DNA from: Firmicutes bacterium ADurb.Bin080
Lineage (GTDB): Bacteria > Bacillota > Clostridia > Christensenellales > DTU072
DNA length: 47,374 nt
Reading direction: 5' to 3'
Assembly: GCA_002070965.1 (NCBI GenBank)
Contig: MWEH01000183.1
Coordinates: 1-47,374, forward strand
Every line of letters begins with the position of its first letter. The stretch's first letter is position 1. The notes beneath the pieces were generated by a model. That model had not been told where the DNA came from and made no database searches. It saw nothing but the letters and a program-made list of their open reading frames with translations. Below are positions 1 through 47,374 of the stretch, piece after piece. Made by a program: the position numbers and the translations under genes.

Positions 1-101
1 ACAAGATAAGTATCATTAATATGCCCACAACCATATCTACTTACAGCCACAGGCTCACCTTTTATTTGAAAATTCAATACAACGCCAATCAATTTCTCCA
101 T
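1..101 (-). CDS. Phosphotransferase family protein, N-terminal fragment (N-acetylhexosamine 1-kinase-like)
   Basis: Only the first 33 codons are in the window; the gene runs off the left edge. It starts at the ATG at 101 behind a weak GGGAAAG ribosome site. The visible residues include YGCGHINDTYL, the glycine-rich ATP-binding hairpin typical of the aminoglycoside-phosphotransferase fold, in the version seen in N-acetylhexosamine kinases (NahK and relatives). In that family it phosphorylates C1 of GlcNAc or GalNAc in the cytoplasm. The family call rests on this one motif; the exact substrate cannot be told from so short a piece. Confidence 0.55.
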   Translation of the reverse strand, partial: MEKLIGVVLNFQIKGEPVAVSRYGCGHINDTYL

Positions 102-233
102 ATATCTTTCCCTATAATTCAATAAAATCTTATTGGTTAATATAATATCATATTTACATAATCAAATGTTACCATAACCAATATGTCCTCCGTTCCAACA
201 AGCAACCTCTGCTACATATACATTTCCTTTCTC

Positions 234-262
234 TTTACATCTTAGCCCTTTTTTGATAAAAT
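234..262 (+). promoter_or_regulatory. Promoter of tRNA-Val
   Basis: A -35 box TTTACA (234-239) and a -10 box TAAAAT (257-262) are separated by exactly 17 bases. The predicted start is a few bases before the mature tRNA 5' end at 274. This is a good sigma-70/sigma-A match in the expected place. Confidence 0.65.
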
Positions 263-273
263 ACACTTGCTTT

Positions 274-349
274 GGGCAATTGACTCAGCTGGTAGAGTGC
301 CTCCGTCACATGGAGGAAGTCAGGGGTTCGAGTCCCTTATTGCCCACCA
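274..349 (+). tRNA. tRNA-Val (anticodon CAC)
   Basis: A full 76-nt cloverleaf including an encoded CCA. The acceptor stem is GGGCAAT/ATTGCCC; the D stem ACTC/GAGT encloses AGCTGGTA; the anticodon stem CCTCC/GGAGG holds loop GTCACAT, which puts U33 before anticodon CAC (reads GUG, valine). The T arm has the loop TTCGAGT. Reading the anticodon as GTC (Asp) would remove U33 and break the stem, so Val is preferred. It is a single tRNA, not part of a cluster, with its own promoter and terminator. Confidence 0.93.
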
Positions 350-354
350 TAGAC

Positions 355-394
355 ACACGGAGCAACGGAAAACGCTGTTCCGTGTTTTCTTTTC
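355..394 (+). terminator. Rho-independent terminator of tRNA-Val
   Basis: Stem ACACGGAGCA (355-364) pairs with TGTTCCGTGT (376-385, one G-U pair), followed by TTTTCTTTT. It lies six bases beyond the tRNA CCA. Confidence 0.7.
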
Positions 395-398
395 CCCG

Positions 399-434
399 AA
401 AGCCTGCTTGTTATCATTCAAAGCGGGCTTTTTT
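399..434 (+). terminator. Second, back-up terminator behind tRNA-Val
   Basis: Stem AAAGCCTGCTT (399-409) pairs with AAGCGGGCTTT (421-431, one G-U pair), then a run of T. It stands in tandem with the first terminator. The following stretch to 600 shows no gene, only a doubled AACTTGATTT near 580-605. Confidence 0.65.
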
Positions 435-600
435 GCTGTCTTTATGCCTTTTGTGGTTCTTTTTATCCGCCGTCTATATCGCCACTTTTTATTCTCGGAT
501 TTGAACTGACCGCCCGTTTGTCTTTTTATCTCTTTACTTTTTATCCTATTGCACCCACTTTTTGAATTCGTCGCAAAATCAAGTTTAGAAATCAAGTTTT

Positions 601-1815
601 TCAAACTGTTATGCTCTCACCGTCCTGCAATAGTATTATGTCGGCGTTTATTCCTAACAAACGAAAATTCTCGGGGCCTTCGCAATGTATCGGCACGACA
701 GTTTTTGCCTGCGTTATCTCGCAGACCTTTTTTATGTCCTCCGTCGTCGCGTGTCCGCTCGTATGTAATTGCATTAGCTGACTCCCCGCCGCCGTTGCTT
801 TGTCAATGAAACCGCATTTATATTCATCAAACGCCGCGTGTGTTTTATCTAAATAACCGCTCCACATGGAGTATATTAACAAATTGTCGGGAAATGCGCC
901 CAGCGCTTTCTGCGTTATGTAGTTAGCTCGCCCAATAAAACAAAAACCAACCTTGCCCATTAGGTCATGCAAATTTTCGCCGTATGTAAATATCTTTTGT
1001 TTGCTGAAATTGTAAAACGGCGAAGTGCTGTTTTCGGTTACAATCCGCAAAATCTCTAACTGGAATTCGCTCTCACAAACTATGAAAGGCTTTTTGTTGG
1101 CAATCGCCGCGCTGTAAAACTCCGCTATCGTATCAATGTTCGTTGAACTGCAAAGGACAAAAACGTTCTTGTTATCTCTGAGTAATTCCGCCGCCTTTCG
1201 TCCAAGCTCATGCTCCGTTAAGACCTTTTCGTTGGGTCGTGAAAGCATCGTTCCCTCTGTTATTAATACATCGATGTCCTTTGCGTATTTTTCAAAAACA
1301 GCGGGCATTTTGCGCCCTCGCGCTCCGTGCATCCGAAAGTCTCCCGTATGTAAAATCCGCTTGCCGTCAGCTTCTATTAAAAGCATATATGCGTCAAACG
1401 CCGAATGGTCAACCGTATACGGTGTTATCTTTATATTCTTAATTATAATAGGTTTGCCCGCCTCTAAAGTTTCAAAACCCGCCACAAGTTCAGGATTCCC
1501 TTTGTCGAGCTTTCGCTTGAGCGTCCGCTGTACGACAGTGTATATTTGCTTTGCCGTCGCGCCTATGTATATCGGTATTCCTGACAAAACCGCTTCGAAC
1601 ATTCCGACATGATCACCGTGGTAGTGTGTGATAAATACCGCGTCGCAGTCTTGCTTTCCTTTCGTTACACCCTCAATATTGAGCGGCGGGCTTTCACTTT
1701 TATCGGCTCGAGGTAGTTCCGACCCCATGTCAATAATAATCCGCGCCACCGCTGTTTTTATCTCGGTTATGCACCCTCCTATTTGGTGAGTTCCCCTATG
1801 TACTTTTATTTGCAT
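601..1815 (-). CDS. Beta-CASP / RNase J-like metallo-beta-lactamase-fold nuclease
   Basis: This 404-residue protein carries the metallo-beta-lactamase motif HYHGDH at residues 64-69, a further His at 137, and HTGDF near 156-160. In the C-terminal part HTSGHA and VVPIHCE match beta-CASP motifs B and C. Those motifs are typical of RNase J and other nucleic-acid-processing enzymes of the fold, so an RNA or DNA nuclease is more likely than a lactamase. It is shorter than RNase J (about 550) and lacks that protein's C-terminal domain. Its start overlaps the end of the upstream PD-(D/E)XK gene by 10 bases, with GGGG before the ATG, so both come from one message. The region is visibly richer in GC than the rest of the window, suggesting transfer. 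The substrate is unknown. Confidence 0.8.
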   Translation of the reverse strand: MQIKVHRGTHQIGGCITEIKTAVARIIIDMGSELPRADKSESPPLNIEGVTKGKQDCDAVFITHYHGDHVGMFEAVLSGIPIYIGATAKQIYTVVQRTLKRKLDKGNPELVAGFETLEAGKPIIIKNIKITPYTVDHSAFDAYMLLIEADGKRILHTGDFRMHGARGRKMPAVFEKYAKDIDVLITEGTMLSRPNEKVLTEHELGRKAAELLRDNKNVFVLCSSTNIDTIAEFYSAAIANKKPFIVCESEFQLEILRIVTENSTSPFYNFSKQKIFTYGENLHDLMGKVGFCFIGRANYITQKALGAFPDNLLIYSMWSGYLDKTHAAFDEYKCGFIDKATAAGSQLMQLHTSGHATTEDIKKVCEITQAKTVVPIHCEGPENFRLLGINADIILLQDGESITV

Positions 1816-2639
1816 TTATACCCCTTTGCCAAAGAGTCCCATATTTCATCAATTCCCGGCTCTTCACCCGATGGTACCCACATAACATTTTCTGCGCCGA
1901 GCTCCGCATTGATTGACTCTATCGTGTGCCGGCCGTTATCGTTAAGCTTTTTGGGAGTTTCGTAAACGAGCAGCTTCGCGGTCGTTAGAAGGCTATTATT
2001 TGGTTCGTAAGCCGTGCCGAATACAGAGTTTATTATGTGAATATGTTCGGCATATTGCATAGCGATATTCTGCGCCTGTTCGGCAATTCCCGCTGTATAA
2101 ATGTTGACCTGTTCTATCACTTCAGGACTATAGCCCACCGCGCGGTTGACACGATTATCGGAAAAGACTTTACCCTCTACGAACATAATTTGCCGAGTTT
2201 CCGTGTTCAATAGAACCATGTCGCACTTTTTATTTCCGCCTACCGTTCCGTTCAGCTGTATCTCTATGTCCAAAACAACAGTTTTCGTTTTGCTTCCCCG
2301 ATCAAAAGTATGGCTGTTTAGCCGATCAAGAAGCTGTCGCTCTTTTGCCGATCCATCGGTATTTTTGTATCTGTTCTCATTTTGACGCTTTGCTTTTTCA
2401 TATTCGTCCATTCCGTCCGTTCCTTCGCTGTATGACTCGTATTTTTTGTCCCGCACATACGAACTTCCGTTGAACTTGTACAAACAGCCGCCTTTATAGT
2501 AAAAATGTACCTCGCCTATGCGGACTGCTGGGAAAACAAGACCTGCGTATATATCTTTTTTCAAGCGGACAAAAAGTTCGGCGTTTGCGCCGGATAATTT
2601 GTCAATCTTGGAACAATCAAAACTTCTTATAAACCCCAT
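1806..2639 (-). CDS. PD-(D/E)XK nuclease-like protein, partner of the beta-CASP gene
   Basis: No named family is recognised over the 277 residues. The middle shows a restriction-endonuclease-like core: Glu in LDIEIQL (about 126), Asp140 in CDMVLL, the E-x-K pair in FVEGK (155-157), and Gln/Tyr in EQVNIYT (about 177-181). This order and spacing fit the PD-(D/E)XK fold. The N-terminal 120 residues are polar and unassigned. The start is supported by AGGAG about 8 bases ahead. It is the first gene of a two-gene operon with the beta-CASP protein. A nuclease pair in a transferred-looking stretch next to AbiE suggests host defence or element maintenance, which is inference only. Confidence 0.6.
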   Translation of the reverse strand: MGFIRSFDCSKIDKLSGANAELFVRLKKDIYAGLVFPAVRIGEVHFYYKGGCLYKFNGSSYVRDKKYESYSEGTDGMDEYEKAKRQNENRYKNTDGSAKERQLLDRLNSHTFDRGSKTKTVVLDIEIQLNGTVGGNKKCDMVLLNTETRQIMFVEGKVFSDNRVNRAVGYSPEVIEQVNIYTAGIAEQAQNIAMQYAEHIHIINSVFGTAYEPNNSLLTTAKLLVYETPKKLNDNGRHTIESINAELGAENVMWVPSGEEPGIDEIWDSLAKGYKCK

Positions 2640-2698
2640 ATGTATTACTCCTATATATAATTTTTCAAATTCTCTTTTTAAGATATAATAGTTTTCCT

Positions 2699-2726
2699 AG
2701 TATACAATGATTTCTCTATCCGCCAA
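2699..2726 (-). promoter_or_regulatory. Possible promoter of the nuclease pair
   Basis: On the minus strand a TTGGCG (-35) and a TATACT (-10) are 16 bases apart, about 60 bases ahead of the 2639 start codon. The remainder of 2640-2934 shows no convincing gene. Confidence 0.4.
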
Positions 2727-2934
2727 TTCAGTTGTCTTAACAGTATATGTCTTTATTACTTCCTCGTTTTAATTTACAATGCGATTAACATTCTTTTGAT
2801 AGGTATAACCGCTTGTTTCGAAGGAAAAATAGTATTTGCGGCTGCAATTGATATCAATCCGATCAATAAACATATTACTAAGGCAAATGATTTCAACGAT
2901 AATGATTTGTTTTTTATTTTTATTACCCTTTGTT

Positions 2935-3462
2935 TTATTGGTATTTTGACCTTGTTGTGTTTTCTATGGAAATATTTGTAATACCCTGGATGTCGGTTTG
3001 ATTCACTTCAATGATGAAAAGCCAACTTTCGGCAATATCATTGTATGTTCCTCGCTTTAAACTAATTTCAATAATTAACTCATCCCCTTCAATAGTTAAT
3101 TTCTCGACTCTTGGCTCTCTTGCCGAGTTATACAATACAGAAGAATTAATGATTAAAGTTTTATTCTCGAAAAATTCTTCATTATACCCTCGTATTTTCT
3201 CGCTTAATTCGCTACCATAGCCATCATTGTCTTCTTCGAATGCTGGATTACTCCACTCCTCACACAAATCTCTTAATTCATTAAAGCTTTTTACTATTAC
3301 TCTTAGACCCACAGTAATACCGCCGTTTTCAGCTTCTTTACTTCCAAATACGACTTTGTCTGAAAATCCGATATTGTACTCAATCCCTGAATTTTGACAA
3401 CCACACAATGATACTGTGCAAATAATTGTTATTAGCAGTAAACAAATCCCTCTCTTAAGCAA
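2935..3462 (-). CDS. Small secreted lipoprotein, PrcB-like fold possible
   Basis: The 175-residue product begins with a lipoprotein signal peptide: LKRG, a hydrophobic stretch, then the lipobox SLCGC with the acylated Cys near 20-22. The start codon is TTG, placed by AAGGGGG about 8 bases ahead. After the lipobox there is an acidic stretch, then alternating beta strands (FFENKTLII, KLTIEGDELIIEIS, SWLFIIEV). That pattern resembles the PrcB-type domain and the C-terminal half of the lipoprotein at 43550-44287. It is probably a single gene anchored on the outer face of the membrane. Function is unknown. Confidence 0.7.
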   Translation of the reverse strand: MLKRGICLLLITIICTVSLCGCQNSGIEYNIGFSDKVVFGSKEAENGGITVGLRVIVKSFNELRDLCEEWSNPAFEEDNDGYGSELSEKIRGYNEEFFENKTLIINSSVLYNSAREPRVEKLTIEGDELIIEISLKRGTYNDIAESWLFIIEVNQTDIQGITNISIENTTRSKYQ

Positions 3463-3521
3463 AATTTACCCCCTTATTAAATCGTCCATATATCTTACAT
3501 ACCATTTAATTTGCACAATTT

Positions 3522-4388
3522 TTATATACAATTTAGCTGTTCGGTTATAGCCGTAAAAAACTCTTTATTCCACAATGAAAGCGACCGATTGTTTTTTATA
3601 AAAGGTTCGACGTCGGATTTTGCGTTTTCATAATCGATTTCGGCAAATCTTGAAAATAATACTAGCTTTAATTCTTGTATTGAAAGCTGGTTGCCTGTGG
3701 GTAAAAAGCCCGATTGAATCAGCCTTTCATTTAGGTGTTTAAGGTTAACGGGGGCATTGTGCGACAAGTAAAAAACATAATCATAAAGATCTCTACCTTT
3801 GACACGGTTTTTCCAGCCTCTGCATATAACCGCATGAATCTTTCCCGCGAACAAAGAAGGTTGATCATATAGTCCGACCTCATAAGGATACGGTAACAAT
3901 CTGTATTTCCGTTCAAAAGTCGCATACGCCGGAGGGTTGATATCTACCTCAAATTTAATTTTTATGAGCTCGTTTGCGGATATTCTTCCCTGCAGATCAT
4001 TATTGGAATAAAACATAAGCAAGTGCTCTTTTGTATTTCCTTTTAAAAATGCAGACCTTATGTTTGAATCAAAGGTCTTTTCTTTTTCTTCCATCTTAAA
4101 ATTCAATCCAAAGGCCCTAACTTCCTTTTCCAGTATAGGAAAATATTGAGTCAAATCAAAATTCGGATTTGGTTGCATTAAAGAAAAGTCCAAATCTTCG
4201 GAAAATCTGTCAAGTCCGTAAAAAATTCTTAGTGCCGTTCCTCCATAGAACACAGCTGAATCGAAAAACCCAGCCCGCGATAATCCGGACAAAACTATTT
4301 CTTGTATTATTTCTTTAACGCTGTTCTTTCTCTCCTCAACTGTGTCGGAAGAATACTTTTTAAGCATTTGCTCAATAAGCTTATCCAT
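3522..4388 (-). CDS. abiEii: AbiEii/AbiGii-type nucleotidyltransferase toxin
   Basis: This 288-residue protein has the nucleotidyltransferase signature of the AbiEii family: GGTALR (49-54), then RFSEDLDF with the metal-binding pair D65/D67. Downstream are the family's conserved stretches, LFAGKIHAV and the basic KGRDLYDYVFYL. AbiEii is the toxin of a type IV toxin-antitoxin and phage-abortive system; characterised members transfer nucleotides, for example to tRNA. It overlaps the antitoxin gene by 8 bases and has its own AAGGAGAT site inside that gene, so the two are translationally coupled. Length and motifs look intact. The actual target is not visible from sequence. Confidence 0.9.
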   Translation of the reverse strand: MDKLIEQMLKKYSSDTVEERKNSVKEIIQEIVLSGLSRAGFFDSAVFYGGTALRIFYGLDRFSEDLDFSLMQPNPNFDLTQYFPILEKEVRAFGLNFKMEEKEKTFDSNIRSAFLKGNTKEHLLMFYSNNDLQGRISANELIKIKFEVDINPPAYATFERKYRLLPYPYEVGLYDQPSLFAGKIHAVICRGWKNRVKGRDLYDYVFYLSHNAPVNLKHLNERLIQSGFLPTGNQLSIQELKLVLFSRFAEIDYENAKSDVEPFIKNNRSLSLWNKEFFTAITEQLNCI

Positions 4389-4974
4389 TCTTATATCTCC
4401 TTTTTAGATATGCGCCCAAAAGCTCCAGATTGACACTTCCGTACTTGTCTGATAACTCAATCATGTCAGCATGGTTCAATTTATTAAATTCCTTTTGGTC
4501 AATTCTTAAATCTTCAAATAGTACACGCTCCAATTCTTTCTGGCTAGATATCTTTGACATTTTATAGAGCTGATCACAGACAGCTTTTTCCGCTGAAGCT
4601 ATTTGGCATACATATTCTCCTTCCTTGTAAACATTTATACCATACGGATAAGCCTCGCTTGGCACATCTCTGAATATAAAAAAACCGAAAGGCGTTTCAT
4701 ATTTCTTTGTCTTTCTCTTTTCAAATGTTGCAGAAGTACAAGCATATACGGCCTCAGGTATCAAAGAATGATATGCAAGCGCAAACTCAAAGGATAAATA
4801 TGAAGGGGCATATATGCTTGCAGCCAAATAATGCGCCGGGGTACTTCTGTCCGTTTCATATAGTCCCTTGACAATAGGAATATAAACCCCATCCTTTACC
4901 AATCGTGCAATTTTACTATGAGGATTGCTATATTCTTTCAGTTCATTTATAATAATTTTTGTAGTTTTTACCAT
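4381..4974 (-). CDS. abiEi: AbiEi-type antitoxin and autorepressor
   Basis: The 197-residue product has the layout of AbiEi antitoxins: an N-terminal winged-helix-like part (KIARLVKDGVYIPIVKGLYE, with the YIPIVKGLY wing) and a C-terminal AbiEi_4-like domain (SAEKAVCDQLYKM). Known AbiEi proteins neutralise AbiEii and bind inverted repeats in their own promoter. Here the gene comes first and overlaps the toxin. A GGAG site precedes the ATG, and a perfect palindrome lies over the -10 box just upstream, consistent with autorepression. Confidence 0.87.
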   Translation of the reverse strand: MVKTTKIIINELKEYSNPHSKIARLVKDGVYIPIVKGLYETDRSTPAHYLAASIYAPSYLSFEFALAYHSLIPEAVYACTSATFEKRKTKKYETPFGFFIFRDVPSEAYPYGINVYKEGEYVCQIASAEKAVCDQLYKMSKISSQKELERVLFEDLRIDQKEFNKLNHADMIELSDKYGSVNLELLGAYLKRRYKNG

Positions 4975-4989
4975 ATTTGCTCCATCAAC

Positions 4990-5004
4990 TGCAATTATAT
5001 TGCA
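4990..5004. promoter_or_regulatory. Palindromic operator over the abiE -10 box
   Basis: TGCAAT-TAT-ATTGCA is a perfect 6-3-6 inverted repeat containing the whole -10 box. Binding here would block RNA polymerase. AbiEi is the natural candidate since the family autoregulates through inverted repeats. Confidence 0.55.
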
Positions 5005-5022
5005 TTATCTGGAGAAAATCAA
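4994..5022 (-). promoter_or_regulatory. Promoter of abiEi-abiEii
   Basis: On the minus strand TTGATT (-35, 5017-5022) and a perfect TATAAT (-10, 4994-4999) are separated by 17 bases, 20 bases ahead of the abiEi start. This is among the best promoters in the window. Confidence 0.7.
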
Positions 5023-5202
5023 GGTATTTTTGTATCTTACGAGCATCCTTATTGCCTACTACCAAGCCACACGAAAAAGGAGCGTATACTCTAGCCCCCA
5101 TCGTGTGTCTTTTTTTGTTGTTTTTCTCTCGATTTCGCCTATTTTCAGCTACGCTCTCAAATACTTTTAAGAATTATTACTTATCGTTCGTTGTCCCTGC
5201 CA

Positions 5203-5403
5203 TCAGTTAGGGTCTGTTTTTATCTCAGCGCCACGTATGTTTTGCAATGTATCAATCACAATAAATCCTATGTCTGGGTGATTCTCAAGAACTTGTTCTA
5301 GCTTTTCAAAAAATCCTTTATCCGTCTGATTGGCATCAGTTATCAAATATGCATTATCGGGACTAGCCTGCTGCTCTTGGTTATTGAATATAATAATGGT
5401 ATA
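5203..5403 (-). pseudogene. Remnant of a mobile-element AAA ATPase (AAA_25/RepA-like)
   Basis: There is no start codon, but 66 codons stay open on the minus strand to a TGA at 5203. The translation has AYLITDANQTDKGFFEKLEQ followed by HPDIGFIVIDTLQNIRG. The IDTLQ-x-IRG block is the Walker B region of RecA-like AAA_25 helicases, common on integrative elements and phages. The Walker A part and everything after IRGAE are missing, and a TAG closes the frame upstream at 5404-5406. I read this as a decayed trace of an integrated element. The stretch from 5040 to 5200 around it holds no recognisable gene. Confidence 0.6.
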
Positions 5404-5476
5404 CTAAAAACAATTAGATTAATCTAGAAATAATTTGGACTTTAATGAATAACTTATCTAATTAGCGGGATAATTA

Positions 5477-7348
5477 ATGAAAAAAAGTAGAGCACCAATA
5501 TTCATTTTATTAATTATTATTTTTTTTGCCGTAGCTATTTTTTCTGCATGCGTGGCCGATACACATCCAGTTAATGGTAAAAATGGGGATTTTATAATAA
5601 CTAACGAAGTTTTAACAAGGTATTTAGGAAAAGATAGCATTGTTGCCGTTCCGGACTATGTAAAGGTCATAGGTCAATCGGCATTCTATGAGGTTAATAC
5701 TTTAGAGAAAATTATAATTCCCAACTCGGTTACCAGCATAGAATATAAGGCATTTTATAAGTGTACACAGCTAGCAGAGGCCACAATACCGGATTCAGTT
5801 ACCGCGATAGGAGAATACGCATTTGCTTATACTACGATTACTGGTGTATCGATACCAAAATCGGTGACCGCAATAGGGAATTGGGCATTTACCGGCTCTA
5901 TCTACCTTGAAACGATAACAGTAGATGACGATAATCCTATATATAGAAGTGAAGCGAACTGTCTTATTGAACGCGAAAATAAGAGTATTATTCAAGGCTG
6001 TAAAACAAGCGAAGTGCCGCAATCTGTTGAGAGGATAGGAGTGGGCGCTTTTTCCGAAATTAGCTCACTTGAGAGCATTACTATCCCTGATAATATTAAA
6101 TATTTGGGCGACGGTGCGTTTTTGGGTTGCACTGCTTTGACGCAATTTTTCATTCCGCGGTATGTAAGTTATATTGGTCATAGTTTATTTAACGGCTGTT
6201 CGTCGCTTGAGAGCATTTCGGTTGCAAGTGAAAATCAAATATTTCGCAGTGCAGGGAATTGCGTCATGTGGATTACCGATAACAATAGCTTGATTATCGG
6301 TATAAAAACAAGCGTTATTCCACACGACGTATCAAAAATAGATAGAGCAGCATTTATCGGTAGTAGTATAACAAGTATTGAAATTCCTAACTGTGTAACT
6401 AGAATCGAACCATCCGCATTTGAGAGCAGTGAGCTTACAGAAATTAATATTTCGCCATCAGTAAATTATATTGCTACAGGTGCTTTTTTTGACTGTAATT
6501 CACTAGAAACAATAATTGTAGCGCCCGAAAATGCATTTTATAAAAGCGACGGCAATTGTCTTATAAGGGTTGAGGACAATGCGTTAATGCTTACTACCAA
6601 ACAAAGCATTATACCCGATTATATTAAAAGCATAGACTCAGGAGCGTTCGGCGCTTCAGCAACAACTAACATAAATATCCCTGCGTTAGTTACGAGTATT
6701 AGTTCGGGAGCCTTTAACAATTGTAATTCAATAGAGCAAATATCTGTTGATAGTAAAAACGAGGTTTATAGGAGCGAAGGCAATTGTATAATTAAAAAAT
6801 CCAATAATGAATTAGTGGTAGGCATCAAAACTAGTATTATTCCCGATTCGGTCACTAAGATAGGATATGGTGCATTTTGGGGTAATTCTGAATTGGTCTC
6901 AATTGAAATACCGAACTCCGTGACAATAATTAAAGATAATGCTTTTTTTGATTGCACTGCTCTTACCGAGGTTATAATACCGAACTCAGTTAAGAGTATT
7001 GGTACGGCTTTTTGGGGGTGTAGTTCGTTAAAGAGTATTAAGCTGTCCGACCAAATCACAAATATTGGATTGTGGGCGTTTATGGATTGCACTTCGCTGA
7101 CGAACATAGAAATTCCAAATTCCGTGCAAACTATAGGCAAACAGGCATTTTACGGCTGTATTTCGTTAACAAATATTACAATGTCAAATTCAGTAGAAAG
7201 TATAGACGAGTCTCCATTTTACGGCTGTATTTCGCTGTTAGACATTTACTTTCTGGGAAGTCAAAGCGAATGGAATAATATTAATACACCATCTGTTCAA
7301 ATTGCGTCAAGTATCAACATTCATTTTATAGACCCATTACAGGACTAA
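5477..7348 (+). CDS. BspA-type leucine-rich repeat lipoprotein
   Basis: The 623-residue protein starts with a signal peptide and lipobox IFSAC (Cys about residue 25). The rest is a tandem array of LRR_5 (BspA/Treponema type) repeats of about 23 residues with the core IPNSVTSIEYKAFYKCTQL, repeated some 15-20 times. The array is interrupted by longer spacers of the form ISVDSKNEVYRSEGNCII that recur about every 90-100 residues. No enzyme domain is present. It ends in a short SEWNNI cap typical of such proteins. It should be exposed on the cell surface, where BspA-like proteins bind host or matrix molecules or other bacteria. The ribosome site (GCGGGAT) is weak. It sits alone between two gene remnants. 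Confidence 0.88.
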   Translation: MKKSRAPIFILLIIIFFAVAIFSACVADTHPVNGKNGDFIITNEVLTRYLGKDSIVAVPDYVKVIGQSAFYEVNTLEKIIIPNSVTSIEYKAFYKCTQLAEATIPDSVTAIGEYAFAYTTITGVSIPKSVTAIGNWAFTGSIYLETITVDDDNPIYRSEANCLIERENKSIIQGCKTSEVPQSVERIGVGAFSEISSLESITIPDNIKYLGDGAFLGCTALTQFFIPRYVSYIGHSLFNGCSSLESISVASENQIFRSAGNCVMWITDNNSLIIGIKTSVIPHDVSKIDRAAFIGSSITSIEIPNCVTRIEPSAFESSELTEINISPSVNYIATGAFFDCNSLETIIVAPENAFYKSDGNCLIRVEDNALMLTTKQSIIPDYIKSIDSGAFGASATTNINIPALVTSISSGAFNNCNSIEQISVDSKNEVYRSEGNCIIKKSNNELVVGIKTSIIPDSVTKIGYGAFWGNSELVSIEIPNSVTIIKDNAFFDCTALTEVIIPNSVKSIGTAFWGCSSLKSIKLSDQITNIGLWAFMDCTSLTNIEIPNSVQTIGKQAFYGCISLTNITMSNSVESIDESPFYGCISLLDIYFLGSQSEWNNINTPSVQIASSINIHFIDPLQD

Positions 7349-7562
7349 GTAATTGTGCCCTGCCAAGTGAGACAGTTTTAAACCATATTGAAGAAATTCA
7401 AAAGGTTCAATGCTGTTTTTTTTAGCTATTATTCTTAAGTTTAGGGGAACTTTTCATTTGTATCAGGGCATAAAAATGGTACCTGATCTAACCTTTTGCC
7501 GGATAAAGAATCATCGGCACAAATGATTACCGCATGCAATACATTTGATTTAATAATTTTTT

Positions 7563-7928
7563 TCCGCATTTCAGACAGAAAGCTAAGGGTGGCTGACACT
7601 CTTCCACGCAGTGAAGAAGGATGCCCGACTGATGAAAAACGGTTGGGAAAGAAAATGGAAAAAAGTGTATTGCGCGGGGATTATGCTTTTGGACTTAGAA
7701 GACCCGTCCAAAGTACTGGGCATCTGCAAAGAACCTCTTTTGATGCCCGAAGCTTCTTGTGAACTTTATAACGGTTTTTGCAATAACGTTATATTCCCCT
7801 GCGGGATGGTGGAAGAAAACGGAATGACTAAAATATATTACGGTGCCGGAGATACCGTAACCTGCCTTGCTACCGCAAAGACGGAAGATTTGATTCGACT
7901 CTGTTTAGAGGGAAATTGTGAGTTTTAA
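7563..7928 (+). pseudogene. C-terminal remnant of a GH130 mannoside phosphorylase
   Basis: The frame from GGG at 7587 reads GWLTLFHAVKK, then LLDLEDPSKVLG, then VIFPCGMVEENG and KIYYGAGDTVTCLATA. These are the conserved C-terminal blocks of GH130 phosphorylases, which cleave beta-mannosides with phosphate. Just upstream in the same frame AFQTES is followed by a TAA at 7584-7586, exactly where intact homologues read TE-x-GWL, so the stop is probably a point mutation. The N-terminal two thirds with the catalytic Asp are missing. It is not functional. The spacer 7349-7562 contains nothing I recognise. Confidence 0.75.
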
Positions 7929-8015
7929 CAATGTTTGCCTTGTTTTATGGCGTTGTTGCAGTGGGAAACGGATAGATTTGCCGATAAGTTCTTTGAGTTT
8001 CCGTAAAACGTCGAA

Positions 8016-8543
8016 TTAGGCAGGCTTGTTTCTCATTAAAATAAACTTATTTACTGGGAAAGCTAATAAAAAACCAGCAAACTGACAAATGGCTTTTGCT
8101 AAAGCTCCGGCCAAGTCAACGTTTGGAATAACTTTGCATAGTGCGGTGTTTAAAATGCCCCCGACATAAAGGTTAAGTCCCACTACTATGATTACTGCCA
8201 TAACGGCAAAACCTATTGCGCTTAGAAGAATATTATTGGTGGACTTGAATGTCTTTTTGAAATTAGTAATAAATTTCAACCCTTGTCCTATGATAGAAGA
8301 AACCACAAAAGCTATCAAAGCCCCTAATCCCCCTGCCTCGGTAGGATAAACGAAAAGAAACCAACTTACCTCTTTATTAATGCCATTCTTAGGTAAAATA
8401 TAGTTTAATAACATGAAAGTAAGTAATTCCGTCCAGCCAGCAAGTAATGAGAAAATTGTGTATTTAGCAAATTCCCAAGCGGTCGGATTCTTACTAAAAA
8501 ATTCTTTTATTTTTTTAAGCATTAATTTACCCCCGATATTCAT
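8016..8543 (-). CDS. GtrA-like four-helix membrane protein
   Basis: The 175-residue protein has about four hydrophobic helices and the GtrA/DPMS layout, with EFAKYTIFSLLAGWTELLTF near the start and a C-terminal FPVNKFILMRN. GtrA proteins help move lipid-linked sugars across the membrane or accompany glycosyltransferases. Compared with the roughly 130-residue family norm it carries an extra loop (YPTEAGGLGAL). It overlaps the ECF gene by 17 bases. The better start may be the ATG of MLKKIKEF at residue 8, because the first seven codons lie within the upstream gene. No glycosyltransferase is adjacent, so the partner is unknown. Confidence 0.7.
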   Translation of the reverse strand: MNIGGKLMLKKIKEFFSKNPTAWEFAKYTIFSLLAGWTELLTFMLLNYILPKNGINKEVSWFLFVYPTEAGGLGALIAFVVSSIIGQGLKFITNFKKTFKSTNNILLSAIGFAVMAVIIVVGLNLYVGGILNTALCKVIPNVDLAGALAKAICQFAGFLLAFPVNKFILMRNKPA

Positions 8544-9072
8544 TAATTAACTTTGCTTTTTTTAGGAAAAAGTAAAGCCAGGGTATTATCACAAGTTGAA
8601 TAATAATTCCCGGCCAGGCAGTTATGAAAGCTGATGTAATAAAAGCAGTAAATGTGTAGCCATCCCCTAACACCCCGTATAGTATATATGACACCGCACC
8701 AAGTACTGCCCTACCTAAAAGCATTGCACTGACAAGTGAAATATACAACGCAAGGATGAGTTTGAGCTTTTTTAATAAACGAAACAAAACACCTGCAACA
8801 ACAGCATAGGATGTCAGCTCAAAAACCATAGCGACAGCTACTGGATAAATTACAGGCATCCCAGTTATTACAGAACTTAGAAGTGGTGTTATTATTGCCG
8901 CAACTCCTCCCAACAAAGGACCGCATATAAAACCACATAGAATGACTGGAATGTGCATCGGCAAAAAAACTATACCAAGGATATTGATTGAATGAAAAAC
9001 AATCGGAAGCAACACTCCTATAGCCACAAAAAGCGCGGTAAGCACTAAATCCCTTACTCTTATTTTTTTCAT
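8527..9072 (-). CDS. ECF transporter substrate-binding (S) component
   Basis: I start the gene at the ATG at 9072 (MKKIRVRDLVLTALFVAIG) with AGGG ahead; a TTG 18 bases further upstream is a weaker choice. The roughly 180-residue product has five to six membrane helices. The first contains the short A-x-x-x-A-like face used by S components to dock on the EcfT subunit, and FLPMHIPVILCGFICGP follows the S-component pattern. Such proteins bind vitamins or other small molecules and share a common ECF energy module encoded elsewhere. The substrate cannot be told. It lies 82 bases after a PfkB sugar kinase on the same strand. Confidence 0.75.
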   Translation of the reverse strand: MKKIRVRDLVLTALFVAIGVLLPIVFHSINILGIVFLPMHIPVILCGFICGPLLGGVAAIITPLLSSVITGMPVIYPVAVAMVFELTSYAVVAGVLFRLLKKLKLILALYISLVSAMLLGRAVLGAVSYILYGVLGDGYTFTAFITSAFITAWPGIIIQLVIIPWLYFFLKKAKLINEYRG

Positions 9073-9172
9073 CAAACAAAACCCTATCAAATAATAGACT
9101 TATTTTATCACATAATAAATTACAATAACACCATTGGATGCATTCTTAGTTGCGCTCAATGAAACGATAGTA

Positions 9173-10078
9173 TTATTGAATATAGTTTTCTAAAAATTCC
9201 TCTATTTGTTCCATGGACGGGATCCCTTCTAGGCTACCAAGTTTTTGCATCTGAATTGCGGAAGCAGCTGTAGAAATATCTAATATTTCTTGATAATTAT
9301 ATATGGGTTTGGAAAGAAGTAATACTGCAGTGGCAAAAAGGCAATCCCCTGCCCCTGTTGTATCGACAACAGGTGTGTCATATCTTCTGGAATAAAATAC
9401 TTCGCCATCTCTGGTATAAAGTTCGCTACCTTTTTCTCCTTTTGTCAAAATAACAACACTCAATGTTTGTGAAAAAGCAAAAAATGAACTGATTATTTCT
9501 TCGAGTGACTTATTTGAGAACAACCAAAGATCTTCTTCGGATGCCTTCAAATAATGTGTTCTGGCTAACGCAGTATTAATTGCGACTTTGCATTCGGTTA
9601 TATTTTCCCACTGTCTTAATCTAAGATTAATGTCGAAAGCAATTTTACCGCCTTTAGATAACATCGAATCTATTGCTTTTTGTAGGGAATACTTTGTCGA
9701 ACACTCCCTTAGAACAAAAGAACAAAAATGCAAAACATCTCCGCAAGAAAAACTATTTACGTCGATCTCTTCTTCAGAAATATAGCAATCAGCACATAAT
9801 TTTCTTCTCTCACATAATGAGTTGCCATTAACCGAGGATATGATTACTTTTCCTGTAGGATGAATCGGGTCAACAATAATTTGTGAAGTATTAACACCGA
9901 GGGATGTCAGTTCCTTGATTATTTTCCCCGAATCAGCCTTACCTATTTTTGTAATAATTGATGCATTGCCCCCTAGTTTTGAGATTGTAGCGCAAAAATT
10001 AGCTGAGGTTCCACCTAATAGTTCTTGGCCCTCTTTCTCAAATATGTCTATTAAAGCCTCTCCTAGAGAATAAAACAT
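9173..10078 (-). CDS. PfkB-family carbohydrate kinase (fructokinase-like)
   Basis: The 301-residue protein carries the PfkB/ribokinase signatures: GEALIDIF at the start, LGGTSANFCATISKLGG in the substrate and lid region, FDINLRLRQW typical of fructokinases, and the ATP-site motif DTTGAGDCLFA with its catalytic Asp near residue 243. It phosphorylates a sugar or sugar-like compound in the cytoplasm. Fructose is the best guess; 2-keto-3-deoxygluconate kinases belong to the same superfamily and would fit the uronate pathway further right, but the NLR-W motif argues for fructokinase. AAGGAG precedes the ATG. It faces away from the hydrolase at 10166. Confidence 0.8.
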   Translation of the reverse strand: MFYSLGEALIDIFEKEGQELLGGTSANFCATISKLGGNASIITKIGKADSGKIIKELTSLGVNTSQIIVDPIHPTGKVIISSVNGNSLCERRKLCADCYISEEEIDVNSFSCGDVLHFCSFVLRECSTKYSLQKAIDSMLSKGGKIAFDINLRLRQWENITECKVAINTALARTHYLKASEEDLWLFSNKSLEEIISSFFAFSQTLSVVILTKGEKGSELYTRDGEVFYSRRYDTPVVDTTGAGDCLFATAVLLLSKPIYNYQEILDISTAASAIQMQKLGSLEGIPSMEQIEEFLENYIQ

Positions 10079-10116
10079 TAGACTCCTTATCGATTAGCCA
10101 TATTTTAACATAAATA

Positions 10117-10145
10117 TTGTAAAAAAAATTACGATAACGTATGAT
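10117..10145 (+). promoter_or_regulatory. Promoter of the hydrolase-larA operon
   Basis: TTGTAA (10117-10122) and TATGAT (10140-10145) lie 17 bases apart in the 87-bp gap between divergent genes, 20 bases before the hydrolase start codon at 10166. AAGGAAGGG is the ribosome site. Confidence 0.55.
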
Positions 10146-10165
10146 AAAAAGAAGGAAGGGAAAAT

Positions 10166-11071
10166 ATGGAAAAAATTATATTCAAAAGCTACGACGGCAC
10201 GGAGCTAGCTTGTTTCGTGTGGGATGATGTTCAAAATCCCAAAGGCGTAATACAAATAATACACGGGATGACGTCTCATATGCAGCGCTACTCTGAGCTT
10301 GCAGAAGTTTGGAACGGGTACGGCTACATAGTTTTTGGTGATGACCATAGACCGCATGGGGAAACGGCAGGCCTCGAAAACTTGGGAAAAGCTAGCATTA
10401 ATAACTTTCAAGAAAACGTACTCGACGAAATAGCCCTTACAAAAATGTTAAAGCAAAAATATAATTTGCCTGTCCAAATTTTTGGCCACAGCTACGGTTC
10501 TTTTTTAATGCAATCCTATATCGAAGAGGAAAACAATTTAATAGATGGGATTATACTTAGCGGTTCGGCTTATATGGGTAGGCTTAAATTGCTTTTCGGC
10601 AGAATACTTACTTCCATGCAAAGAATTAGTTATCGTATGGATGAACCTAATATGATAATGTTCAAAACTACCTTCATAGCAAACAACAAGCCTTTTCTAT
10701 CAGAGAATCTAGAAAATGCTTGGCTTAACCGTGACCCTAAGATGGTGGAGCTCTACAATAATGACCCTTATTGCAACTTTTATATGAGTCACGGGTTTTA
10801 TTATTCTATGATGAGAGGCTTAGGTAACGCCTACAAAAAAACAAATATGAAGAAAATAAGAAAAGACTTACCCATATTTATAGTAAGCGGATCCCGCGAC
10901 CCTCTTGGGGGGATGGGAAAAAAGGTTGAACGGCTATACAATGTATACAAAAAACTAGGCCTCAATGTAAAAATGAAGTTATATGAAGGAGCACGGCATG
11001 AATTGAACTCCGACATAGACAAAGAAGTAATTATTCGTGAAATGACAGATTTTTTCGATAAAAACATTTAG
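10166..11071 (+). CDS. Alpha/beta hydrolase (lysophospholipase/monoacylglycerol lipase-like)
   Basis: The 301-residue cytoplasmic protein has the serine-hydrolase fold: oxyanion segment IIHGMTSHMQRY (31-42), nucleophile elbow GHSYGS (Ser109), Asp in SGSRDPLGG (about 246) and His in GARHELNSD (about 284). The order matches the Hydrolase_4 family, whose members are lipases or carboxylesterases. There is no signal peptide. It is followed after only 8 bases by the LarA-family gene, so the two are co-transcribed. An ester whose product is handled by the racemase is possible, but the substrate is not visible in the sequence. Confidence 0.83.
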   Translation: MEKIIFKSYDGTELACFVWDDVQNPKGVIQIIHGMTSHMQRYSELAEVWNGYGYIVFGDDHRPHGETAGLENLGKASINNFQENVLDEIALTKMLKQKYNLPVQIFGHSYGSFLMQSYIEEENNLIDGIILSGSAYMGRLKLLFGRILTSMQRISYRMDEPNMIMFKTTFIANNKPFLSENLENAWLNRDPKMVELYNNDPYCNFYMSHGFYYSMMRGLGNAYKKTNMKKIRKDLPIFIVSGSRDPLGGMGKKVERLYNVYKKLGLNVKMKLYEGARHELNSDIDKEVIIREMTDFFDKNI

Positions 11072-11079
11072 GTATAATC

Positions 11080-12333
11080 ATGACAAAAATAAAACTGGAC
11101 TATGGCAAAACAGGCCATATAATTCAACTAGATAATGCGGACGTTTTTTTCCCACAAAACCAAATTGCGCTGAGTAATCCCGAAGAAATTATACATCAAA
11201 AACTGCTCTCCCCCGATTTTGGAGAAAGCCTGGGCAAGCTAGTTATCGGGAAAAAAACAGTTGCTATAGCCCATACGGATATAACCAGAGCCACACCTAA
11301 CCATATTATTATACCTCTAATTTTAAAGGAGCTTTTGCGCCTGGGCATTCAAAAAAAAGATATAACCCTGATAAATATGACTGGAAGTCACCGCCCACAA
11401 ACAATATCAGAGTTAGAATCTATGCTTACCAAGGAAGTAGTGGCCAACTATACTTGCATCCAGCATGATAGCTTTGATTATGACACTATGACATTTGTTG
11501 GTAACATGAGTGATGGACATCCTTTGTACATAAACAGCAGATTTTATAATTCAGATTTGAAAATTGTCACCGGTTTTATAGAACCGCATTTTTTCGCAGG
11601 TTTCAGTGGTGGGCCAAAGGCAATTTTACCTGGGCTGTGTGACATTAATACCATAATGCATAACCATAATGCCGAGAGAATAGCTTCTGACAAAGCAACT
11701 TGGGCTATAACTGAAGGAAACCCTGTGTGGGAAAATATTCGTGAAGGCGCTCGACTTGTTAATCCGGATTTTTTAATTAACGTCGCCCTAAACACGGAAG
11801 ATAAAATATCTGCAGTATTCGCAGGTTCCTGGGAAGACACCCACCGAAAAGGCTATCTGTTTGTTAAACAACACGCCATGCAAAAAGTAACCCAACCATA
11901 CGATATAGTCATAACTACAAACAGTGGTTATCCATTGGATATGAATTTATACCAAGCCGTGAAGGGAATGAGCACAGCCGCCCAAATTGTTAAAGATGGG
12001 GGCACAATTATTATCGCAGCGGAATGCTCTGAGGGCATACCATACGGCAGTCACTATCATCAAATCTTAAAACGGGCAACTACCCCTTCAGAGCTTTTTG
12101 ACTTGATATCCAAAAATACAGAGACCGAACCCGAACAATGGCAGGTTCAGATACAAACACGCATACAAAAAAGAGCAGATGTTTATCTGTATTCAAATCT
12201 TTCTGACAAGGAAGTTGAAGAAGCGATGCTAAAGCCTTGTCACGGAATAGAAAAATTGTTGAAAGAAAAAGGTGGAATCGTCGCAGTACTTCCGAAAGGT
12301 CCGCAAACAATCCCATACATTGAAAGAGACTAA
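11080..12333 (+). CDS. larA: LarA-family nickel-pincer racemase/epimerase
   Basis: The 417-residue product is a LarA (DUF2088) homologue. Known LarA converts L- and D-lactate using a nickel-pincer nucleotide bound to a lysine. The equivalents of the four key residues are present at a constant offset: His104 (TGSHRP), His170 (EPHFFAGFSGG), Lys180 (GPKAILPG, cofactor attachment) and His196 (HNHNAER). Many LarA relatives act on other 2-hydroxyacids or sugar acids, so lactate is not assured. The cofactor genes larB, larC and larE are not in the window. It is the second gene of the operon with the hydrolase. No clear terminator was found in the 184 bp before the convergent MFS gene. Confidence 0.85.
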   Translation: MTKIKLDYGKTGHIIQLDNADVFFPQNQIALSNPEEIIHQKLLSPDFGESLGKLVIGKKTVAIAHTDITRATPNHIIIPLILKELLRLGIQKKDITLINMTGSHRPQTISELESMLTKEVVANYTCIQHDSFDYDTMTFVGNMSDGHPLYINSRFYNSDLKIVTGFIEPHFFAGFSGGPKAILPGLCDINTIMHNHNAERIASDKATWAITEGNPVWENIREGARLVNPDFLINVALNTEDKISAVFAGSWEDTHRKGYLFVKQHAMQKVTQPYDIVITTNSGYPLDMNLYQAVKGMSTAAQIVKDGGTIIIAAECSEGIPYGSHYHQILKRATTPSELFDLISKNTETEPEQWQVQIQTRIQKRADVYLYSNLSDKEVEEAMLKPCHGIEKLLKEKGGIVAVLPKGPQTIPYIERD

Positions 12334-12517
12334 GGCCTCCCTGAAAATCAAGATTTATTCCGAAAAACCGTGAGAATCTTTTCTCCCGTTCCTTATTTTT
12401 TAGATTCAACTCTGTTTAGGATTACTTAAACGATCCCACCACACCATCTTCGAGATATCCCCTTGTCAAAATTCGTAGTGCCGGCAATCAAAGCATACTA
12501 TCTGCAACTATTATTGA

Positions 12518-14203
12518 TTATGCGTTTTCGGGTTCAGTGGACATTGCTTCTTTGTGAGATTGTTCCTCTTGGTGAGAGGCTTCCTCTTGCTGGGCTCTTT
12601 TGCGCAATTCTTCTATTATTTTGTTATGTCCATCTTCCTGAAGATCAAAGAAAAGAAATGGTATTGCTGACAATAAAACGCTAGCTGCAGCGACCACGAT
12701 ATGGATGATAAATATGCCCTTGCTGATAGATAGGTCAAAAAGAATATCCCAGTCAGTGGTTAGGCCGTTGCGAGTTAAGAGAAAAGGTAAAATATATCCC
12801 ATAAGCAATCCTATTGGCGTGGAAAGATAAGTAAAAACACCCATAAATCCATCAAGTCTTTCGTTGCTTATGTACTGTTGATAATCCCAAACGATGGACG
12901 CATAAGACTTGTTTAAGGCGTTGGCCGGAGTAGAGAAAATAGACATGAGAAGAGCCCCGAGAACATAAATAATCATACTGGATTGCATTACTCCAAGGGC
13001 TAGCACGCCAAACAATGCCACCTGAATAAAACGGCACCATATATAAGTATTTCTAATGCCGAATTTTTTGACTAACCAGGGAGTCATCAGATTAGCAGGT
13101 GTACTTGACAGCCCCGCAACGGCTGTAGCAATACCCATTGCCCATTCCATTTTCAGAGAATATACAAACATCCAAGAAAGGACCGGTCCTGCAACCCCGT
13201 TAAGCGTATACAAAATCCCGCTGATATTTGTAAGCCACAGATATTTATTGCGCAAAACCTCTTTGAGTCCACGTTTAAATTCAACTTTTACGACATGTTC
13301 TTTGCTTTGAATAACTCTCTCCTGCGGAAGAATAATAAAGAAACTAAGTACCAAAGAAATTACGCAAAAAATCGGGATGAATACTCTGTAGGTAGTGATG
13401 TTAAGCATACCTCCAGTTAGAACAGCTACTACTGGAAAAATCATGCCGTAAATAGAGCGTAACAACCCGTTGACTATACTAGTAATCGATATTATCTTGG
13501 TTCTCTCCTTTGCAGAAGAGGACACGACATAAGTAAGGCTCTGCAAACTGCCGGTATAGTTAAACATGAATATTCCAAGGAGCGCAAATACAAGATTACT
13601 AGCCACCAGTTTTTGTGTATAGGTCATGATTTCATATGGGAAAAAAGTAATTGCAGAAAGCAAAACTGCAATTGGAACACCGGCAAAAAGCAACCAAGGT
13701 TTATACTTGCCGTACTTTTTGCTAAACTTCTTCATTAAAATAATTCTGAAATATACCGCAGCTACAGAAGTGAGGATAAAAACGGACAGTATTTGAGGTA
13801 ACCCTGTAACAATACTTTCTCCTACTGTATCGGGGATAAACCATATTCCTATCGCTACTAGGCAAAGCACTGCCGACAAAATATGCGTAAACATTTTTGT
13901 CTTTCCAGGCAACTCACCCAGATTGTCAGTTACTATCATGTGCAGGGGGTTAAAAAGCAAGCCCATCACCGAGCCTATCATGCCTACCACATAAACATCG
14001 TTGACGGAAAGCCCGAAGATAGGTCCAATCAGATAGCTTGCTACATTAAAGCTTATCACCGTTCCTAAATATCCGATTCCGTTAACGCCCATGCCCCCAA
14101 TCCCAATAGCGGCAAACTCTTTAACAGATACTTCTTCCCCATCTTTGGGTGTCTTCCAGTTATCTTTCAGTGACCTAAACATCGACTTTAACTTTGTAGC
14201 CAT
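12518..14203 (-). CDS. MFS/GPH-type sugar carrier of the arabinofuranosidase operon
   Basis: The 561-residue protein has about 12 membrane helices with hydrophilic ends, including a charged C-terminal tail rich in Glu and Gln (near 540-560). Its layout follows the MFS_2/glycoside-pentoside-hexuronide group, which imports sugars with sodium or protons. It begins one base after the leucine-rich lipoprotein gene and is the last gene of the GH51 operon, so arabinosides or arabino-oligosaccharides are the likely cargo (inference from context). The N-terminal 30 residues (KDNWKTPKDGEEVSVKEF) form a cytoplasmic lead-in. Confidence 0.75.
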   Translation of the reverse strand: MATKLKSMFRSLKDNWKTPKDGEEVSVKEFAAIGIGGMGVNGIGYLGTVISFNVASYLIGPIFGLSVNDVYVVGMIGSVMGLLFNPLHMIVTDNLGELPGKTKMFTHILSAVLCLVAIGIWFIPDTVGESIVTGLPQILSVFILTSVAAVYFRIILMKKFSKKYGKYKPWLLFAGVPIAVLLSAITFFPYEIMTYTQKLVASNLVFALLGIFMFNYTGSLQSLTYVVSSSAKERTKIISITSIVNGLLRSIYGMIFPVVAVLTGGMLNITTYRVFIPIFCVISLVLSFFIILPQERVIQSKEHVVKVEFKRGLKEVLRNKYLWLTNISGILYTLNGVAGPVLSWMFVYSLKMEWAMGIATAVAGLSSTPANLMTPWLVKKFGIRNTYIWCRFIQVALFGVLALGVMQSSMIIYVLGALLMSIFSTPANALNKSYASIVWDYQQYISNERLDGFMGVFTYLSTPIGLLMGYILPFLLTRNGLTTDWDILFDLSISKGIFIIHIVVAAASVLLSAIPFLFFDLQEDGHNKIIEELRKRAQQEEASHQEEQSHKEAMSTEPENA

Positions 14204-15007
14204 TTATGCGCCCTCCCCATAAGTGATGCTTAGTTCTTTAATGTTTTGCCCGGCTTTTGTGGGATACCACTTCTTTCCCAAGCTGATATCAGCCTCTGCT
14301 TTATGTACACGGATCTGAAGTAGGTTGACACAGTTATAATAAGCGTACTCGCCTATACTTTCTATTGAATTTGGAATATCTAAAGTTGTTAGTTTTTCAC
14401 ACCCTAAAAATGCATTTTGGCCAATGGCAGTCAAGCCCTCATTTAACGTGATTTTCTCCAAAGCCAATGTCTTTAAAAACGACAGTTTTCCCAATGTTTT
14501 TACAGTAGAAGCAAGAGTAACTTCCTTGAGATTATCACATTTATAAAAAGCCATATCCTGTATAATTTCTACCCCTTCGGGCACTATATATTTCTCTGCA
14601 TTATGGTTGGGAAAAGAAATAAGAGTTTTGCCATCCTTACTAAAAAGCACTCCATCAACACTCTTAAAATGAGGGTTATTATCAGATACAGTAATTCTTT
14701 CTAATGCGGTATTATTCCGTATTCCCCAACTGTCTATTTCAGAAATGTTATCCCCCAGAATAATATCGGTTAAATATTCAGAGTTAGATAATCCGTGTTT
14801 TGCTATTGATGTAACATTTATTCCATCTATTTGGTCGGGCACAGTCAGAACAGTAATTGACTTTAAGTCTTTATACGCGGTGAGAGTATAAGTATTTGTT
14901 TCTGCTTGTAGCTGATACTCCATGTTGTCGTTTTTAACAACATTGCACCCGGATAACAGAGCTAAACAAAGGGCTATTAAAAATACAACAAAAATGCTCT
15001 TTTTCAT
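14204..15007 (-). CDS. Leucine-rich repeat (LRR_5) lipoprotein in the GH51 operon
   Basis: The 267-residue protein has a lipoprotein signal (ALLSGC, Cys about residue 21), then six to seven BspA-type repeats such as IPNSIESIGEYAYYNCVNL. It is a short relative of the 623-residue protein at 5477. Its start overlaps the GH51 stop by 4 bases and it abuts the carrier gene, so it is firmly part of this operon. A surface-bound leucine-rich protein made together with a glycosidase and carrier could help capture glycan, but no binding site is evident. Confidence 0.83.
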   Translation of the reverse strand: MKKSIFVVFLIALCLALLSGCNVVKNDNMEYQLQAETNTYTLTAYKDLKSITVLTVPDQIDGINVTSIAKHGLSNSEYLTDIILGDNISEIDSWGIRNNTALERITVSDNNPHFKSVDGVLFSKDGKTLISFPNHNAEKYIVPEGVEIIQDMAFYKCDNLKEVTLASTVKTLGKLSFLKTLALEKITLNEGLTAIGQNAFLGCEKLTTLDIPNSIESIGEYAYYNCVNLLQIRVHKAEADISLGKKWYPTKAGQNIKELSITYGEGA

Positions 15008-17034
15008 ACCTCTTTCCGCTCCAATTTATCCAATATAATAACACTAACGCTTCTCGGGGGCAAAATTGTCTTTCCCGAGCCACCTTCAAAATTAACTGAG
15101 CTTTTGCGAGGAAAAATAATCTCTATTGGTTTGCCAAAATAGTCAGGTGTGTTTCGTGCATAATCATCTGAACATAACAATGTTTCGGCAACGCCCTTTG
15201 CTGTAAGATTGGAGCCTTCCAGAAGGATACTAGTTTCTATTGGGTCGAAGCTGATATTAACTAACTTAATATATATATTCTTTTCGTCTGTAGTTGCGCT
15301 GTAGTAAATCTCTTGTGCTGTACAAGAACCCGGAATATATCGGTCTCCAATGTTTGAGCTAAAGAGCTTTTGCACGTAATAATTTGCGGTTTTTACCACA
15401 TATAAACTGTTGAAATTAATTAGATTGTGCTTCCATTGTTCTCCTCCAATCCTCGAGAAAAGGGGGGCGTAAGAGGACATCACAACCTTATCGGCATTGC
15501 GCTCAATATGGGTTAAAAAAACTGCTTCTGCAAGTGCTGAATAATAATTGTTTGGCATAGCCTTATCATCCCAAGGCGTGTTCGCCGCATATTCGCCCAA
15601 GAATACTCTTATTTTTCGGTCGTAATCGTCATATAAATCTGCATTTTCAATGCACCAATCGGGTTTTCGGTAAAAATGGTCATCAACAATACAATCATCA
15701 TGGATACCATCAAACCCTTGTCTTCTTTGCTCATAATTTTTATGTTTATAGCAATCAAATCCTGCACTAAATACTATGTCTATATACGGGTATTTTTCTT
15801 TTACTGCAGCTTTTATTACTCCGAAGTTGCGCAAATATATCTCACCCCAATTTTCGTTTCCGATTCCTAGCATCTTCAGTCCGAAAGGTTCAGGATGCCC
15901 GCTATCAGCGCGAAGTTTAGCCCATTTGTTAGTTAGAGGATCGCCATTTGCAAATTCTATTAAATCAAGCGCATCATCGATATATCTCTGAAACTCGGGT
16001 TGGTCGGGGGTAAAACAACGCTCGGAGCGTCCCTGACATGCTAGTCCCGCATTTATGATAGGCAGTGGCTCTGCTCCAAGATGTTCACAAAGTAAAAAAT
16101 ACTCGTAAAAACCTATCTCGTAGCTCTGCATATATCCGCCATCCCCTTGTCCTTCCCCCCAAAGGTTTATTTGCGGTTTGCGGTTTGAGATCTCTCCCAC
16201 GGTGTTTTTCCAATAGTATGAATTATGGGTATCGTAGCCCTCTACTATGCACCCCCCAGGAAATCGGATAAATGACGGTTTTAATTCCTTCAAGGAATCC
16301 ACAAGATCCCTTCGCATTTTGCCTCCGCTCCATGCGGGGTCATCCATGCCGAGTGAAGAGACATCCCCGAAATAAAAATCATCCACACATAAAGAGCCTT
16401 CGCCACTGAGACGCATGACAAACTTTCCTACTGCTGTTTCTGATGCTTCAAGTGTGATTTTGGTTTCTACCCATTCGGAAGGATTCGAGGGTACGTGTGC
16501 AACATTTGTCACGATGCCTTGACTTTCTATGTAAACTTCAATTTTCCCAACAAAAGATATATTTTTCAACCAAAACTTGCATTGGTAGTTTTGGCCAGCT
16601 TTTACTCCTATTGCCGGACAATTGGAGTTTTCCCTATGATAACGGCCTTTTTTCTCCTTGCTTTCCCCTCCGTTATATCCGTAATTAGTTAACGTGGCTT
16701 CCCCTGCTACACTTATTAACGGAAAGTACTTTTCTTTTTCGTGGTGTGAAGGCGCAAACTGACAAGAAACAGATCCCTCTCCATCTAAATTCCAATATCT
16801 AAAATAATCATTATGCTCTTTGTATGTTACTTTCTTTCTGTGATTTTTAAGTTTACGAAAAAGGAAATGAATGTCTTTTTCTGGCTTGCGGTAACGAAAG
16901 TCGAAGCGTGCATTATTTATTTGATTACTGTTAATGCCTCCGTCAATGGAAAAATTGATGTCCTCAAAGAAAAGTCCATACAATTTGTTGCTAATGATCT
17001 TTGCCTTGGTGAGGTCAAAACTAAGCGTTTCCAT
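15004..17034 (-). CDS. GH51 alpha-L-arabinofuranosidase, cytoplasmic
   Basis: At 676 residues the length fits GH51 enzymes with an internal carbohydrate-binding-like insert. The start (NKLYGLFFEDINFSIDGGI) is the family's N-terminal signature. Catalytic residues are visible: acid/base Glu394 in IGNENWGEIY and nucleophile Glu481 in FLGEYAA. Residues about 140-225 form an extra beta domain of CBM type (EWVETKITLEASE). FIRFPGGCIVEG is also conserved. There is no signal peptide, so it releases arabinose from imported oligosaccharides such as arabinan or rhamnogalacturonan side chains. It is the first gene of an operon with the LRR lipoprotein and carrier; GGAG precedes the ATG. Confidence 0.9.
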   Translation of the reverse strand: METLSFDLTKAKIISNKLYGLFFEDINFSIDGGINSNQINNARFDFRYRKPEKDIHFLFRKLKNHRKKVTYKEHNDYFRYWNLDGEGSVSCQFAPSHHEKEKYFPLISVAGEATLTNYGYNGGESKEKKGRYHRENSNCPAIGVKAGQNYQCKFWLKNISFVGKIEVYIESQGIVTNVAHVPSNPSEWVETKITLEASETAVGKFVMRLSGEGSLCVDDFYFGDVSSLGMDDPAWSGGKMRRDLVDSLKELKPSFIRFPGGCIVEGYDTHNSYYWKNTVGEISNRKPQINLWGEGQGDGGYMQSYEIGFYEYFLLCEHLGAEPLPIINAGLACQGRSERCFTPDQPEFQRYIDDALDLIEFANGDPLTNKWAKLRADSGHPEPFGLKMLGIGNENWGEIYLRNFGVIKAAVKEKYPYIDIVFSAGFDCYKHKNYEQRRQGFDGIHDDCIVDDHFYRKPDWCIENADLYDDYDRKIRVFLGEYAANTPWDDKAMPNNYYSALAEAVFLTHIERNADKVVMSSYAPLFSRIGGEQWKHNLINFNSLYVVKTANYYVQKLFSSNIGDRYIPGSCTAQEIYYSATTDEKNIYIKLVNISFDPIETSILLEGSNLTAKGVAETLLCSDDYARNTPDYFGKPIEIIFPRKSSVNFEGGSGKTILPPRSVSVIILDKLERKEV

Positions 17035-17065
17035 TATTACTCCACTCTTTATGGATAATCATATT

Positions 17066-17094
17066 ATGATACTATCATTTTGAGTGCTTATCAA
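17066..17094 (-). promoter_or_regulatory. Promoter and palindrome ahead of the GH51 operon
   Basis: On the minus strand TTGATA (17089-17094) and TATCAT (17066-17071) are 17 bases apart. The -10 box is half of a perfect palindrome ATGATA-C-TATCAT (17066-17078), a possible operator. Confidence 0.5.
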
Positions 17095-17292
17095 TTCCCC
17101 TCAAAAATTATGTTATTTTACCCAAAAAAGAATCCGATATCTTTTAATAAATTCTATCGTATATTATAACAACAAAAATCGTGATAAAATAGTAATGTAG
17201 CTCTTATACACTTTTTGAGAAAAAAATCCAAAAAGCAAACATTGATTAGGGATTTAAATAGAAGTAAGAATTGCTAGGAGATGGTATTTTTT

Positions 17293-18363
17293 ATGAAAAG
17301 AGGTATTATCGTTTCTTTTTTAGTTATTGCTTTTGTCTTAACATCCTTTTCCCTTTCAGCATGTAAATCCGACGGAGAAGATTATTCTGATATAGAAGTC
17401 GCTCCGTATTTTGATGAGGATCTTCCAAGTGGAGTTCTTGAGTTTACTCATTTGGTGTTAGATTCTGAAAATTGTAATAGAATCATACCCCTTGGTGCAA
17501 TTAACCCCCCAGGTCATACATTCCCAACAGATCATATTTATCTTCTCCAACGAGCAAAAGATTTACCGGTCTATGCTCCGGCAAGTGGGAAAGTAATCTA
17601 TTTCCATGAACCCAGTGCATATGGAGACCGAGCAGTAAGAATTGGCGTTACGAATACTATGTCATACTATTTAGGCCATATTTTTCTCTCTCCAGAAATG
17701 AAAGTCGGTGATACTGTGGCAGCAGGACAGCAAATAGGAACAACCGGAAACACTTCTTGCGTAGATTTTGGGGTATTGAATAAAAATATTGACAATGGTT
17801 TTATCAATACGAAGCTTCCACTCACCACTATTTACGGGGATAAACCTCTTTCATATTTTATTGAACCACTGAGAACCCAATTATATAGCTTGGTAATACC
17901 CCCGGAGGCAGTTGGAAATCCTGCTTTTATCTATGATGAAGGAGTTACAGATGGTGTTTTCGCTCAAGATAAGGTCGGTTCTTTAAGTGGGAATTGGTTT
18001 GAAGAAGGAGCATTTGCGGAGGGTAAATACTTCGAATGGGAAGAAACTCTGGCTTTTTCATATGATGTTTATTATCCCAATCAAATAAGAATAGCGATTG
18101 GGAAAGATATCCCCTTTCCAAATTTAGCCGTAATAAATCAAGATAATCCCGTAAACCCTGGAGATGTAACTGTTGAATCAGGGATTGTCACATATTACTT
18201 ATACAATGCAAATAATACTTATGCCGGAGTTCCTACTGATATCCGAATAGGTTTAATGCTAGTTCAAATGTTAAGCGATACCCAAATCAGAGTAGAAATC
18301 TTTTGGGACACTGTAAGCGAAACCAAAGAGTTTACAGATTCATCCTGGTATTATCAAAGATAA
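17293..18363 (+). CDS. M23-like (LytM-fold) lipoprotein, probably catalytically dead
   Basis: The product has a lipoprotein signal ending in LSAC and then a domain resembling M23/LytM: DLPVYAPASGKVIYFHEP, YYLGHIFLSPEMKVGD and VAAGQQIGTTGNTS follow the lysostaphin beta-barrel order. Of the zinc ligands, the first His/Asp pair is displaced (HTFPTDH) and the usual HLHF block is replaced by VDFGVLN. Peptidoglycan cleavage is therefore unlikely and a binding or regulatory role is plausible. The C-terminal 150 residues are a separate beta-rich region without a known family. I prefer the ATG at 17293; an ATG at 17281 is directly against the GGAG at 17277-17280. Confidence 0.72.
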   Translation: MKRGIIVSFLVIAFVLTSFSLSACKSDGEDYSDIEVAPYFDEDLPSGVLEFTHLVLDSENCNRIIPLGAINPPGHTFPTDHIYLLQRAKDLPVYAPASGKVIYFHEPSAYGDRAVRIGVTNTMSYYLGHIFLSPEMKVGDTVAAGQQIGTTGNTSCVDFGVLNKNIDNGFINTKLPLTTIYGDKPLSYFIEPLRTQLYSLVIPPEAVGNPAFIYDEGVTDGVFAQDKVGSLSGNWFEEGAFAEGKYFEWEETLAFSYDVYYPNQIRIAIGKDIPFPNLAVINQDNPVNPGDVTVESGIVTYYLYNANNTYAGVPTDIRIGLMLVQMLSDTQIRVEIFWDTVSETKEFTDSSWYYQR

Positions 18364-18502
18364 CTGGACATAATGTATTAATATTTTTTGCCTTTTTTCT
18401 TATAGAATATAACCCTAAGCTAAGACAGATATATTCAAAAAACATTCTAATCTCCTAGACATGTAATCAGTTTTATCCCTCCTACAAAATATAGACAATT
18501 GT

Positions 18503-18551
18503 TGCGACAAAAATGGTACACTATTTTGTTGTATGTACTTTTTTTGTCGCA
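18503..18551. promoter_or_regulatory. 49-bp two-part dyad, likely operator of the AAA+ gene
   Basis: Outer arms TGCGACAAAAA (18503-18513) and TTTTTGTCGCA (18541-18551) and inner arms GTACA (18516-18520) and TGTAC (18534-18538) share one symmetry centre at 18527. The -10 box TATACT follows at 18562-18567, so a bound protein would cover the -35 region. The WYL regulator downstream is the obvious candidate. Confidence 0.6.
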
Positions 18552-18561
18552 GTTTTTATGA

Positions 18562-18592
18562 TATACTTGAGGCGATTAAAGAATAAGGAGGT
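18562..18592 (+). promoter_or_regulatory. -10 box and strong ribosome site of the AAA+ gene
   Basis: TATACT at 18562-18567 is followed by AAGGAGGT (18585-18592), six bases before the ATG at 18599. No good -35 hexamer is present because this position is inside the dyad. Confidence 0.5.
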
Positions 18593-18598
18593 ATTTTT

Positions 18599-20203
18599 AT
18601 GAGAATAACTGCAGAGGAGTTTGAAGAAAAGTTAAAGGAGAGAGAATTCTCATCCTGCAACCCCAAATTGTTGAAAAACCTGCTCACCGAACACGAAATT
18701 GTGGATTATATCAATAATAGTAATTTTTCCATACAGTGTAAGAATCAATTAATACAGTTTTTTAAAACAATAAATAAGTTGCAAAATGAAGGAAAACATA
18801 TAGAAAAATCATTGCTACTAATGGGGGATGAAAATTTATCACAAATAAAATTCGTAGTACAAAGCATTCTAGTAGAGGCAGAGGTAAGCAATAATATTCT
18901 TTATTGCGACGATGATCGGCGAAACCCATATGAACTATCATCTTTGCCCGTAAATGGCATAATCGAAGTAGGTATTAACCCAAGAGATTTTTCTATAAAA
19001 TATTCCGAGTATTTTTTTGAAAACTACTCCGATAATTTTATTATTTACAAAGGAACGAGAGATGACATTCTATTATTTCTTGATATGTCAAAAATCGTAT
19101 TTCCGTTTACCATAGATGACAACTTTTCAAGAGAAGAAAAGCTTAAACAAGCAAAAAAAATATGTCTTGAATATGGTTTTGTATTTATAAATGATAAACC
19201 TGATCATAACCTAGATTCTATAACCCTTTTTGGCTTAAGAAAACAATTATATTCCCTTATGTCAAATGCTTTGATGGAAGAAAAGGAAGATAAATCGATT
19301 AATCTATCTGAAATTATAGCTCTTTACGTTAATCGGCTTAAAAACCACAGGAGGTCTTTAGATGATGATTTTGAGGAAGATAGTGGACCTGAAATACCCC
19401 ATGAAGATATTTCAATGGATGATTTAATTGGTTTAGCTCAAGTAAAAAAACAAGTGAAAAGACTCTGTAATTTCTTTTCTCAAAAGAAAGATTTTATTCC
19501 TTCAAAACATATGTTCTTCACTGGAAACCCCGGAACGGGAAAAACAACAGTGGCAAGGTGTCTCCAACAGCTTTTTTATAAAAATGGTGTAATAAAGAAG
19601 AATGTTTTTATAGAAACTGACAAAGGGGGGCTTTGTGGCAAGTACGTGGGGCATACTGCGATAAAGACAAAGAAAATTTTTGAAAAAGCCCTTGGAGGTG
19701 TTCTATTTATTGATGAAGCTTATGCTCTGACTCAAAATACTGATGACAGAAAAATTGATTTTGGGCACGAAGCAATTTCGACTCTGCTTAAGTTAATGGA
19801 AGATAATAGAGATAATACTGTGGTGATAATGGCTGGATACTCTGATGAAATGAAAACCATGGTTTCCGCAAATCCGGGTCTAAAAAGCAGAGTTCAATTT
19901 TCTATAGATTTTCCTAATTATAACCCCGAAGAATTACTCGAAATAACCGAGCAAATTTTCAGTAACCACTCATACACATTAAATCCTGAGGCAAAAACAC
20001 GTATTCAGGCCATTTTAGAAAAGGCTACTAAGGAAAAAGATTTTTCAAATGGGAGATTTGCTCGCAATTTATGCGAACAACTAATGCTTATTCAAGCGGA
20101 AAGGACTAATGATAGTATAATTATGCCCGAAGATGTTGAAACATATTTGGCCGAACTGCCAAAAGAAATAGAAAAGCCGATTATTGGTTTTTCTGCTATA
20201 TAA
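18599..20203 (+). CDS. CbxX/CfxQ-type AAA+ ATPase (SpoVK-like) with a novel N-terminal domain
   Basis: Residues 275-534 form a CbxX/CfxQ AAA+ module: DLIGLAQVKKQVKRL, Walker A GNPGTGKTT (309-317), pore loop GGLCGKYVGHTA (343-353), Walker B VLFIDEAY (368-375), sensor MAGY (411-414) and Arg431 as arginine finger. The first 240 residues match no family I know. They include a region with alternating strands (KFVVQSILVEAEV, GIIEVGINPRDF) that could be an alpha/beta sensor domain. CbxX-type hexamers remodel partner proteins; in spores, Rubisco systems and type VII-like loci the target is encoded nearby, but none is obvious here. A WYL regulator gene follows after 181 bp. Confidence 0.82.
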   Translation: MRITAEEFEEKLKEREFSSCNPKLLKNLLTEHEIVDYINNSNFSIQCKNQLIQFFKTINKLQNEGKHIEKSLLLMGDENLSQIKFVVQSILVEAEVSNNILYCDDDRRNPYELSSLPVNGIIEVGINPRDFSIKYSEYFFENYSDNFIIYKGTRDDILLFLDMSKIVFPFTIDDNFSREEKLKQAKKICLEYGFVFINDKPDHNLDSITLFGLRKQLYSLMSNALMEEKEDKSINLSEIIALYVNRLKNHRRSLDDDFEEDSGPEIPHEDISMDDLIGLAQVKKQVKRLCNFFSQKKDFIPSKHMFFTGNPGTGKTTVARCLQQLFYKNGVIKKNVFIETDKGGLCGKYVGHTAIKTKKIFEKALGGVLFIDEAYALTQNTDDRKIDFGHEAISTLLKLMEDNRDNTVVIMAGYSDEMKTMVSANPGLKSRVQFSIDFPNYNPEELLEITEQIFSNHSYTLNPEAKTRIQAILEKATKEKDFSNGRFARNLCEQLMLIQAERTNDSIIMPEDVETYLAELPKEIEKPIIGFSAI

Positions 20204-20258
20204 TTAGCTTATTAAATGAATCGATTGTGAAACAAACAAAAAAATCTCTAGGATATTA

Positions 20259-20287
20259 TTTTCAAAGTATAAATGATACTATATTAT
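20259..20287 (+). promoter_or_regulatory. Promoter of the WYL regulator with a palindrome in the spacer
   Basis: TTTTCA (20259-20264) and TATTAT (20282-20287) are 17 bases apart. Between them AGTAT-AAATG-ATACT (20266-20280) is a perfect inverted repeat, a possible autoregulatory site. It differs from the 49-bp dyad before the AAA+ gene. Confidence 0.5.
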
Positions 20288-20384
20288 AAATAAGGATCGG
20301 AAAGAAAGATTACATTTCTTATTATCAACCGCCGTTTTACTAGCTAGGAGATTGGTTTAATTATCTTTAGAAAGGAGTTTATAA

Positions 20385-21386
20385 ATGGTAATAGAAGATA
20401 ATACCTCACCCAAAAAATTAATAATTCTCAGGATATTAGAAATACTTGAAAAATATTCTGATGGTGATCACAAATTAAAACATTCAGAAATCTTGCGAAT
20501 ACTAAAAAGAGAATATGGAATCGAGTGCGAAAGAAAGGCAATAGCCCGTAATATTTCCATTCTAGATAATGCTGGGTATGAAATACGCAGCGAGAGTTCG
20601 GGCGTATATCTTGTTGAAAGAAAATTTGACACAAGTGAAATTCGTTATTTGATAGATTCTGTTCTGTTTAATCAATATATCCCTTCAAATCAAGCAAAGG
20701 ATTTAATAGATAAGCTTAAACTTGAAGGGGGTATTAGTTTTAAGAATTTTAAAACGAACATTAAGAGTTTTGAAAACGAAAATCTTAGTGGGCAGAGTTA
20801 TTTTCCTAATATTGACTTTCTAAGCCTGGCTATTGAAAAAGGTGTTAAAGTGGAGTTTTATTATCTAGCATACAAAACAGATAAACGGCTCTACAATAAA
20901 AGTGATAAAAAGAATGTGGTAAACCCTTATCAATTACTGTTTAAGAACGGGAAATATTACCTAATGTGTAACTATGATCAACATCCTGATAGTATTACAT
21001 TCAACCGAATTGACAAGATTTCCGGCCTAAGACTACTTGAAAGTGAAAAAGTAAAACCACTTAATCAGATATCAGGATTTGAAAACGATTTTGATATTTC
21101 AAAACTATCCGCAAAATTGCCTTATCTTTTCTATTCAACACCTGAGAAAATTGAGTTTATTGCGGAAAGATTTCTTACTGATGAAATAATTGACCGTTTT
21201 GGGATTAATGAGGTCTCTTTCGTGGAGTATGATGAAAAGAATATAAAAGTATCTTTGGAGGCAAGCCCAGCAGCATTTCGGTTTTTTGCACGGCAGTTCG
21301 GCACATCTCTGAAAGTAATTTCCCCCATAACTCTTGTCGATATTATAAAGAAAGACATAGATGAAATGAGAAAGAAATATGAGTAA
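20385..21386 (+). CDS. WYL-domain transcription regulator (YafY/PafBC type)
   Basis: The 333-residue protein begins with a winged helix-turn-helix (KKLIILRILEILEKYSDGDH, then HSEILRILKREYGIECERKAI). A WYL domain follows with VEFYYLAY and NPYQLLFKNGKYYLMC, in which the WYL triad reads YYL (191-193). The C-terminal WCX-like part ends near 330. WYL domains bind small ligands or nucleic acid; such regulators often control phage defence and DNA-damage genes. AAAGGAG precedes the ATG. Its neighbour is the AAA+ ATPase gene, whose promoter carries the large dyad, which makes that gene the likely target (inference). Confidence 0.85.
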   Translation: MVIEDNTSPKKLIILRILEILEKYSDGDHKLKHSEILRILKREYGIECERKAIARNISILDNAGYEIRSESSGVYLVERKFDTSEIRYLIDSVLFNQYIPSNQAKDLIDKLKLEGGISFKNFKTNIKSFENENLSGQSYFPNIDFLSLAIEKGVKVEFYYLAYKTDKRLYNKSDKKNVVNPYQLLFKNGKYYLMCNYDQHPDSITFNRIDKISGLRLLESEKVKPLNQISGFENDFDISKLSAKLPYLFYSTPEKIEFIAERFLTDEIIDRFGINEVSFVEYDEKNIKVSLEASPAAFRFFARQFGTSLKVISPITLVDIIKKDIDEMRKKYE

Positions 21387-21488
21387 TAGGTAACTTATTT
21401 TCTTAGTTAAGAATCCCTTCCTTATATTTAATAATCTACTTAAATGTAAATTGCTCAGTAAAAACTGTGGTATTAACCTTATTCGGCT

Positions 21489-22883
21489 TTACTCTTTAAG
21501 CCCAAAATATTTATTTGCATTTGAGTAGCAAATGTTGCTTATTGTCTCCCCGATCAAACCTAAGTCTTCTGTTATTTCTCCATTTTTAACTAGATTACCA
21601 AAGTAATTGCAAATTATTCGTCTGAAATAATGATGGCGAGGGTAGGACAAAAAGGACCTACTGTCAGTTAGCATTCCAATAAAAGCTCCTATGTGAGAGA
21701 CAGAAGAAAGATCGGATAAGTGTTTTTCCATCCCTGACTTATTGTCTAAAAACCACCAGGCAGCGCCATATTGGATTTTCCCTACTGAAGAAGCGTCCTG
21801 AAAACATCCGGCAAGAGAAGCTAATTCCAGATTCATTTTAGGGTTCAGATTAAACAAAATGACTTTTGGAAGGGAATTTTCACAGTTTAGTCCATCAAGT
21901 AATTTTGATAGATTTGATGTGGAATCTGCATCAGAAATACTGTCAAAACCGGTGTCTAGCCCTAGTTTATCCAGCATTATAGAGTTATTATTGCGCATAG
22001 CCCCTATATGTATTTCAGTTACAATGTTGTATTTTGCATAGAGTTTTAATAGGAAATATGTCATATATCCTTTAAATGTATCTGCTTCCCCTAAGTTCAA
22101 CACATTATTTCTTAATAATTTTGAAAAAACTTTTTCGGCTTCTTCTCTACTACTTATTGGCAAAGCCTTCTCGAGGGCTATATCGGCAGCCCTACACCCT
22201 ACTGATACAAACTCCTTCAACCTATCTTCAAGTATGTTCTCGAGATCTGACAAAGAAGAGAGATACCTGCCATTGACTTCCAGTTTTTTAAGGTTCTCCA
22301 GATAAGTCTTCGCTTCGATATTCATTACTTTATCTGCCCGAAACGCAGGGAGAACGGAAAATTCCGAAAACTTGCTTTTAAGCTTTATGAATGTTGATAA
22401 GTCATCAAAAACCTCATTGGTGGTGAATATATATTTCACCTTTGATTTTTTTATTATGTCAGAGGGTTTAATATGGTTTTGCTTAATATATTTATTGCAG
22501 TGATTCCAAATGTATTCTGCATTTTTTTCATTAATCTCTTTATCGCAGTCAAAGTACTCTTCAAGCTCCATTTGAGACCAATGATATAGAGGGTTTCCGA
22601 AGGCTGAAGCAACTGTTTTACAATAAGTAATGAATTTTTCTTTGTCGCTTTTATTGCCGGTAATATATTGTTCATCGATTCCAAAATTTCTCATCAAACG
22701 CCATTTATAATGATCGCCCTTAAGCCATACCGAATATATGCTGTCAAACTCTTTATCTGCAAGAAGTTCCTTTTCAGACAAGTGGCAGTGATAATCAAAT
22801 ATAGGCATATCTTTTGCATATTCGAAATACAGTTTTTCGGCCACTTTATTTGTTAATAAAAAATTGTCTTTTATATAACTCAT
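21489..22883 (-). CDS. uxaC: Glucuronate/galacturonate isomerase
   Basis: The 464-residue product matches UxaC over its whole length: FDYHCHLSEKE near the start with the metal-binding His32/His34, then NPLYHWSQMELEEYF, TEIHIGAMRNNN and a GKIQYGAAWWFLD block. It interconverts D-galacturonate and D-tagaturonate (and D-glucuronate and D-fructuronate), the entry step of hexuronate breakdown. It overlaps the UxaB-UxaA fusion gene by 4 bases (ATGA), with GGAG ahead of its start inside that gene, so the three enzyme activities are made from one message. The 100-bp region downstream shows no terminator. Confidence 0.93.
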   Translation of the reverse strand: MSYIKDNFLLTNKVAEKLYFEYAKDMPIFDYHCHLSEKELLADKEFDSIYSVWLKGDHYKWRLMRNFGIDEQYITGNKSDKEKFITYCKTVASAFGNPLYHWSQMELEEYFDCDKEINEKNAEYIWNHCNKYIKQNHIKPSDIIKKSKVKYIFTTNEVFDDLSTFIKLKSKFSEFSVLPAFRADKVMNIEAKTYLENLKKLEVNGRYLSSLSDLENILEDRLKEFVSVGCRAADIALEKALPISSREEAEKVFSKLLRNNVLNLGEADTFKGYMTYFLLKLYAKYNIVTEIHIGAMRNNNSIMLDKLGLDTGFDSISDADSTSNLSKLLDGLNCENSLPKVILFNLNPKMNLELASLAGCFQDASSVGKIQYGAAWWFLDNKSGMEKHLSDLSSVSHIGAFIGMLTDSRSFLSYPRHHYFRRIICNYFGNLVKNGEITEDLGLIGETISNICYSNANKYFGLKE

Positions 22884-25648
22884 AATGTTACTCCTGTTTT
22901 ATAAAATGCTATTTCAGCATATTTTTCACTCTTACAAAGATATTTTCCGTTAATAGTATCTAAAATAAGTTCATACAGACCATCCTCACTATCAGAATAG
23001 GCACAATGATCTATCCAGTCCGTTTTCCACGCAGTTAGATTCCAATTGGAGGATATTTTCAGGGTGGGTACGCATGAGGAAAATGGGGTACCTCTACCTG
23101 TTGTAAACAGAATCAACTGGCACCCAGCTGCAGCCAGTGCAGTCGAAGCGATCAAGTCATTACCAGGGGCAGAAAGAACACTTAAGCCCTGTTTTTCCCT
23201 AATATCCCCATACTTGAGTACATCAACTATAGGAAAGCTTCCCCCTTTTAAAATACACCCAAGGGATTTTTCTTCAAGAGTAGTAATCCCTCCCTCTTTA
23301 TTTCCCGGGCTGGGATTTTCATATATTGGCATACCGCATGCGCGGTAATTATTCTTATACTCTTCAATCAATGCTAAAAGTCTATCTGCGACTTCCTTGC
23401 TTATACACTTATTCACTACCCTTTGCTCGGCACCGAACATCTCGGGAATCTCTGTAAGTATTGCGCTTCCTCCGTTTTCAATGATCCTGTCGGATATTTC
23501 GCCAACACACGGGTTTGCAGTTATACCTGAAAGACCATCGCTCCCCCCACATTTAAGCCCCACTGTCAGCGCAGAAAACGGAAATTCTCTTCTTTCCATC
23601 TTTTCTAACTTGATAAGAAATGATTTTATTAATTCTGTCCCATGGTCTATTTCATCTAAGACATCTTGAGCGTTGAAAAAAGCAAATTGTCCCTTATTGT
23701 ACGGTTCAAGCTCATTTATAATCCCTTGAAGGGTATTATTCTCGCATCCCAGCCCCACAAATAGGGTATATGCTGCATTAGGATTTCTCGCAAGTGAGCA
23801 TAATAATTTCCTGATGTTTGTACTATCTTCTCCAAGCTGGCTGCATCCGAACTGGTGTGTGAGAGCGAAGATTCCGTCTGCCCTTCCTTCGTTAATTTGA
23901 TTTCCGATTTTTTCCAGTTCCTTGCATATCCCATTTACACACCCAACCGTGGGGATAATGTAAATATACTTTCTAATCCCAGCACCGTTGGCATTCGGGT
24001 AACCGAGAAAAGAGGAGTTTTCTTTTACAAGGTTAGTATTTTCTTCCTTCTCATAAATTATAGGCTTTATTTCATCCAGACAGGTAACCATGTTATGAGT
24101 GTGTATCCATTCCTCCTCTTTGATATCCTTTGTGGCTTTACCTATCTCTGCGCCATACTTAATGATGGAATCTCCTTTCTTAATGTCACAACGTGCGATT
24201 TTATGCCCTGTGGATACTAATCCTTTTTCCAAAGAAATCAATACATTATCCTTTGGGTTTATCAAGGTATTTTTCATAAGTGGTAACCCACCTCCTTCGA
24301 ATAGAGAAATGTATTTTTCTACAGTTTCGTACAGGTTGTCCATCCCATTAAGATCAATACCCCATATCTTTTCAGAAAGAAACTCCTTTAATGTTCCTCC
24401 ATTCATGAAAAACTCCAGGTAAGTCGGATCATCTCTTAGCTCATGTTCATAAAAAAAACAAGTGTGAAAAAAGAATCCTTCCCCATTCTTATATAGAGAC
24501 TTGTAGGTATATATAAGATACGAAAAACCTAAAGTGAGGTTCTTTGGAATTTTACCAAACTTGTTGTAATAATCGATGAATGTGGGCAGAACTCTTGCCT
24601 TCCACTTTGAAATACTGTTCAAAGATATTGATATCAACTTATGATTTAAGAATTCGTTTTGTAATCTGATAATAGTATTAAAAGCATAGCACCTATTTGA
24701 TGCAGAGTCTCCCTCTACAAACGGTAAAATTTCAAATTTTAGGGTATCCATTACGAACGACAATATATCTATGTTTTCCATTGCTTTGCTGACAGTTTCC
24801 AATTCGTTCCATAATGCGGCGAAAACCATGTTAGTATGGCTTCCGTTAAGAATTCTTACCTTGCGTTTTTTATATATTTCGATGTCTTCAACAATCTCCA
24901 CATCAATTCCATTGTTCCCCTGAACAATATAGTCCGAAATATTACCTTTGTTTTCAATAACCCATAATCCAAAGGGTTCCGAAACGGTAAGCAGTTCATC
25001 ATAATCCTCTTGATTCAGTAATCCTTGATAATATTCCTCCATATCTTCAGGCGGATACCCCGATACTATACGGTCAACAAGTGTATTACAGAAATAATTC
25101 TTTTCTTCATTCCAAATATGGAAATCCTCCGGGAGATTCCAGAGTTTAATATAACTATTCACACACTCTTTCAGCCGATCTGCGTTTTTCTCAATCAGCT
25201 CAACAGGTAATATGTATACTCCATCCTTTCCGGCTAAGAACCGATTGTATAAAAAAACAGTTAATTTCGCAGGGTAGGAGCTGTTTTTTAAGTCGTCCTC
25301 TCTATCTTTTTCGCTGAAATATATCCCGGCCTCAGTAGTGTTAGAAATAACGAGTTTAAGATCATTGTCCTTAGCCAGCCGTTCAAAAGATTGTTTGTCA
25401 TAATACGGAAAAGCCTCTTTTACAACTGTGATTTTCCGGGCTTCTTCGATCGTACCCCCATCATGTACCCCAGTAAAAACAATATGATAAATGTTGTTCT
25501 GTTTAATAAACTTATCTAAGTTACCCCTTTCACCAGGCTTAATTATACTGACAGAGTAATCTCCGCCTTTCTCATTTAAAATATCAAAATAATGGTCTGC
25601 AAAAGCTCTGAGAAAATTCCCCTCTCCAAATTGTGCTACCTTTATCAT
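22880..25648 (-). CDS. Fused tagaturonate reductase - altronate dehydratase (UxaB-UxaA)
   Basis: One 922-residue frame contains two enzymes. Residues 1-455 are a UxaB/mannitol-dehydrogenase-type reductase (VAQFGEGNFLRAF nucleotide site, KVRILNGSHT substrate block) that reduces tagaturonate to D-altronate. Residues about 457-922 are altronate dehydratase UxaA: an N-terminal SAF domain (HKIARCDIKKGDSIIKYG, EWIHTHNM) and the GD_AH domain (TVGCVNGICKEL, THQFGCSQLGED, LKCGGSDGLSGITANP) making 2-keto-3-deoxygluconate. Both halves look complete and all hallmark residues are present. In E. coli these are separate genes. GGGAGAG precedes the ATG. KDG kinase and aldolase are not in the window. Confidence 0.9.
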   Translation of the reverse strand: MIKVAQFGEGNFLRAFADHYFDILNEKGGDYSVSIIKPGERGNLDKFIKQNNIYHIVFTGVHDGGTIEEARKITVVKEAFPYYDKQSFERLAKDNDLKLVISNTTEAGIYFSEKDREDDLKNSSYPAKLTVFLYNRFLAGKDGVYILPVELIEKNADRLKECVNSYIKLWNLPEDFHIWNEEKNYFCNTLVDRIVSGYPPEDMEEYYQGLLNQEDYDELLTVSEPFGLWVIENKGNISDYIVQGNNGIDVEIVEDIEIYKKRKVRILNGSHTNMVFAALWNELETVSKAMENIDILSFVMDTLKFEILPFVEGDSASNRCYAFNTIIRLQNEFLNHKLISISLNSISKWKARVLPTFIDYYNKFGKIPKNLTLGFSYLIYTYKSLYKNGEGFFFHTCFFYEHELRDDPTYLEFFMNGGTLKEFLSEKIWGIDLNGMDNLYETVEKYISLFEGGGLPLMKNTLINPKDNVLISLEKGLVSTGHKIARCDIKKGDSIIKYGAEIGKATKDIKEEEWIHTHNMVTCLDEIKPIIYEKEENTNLVKENSSFLGYPNANGAGIRKYIYIIPTVGCVNGICKELEKIGNQINEGRADGIFALTHQFGCSQLGEDSTNIRKLLCSLARNPNAAYTLFVGLGCENNTLQGIINELEPYNKGQFAFFNAQDVLDEIDHGTELIKSFLIKLEKMERREFPFSALTVGLKCGGSDGLSGITANPCVGEISDRIIENGGSAILTEIPEMFGAEQRVVNKCISKEVADRLLALIEEYKNNYRACGMPIYENPSPGNKEGGITTLEEKSLGCILKGGSFPIVDVLKYGDIREKQGLSVLSAPGNDLIASTALAAAGCQLILFTTGRGTPFSSCVPTLKISSNWNLTAWKTDWIDHCAYSDSEDGLYELILDTINGKYLCKSEKYAEIAFYKTGVTL

Positions 25649-25696
25649 TTGTCTCTCCCGTTAAAAAATGTCATCTATTGTCAAATGATGAACATT

Positions 25697-27019
25697 CTAT
25701 TCTTTTATTCTCTTCCTATTAACAGACCCTGTCAAATATGCACTGCTATAATGCTTTTCCAACCCGTGAAAAACATTTTCCTTCTGAGCATATCTTGGAG
25801 TTATTTCTACTGTACCATCACTCTTTACAATAAAGATAGTTACTCCCTCAACAAAGCAACATAACCGTGGGCTTATATTGTTTAGGAGCTTCAGAAAATA
25901 TGCTTTCTTTCTTCGGTTATATGCCCTGTCATATTGCAATCCCTGTGAATACATAAGGCGAATACCTTTATATATTATAGAAGAATCATTCTTATGGTCA
26001 TGTCCGCACACCACACAGTTTGTGCTTCCGGACTCTCTAAAAGCTTCGAATATAGCCGACTTAATGTTGCTAGCACAAACCGGCTCCATATTGTTCCCGT
26101 ATACTCGTTTTGCCCTTCCGTTTTTCAAAACAACATGGGTAAACGCCTCTTGATACTCACGAAGGGGAATATGGAAAAATGCCATGCTCTTGGGAGCAAT
26201 TCCTCCATTTTCTGCAGTTATTTCCTGAATTCTCTTCTTATACCAAGCAATCTGGTCCTCTTTTATATAGTCATATGATCTCTTGTCAGTAACGAAGCCC
26301 TTCCTTTTTATTTTATCGTCATAGATGTAGTCTCCTGAATCAAAGAAAACCAAGCTTTGTGTAATCCCATTAGAATTCTTAATGTTTACGATACAGTTGC
26401 CACTTCCAGAAATTTCATCCTCCCTTTCGTCACGTACTACACAATATGGCCCACCAGACAGAGAATCAAACATCCATTTTCTGCCCTCAGCATTGATTTG
26501 TTCTTTTTGTTCTCGAGTTAATTTACCCTTCTTCTCCGCTTCTTTTATATCTTCTTTAATCTTTCTTTCACTGTCGTGATTTCCAAGAACAAATGCCCAG
26601 TGTTGTTTCCTTTCTTCAAAAAACCTCTTTAGCGTTTCTTGCATTACTATGTCTGTTCTTCCAACAATATTGTCTCCAAGCAAAATTACTAAATCAGGTT
26701 TTTCTTTCTCTAAAAACCTGGACAATACTGTGAAGGTAAGCTCTGAATGATCTGAATGAATATGCAAATCGGCACAAGTTAAAATCTTGAAGGGTTCATC
26801 CAATATTTCCCCGGCTTCATTTTTCTTAATCAAATAAGGAGTTCCTACCTCCGGCACAACATATTCAATGTTTCCATTCGGTGTTTTTTCCACCACCCCA
26901 GAGGATTTATGCAAATGAGGTCTAAGTCTTGACACAATAATAAATATCGCAGCTACAATAAGAGCGACAGAGGGTACGACTATTAATAAGATAATTTCTA
27001 TTTTTCCCATCTTATTCAC
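25697..27019 (-). CDS. Membrane-anchored calcineurin-type metallophosphoesterase, first gene of the uronate operon
   Basis: The 440-residue protein has one N-terminal membrane helix (residues 7-30) and then the phosphoesterase motifs: D84-L-H86, GDN (115-117), GNHD (146-149), FFHIPL and GHDHKND. The catalytic domain should lie outside the membrane. It may start at GTG 27019 or, nine bases in, at ATG 27010 (MGKIEI); neither has a clear ribosome site. It is 48 bases ahead of the UxaB-UxaA gene on the same strand. A close paralogue is at 45823. Substrates of this purple-acid-like group include phosphate esters and nucleotides; the link to uronates is unexplained. Confidence 0.78.
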   Translation of the reverse strand: MNKMGKIEIILLIVVPSVALIVAAIFIIVSRLRPHLHKSSGVVEKTPNGNIEYVVPEVGTPYLIKKNEAGEILDEPFKILTCADLHIHSDHSELTFTVLSRFLEKEKPDLVILLGDNIVGRTDIVMQETLKRFFEERKQHWAFVLGNHDSERKIKEDIKEAEKKGKLTREQKEQINAEGRKWMFDSLSGGPYCVVRDEREDEISGSGNCIVNIKNSNGITQSLVFFDSGDYIYDDKIKRKGFVTDKRSYDYIKEDQIAWYKKRIQEITAENGGIAPKSMAFFHIPLREYQEAFTHVVLKNGRAKRVYGNNMEPVCASNIKSAIFEAFRESGSTNCVVCGHDHKNDSSIIYKGIRLMYSQGLQYDRAYNRRKKAYFLKLLNNISPRLCCFVEGVTIFIVKSDGTVEITPRYAQKENVFHGLEKHYSSAYLTGSVNRKRIKE

Positions 27020-27169
27020 TGGATGAAATCAAATCGATTAACTCATAACTTCAAACAAACCAAGTACATTTCCATATTCAGCATGTATTCATTATTGTAT
27101 CACGTGGCTTATTGATATTATATAAAAAAACCTATAATATTAAATAAGTACATATTTTGGGACAGTTTT

Positions 27170-27967
27170 ATGCCTTTTATTGAAGTTGAACAAAACATCG
27201 AAAAAGTCGGATGGTCAATGCCTGATCTACATTCCCATCCCCACTATGAGCTTTACTTTCTAGAAAGTGGCGAGCGTAGTTTTTACTTAGGAGGCTCCCT
27301 TTATCTTGTAAAAGAAAACTCTGCAGTATTGGTACCTCCTTATGTCATGCACAAAACAGAAGGAGGCCCTTTTTCCCGAATTAACGTAGACTTTTCGGAT
27401 GATTTTTTGAATCCACAGGAAAAAGAGGTTCTACAAGAATTAGGAAAAACCGGAGTATTTCCTCTTGGAAAAGAAAAAGGAGATAGCATACAAAAAATAC
27501 TTATATCTATGCTCGGAAGCTCCAAAAACCAAAGTAAACTTGATAAAGTTGCCCTGTCAATGTGTGTAAAATCTCTCATTGGTTTACTTTATTTCTTCCG
27601 CTCATCCACTGAGGAAGTTGAAACAGTTTCTGGAAATGGAAGTATTTCCCCTCAAACTCTGAAAATCATTCGTTTTATTAACAATAATTGTCGTTCAAAA
27701 TTAACTATTGCTTCTTTGGCAAAAGAATTCAGCTTGTCCGAAAGTTGTCTGGGAAAATCCTTCAAAAGAGAAACCGGTTACAATGTCGGAGAGTTTATTC
27801 TAAACACCAGAATTAACGAAGCTAAACAATTACTTAGCTCCGCAAAGCTCACAGTTAATGAAATATCCGGGGAACTAGGGTTTTCATCCGCCAATTATTT
27901 TGGGCTAATTTTTAAACAAAAAGTGGGCATATCTCCGATGATGTATAAGAAATGGTTAAAAACCTAA
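27170..27967 (+). CDS. AraC-family transcriptional activator
   Basis: The 265-residue protein has an N-terminal cupin-like sensor (DLHSHPHYELYFLESGERSFYL split over 20-45, then VLVPPYVMHKTEGG) and a C-terminal pair of AraC helix-turn-helix motifs (LTIASLAKEFSLSESCLGKSF and FSSANYFGLIFKQKVGISP). The sensor likely binds a sugar. It is divergent from the phosphoesterase-uxaBA-uxaC operon and close to the GH106 gene, so these are the likely targets. A TATAAT at about 27135-27140 precedes it; the ribosome site is poor. Confidence 0.88.
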   Translation: MPFIEVEQNIEKVGWSMPDLHSHPHYELYFLESGERSFYLGGSLYLVKENSAVLVPPYVMHKTEGGPFSRINVDFSDDFLNPQEKEVLQELGKTGVFPLGKEKGDSIQKILISMLGSSKNQSKLDKVALSMCVKSLIGLLYFFRSSTEEVETVSGNGSISPQTLKIIRFINNNCRSKLTIASLAKEFSLSESCLGKSFKRETGYNVGEFILNTRINEAKQLLSSAKLTVNEISGELGFSSANYFGLIFKQKVGISPMMYKKWLKT

Positions 27968-28008
27968 CTTTTTAACACATATCATTTTTAAAACATACAA
28001 CCTAGTTT

Positions 28009-31000
28009 TTACTGGATACTAACTTCGGGAGGAACAAGAATCCCTGCTTTTGACAGCCAATACCTCTTTGTCGTAATAGCCCTGGGAAGATAATAAGTGC
28101 CAGGGGAAGTAAGGGATGTTCTTGCTGAAGGAAAATGATTGGGCCCAAAAGCATTTTGACGGGATATATACGCTGTAATGCTCAGGTCATTAGGTCCCTT
28201 CTCACTTGGCAATAAGACAGAATATGGGGCAAATGCAATAATGCCAGATTCGCTAGTTTTCGCTTCTAGTACCGCGGCTCTATACTTGGGAACACTCAGA
28301 CTTATCTGCTTACCATTCCCTTCAAAACTAGCCTTGTATAATATTTCTCCCCCGTAAAAAGGAAATCCCTGTTTGGTAATATCACCATAATTCAGCTTAC
28401 CCGGTAAGCTAGTTAAAATAGCTCTAGCTCCGCTTATAGAAACCCCGAAATCTCCGAGAAGATAACACCACTCTACATCGGTATTTTTCCCGAAAGGTAA
28501 GACTATTTCCAGTTCATTCCTACCTTTCTTTATTGTGGGAAGGAGAACTTTCTTTATTGCTTTGTCGACATAGTAACCATATATCTTTGCTTCGGCCTGA
28601 GAGCCGTTAAGAATAATTACTGCTTTTTCGGCATCCTCTAAACCTAAATAGGTATCCTTAACCTCGATTTTACTGTTTATTATAAACTTCAGCTTTATAC
28701 TGTGTTCGGGTGGAGTTTTCTCTGAAATCCAAGGTTGACTCGATTTTCCACTTCTTTTCTTATATCCACATTTTTTTCTGCAAATATTATCCAGGTGCAA
28801 TAACTCGTATTTGTTTCGGGAAAAACCACCCTTATCAAGAGCATAATAAGCCCTGTCAAGAAGTAGGACATTGGGTTCGGAAATAGAATAATCAAAAGGC
28901 TCATCCAATGGAAGAGTTTTTGCGAAAACAGGCTTATTTTCTTTATTGTCCTTTTCCTCTTTATCTAGGCGCAGAAGAATGCTGTCATGATTATTCATAT
29001 CTGTATTGATAAATGTATATCCATTCTCAGCTATCGCCACTACTGGGATGATATCACCACTGAGTGTGTCCCATATAGATCCTTTCCATTCCCCTTTGAC
29101 TTTTATCATTAGGTTCTGTTTTTTTGATTCGCCTAATTCCTTTTCCACTCTTGAGAGAAATAACCACATTGCGTCATTATCTTCTCTTAGTTGGCATATT
29201 ATATTGTTGGTGTGTTTTCCTTTTTCATAAATCCCATAAAGCCTGTTACTTTCAAGTGCTTCAAGTATTTCTTTCTCTTTAAATCTGATCTGGATAGATT
29301 TTTTTGCAAGTTCCTTTGATCTATTTGAGGGTATTCCATTTTCGAATTCCGGGACATCCCCAACAAACACAACTTTTCCCCCCTTGCTTTGGAAATCCTT
29401 TAATCTGTCTATAGTAGAAGTCCTTAGTGTAATGCAGTTTGGGACCAGGACCGTTTTATATTCCATATTGCCCACTTTTAGAGGGTAATTACCTTCAGTA
29501 TTAAGCTCGGGTAAAGTCGATTCCGAGATAAAATCAAAGTCCAACCCCGCTCTTAAAAGTAAATCTGTAATTTTCGTAAACTTTCTGTCATATCTGTCGC
29601 AACGTGATTTCGTATTGGAGTTTCCATATAGCGACCAGAAACTTTCGATCGGATGAATTACCGCAATTTCAGTAAGTGGTCTGCCCCTTGTCAGAGCAGT
29701 ATTAACCCTAGCAAAATGGTCCTCAAGATACTTGAATTTTTTATACCAGGGAGATTGATAAAAAATTGAGGCAGGATAGTCTCTTTTGGAAAAACCCTTC
29801 ATAGACATAAGACTCAGATGCGGGACCCTTAATGTTACCCCCAACGCTGCTTGCCAATCCCCTCCTATTTTGTATTTTCTAAAGTCGCTGTCCCATCTTG
29901 ACACTCCGTACAATTCGCTTAACATTCCCTCCCTTCCGTATTGGCGAAGAGCTGATTGGGCTTGTTTTGCGGTTGTGAACTCAAACCTTCCTCCCAGCAT
30001 ATCTATTCCGGGAATTTGAAACCCTCTGTATTGTCTCATCGCATCAGCAACTGATTGAGTTTGGGTGCTGAGCTTTGGCTCTTCCATAAGGTGGCCGGTA
30101 AGAGAAATGCCCATTTCTTCACAACGCTTCCCTAAATTGTCGGAAAAAGCATTTGCAAACCTTTCAGCTAAATGGTCAAAATAATGATAACGTACCTGTG
30201 AAAAAGTATTTTTATTCCAAAATAATTCAGGAAGTCGATCTAATAAAGAATAACCATAGGTGCTTACGAATGTATTATCAAAATCATCTGTCCACGGTCT
30301 GCATTCGCTTTGAAAAGGCAAAAGAAATTCATGATGCTTAAATCTATGAAACTGTGGCTCATCGGTAAAGATTGATTTTATTTCACGACCAAAGAATTCT
30401 CCTACGTTCTCTTGATAGGTTCGATAAGTAATCTCAGCAAAATAGTCTATTGCTTCTTTATTTAAAGTATCCACATAGGGAGTATTATTCAAAAAGCTCC
30501 TTGGGGGTTCTGTCTCTAGATATGCATACCATTGAATCCCCGCTGATCCTTCTTCATCTGAAAGCCTTTTATAGCTAATGAGTTTATTTCCACATGTACA
30601 TACATGATATCTTCCAAGAAGAAGCTTCCCTTTAAGAAGTTTTCCATCCGGATCGGTTATAGGTTCATCTTTTGATTTCCTTGTAGTAAATCGTAAAAAT
30701 CGTGCCGAGTATCGCGGATTCTTTGTTACTATTCCTCCCGCATATCCTGAAGGCCACCTGTCCTCATCATATAAATAGAGCTGCATGCCCATTTTTTTTG
30801 CTTCTTCGGCCGATGCTCGAATACAGCCGTTAAAATCCTCTCCGAGGTATTCGGTATCTAGTCCGGAACGAACATGTGCATGGTAACCTCCAAATCCCAT
30901 TTCCTGGAAAATATGGGTCTGTGAAATGACCTCTTCTTTATCTAATTCACAATTCCATGCCCAAAAAGGCGCCCCTCTATATTCGTTAGAAGGATTTTTA

Positions 31001-31047
31001 AAGAGTTCTTTATCCAAAATTTTTTCAGAATTCTTAGGATATAACAT
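28009..31047 (-). CDS. GH106-like alpha-L-rhamnosidase, cytoplasmic
   Basis: The 1012-residue protein opens with FKNPSNEYRGAPFWAWN and VISQTHIFQEMGFGGYHAH, the start of GH106-type rhamnosidases and their relatives, followed by LYDEDRWPSGYAGG in the barrel. The middle is a TIM barrel to about residue 600, then beta-sandwich domains (DVEWCYLLGDFGVSI). Family members cut alpha-L-rhamnose from rhamnogalacturonans. It lacks a signal peptide, as do the other glycosidases here. The ribosome site is weak. It follows the GPH carrier after 95 bp that contain a duplicated piece of that carrier gene. Rhamnose versus another deoxy-sugar cannot be settled without modelling the active site. Confidence 0.75.
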   Translation of the reverse strand: MLYPKNSEKILDKELFKNPSNEYRGAPFWAWNCELDKEEVISQTHIFQEMGFGGYHAHVRSGLDTEYLGEDFNGCIRASAEEAKKMGMQLYLYDEDRWPSGYAGGIVTKNPRYSARFLRFTTRKSKDEPITDPDGKLLKGKLLLGRYHVCTCGNKLISYKRLSDEEGSAGIQWYAYLETEPPRSFLNNTPYVDTLNKEAIDYFAEITYRTYQENVGEFFGREIKSIFTDEPQFHRFKHHEFLLPFQSECRPWTDDFDNTFVSTYGYSLLDRLPELFWNKNTFSQVRYHYFDHLAERFANAFSDNLGKRCEEMGISLTGHLMEEPKLSTQTQSVADAMRQYRGFQIPGIDMLGGRFEFTTAKQAQSALRQYGREGMLSELYGVSRWDSDFRKYKIGGDWQAALGVTLRVPHLSLMSMKGFSKRDYPASIFYQSPWYKKFKYLEDHFARVNTALTRGRPLTEIAVIHPIESFWSLYGNSNTKSRCDRYDRKFTKITDLLLRAGLDFDFISESTLPELNTEGNYPLKVGNMEYKTVLVPNCITLRTSTIDRLKDFQSKGGKVVFVGDVPEFENGIPSNRSKELAKKSIQIRFKEKEILEALESNRLYGIYEKGKHTNNIICQLREDNDAMWLFLSRVEKELGESKKQNLMIKVKGEWKGSIWDTLSGDIIPVVAIAENGYTFINTDMNNHDSILLRLDKEEKDNKENKPVFAKTLPLDEPFDYSISEPNVLLLDRAYYALDKGGFSRNKYELLHLDNICRKKCGYKKRSGKSSQPWISEKTPPEHSIKLKFIINSKIEVKDTYLGLEDAEKAVIILNGSQAEAKIYGYYVDKAIKKVLLPTIKKGRNELEIVLPFGKNTDVEWCYLLGDFGVSISGARAILTSLPGKLNYGDITKQGFPFYGGEILYKASFEGNGKQISLSVPKYRAAVLEAKTSESGIIAFAPYSVLLPSEKGPNDLSITAYISRQNAFGPNHFPSARTSLTSPGTYYLPRAITTKRYWLSKAGILVPPEVSIQ

Positions 31048-31079
31048 ATTATTCTAAATACCTGCTCAGGAAAATAATA

Positions 31080-31170
31080 ACATATATTACTTTATTCTTC
31101 GCTATTAAATACTTCCTCAGTAAAGTAAAAACATATATTACTTTATTCTTCGGTCTTCAATACTTCCTCA
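31080..31170. repeat. Two 40-bp direct repeats, tail duplication of the carrier gene
   Basis: Copies at 31080-31119 and 31131-31170 differ at 3 of 40 positions and are offset by 51 bases. Copy two spans the carrier gene's last codons and stop, copy one lies after it in the gap to GH106. The non-coding copy still encodes the same EEV...EE-stop reading. Confidence 0.8.
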
Positions 31171-32654
31171 TCAACCGGGTCCGGAAAAGCTAATTTAACG
31201 TCTCTTTCCGCACGGAGCTGTTTAAGTTCCTCTAGAATATCCTCTTTTCGTTTTCCGGTGTAGTTATCAAAAAGCATAATTAACCCAGGTATTATATTCC
31301 CAAGTGTCCCGGGGACAGCTACAAGATAGAATATACCCTTGAGCGTTTCCGGTGTCTGAACCGCTTGTACCGTTACTCCATCAACTACAGATGCACTTAC
31401 ATATCCAATAAGGCCAAGTCCCGCCGGGAGAAGAACACTGGTCCACAAACTGTTTATTCTCAGTGCCATTGAATGCAGAGCAAAAACCATACCATCGCTT
31501 CTTACAGGGGTGCCATATTTCTTCCAAGTTTTCCATTCCATATATTCAGTACTGTCTGCGAGCAATATCCTTTTTGCGGATCGCATAAGCCCATTCGGAA
31601 AGCCCGAAATTGCTATCAGTATACCAACAAGCCATATATATTTGTATCCGCTTAAAAGCAATATTCCATAGCACAAACCTGAATAAAGGTAGCTAAATAC
31701 GACCATATTTCTGGAAGTTATCTTATTCCCAATCACAGGGACCAATAATATTCCCACATATGTCAAGCCTACACTTACTGCACCTACTACTGTTGAAAGC
31801 CAGAATGCATTTAGGGTCTCAAGATAAAAAAACGCCAGAGCACCATAACATATTTTTCTGATAGAATCAGCTATCTCGCTTGCAGTTACGACTAGCAGAG
31901 GTCTGTTATGAATCAAAGCTTTAGCATTGAGCGATACTTTGGGTTTTTTAATGCTTATTGCAGGATTTCTCTCTTTAAGAGTAAAATACGGCATAATCAT
32001 ACTCGCCATTCCTAACACCCCGAAAATCAACGCTCCGATTAAATAAATATTTTGTTGAGCAGAAAAATCGTTTTTATACATACTGATGAATATGGGTATA
32101 ACCCCTCCGGGTAAAGTAGTGCCCAAACAGGATGCCAGTTCAGCTAAGGAATAAAAATTCTTTCTATCTTTAGGGTTTCCACACATACGGACAGACATAG
32201 TATTAAGACTGAGTCCATACAACGAACCCGAAACGACATAGGTTATATAAAAACAAACAACCCACAAAATTCTAATGTTCATACTCTGAGCGGGGATAAC
32301 ATAAAGCAGTATTGATGTTATAGCAAGTGGGAACGGGGTAATCAGAAGGAAAGGCCTTGTTAAACTTCTGGAATTTTTCCCTAAACCTCTGTCAAGAATT
32401 GTCCCTGATATAGGTTCCATTACTATAGTAATAATCTGTGCTACCAGCATTAGAACCGTGACTACAGCCATTTCTATTCCGACATATCTTGTTAAAAAAA
32501 GAACAATAAAAGTTCCCACCATGTCTTGGCCCATATTACTACCAAAACAACCCGCGGAAAATCCAAATTGCTCTTTTAAAGTAAATGATGGGTTGGTAGC
32601 CATTTTTTTAATACTTTCTTTTAACCTGATGAATGGATTTTTAGGATTTGACAT
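31143..32654 (-). CDS. GPH-family sugar:cation symporter
   Basis: The 503-residue protein shows about 12 helices with the glycoside-pentoside-hexuronide pattern, including FSAGCFGSNMGQDMVGTFIVLF in helix 1 and EPISGTILDRG after helix 2. GPH carriers import di- and oligosaccharides or uronides with sodium or protons. It lies between GH4 and GH106 on the same strand, so uronic-acid or rhamnose-containing fragments of pectin are the likely cargo. The C-terminal 40 residues are cytoplasmic and charged; their 3' coding end is duplicated just downstream. AGGCGGT precedes the start. Confidence 0.83.
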   Translation of the reverse strand: MSNPKNPFIRLKESIKKMATNPSFTLKEQFGFSAGCFGSNMGQDMVGTFIVLFLTRYVGIEMAVVTVLMLVAQIITIVMEPISGTILDRGLGKNSRSLTRPFLLITPFPLAITSILLYVIPAQSMNIRILWVVCFYITYVVSGSLYGLSLNTMSVRMCGNPKDRKNFYSLAELASCLGTTLPGGVIPIFISMYKNDFSAQQNIYLIGALIFGVLGMASMIMPYFTLKERNPAISIKKPKVSLNAKALIHNRPLLVVTASEIADSIRKICYGALAFFYLETLNAFWLSTVVGAVSVGLTYVGILLVPVIGNKITSRNMVVFSYLYSGLCYGILLLSGYKYIWLVGILIAISGFPNGLMRSAKRILLADSTEYMEWKTWKKYGTPVRSDGMVFALHSMALRINSLWTSVLLPAGLGLIGYVSASVVDGVTVQAVQTPETLKGIFYLVAVPGTLGNIIPGLIMLFDNYTGKRKEDILEELKQLRAERDVKLAFPDPVDEEVLKTEE

Positions 32655-32810
32655 TATTTTAACCGCCTTTTAAAATGATTTGGGCCAAAGGACTGGTGTC
32701 CTACGATATGTTTTTCCTTATAAAAAACCTAGTTAATATTTTCTTAACAGAATTATATTTTTTCTCTTCAGTTTGAAGATAAGATCATTTTTTTTGATTA
32801 TATAGTGTTA

Positions 32811-34256
32811 TTAATTTTTCAGCCAATCAGCAAGAACATCCTTATTACATTCAATCATTTCTTGAAATAGTGCTCTTTGTTTATCTTGGGTCAGACGTGC
32901 TACGGAAGGGTCTCTCATGAATACCTTCAATAAACCTTCTTTGTCATTTTCAAAAAAAGCTTTTACATAGTCTCTTTGATTCTCTGCATGCAAAATTTCC
33001 CTGTTTCGCAGAAAATCGTTTTGAATCTCCCCCGCACAAATGGGCTCAATTTTCCCTTCTGAAAACCTTGCATTAGTCTCAACTGCAGTTCCATATGGAA
33101 GCCCGGGTGCTTGGCCAAGATTGGGGATGTTTACATTTGATACAATATCCCCCAGACCACTTAAGGCTATAAGCTGAAGAACACCTTCTTCCCCGCTTGA
33201 TTTAATTCTGGTTTTCAAAAATCCTGACGCTTGCAGTTTAAGCTGGTTACGCTTCAAAAAGTCTCTAAGGAGTCTGTTTCTAACGGTAGTAAGAATAAAT
33301 CCTGACTTCCCGTAATGTTTCTTTCCAATAGGAAGATAACTATCGGGAACAAACTCAGAAAGATGTCTATCTCCTGCCGCACCAAATACTCCATATTTTT
33401 CAAAAATATCAAATTTTACAATGTTATTCAGAAAGGGAGAACGCCATTCCTTAAACATAGGAACAAATGCCTTATATATAGGCATAATATCCTTATCCTT
33501 GTATTTGGCTTCGTTAATTAACGTAAAATGATTTACTCCCTGTACATTGGGGTGAATCTCATGTCTGTCCGTATTAGGATGCTTGAAAGATGTAAATTTA
33601 ATATTTGCTCTGCGAAGTGCTCTTTTTACTTCTTTGAGGTTACTCTCCATGAAGTATTTTTGTCCTACCTCATCAAGTGAATTGAACAAATCAAGTACCC
33701 CCGCAATCAATTTTTGGCTGCTGTATACTTCGTGGCAACACCCAAAAGCTTTTATTTCTGGAAAGCTGGTATAGAGAGCATTAACACACATATCCAGAGG
33801 ATTTGTGTAGTTTATGACCCAAGCTAAAGGACAGCATTCCTTAATCTTTTCTCCAAAAAAGAAGAAATAACCCAGTGTCCGCAAAGCTCTTGAATACCCG
33901 CCAGGGCCAACAGTATCCCCAACTGGTTGATAGATACCATACCTCTCTGGATAATGCACATCCCAATGCATATTATGAAGAGAATACGGAAGGATAGATA
34001 TCAAAACTATATCTGCACCAGTGAGAGCTTTCTCAATATTTGGCTCTACTTCACAACTCCATTTTGATTTAACCTTATCTCTGTTTTGGGAAACCATTCT
34101 TGAAAAACACTTCTGGTTAAGCAGAGCCGCATCATTATCTATATCATAAAGACGAATGATTCCTTCAAGTTTGTCCTGAATCAACAAATCGGAGAAATAT
34201 TTCTGAGCCCAATTTTTGCTTCCACCACCAATATATGCTATGGTTACTTGCTTCAT
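32811..34256 (-). CDS. GH4 alpha-glycosidase, alpha-galacturonidase-like
   Basis: The 481-residue enzyme has the NAD-binding start IAYIGGGSKNW, the metal motif CCHE (C174/H175), NYTNPLDM and GVNHF, all diagnostic of family GH4, which cleaves glycosides by NAD- and metal-dependent oxidation and elimination. The VGDTVGPGG segment and the neighbourhood of uxaC/uxaBA favour alpha-galacturonidase over alpha-glucosidase, but the sequence alone does not prove it. It would free galacturonate from pectin disaccharides in the cytoplasm. A GGAGGAG ribosome site precedes the ATG. The carrier gene follows after 156 bp. Confidence 0.82.
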   Translation of the reverse strand: MKQVTIAYIGGGSKNWAQKYFSDLLIQDKLEGIIRLYDIDNDAALLNQKCFSRMVSQNRDKVKSKWSCEVEPNIEKALTGADIVLISILPYSLHNMHWDVHYPERYGIYQPVGDTVGPGGYSRALRTLGYFFFFGEKIKECCPLAWVINYTNPLDMCVNALYTSFPEIKAFGCCHEVYSSQKLIAGVLDLFNSLDEVGQKYFMESNLKEVKRALRRANIKFTSFKHPNTDRHEIHPNVQGVNHFTLINEAKYKDKDIMPIYKAFVPMFKEWRSPFLNNIVKFDIFEKYGVFGAAGDRHLSEFVPDSYLPIGKKHYGKSGFILTTVRNRLLRDFLKRNQLKLQASGFLKTRIKSSGEEGVLQLIALSGLGDIVSNVNIPNLGQAPGLPYGTAVETNARFSEGKIEPICAGEIQNDFLRNREILHAENQRDYVKAFFENDKEGLLKVFMRDPSVARLTQDKQRALFQEMIECNKDVLADWLKN

Positions 34257-34370
34257 TGCTCCTCCAAAAAACCTCTTATTTCTTGTATGTTATCACAATA
34301 GTTATTGCTTTTCTATATAACTAATAGTATTTATGCAGATAATTACATATATATTAATTTAGAAAACAAT

Positions 34371-34436
34371 ACTAGTTTTTTATTAGTCCTACCATATTTC
34401 CAAACTAGTTTTTAATTAGTCCTACCATATTTCCAA
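34371..34436. repeat. Tandem 33-bp duplication
   Basis: ACTAGTTTTTTATTAGTCCT and the following bases (34371-34403) recur directly at 34404-34436 with one difference. It sits in the 282-bp gap between GH92 and GH4, which otherwise contains only AT-rich DNA and the GH4 leader. It is a two-copy tandem, not a CRISPR. Confidence 0.85.
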
Positions 34437-34538
34437 TATACTTTCTCTTCTACGTATTTTCTTATAAGTCTAAATTTTTGGGCAGGTAAATTAGTGGAGT
34501 GTGTTCATGCAATTTTTAAAAAAAACCAAGTCTATATA

Positions 34539-36482
34539 CTACTTCAAACAAATTATTAGTTTGCCACCTTGTATTATGTCCTTAGGGGTAATTTCATACT
34601 TTTCTAGCGGCTTACCATTCAAAGTAACTGATGACAAGTAGAACGCCTTTTCCCTCTCTCTTTTTACCTCAATAAAGAAGGGATTGTCTTGATTAATTAC
34701 TGCTTTTTCAATTTGCGGGCAACCTATTAATATTCTGTTTGTGCCAATAATTGGGAACAAACCAAGTGCATTCCAAACATACCAAGAAGATAATCCACCA
34801 GAATCATCATTTCCGCACAAGCCCCCATCATCAATTTGGAATTGATTGGTTAGTATTTCATTCAACACTTCATTTTGTCTATCATGTCTGCCAAGTAATC
34901 CATATAGATACGGGGTTTCCATATCTGGTTCGTTATTTAAGCCCTCAAATCTCCTTACCTTATTCCCATATTTATTTGCTGCCCATGGAAGGGAAAAACT
35001 TCCAAACCTTTTACATCTCTTTCCATTATATCCAAAGAAACTATCCAAGGCTCTAAGTAACTCCTCTTTGTCAGAAAAGGTGATTCTTTGATCGGTACTT
35101 GCGCTTACTCTAAAACTATAATTGACATTGCTCCCTTCATAATATCTTGCGCCTTCTGTTTTAAGAAGCACTCCCTTTTCATCGAATATCCCTTTTAAAA
35201 GCTCCTTTATCTGCTCTTCGATTTTTTCTTCCCCTAAGTCTGGGTTTGCGTTCTTAATAGAGAAGAAAGCATCTGCTATGTCTAAATTGAAAGTATAATT
35301 TGGTTTTATTGGTAACCCCTTTCGTATATGAAAAAGTATATCCTTTTTTCTTTGCAAAAGAATATCGGAATATTTATACTCAACGCCGTAGATCTCAGCA
35401 GTATTTATTAGAATGTTTGCGATACAAGCTGATTGTTCACTAAATCCATAAGATTTATCATTTAAATGCTTAGAATTATGGAAAAACCCTTCTTCAGAAA
35501 AGAGAGTTGTTAGTCCTTTGACAATATCCGAACCATAATCGGGATAGAGCAAAAAAATCAACGGAATCTGGGTTTTATACATATCCCACAGTGTCAAAAA
35601 ATCAAATACTCTACCCTCTTTATTGTAGATAAATGGGCGTTTCAAACAATGATATAAGGAAGTATAGAATAATCTTTCTACCCTACTTGACGCCTCTATG
35701 TCTATTTTGTTGAGTAAATCCATCCATTTTGTTTGAACATAGTTTTCTTCTTCTATAAAACTTTGCTCTGCTGAAATAAAACTATCAAATGAGTAAGCCA
35801 ATTGAAAATCAACCTGATTTCCGGATAAGCAAATCTCATTCTCATCTATTTTCTCAATAGATCCTTTACGTAGCTTAATGACCCAGAATATCTTTATAGA
35901 TTCATAATCTACATAAATTCGTAAGTATTCTCCATCCTGAACGATATTACTAGCATATCTTTTCGGTCGATAATTGTGATTTGACAAACCTGCATAACCA
36001 GGGATAATTCTGACTGGATGTTTGGATGTTATTGAGTATGCAACATAGTGACTTCCCATTTTTGCATCCATCTCATACTCTCTGGTTTTTATTTTATATC
36101 CATCTAATGCATAATTCTCATAGATAAGTGGTTCCATTTTGGGAGAGGGTTTAATTAAAAAATAATTATAAAAATTCTTTATATCCCCTGTCCCACTCGG
36201 GGCAAAATGAGTAATCCCTTTAATACTATTTTTGGAGATAAAACTCGAGGGTGAACCTGAAGTAGACCGGTTATATTTCCCATATCCCGTCGGGTATCCT
36301 CCCGAATAAGGAACTGAGCAAAAAGAGGAAAATGGCGGTTGCGGAGAGGGGGCAAGGTTACCTATATTCGGTTTATAAAAAAACCACCTTTCAGCTAATG
36401 AGCCGGCTTTTCTGCATGTAAAAGGCTCACTACCCCACTTATAGTTTATAATTGAATTATAATCTCTCATTTTCCCTCTCAC
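34539..36482 (-). CDS. GH92 glycoside hydrolase (exo-alpha-mannosidase family), cytoplasmic
   Basis: The 647-residue protein carries GH92 signatures: YYEGSNVNYSF (acid region), METPYLYGLLGRHDRQNEVLNE split over 520-545, and GLCGNDDSGGLSSWYVWNALG with the catalytic and calcium-binding GNDD at 557-560. GH92 enzymes are calcium-dependent exo-alpha-mannosidases; most characterised ones are secreted, but this has no signal peptide. It overlaps the methyltransferase gene by 4 bases (GTGA) and is the last gene of the corrinoid operon. The start may be GTG 36482 or ATG 36470, the latter behind GAGAGGG. A methylated or otherwise modified mannoside is a possible substrate, by context only. Confidence 0.83.
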   Translation of the reverse strand: MRGKMRDYNSIINYKWGSEPFTCRKAGSLAERWFFYKPNIGNLAPSPQPPFSSFCSVPYSGGYPTGYGKYNRSTSGSPSSFISKNSIKGITHFAPSGTGDIKNFYNYFLIKPSPKMEPLIYENYALDGYKIKTREYEMDAKMGSHYVAYSITSKHPVRIIPGYAGLSNHNYRPKRYASNIVQDGEYLRIYVDYESIKIFWVIKLRKGSIEKIDENEICLSGNQVDFQLAYSFDSFISAEQSFIEEENYVQTKWMDLLNKIDIEASSRVERLFYTSLYHCLKRPFIYNKEGRVFDFLTLWDMYKTQIPLIFLLYPDYGSDIVKGLTTLFSEEGFFHNSKHLNDKSYGFSEQSACIANILINTAEIYGVEYKYSDILLQRKKDILFHIRKGLPIKPNYTFNLDIADAFFSIKNANPDLGEEKIEEQIKELLKGIFDEKGVLLKTEGARYYEGSNVNYSFRVSASTDQRITFSDKEELLRALDSFFGYNGKRCKRFGSFSLPWAANKYGNKVRRFEGLNNEPDMETPYLYGLLGRHDRQNEVLNEILTNQFQIDDGGLCGNDDSGGLSSWYVWNALGLFPIIGTNRILIGCPQIEKAVINQDNPFFIEVKREREKAFYLSSVTLNGKPLEKYEITPKDIIQGGKLIICLK

Positions 36483-37477
36483 GATATGTTCTCACAGTAA
36501 TAGTCCTTAACTGCCTCGAAATAAGCGTCAATGTTATCCCAATCGGAATCAAATGGAATGTCACAGCCCGAACTGATTATGAAATTCGGATATACCGAGC
36601 AGCGTGTCAAAAGATCAATACTACTTGAATATATCTTATCTTTTGTCGAGTTTCTAAAATCAACAGGATTAATATTACCCATAACAATCACGTCACTTGG
36701 CATCCTCTTTAGTACCTCTTCCATATCGACCGCATTTCCAAAATGATATATATCTGCACCCAGTTCTTTTATCGAAGGTATAAGAGGAATGGTATTTCCG
36801 CAGTTATGATAAACCAAGACAAAGTCTTCATCGTTTACCTCTTCGAAAATGCGTTTTACATATCTGTTTGAAAACTCCTCGCAGAGTGTAGGTGACAACA
36901 ATCCAGCAGCAGGCTCGGCCATAATAACCCCATCTGCACCAACTTTTTTAAAAGCATTAATGTAGTTGATTATGAATGTGGTGCATTTCTCCAAAAGCTT
37001 ATGTACAGATTCTTCATCATCATAGCAGGCCATCATTAATTCGGTCATATCATACAACCTACCTGACAGCGAATAAGGTCCAATTACCCCGCAAAATACA
37101 GGGACTTCTGAAATCTGTTGTTTAGCCAGTCGAACACCTTCTATATATATTCCTGTGCGTCCCTTTCCAACCGGGGGTATCAAAACTTCATTTACTTCGC
37201 TTATATCCGAAATAATACCTTTTGTAACGGTAGGTATTTCCTGAGCAGAATATTTTATTTCCGCTCCAAATGCTTCTGCCTCAACAGATAAATCCATCAT
37301 ATTTAGCGCTGCTGAAACCTTACAACGATTTAATATGGCACTCATCCCTTCGACCTGTTTTTTACTATTAGTCACCAGCTCCAAAACACTTGATAAAGTC
37401 AAAGACGTAGAGGGGAAAGACAATATGGGCATAGTTTTATCTTTCTCAGAAATCATGTCTTTTATTATCTTTTTCAT
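36479..37477 (-). CDS. UROD/MtaA-family cobalamin-dependent methyltransferase
   Basis: The 332-residue protein belongs to the uroporphyrinogen-decarboxylase superfamily branch of MtaA/CmuA. It has the zinc ligands H224-x-C226 (VYHNCGN) and C305 (SSGCDIP), which are absent from true heme decarboxylases. Such enzymes move a methyl group between a corrinoid protein and a thiol or another acceptor, or from a methyl donor to the corrinoid. AGGGAGAG precedes the ATG. It follows the RACo-like gene by 9 bases and overlaps GH92. Only one methyltransferase is present, so either the donor-side or the acceptor-side enzyme must be elsewhere. Confidence 0.82.
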   Translation of the reverse strand: MKKIIKDMISEKDKTMPILSFPSTSLTLSSVLELVTNSKKQVEGMSAILNRCKVSAALNMMDLSVEAEAFGAEIKYSAQEIPTVTKGIISDISEVNEVLIPPVGKGRTGIYIEGVRLAKQQISEVPVFCGVIGPYSLSGRLYDMTELMMACYDDEESVHKLLEKCTTFIINYINAFKKVGADGVIMAEPAAGLLSPTLCEEFSNRYVKRIFEEVNDEDFVLVYHNCGNTIPLIPSIKELGADIYHFGNAVDMEEVLKRMPSDVIVMGNINPVDFRNSTKDKIYSSSIDLLTRCSVYPNFIISSGCDIPFDSDWDNIDAYFEAVKDYYCENIS

Positions 37478-37486
37478 TTTCTCTCC

Positions 37487-38914
37487 CTAGAAACCTATGT
37501 ACTCAATAAATGTATCATTAAATTTTACTTGTTCGTTAAGTTCGACAGGTTTTGAAAGTTTTACTACAAGTCTTTCATCTGCTTTTCCCTGAGCGCATAA
37601 TATTGTCCCTTTCAAAGCAGCATTTGCAATAGATACACAACGATCAGTAAAAGCCCTTGGTATTATCCCGCAAATTGCTGCACTTTCAACAGAAATGTAG
37701 CTTGAAAAACCACCCGCCAGATAAACTTTATCTATCTCTTCATAAGAAGTCCCCGAGTTATCCAGCAGAGTTTCTATCCCGCTTCGTATTGCTGCTTTAG
37801 CAAGCTGGAATTCCCTTATGTCCTTTTGCGTTAATACAATATTATTGATAATAGGGAATCCTTTTTCTAGGGTAAGGTATCCTGTACTATCTATTATTCC
37901 ATGTTTAATAAGTTCTGCTATTACATCGATCAAACCTGTCCCGCATAGGCCTATTGGTTTTTTACCTATATAATTAATTTCTGGAATACCACTCTCCCCA
38001 AGTCTGAAGCTGGTAATTGCACCTTCAGTTGCTGGCATTCCACAAGATATATTCGCTCCTTCGAAACAAGGCCCTGCGGCGGTAGAAGTTGTTATATACT
38101 CCTTGCTGCTAAAAACCGCTACCTCGGCATTAGTTCCAAAATCAATCCAGATACTCTTTTTCCCTTCCCTAGGAATTTGTGCTGTAACTAATCCTGCCGC
38201 TACATCACTTCCAACAAAAGAAGATATTCCCGATAAAGAAAGAACTTTACACTCAAAAGGAAATCCAATTTCCTTTGACTTACCTTCTTTTCTTTCTAAA
38301 AACCTTGCAGTATATGGGTGATACCCAAGCGTGGTACAATCCTCTCCCCAAAAAATGTGAAGCATTGTAGTATTCCCACATACGAAGATTTCTCTAACAG
38401 CCTTTAAAAAATACTTTTTAACAAGGTTATTAATGGCATTAGAAATAGAATCAATCAAAGGCCTTTTTAATGCTTCTGTTCCTTCTATATTAACCGCATT
38501 AATCCGGGAAATTACATCGGAGCCAAACCTGCTTTGAGGATTCTTGAAGGTGACGGTTTCCGTTACTCCATCCTCACCATCCAATAAAGCTATTGTCACC
38601 GTCGTAGTCCCTATATCCAAAGCAAAACATGCTTTATCTCCATGAAACTTTCCAGTCTCTTTTATACCTTGTTGGACATAAATATTCTCTTCCAAATATG
38701 GGATAAAAATTTCCATATTCTCAGTCAAAAATGTAGAGCAAGAGAGAATACCTATACCACTTTTTTCAACTAGGCACCTACCGCATGTTCCCTTTCCCCC
38801 ACAGGTCAAAGGGAGATCATATCCATTTCTTAAAAGCACCTTCGAAAGTATTTCTCCCTCAGATGCTAAAATCTCTCTTCCATCGTTTTTGACTTTTATT
38901 ACTATTTGCCTCAT
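37487..38914 (-). CDS. RACo-like ASKHA corrinoid-protein activator with [2Fe-2S] domain
   Basis: The 475-residue protein has an N-terminal plant-type [2Fe-2S] ferredoxin domain with C38, C44, C47 and C59 (CGGKGTCGRC and LSCST). An ASKHA ATPase domain follows (FALDIGTTTVTIALL at 97-111, FVGSDVAAG, IDFGTNAEVAVF, VYLAGGFSSY). RACo proteins use ATP to return inactive Co(II) corrinoid to Co(I). At 475 residues it is shorter than the 630-residue Carboxydothermus protein and probably lacks the middle domain. Its presence shows that the neighbouring corrinoid protein cycles through Co(I), i.e. does methyl transfer. It lies 77 bp after the corrinoid gene. Confidence 0.87.
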   Translation of the reverse strand: MRQIVIKVKNDGREILASEGEILSKVLLRNGYDLPLTCGGKGTCGRCLVEKSGIGILSCSTFLTENMEIFIPYLEENIYVQQGIKETGKFHGDKACFALDIGTTTVTIALLDGEDGVTETVTFKNPQSRFGSDVISRINAVNIEGTEALKRPLIDSISNAINNLVKKYFLKAVREIFVCGNTTMLHIFWGEDCTTLGYHPYTARFLERKEGKSKEIGFPFECKVLSLSGISSFVGSDVAAGLVTAQIPREGKKSIWIDFGTNAEVAVFSSKEYITTSTAAGPCFEGANISCGMPATEGAITSFRLGESGIPEINYIGKKPIGLCGTGLIDVIAELIKHGIIDSTGYLTLEKGFPIINNIVLTQKDIREFQLAKAAIRSGIETLLDNSGTSYEEIDKVYLAGGFSSYISVESAAICGIIPRAFTDRCVSIANAALKGTILCAQGKADERLVVKLSKPVELNEQVKFNDTFIEYIGF

Positions 38915-38991
38915 TTTTTCTCTTAGTTAACTTAAAGAATCTTTTTTATGGACCAATTTATAATGTTATTGCATAGACAACCGGTCTCTTT

Positions 38992-39630
38992 TTATTGGTT
39001 TAAACAAAACTTTTTTGCTACTTCTGCTGCGCTAGCCGCATCAGCCGTAAATGCATCAGCTCCTATCTTTTCTGCAAATTCACTTGTTAATGGCGCCCCA
39101 CCAACCATAACTTTAACCTTATTGCGGATTCCCGCAGCCACCAATGAGTCAATTATCTCCTTTTGATTTGCCATTGTGGTGGTTAATAGTGCGGATAAGC
39201 AAACCAAGGCTGCTCCACTGCTCTTTACAGCTTCTACAACCTTCTTTCCATCGACATCAACCCCGAGGTCTATACACTCAATTCCAACCCCTTCTAACAT
39301 CATTTTGACTAAATTCTTTCCGACATCATGCAAATCACCTTTTACTGTGCAAATTATGGCTTTGCCTATTGGCTTTACGCCCTCTTTTAAAAGAGCCGGC
39401 CGCAAAATCTCTGTACCTTTATTCATGGCACGTGCTGATATTAAAACTTCCGGGACAAAAATCTCCCCACTTTTAAACTTTGATCCAATAACCTCCATCG
39501 CTGGGATCATAGCCTTATTTAAAATATCCGCAGCTGAGACACCCGAATCAAGTGCTTCTTTTACGGCAAGCTGAATGTCCTTTGATTTTCCTTTCTGAAT
39601 CAATTCGTTAACTGTTTGTAAATATTCCAT
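38992..39630 (-). CDS. MtaC/MttC-type corrinoid protein
   Basis: The 212-residue protein has the helical cap (residues 1-85) and the Rossmann B12 domain with GDLHDVGKNLV (98-108; His101 is the lower cobalt ligand), CLSALLTTTM and VMVGGAPL. This is the methyl-carrying subunit of corrinoid methyltransferases. It has no fused methyltransferase. An AGGAAGGGGG site precedes the ATG. It begins an operon with the RACo-like activator, UROD methyltransferase and GH92. No cobalamin riboswitch is seen in the leader. Confidence 0.92.
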   Translation of the reverse strand: MEYLQTVNELIQKGKSKDIQLAVKEALDSGVSAADILNKAMIPAMEVIGSKFKSGEIFVPEVLISARAMNKGTEILRPALLKEGVKPIGKAIICTVKGDLHDVGKNLVKMMLEGVGIECIDLGVDVDGKKVVEAVKSSGAALVCLSALLTTTMANQKEIIDSLVAAGIRNKVKVMVGGAPLTSEFAEKIGADAFTADAASAAEVAKKFCLNQ

Positions 39631-39689
39631 TAAAATTCCCCCTTCCTTTTCTTTTAGATTTTAACATAGCTGTAATTACCATTATATAT

Positions 39690-39719
39690 AAAAAATGGGA
39701 TTATATACAAAAATCCCAT
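39690..39719 (-). terminator. Terminator of the activase-glycyl radical enzyme gene
   Basis: On the minus strand ATGGGATT (39712-39719) pairs with AATCCCAT (39695-39702) and is followed by TTTTTTATA. It separates the glycyl radical gene from the corrinoid operon. Within the same 40 bases TTGTAT-18-TATAAT could be the promoter of the corrinoid operon, so the site may do both jobs. Otherwise 39631-39828 is empty. Confidence 0.65.
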
Positions 39720-39828
39720 ATATTATATTCTTGCATGCATCTCTTTCTTAACTCAAACCTAATTATAAGTACGTTTAATAACTATTCCTGCTTAAGACCT
39801 AATATTTCTTTATTCAATGCAAATGCGG

Positions 39829-42800
39829 TTATGCATAGCAGGTGCGGTTTATTATTATCTTCTTTAAATCATCAGACAATTCATTGAAGTATGAGCAATA
39901 CCCTGCCACCCTTACCATTAAATACTTATACTTTTCCGGGTTATTATATGCATCTATCAGGATATCTCTGCTTATAACATTGGGTTGGAATTGCATTCCA
40001 CCTTTTGTCAAAAATACTTTGAAAATGCTTGCAAGATTTTCAATTCCCTCCTGTCCAGGGAATAAAGCCGAATCTATGTGGAAAGTAACTGTTGTGCCAT
40101 TTGGGGCAAGATCCTTATAGTTAATTGCCGATACGGCATTTAGGGAAGACATTAAATTACTTTCTTCCATTCCATAGTGAGGGGTTACGCTATTTGCAAG
40201 AGGAACTCCCTTCAGTCTACCCGACGGTAAAGCCTGAGTCTTAAGACCATATCTATCATTGACATTCAAAGCATAATACCCAGCAACATATTTTCCGCCT
40301 CTGTCAGGAGTCGGGACATTCGCAAGTGCATCATTCCAAATCCCTAGCACTAGGTCTACCCATTTTGCGGGAACTTTCGAAGAATCATCTCCAAACTTAG
40401 GAATAGAATTGATGTCAGCAAGTATTTTTTGATTTTCTTCTCCCTCGTAATTTGAATCAACTGCCTTAATAATATCCAACATAGTGTATTTTTTCTCAGT
40501 AAACACCAGTTTGTCGATAGCATAGAGAGAGTCTGCGGCATCTGTTATACCTACACCTTGGATTCCGCTACTAATAAAGTCTGTACCCCCTTGATAAGCA
40601 CATTTCCCCCTCCTTAAGCAACCATCATACAAAGATGATGCCAGCGGAGTTGTGAAGTCCTTTCCTAAAATTTCAATAATCCGTTGTTGGTCGGCTAATA
40701 CTGAATTTGTAATTGCCTGCAATCTTTCCTTATATCTACTCAACAGCTCTTCCATTGAAGAGGGGGGATTGTAAACATACATTCCTTTTTTTATTTTACG
40801 TTTTTCAATGGATTTGTGTCTTAAGTTAACCATCATACTGCAATAAGGACATTTCTTATATTTCCCAAAGAAATAATCAAAAAACCTATCTATTACCAGC
40901 TTAAGATGTTCCTTGTTGCTGTAATTCCATAAGTCGTGTTCATGTCCTTTTATAGCTTGCAACAAAGGAAGAGTCACATTAACGTTCGCACTGTCTGTAT
41001 TTCCAAAATGATCGTCGCTTGCTATTGGCTCGACACAACCTACTATTGCGTAATTTCTTGCATTTTCGAGAGAGGTCCCATGTTTTCTGACTATAGCATC
41101 AAAATATTCTTCATCACTAAAAAGCTCGGGCATCGGGCAGCCATTTATATATATTTCCGCCAATCTATCTAAATATTTTTTGGGGCTATTTTTATTTATT
41201 CGGGCGCACATATTAATCGCAAGAGGTTGCAATTCGCAAGCATCTATTAGCATATATGTCAGATCGTTTGTTGCATCATTTCCTTCTTTATCTGTGCCTC
41301 CAAAAGTTAGAGCTTGATCGACAGACAAAGTCTCAAACAGCTTTGCAATATTCAAAAGGCTATCCCCGTCATTAACTAAGATTACCTCATCAATCTTTAA
41401 AGTGAATAGTGCCAAAAGTTCTTTTGCTTCCTCGTAGGTAATCCTTCCAGCAGCCAAATCCGCTTTGTAGTAAGGATATAGGATTTGGTCGAATCGGCCA
41501 AAACTCACTGCATTTTCATAAGCCTCATTACAAATGGCTATTTGTATGAAAAGAATAGCTTGCAACGCTTCATGGAAGGTCTCGGCTGGATATCTCGGAA
41601 CCTTTTTGCAGATAGCAGCCATTTTTTCTAGTTCCTTTTTCCTTTCAGGGTTATTCTCATTTATGGCCATATCTGTTAAATGAGCACTATATCTATCAGC
41701 CCAATTCGCTAAACCTTCTAGAGCGATTATCGCCCCTTCATAAAAACTTTGATCATTTTCAGGATGGGCTTTTGCTTCTTCCTTTACTCTTTCAATAAGA
41801 CCGGTTGTTCCCTTTTCCAAAATCCTGTCATAATTGGGGATAAAATGAGCAATTGCAGCCATGTTGTTGTTAAACCCTGCAATCATTTCCGAGCTACGCC
41901 CCAGCATTGCCATTAACTTCGGGAGCGTGTTCGCTACTTTACCCAGAACACCTTTTTTAATCCAGAAGGGTGCTATGCGTGTATAAAAATACCACCTGTC
42001 TTTTGCGGATATTTTAAAAGATACCGGAGTTTGCTTATTAATCTTATACAAAAAAGTGAGATCCAGAACTCCATATTGCTCAACCCAGACCTGCCCACCG
42101 CATCTCTTTGCAGTAAAGTTACCAACAAGAAGCTCTTTGTCATAAACCGTTATGGATTTATTCTCAAGAACGTATTTTAATCTTTTTGCCCTATGTATGT
42201 GAACCGGCTCTTTAAATCCATTTTTTCTATAAAACTGAGTCTTTAATTTATCAACTTCTATGCAAAGGGATCTCCCAGCTTTACGAATATCTTGCTGTAT
42301 CTGATTAACTCTATCAGTGAACTCAGCAGTTCTTTTAATGCTGTTTTCTTTAACGTTATATGCGTTAATCCCATTCTTCTTAAAAAACTCCAAACCCTGC
42401 TTTAAAGAAATAAGGCTTTGTTCGGGGGTGATGTTTAGCATCGGGATATCCAAATTAAGTCTCTTCGCCTTATCCTCATACATATTGTGATATTTTAAAA
42501 TCTCTATGGTGTCATACCCTAATGATTTTAAAAGTTCAGACATATCCTTAATATACTCTTCCTTATCATTCAATCCCGGAATCATGACCATACGAAATCT
42601 GATCTTAGCGTTGGTTTTTACTATTTTTTTGAGATTCTCTTGGATCAGAGAGTTTTCTATGCCGGTTAATTCTTTATGTTTTTCACTGTTGCCCGCAACT
42701 TTTATATCTATCAGAAATAAATCAACATAAGGTAAAACCATCTCTATCGTTGAGTAAGGAACACACAAAGTAGTTTCGACAGCCGTATTTATGCCCTCTT

Positions 42801-43101
42801 TCTTTATGGCAGATAATAAAGCTACCAGATTTTCCGGGTCCTGTATGAGTGGTTCCCCGCCACTTAACGTAACCCCTCCGCCCGATTCAAGATAATATTC
42901 CTTATCCCTTAAAATCTCTTCCAGAATTTCATCCAGTGTATTTTTTTCATACAAAGGTGTGTCTTTACTAAGCATTTCAGGGTTTTGGCACCATTTGCAT
43001 CTCAATGGACATCCCCTGAAAAAGACAGTGGTTCTTAGTCCGCTTCCATCCTGAACCGAAGTTCTTTGGATTTTAATAACGTTCATACTTTTTTCGTTCA
43101 T
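39829..43101 (-). CDS. Fused radical-SAM activase and glycyl radical enzyme in one polypeptide
   Basis: The 1090-residue frame is uninterrupted. Residues 1-255 are a PflA-type activase: C31-x3-C35-x2-C38 binds the SAM iron-sulfur cluster and SGGEP (80-84) contacts SAM; the ferredoxin insert of many dehydratase activases is absent. Residues about 258-1090 are a complete glycyl radical enzyme: thiyl C689 and E691 in VGCVEP, and the radical loop RVAGYCS with Gly1067. The C-x-E arrangement is that of eliminases such as glycerol, propanediol, choline and isethionate enzymes, so a dehydration or C-X cleavage of a small diol-like substrate is likely; the stretch after VGCVEP (IASDDHFGNTDSANVNVT) matches none I know. 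Normally activase and enzyme are separate genes. GGGGGAA precedes the ATG. It is flanked by its own promoter and terminator. Confidence 0.9.
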   Translation of the reverse strand: MNEKSMNVIKIQRTSVQDGSGLRTTVFFRGCPLRCKWCQNPEMLSKDTPLYEKNTLDEILEEILRDKEYYLESGGGVTLSGGEPLIQDPENLVALLSAIKKEGINTAVETTLCVPYSTIEMVLPYVDLFLIDIKVAGNSEKHKELTGIENSLIQENLKKIVKTNAKIRFRMVMIPGLNDKEEYIKDMSELLKSLGYDTIEILKYHNMYEDKAKRLNLDIPMLNITPEQSLISLKQGLEFFKKNGINAYNVKENSIKRTAEFTDRVNQIQQDIRKAGRSLCIEVDKLKTQFYRKNGFKEPVHIHRAKRLKYVLENKSITVYDKELLVGNFTAKRCGGQVWVEQYGVLDLTFLYKINKQTPVSFKISAKDRWYFYTRIAPFWIKKGVLGKVANTLPKLMAMLGRSSEMIAGFNNNMAAIAHFIPNYDRILEKGTTGLIERVKEEAKAHPENDQSFYEGAIIALEGLANWADRYSAHLTDMAINENNPERKKELEKMAAICKKVPRYPAETFHEALQAILFIQIAICNEAYENAVSFGRFDQILYPYYKADLAAGRITYEEAKELLALFTLKIDEVILVNDGDSLLNIAKLFETLSVDQALTFGGTDKEGNDATNDLTYMLIDACELQPLAINMCARINKNSPKKYLDRLAEIYINGCPMPELFSDEEYFDAIVRKHGTSLENARNYAIVGCVEPIASDDHFGNTDSANVNVTLPLLQAIKGHEHDLWNYSNKEHLKLVIDRFFDYFFGKYKKCPYCSMMVNLRHKSIEKRKIKKGMYVYNPPSSMEELLSRYKERLQAITNSVLADQQRIIEILGKDFTTPLASSLYDGCLRRGKCAYQGGTDFISSGIQGVGITDAADSLYAIDKLVFTEKKYTMLDIIKAVDSNYEGEENQKILADINSIPKFGDDSSKVPAKWVDLVLGIWNDALANVPTPDRGGKYVAGYYALNVNDRYGLKTQALPSGRLKGVPLANSVTPHYGMEESNLMSSLNAVSAINYKDLAPNGTTVTFHIDSALFPGQEGIENLASIFKVFLTKGGMQFQPNVISRDILIDAYNNPEKYKYLMVRVAGYCSYFNELSDDLKKIIINRTCYA

Positions 43102-43114
43102 ACTTTCCCCCGAG

Positions 43115-43128
43115 TCTCAATACTGAGA
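43115..43128. promoter_or_regulatory. Small dyad in the leader of the fused gene
   Basis: TCTCA-ATAC-TGAGA is a perfect 5-4-5 inverted repeat lying just upstream of the GGGGGAA ribosome site; it could be a weak leader hairpin or a second regulator site. Confidence 0.3.
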
Positions 43129-43142
43129 ATATAGATACTATA

Positions 43143-43172
43143 ATTATATATACAAGAGTGTATATGGGTCAA
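43143..43172 (-). promoter_or_regulatory. Promoter of the activase-glycyl radical fusion gene
   Basis: On the minus strand TTGACC (43167-43172) and TATAAT (43143-43148) are 18 bases apart, about 42 bases before the start codon. Both boxes are near consensus. Confidence 0.65.
43148..43165. promoter_or_regulatory. Palindromic operator filling the promoter spacer
   Basis: ATATACA-AGAG-TGTATAT is a perfect 7-4-7 inverted repeat placed exactly between the -35 and -10 boxes of the fusion gene, the classic place for a repressor. I did not find another copy in the window. The rest of 43166-43346 is AT-rich without a gene. Confidence 0.5.
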
Positions 43173-43346
43173 TACCGGCAAAAAATACTGGAAAAAAATA
43201 AAAAAAAGTAATTCTATTTAGAGAGTGTTGCGTTTTCCCTTAATATTAGACTACATTTTCTATACTTAATCGATAAATACTGTGACAAAATCACTTTTCT
43301 ATCGAATCCTCTCTACTCAATCTAAACTATTGTTTTCTACAGGATT

Positions 43347-43553
43347 TTACTGATAATATGTCTTTTTCAGCGCTATATCATATCCCATGGCATGTCCAAT
43401 GTGGTTCCTATTCCCCTTATTATCCCCATAACGGTTGCCAGGAGCATTTTGATCATCTTGAAAATCTGGAGTATTGTCCTTTTCTTCCGTGAAGAAACCT
43501 GCATAACGTTCTATCAATGCAACAAGTCTATCCATATAACATTCTTGATTCAA
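43347..43553 (-). CDS. Small hypothetical protein downstream of the lipoprotein
   Basis: The frame of 68 codons starts at a TTG overlapping the preceding stop (TTGA) or at the ATG at 43535 (MDRLVALIERYAGF). The product is hydrophilic with a Gly/Asn/Asp-rich middle. No family is recognised. The tight overlap supports expression, the poor start codon argues against it; it may also be the tail of a lost gene. Confidence 0.35.
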   Translation of the reverse strand: MNQECYMDRLVALIERYAGFFTEEKDNTPDFQDDQNAPGNRYGDNKGNRNHIGHAMGYDIALKKTYYQ

Positions 43554-44287
43554 CTAATTTTTTCTTCTTTTAGGAAAATCAGCTCTGTTTCAGCCACATC
43601 TAACTTATCTAGTTTGAATATAAATATTACCTGATATGATATCGTTCCTTGCATGTACGGGGTTGTATCGTCTCTGGTATATACCCTCAGAACGTTTTCC
43701 TCTAATTCTATTTTCCTGATTAAATGCCATTTACTGCTAACCCACGATTTATACATCACAACCAGAACCATCTCACTTTCGAAATTAACTTCGGGAGATT
43801 CAACAAAGATACTCTCCAGTTGCTGTTGTTCTGTGACAACATGAATTTTGTATTCAGGTATTCTATTATTTATCATGCCACTAGTTCTATTTTCGTTTAG
43901 GAAACTCTCTTTGAGCTCAGACACATCCGTTGCCCTATTAAGTGCGAAGAGCAACTTCTCAGCATTATAGTCTAATTTTACCTCCACTCGGTCTATCCCA
44001 TCTTTCGCTTCAGTTGCTAACTCATCTACTTCTACATAGTAATCTGCATTATTAATCGCATTCACACCTTCTTCTACGGCTAAAGACATTGCTTGTAATC
44101 CTTCTTCGGAGTAACTGTATTCTTCCGTCATAGACACTGCGTAAGCCCTTAATTCTGCCTCTTTACCTTCTTTATATTCTCTAAAATCTTCACTGTATGG
44201 GTCACAACCTGCAGATAGTAACAATAGAAAAAAGATAAGAGAAAAAACACCCGCTTTCTGAATAATTCTTACTAGTTTGGCTTTCAT
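43550..44287 (-). CDS. Lipoprotein with helical N-half and PrcB-like C-half
   Basis: The 245-residue protein has a lipoprotein signal ending in LLLLSAGC. Residues 35-110 are helical and acidic (YSYSEEGLQAMSLAVEEGVNAI), similar to the lipoprotein at 44920, where CENGLAAIGNAV occupies the same place. The C-terminal half (MVLVVMYKSW, KIELEENVLRVYTRD, YQVIFIFKLD) forms alternating strands like those of the lipoprotein at 2935. AGGAAG precedes the ATG, and the gene overlaps the membrane protein gene ahead of it by 4 bases. Role unknown; it should sit on the outer face of the membrane. Confidence 0.7.
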   Translation of the reverse strand: MKAKLVRIIQKAGVFSLIFFLLLLSAGCDPYSEDFREYKEGKEAELRAYAVSMTEEYSYSEEGLQAMSLAVEEGVNAINNADYYVEVDELATEAKDGIDRVEVKLDYNAEKLLFALNRATDVSELKESFLNENRTSGMINNRIPEYKIHVVTEQQQLESIFVESPEVNFESEMVLVVMYKSWVSSKWHLIRKIELEENVLRVYTRDDTTPYMQGTISYQVIFIFKLDKLDVAETELIFLKEEKIS

Positions 44288-44757
44288 CTCTTCCTATCCT
44301 CCGGAATTGATTTAAGTCCAGCAGAAATCTTATGCATATCATATCTAAACTTTATCGTTATTCCCATATATATGACTTCAACTATTATACTCGGGAAAAA
44401 CACTACGAAATGTAGCATCTTACTAATATATGTAAAGCCAAACAATAATCCCCCGACAACAATTGATAAGTAAAAAATATTCCCTACCTCGCTTGCGACT
44501 ATATTTGCTTTTATTCCTCGCAAGTATTTTTTGATTCCCTCAAAATCATTAGAAATCACATAAAACCTTACCATTAGGATGGCTGGAAACAAAAAAATAA
44601 TACTGGCATAATATATGTAGCACATAACATAAAACATTGCTTTAACCTTCATTTCCTCTGGACCACTTGATAAGTGTGGGAGTGGAGGCAAGTTTTTTGA
44701 AACTATGGCTATGATAATCGATAAGATTATATGCAAAAATAGAGGTACAAGACACAA
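44284..44757 (-). CDS. Four-helix membrane protein, probably frameshifted at its start
   Basis: The open frame from a TTG at 44757 encodes 157 residues with about four membrane helices and no known family. A better start is the ATG at 44794, which has a GAGGTG site at the right distance, but its frame stops after nine codons because of a run of nine A (minus strand, forward T 44771-44779). Removing one A joins MPKLDKKKVEIW directly to this frame. So the gene either has a one-base error, a recent mutation, or uses slippage. It overlaps the downstream lipoprotein gene by 4 bases. Confidence 0.6.
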   Translation of the reverse strand: MCLVPLFLHIILSIIIAIVSKNLPPLPHLSSGPEEMKVKAMFYVMCYIYYASIIFLFPAILMVRFYVISNDFEGIKKYLRGIKANIVASEVGNIFYLSIVVGGLLFGFTYISKMLHFVVFFPSIIVEVIYMGITIKFRYDMHKISAGLKSIPEDRKR

Positions 44758-44919
44758 CCATATTTCAACCTTTTTTTTTATCCAATTTAGGCATATATCA
44801 CCTCTAAAACTAACATAACCACACTATTGATTAGATATTCTGGTGAGAAAACAGCAAATTTGCTTTTCCTACTTTTGGATTTGCTCATACTTTTGCCTTG
44901 GTATTTTCTGCGTTTTACT

Positions 44920-45633
44920 CTATTGGTTCGCCTTCCAAATTGTAACAACTGCACCGCTATAAGTTAATGTTACTCCTGCAACCTCCAATTCTTTAACAAC
45001 CGCAGGATAATCCGAATAACTATCGCTTATCTTAATAGCAATAGCGCCGTTATATGTCCCGTAATATCCTAGAACTGTAACGTCAGATGTTTTTGCATAA
45101 GGGACCATTGGTGTACCATCAAGGTAGGTTCGAGAACGTAAAACAACCATATAGGTTTCCTTAATGGCTTGTTCTGTTTCCTCGTTCAAGTTCTCAGGAT
45201 TCTTGGGTATGGGTAAAATATCAGGTTCATCGCTACCACCACTTTGATAATACGCAATGCTTCTCAAGTCATCCAATGTTATTAATCCATCGTCATAAGC
45301 CTTTTGTAAGCCGTAAAATGTTCCCATATTATCCTCCCGAGGTATTTCAGATATTGCATCAGAAGCTATTGTGAGAGCCATGTCTACTGCTTGTTTATTC
45401 TTTGCCTCCTCAATCGCTTTCTTGCCCGCTGAAACGGCATTACCGATTGCTGCCAAGCCGTTCTCACAGTAATTATCCTCTGTAATTTTAGCGTCTGCTA
45501 AATCTTGTAATGCTTGACTCTTGGTTGCCTTGTAGTCGTCAAGACTTCCCGAACACGCAGTCAGCCCGAAAACTCCGAGCAGCATTATTGTCGCTGTTAC
45601 ACAAACCACTAATAATGAAAGAAACTTTTTCAT
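44920..45633 (-). CDS. Lipoprotein with FIVAR-like helical segment
   Basis: The 237-residue protein has a signal peptide and lipobox GLTAC, then a helical stretch (YKATKSQALQDLADA, CENGLAAIGNAVSAGKKAIEEA) resembling FIVAR-type repeats of cell-wall proteins. A central GLQKAYDDGLITLDDLRSIAYY is followed by a beta-rich C-terminal domain (GYYGTYNGAIAIKI). It is a partial paralogue of the lipoprotein at 43550. AGAAGG precedes the ATG. Function unknown; likely surface anchored. Confidence 0.72.
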   Translation of the reverse strand: MKKFLSLLVVCVTATIMLLGVFGLTACSGSLDDYKATKSQALQDLADAKITEDNYCENGLAAIGNAVSAGKKAIEEAKNKQAVDMALTIASDAISEIPREDNMGTFYGLQKAYDDGLITLDDLRSIAYYQSGGSDEPDILPIPKNPENLNEETEQAIKETYMVVLRSRTYLDGTPMVPYAKTSDVTVLGYYGTYNGAIAIKISDSYSDYPAVVKELEVAGVTLTYSGAVVTIWKANQ

Positions 45634-45655
45634 TTTTCTTTATCCTTCTATGTTT

Positions 45656-45684
45656 ATTCTAACACGTTTTATTTCCAATGAAAA
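45656..45684 (-). promoter_or_regulatory. Promoter of the 44920-45633 lipoprotein
   Basis: TTTTCA (45679-45684) and TAGAAT (45656-45661) on the minus strand are 17 bases apart, about 20 bases before the ribosome site. Nothing else is seen in 45685-45822. Confidence 0.45.
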
Positions 45685-45822
45685 ATTGACTATAGAGAAG
45701 GTTGCTTGCATCACCCATGTAAAGAATAGCGGCTACAAAAATTTCTAAATCACTTGATAGACAAAAACGTATTTTCTTTAAAAAAAGAAAGTATACATAT
45801 TTTATTGTGTTGCACTAAATTT

Positions 45823-47049
45823 TTAATATAACTTCAATACTTCGCTATCATCAAAGTAATCTCGGTTAATAATATCTCCAAAAGAAAGGGTTCCATCCTG
45901 ATTAATGCTATAAATAGAAGCCCCTTGTTCTAGTTTATCGCTCATTCCTTTGGTGACAATGTTGTAACTGCTATATCCCGAAGACCTGTTATAACAAAGC
46001 AAAACATTTTTGTATAGAATTCGATAATTATTGACATGATCATGGCCACATATAACTGCTTGAGTGCTTCCTTTAGAGACAATGGAATCAAAAAGGCCAC
46101 TATTATGATCGGAAGAACTAACACCTTCATTTGACTTGCCAAAAAGAACATTTGTACCTTCCGCTGAGATTGCTGCATAATCAAAAGTCCCATCCGGGTT
46201 TTTCACCGCATCATCTACTGCTTCTTGATATTCGGGCAAAGGTATGTGAACAAAAATCATTGATTTTGTTCCAAGAGGTAAAGCCTCCACTCTTTCTTCA
46301 TACCATCTAATTTGACTCTCTTTCACAAAATCATAACTTTCTTTATCGATGTTCAATGCTATCGCATCTTCTTTGCTGACACGATTACCGGAATCTATAA
46401 AAAACAAAGACTGAGATACAACCCCACCTTCAGTCAGCACATTGATTTGAGTATTTCCATTGCCCCAAACTTCTTCATTATTCGAGGTATATTTCTTCTC
46501 GGCATCAATTAAACAATGGGGATACGACGCATAAATTTCAATAAATTCTTCTCGAGAAATACTTCTGAAGTTATCACCCTCATGATTGCCAAGGACAGTA
46601 ACCCAATAAACCTCTAATTTCTCCATCACCTCACAAAACTGCAATACTCTCTTCTTGTTCGAAGAAGAAGTGATTATATCTCCTACAAAAACTACCAGAT
46701 CAGGCTTTTCTCTTTGTATGTTTGCAACCATATATTCCATTGAATATTTTCCCTTCTTTCGATAGGTATCGAAATGAGTATCTGTAAAAGAAAGTATTTT
46801 AAACGGCTCCGAAGAGATCCCATCATTTCCGTCAGGTTTATATAAAGACAAAGGTTCCCCGTTTGCTGAGGGAACAATCACTATATCCGTACCAACTTTC
46901 TCAATGGAAGAGATATCCACGTCTATTCCCACATTGATAAATAATCCTAGGGCAGTGCTTCCCAGTGCTAAAATTAAAACAGTCGAAATAATTATAATTA
47001 GCAATTTTCTTTTTCCTTTTAAAAATATCTTTAGGTTATCTTTTTTCAA
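45823..47049 (-). CDS. Membrane-anchored calcineurin-type metallophosphoesterase
   Basis: I place the start at the TTG at 47049 (then KKDNLKIFLK), seven to eight bases after GGAGGGG; a GTG 21 bases upstream is open but lies before that site. One membrane helix follows (KLLIIIISTVLILALG). Motifs of the metallophosphoesterase fold are DTH (97-99, counting from the GTG), GD (130-131), GNHE (161-164), FVHIPLPEYQEAV and GHDHVNN. It is a clear paralogue of the protein at 25697 with the same helix-plus-domain layout; both have FF(F/V)HIPL-(R/P)EYQEA. It should act outside the membrane on phosphate esters. No partner gene is evident. Confidence 0.8.
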   Translation of the reverse strand: MKKDNLKIFLKGKRKLLIIIISTVLILALGSTALGLFINVGIDVDISSIEKVGTDIVIVPSANGEPLSLYKPDGNDGISSEPFKILSFTDTHFDTYRKKGKYSMEYMVANIQREKPDLVVFVGDIITSSSNKKRVLQFCEVMEKLEVYWVTVLGNHEGDNFRSISREEFIEIYASYPHCLIDAEKKYTSNNEEVWGNGNTQINVLTEGGVVSQSLFFIDSGNRVSKEDAIALNIDKESYDFVKESQIRWYEERVEALPLGTKSMIFVHIPLPEYQEAVDDAVKNPDGTFDYAAISAEGTNVLFGKSNEGVSSSDHNSGLFDSIVSKGSTQAVICGHDHVNNYRILYKNVLLCYNRSSGYSSYNIVTKGMSDKLEQGASIYSINQDGTLSFGDIINRDYFDDSEVLKLY

Positions 47050-47229
47050 AATTACCCCTCCATTATCCACAATTCTCGTTTCTAATATATATTACTCTTT
47101 TTAAAAAAACAATTAAAGGCTGAATTTCATCCCCAATTATCTGATTGCCTTATATAATTGATTCTCTTTGTGTTATATCTCTCCTTTTATCAGCCCTCCT
47201 GAAGATACTTTTTCACAATGAATTACTGT

Positions 47230-47265
47230 AAAAACCTGTCGCCCTCCAAAATAGAAGGCGACAGG
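47230..47265 (-). terminator. Terminator of the gene entering from the right
   Basis: CCTGTCGCC (47235-47243) and GGCGACAGG (47257-47265) form a perfect 9-bp GC-rich stem; on the minus strand it is followed by TTTTT. It lies 50 bases after the stop codon at 47315. The stretch 47071-47229 has no gene. Confidence 0.85.
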
Positions 47266-47314
47266 CGTAAGGGGGAAATATTAATGAATGATCTTTTTTT
47301 TGAACTTCTCATCA

Positions 47315-47374
47315 CTAAAGTGTTGAGATTCCTACTTCATAGACTTCGTATTCTCCATCTCCATAGGCGTAACT
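47315..47374 (-). CDS. 3' end of an unidentified gene (runs off the right edge)
   Basis: Nineteen codons ending in TAG at 47315 read SYAYGDGEYEVYEVGISTL. The reading is supported by the strong terminator right behind it. The acidic, aromatic-rich tail is too short for a family call. Confidence 0.45.
   Translation of the reverse strand, partial: SYAYGDGEYEVYEVGISTL

Follow-up and report, generated by a model that had tools for sequence, protein, structure and literature searches.

The closest described relatives of the locus analysed here are the mlp type 1 MGC of anaerobic Firmicutes (Kountz and Balskus, PMC10418091), which combine a corrinoid protein and a RACo-type activator with MtaA-like methyltransferases of the UROD fold that carry His-Cys-Cys zinc ligands, and which contain no folate methyltransferase. 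The type is defined by at least two Mlps (Mlp2 and Mlp3), a corrinoid protein and Ram/RACo encoded in one direction within 2 kb, with no folate methylase within 20 kb. His-Cys-Cys marks the S-methyltransferases of the superfamily, an assignment that extends to S/Se substrates, while in oxygen-acting members Cys is replaced by carboxylates or other residues (PMC10418091). The corrinoid O-demethylases of acetogens consist of MT-I, a corrinoid protein, MT-II and an activator, and the MtaA/MtbA enzymes are methylcobalamin:coenzyme M methyltransferases. For the removal of methyl ethers from sugars, the only enzyme found in the literature searched requires oxygen, namely a P450 that demethylates 6-O-methyl-galactose (Reisky et al. 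2018, as cited in PMC12316285), and a 2025 paper (PMC12316285) states that an anaerobic route is undiscovered. No description of corrinoid demethylation of sugars was found in the same literature.

The locus lies in the window, i.e. the whole stretch of 47,374 nucleotides that was analysed, and comprises the following features:

39631..39828, minus strand: intergenic region of 198 bases, of which about 70 bases are similar in a second copy of the locus
38992..39630, minus strand: corrinoid (B12-binding) methyl carrier protein, MtgC/MtbC-like, 212 aa; Pfam PF02607 (B12-binding_2) and PF02310 (B12-binding)
37487..38914, minus strand: RACo-type ATP-dependent corrinoid reductive activator, 475 aa; PF14574, PF17651 and a 2Fe-2S domain
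36479..37477, minus strand: MtaA-like UROD-fold methyltransferase with a His224-Cys226-Cys305 zinc motif, 332 aa; PF01208; probably acceptor side
34539..36470 (open reading frame to 36482), minus strand: GH92-family glycosidase, probably cytoplasmic; PF07971; start most likely ATG 36470
32811..34256, minus strand: GH4 glycosidase; PF02056 and PF11975
31143..32654, minus strand: GPH-type sugar symporter (MFS_2); PF13347
28009..31047, minus strand: GH106-like protein, possible rhamnosidase; PF17132 with E 5e-6, below the curated cut-off

Like the type 1 MGC, this operon combines an MtaA-like His-Cys-Cys UROD with a corrinoid protein and a RACo-type activator, and no folate methylase lies within 20 kb, since MtrH is absent from the genome and the Pterin_bind protein is encoded elsewhere. 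By contrast, it encodes one Mlp rather than at least two, carries glycosidases and a sugar symporter, and has no S/Se genes. With the acetogen O-demethylases it shares the carrier, the ATP-dependent activator and the UROD-fold logic; it differs from these four-component operons in lacking both MT-I and an MtrH-type MT-II and in having glycoside genes. The P450 demethylase catalyses the type of reaction that we propose here, in which a sugar loses its methyl ether in the course of glycan utilisation, but needs oxygen.

Gene order and its conservation

A preliminary description of this DNA had recognised the corrinoid protein, RACo, UROD and GH92 genes as a unit. Pfam domains bear out these open reading frames and families; the unit itself is real but was drawn too small, as the GH4, GPH symporter and GH106-like genes continue on the same strand. 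Domain matches are far above cut-off for all families of the operon except GH106. The corrinoid protein scores 204 bits against NCBIfam MtgC_2 (cut-off 370). Apart from it, the genome encodes a single PF02607 protein, which is MetH-like. The activator has the 2Fe-2S, Raco_middle and RACo_C_ter domains of RACo, the latter two being the ASKHA middle and C-terminal domains. The GH92 assignment is given by both profile (PF07971, 193 bits) and fold, in that the best 39 PDB fold matches are all GH92, with only moderate confidence in the structure model and approximately 13-19% identity to solved GH92 members. Further downstream of the operon lie the uronate genes UxaC and a UxaB-UxaA fusion; the open reading frame at 22880-25648 (minus strand, 922 aa), which adjoins UxaC (21489-22883), fuses a mannitol-dehydrogenase-type reductase to an altronate dehydratase.

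In the metagenome-assembled genome G594 of the same genus (84% complete, 4% contamination), we found one locus identical to the window and a second, diverged copy of the seven-gene unit, both in the same assembly. The order corrinoid-RACo-UROD-GH92-GH4-GPH-GH106-like is kept in the second copy (L162), in which the proteins are, in that order, 85, 69, 78, 60, 78, 77 and 69% identical to those of the window; runs of N mask parts of its UROD and GH92 genes. Because pS between the copies is near saturation (0.65-0.80) while pN is low (0.10-0.26), every gene, including GH92, is under constraint. Given the strong family matches and an order that has survived near-saturated synonymous divergence, the predicted gene grouping is not a matter of chance. 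We conclude, from sequence comparison, that the seven genes form a unit that has been conserved within a single genus.

Beyond the genus, the picture is different. At E 1e-15, the window UROD was detected only in G000, G594 and G584 among 40 genomes of the family, and GH92 adjoining corrinoid genes was not seen outside the genus in the genomes searched. Thus, the condition that the preliminary description had set against itself, i.e. that GH92 is not conserved beside corrinoid genes in relatives, applies outside the genus and does not apply to the diverged copy within it.

The gaps of 77 bases between the corrinoid and RACo genes and of 9 bases between RACo and UROD had been given exactly. The gap of -4 between UROD and GH92 had not, because it rests on a GTG start at 36482. 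In the diverged copy the protein likewise begins with MRDYNSIIN, encoded from an ATG that is preceded by a comparable purine-rich stretch, and the GTG is not kept; therefore, the GH92 start is most likely ATG 36470, 8 bases past the UROD stop, and the conserved start argues against the 4-base overlap, which is probably an artefact. In the same copy, the UROD frame as read stops about 70 bases before GH92, at a place where a run of N is masked. Strict translational coupling of the two genes, as originally proposed, is thus not upheld, and co-transcription is likely.

Upstream of the corrinoid gene, at a distance of 198 bases, lies the gene for a glycyl-radical enzyme that carries a radical-SAM activase as its N-terminal part (1,090 aa; 39829-43101, minus strand); its thiyl site reads GCVEP, as in dehydratase-type enzymes. 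Among the genomes searched, it was found only in the genus and in two genomes of the same family (62% identity), and the other 390 genomes of the class gave no match at E 1e-150. We considered it as a member of the module and rejected this, as the 62% homologues have no corrinoid-RACo-UROD genes beside them, the gap is 198 bases and the genomes are few; beside one homologue (L036) lies a convergent MetH. A terminator between the glycyl-radical and corrinoid genes, suggested by eye from a hairpin and T-run, was likewise rejected, since the scan was negative and the second copy lacks it. A search for an RNA element ahead of the operon gave no Rfam match.

The methyltransferase and its partners

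The zinc-ligand motif of the window UROD, His224-x-Cys226 with Cys305, falls on the equivalent ligand positions of Methanosarcina MtaA in an alignment. The structure model (pLDDT 92.9) has a TM of 0.87 to MtaA (4ay8), and plain uroporphyrinogen decarboxylases match it nearly as well by fold. The protein therefore combines the UROD fold and His-Cys-Cys ligands by which MtaA-like (Mlp/SCMT) proteins are recognised. It differs from MtaA/MtbA in sequence, with 20% identity to MtaA of Methanosarcina mazei in a structural alignment, and in that coenzyme M is not expected in Clostridia. The identity by which SCMTs are recognised is more than 25% to a characterised member, and the comparison here covered this one MtaA. 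It scores below every NCBIfam cut-off (PRK06252, 149 bits; cut-off 244).

HxCG and GCDxP are kept in all of 80 relatives of the window UROD on genome contigs. Of 65 loci, 34 have a donor-like UROD within 4 kb of the member of this clade; for corrinoid proteins the number is 35, and for RACo it is 34. The ligand columns of three co-encoded UROD-like families read HDN (9/10), YCD (9/9) and LCH (18/34), with the assignment of columns approximate in very divergent members; they are mostly Asp- or His-containing and mostly lack His-Cys-Cys. Because His-Cys-Cys is invariant in the clade while the co-encoded URODs mostly differ, and read with PMC10418091, the window UROD is more likely a thiol-type, acceptor-side (MtaA-like) enzyme than a sugar demethylase. 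The simplest reading is that it is an acceptor-side enzyme common to clusters with different donor-side partners. The preliminary description had left the choice between donor and acceptor side to be made; the motif points to the acceptor side, and, being of the published S/Se type in all 80 relatives, it does not support demethylation of a sugar by this enzyme itself. The claim that the operon serves methyl transfer rather than isomerisation is supported.

An MtrH-like partner elsewhere in the genome, for which the preliminary description had suggested a search, was not found: MtrH-family proteins are absent from the genome itself and from 27 genomes carrying or close to the window UROD. Since, moreover, the sole pterin-binding protein of the genome is MetH-like and lies on another contig, the methyl acceptor is probably not folate via a known MT-II. 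In Flexilinea flocculi, a homocysteine S-methyltransferase gene follows the corrinoid gene; together with the absence of MtrH, this makes homocysteine a reasonable putative acceptor of the window UROD.

No donor-side enzyme was seen within or beside the operon. The preliminary description had held that a donor-side enzyme for methanol, methylamines or aromatics just outside the locus would count against it; none was seen there, and our genome-wide search covered the UROD and MtrH types. By Pfam search, the only other PF01208 proteins of the genome, a count that leaves aside UROD-like proteins too divergent for Pfam, are two UROD proteins encoded side by side on contig C127. A relative of one of them (tree distance 0.46) adjoins a third corrinoid cluster of G594, whose own genes include those for a GPH transporter and a donor-like UROD; for the second, the sampled genomes of the family gave no further match. 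The pair are candidates for donor-side enzymes. At L048:3561-7103 (minus strand), UROD-like proteins are encoded beside corrinoid, RACo and DUF2284 genes, and two of them, when scanned, had no Pfam match; thus, family searches can miss such donors.

The invariant His-Cys-Cys motif also suits a different explanation, that the window UROD is an S/Se (de)methylase of the mlp type in methyl-S/Se salvage, the glycosidases either sharing the transcript or cleaving a glycoside to free an S-methyl compound. Action on methyl-S/Se has been proposed for published clusters in which Mlp, a corrinoid protein and Ram/RACo occur with no folate methylase, and one Mlp2 showed selenide activity in vitro (PMC10418091); the absence of MtrH from the genome agrees with this. 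However, the operon contains only one Mlp and no sulfur genes beside it, and its conserved partners are sugar genes; we regard S/Se salvage as unlikely. Selenium salvage as such was discarded, as the genome has no selD above cut-off, and weak sub-threshold matches of the same kind are also present in controls.

Two single open reading frames, L073:7870-9435 (plus strand) and L038:10508-12040 (minus strand), each encode a whole corrinoid protein in fusion with an AraC-type regulator, an arrangement found at seven loci. These fusions are a possible methyl-corrinoid-sensing regulator.

Sugar genes beside the methyltransferase clade

The neighbours of the UROD clade include GPH transporters (L077, L090, L091, L139 and L168), GH106-like homologues and GH78 (L087 and L093), and in single cases GH123 (L075), GH38 (L042) and UxaE (L129). 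When 90 genes proximal to the clade were compared with 90 distal ones, MFS_2 (4), GH13 (3), GH78 (2), GH106 (2) and UxaE (2) occurred among the proximal genes and were not among the 25 distal families listed. These counts are small, and among the families listed they are suggestive of an enrichment of carbohydrate genes near the clade.

The strongest single case for a sugar link is Flexilinea flocculi TC1, in which a run (L136:3-12666, plus strand) encodes an H-D-G UROD, UxaC, UxaE, a LarA-like protein, SDR, HAD, 6PGD and PFK, followed on the same strand by the MtaA-like UROD of the clade, the corrinoid protein and the homocysteine S-methyltransferase. This run spans genes of general sugar metabolism, and the uronate link is one of position only. 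In a genome of the same family as the window, UxuA, SDR, two GFO/IDH and a GH92 homologue (39% identity) are encoded together without corrinoid genes (L157:3719-9923, plus strand). Altogether, the neighbour contexts favour uronic acids over plain mannosides, so that an O-methyl uronide becomes the most specific guess for the substrate, and the O-methyl mannoside of the preliminary description is not supported as methyl donor. A conserved tie to glycoside import and hydrolysis, of which it had drawn the glycosidase part, is supported by the second whole copy and by the recurring sugar genes; the GH92 link itself was seen only within the genus.

Rhamnosidase-type enzymes such as GH78 and GH106-like proteins also cleave flavonoid glycosides. 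Their presence near the clade would fit removal of aromatic methoxyl groups, in which the donor would be a methoxylated plant phenolic, for example a flavonoid or lignin-like glycoside or a feruloylated sugar. The glycosidases would strip off its sugar, leaving an aglycone for the corrinoid system to demethylate; aryl methyl ethers are the substrates of known corrinoid O-demethylases (PMC8630106, PMC12915777). Against this, we saw no phenolic-processing genes in the operon, the neighbours in several genomes are uronate-pathway genes, and the known systems have an MtrH-type MT-II, which this genome lacks. An aromatic donor is, in our view, improbable.

Finally, the corrinoid module and the glycoside genes could share one transcript and serve separate pathways. 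The UROD clade has widely differing neighbours, and in five further genomes of the family the DNA read around the GH92 homologues, some of which was short, contains no corrinoid genes. Such co-location is doubtful, however, as the joint order outlasts near-saturated synonymous change and sugar transporters or glycosidases recur beside the clade in unrelated genomes.

A proposed route for sugar demethylation

Our preferred explanation is that the corrinoid system demethylates a methylated sugar taken up by the cell, which may be an O-methyl uronide. The GPH symporter would bring a small methylated glycoside into the cytoplasm, where the GH4, GH92 and GH106-like enzymes would break it down. The methyl-ether carbon would then pass to the Co(I) corrinoid protein via a donor-side methyltransferase that is probably encoded elsewhere, with the C127 URODs as candidates, and RACo would rescue carriers oxidised to Co(II). 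At its zinc site, the window UROD would bind a thiol, most simply homocysteine, and remove the methyl group from the carrier protein. At its most specific, the substrate might be a fragment containing 4-O-methylglucuronate.

The conserved seven-gene order, the invariant His-Cys-Cys motif, the lack of MtrH, the relative of a C127 UROD in a corrinoid cluster and the recurring sugar genes count for sugar demethylation. Against it count the lack of a donor in the operon, the restriction of the GH92 link to the genus and the finding of both copies in one assembly with 4% contamination; moreover, His-Cys-Cys is no less compatible with substrates containing sulfur or selenium. In total, we put demethylation of an imported sugar at not far short of an even chance. 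We are more cautious, and decidedly tentative, about the broader claim that anaerobic corrinoid demethylation of methyl-ether sugars, in which a thiol and not folate (via an MtrH-type enzyme) would receive the methyl group, is encoded partly within glycoside-utilisation operons. What the predicted genes do show is a conserved operon in which corrinoid methyl transfer is linked to glycan use.

Polysaccharides of plants and algae commonly contain methyl-ether sugars. The conserved operon of corrinoid and glycoside genes is a testable candidate for the demethylation of such sugars by microbes without oxygen, and the uronate-linked version in the isolate Flexilinea flocculi, together with the window operon, provides concrete genes with which this may be tested.
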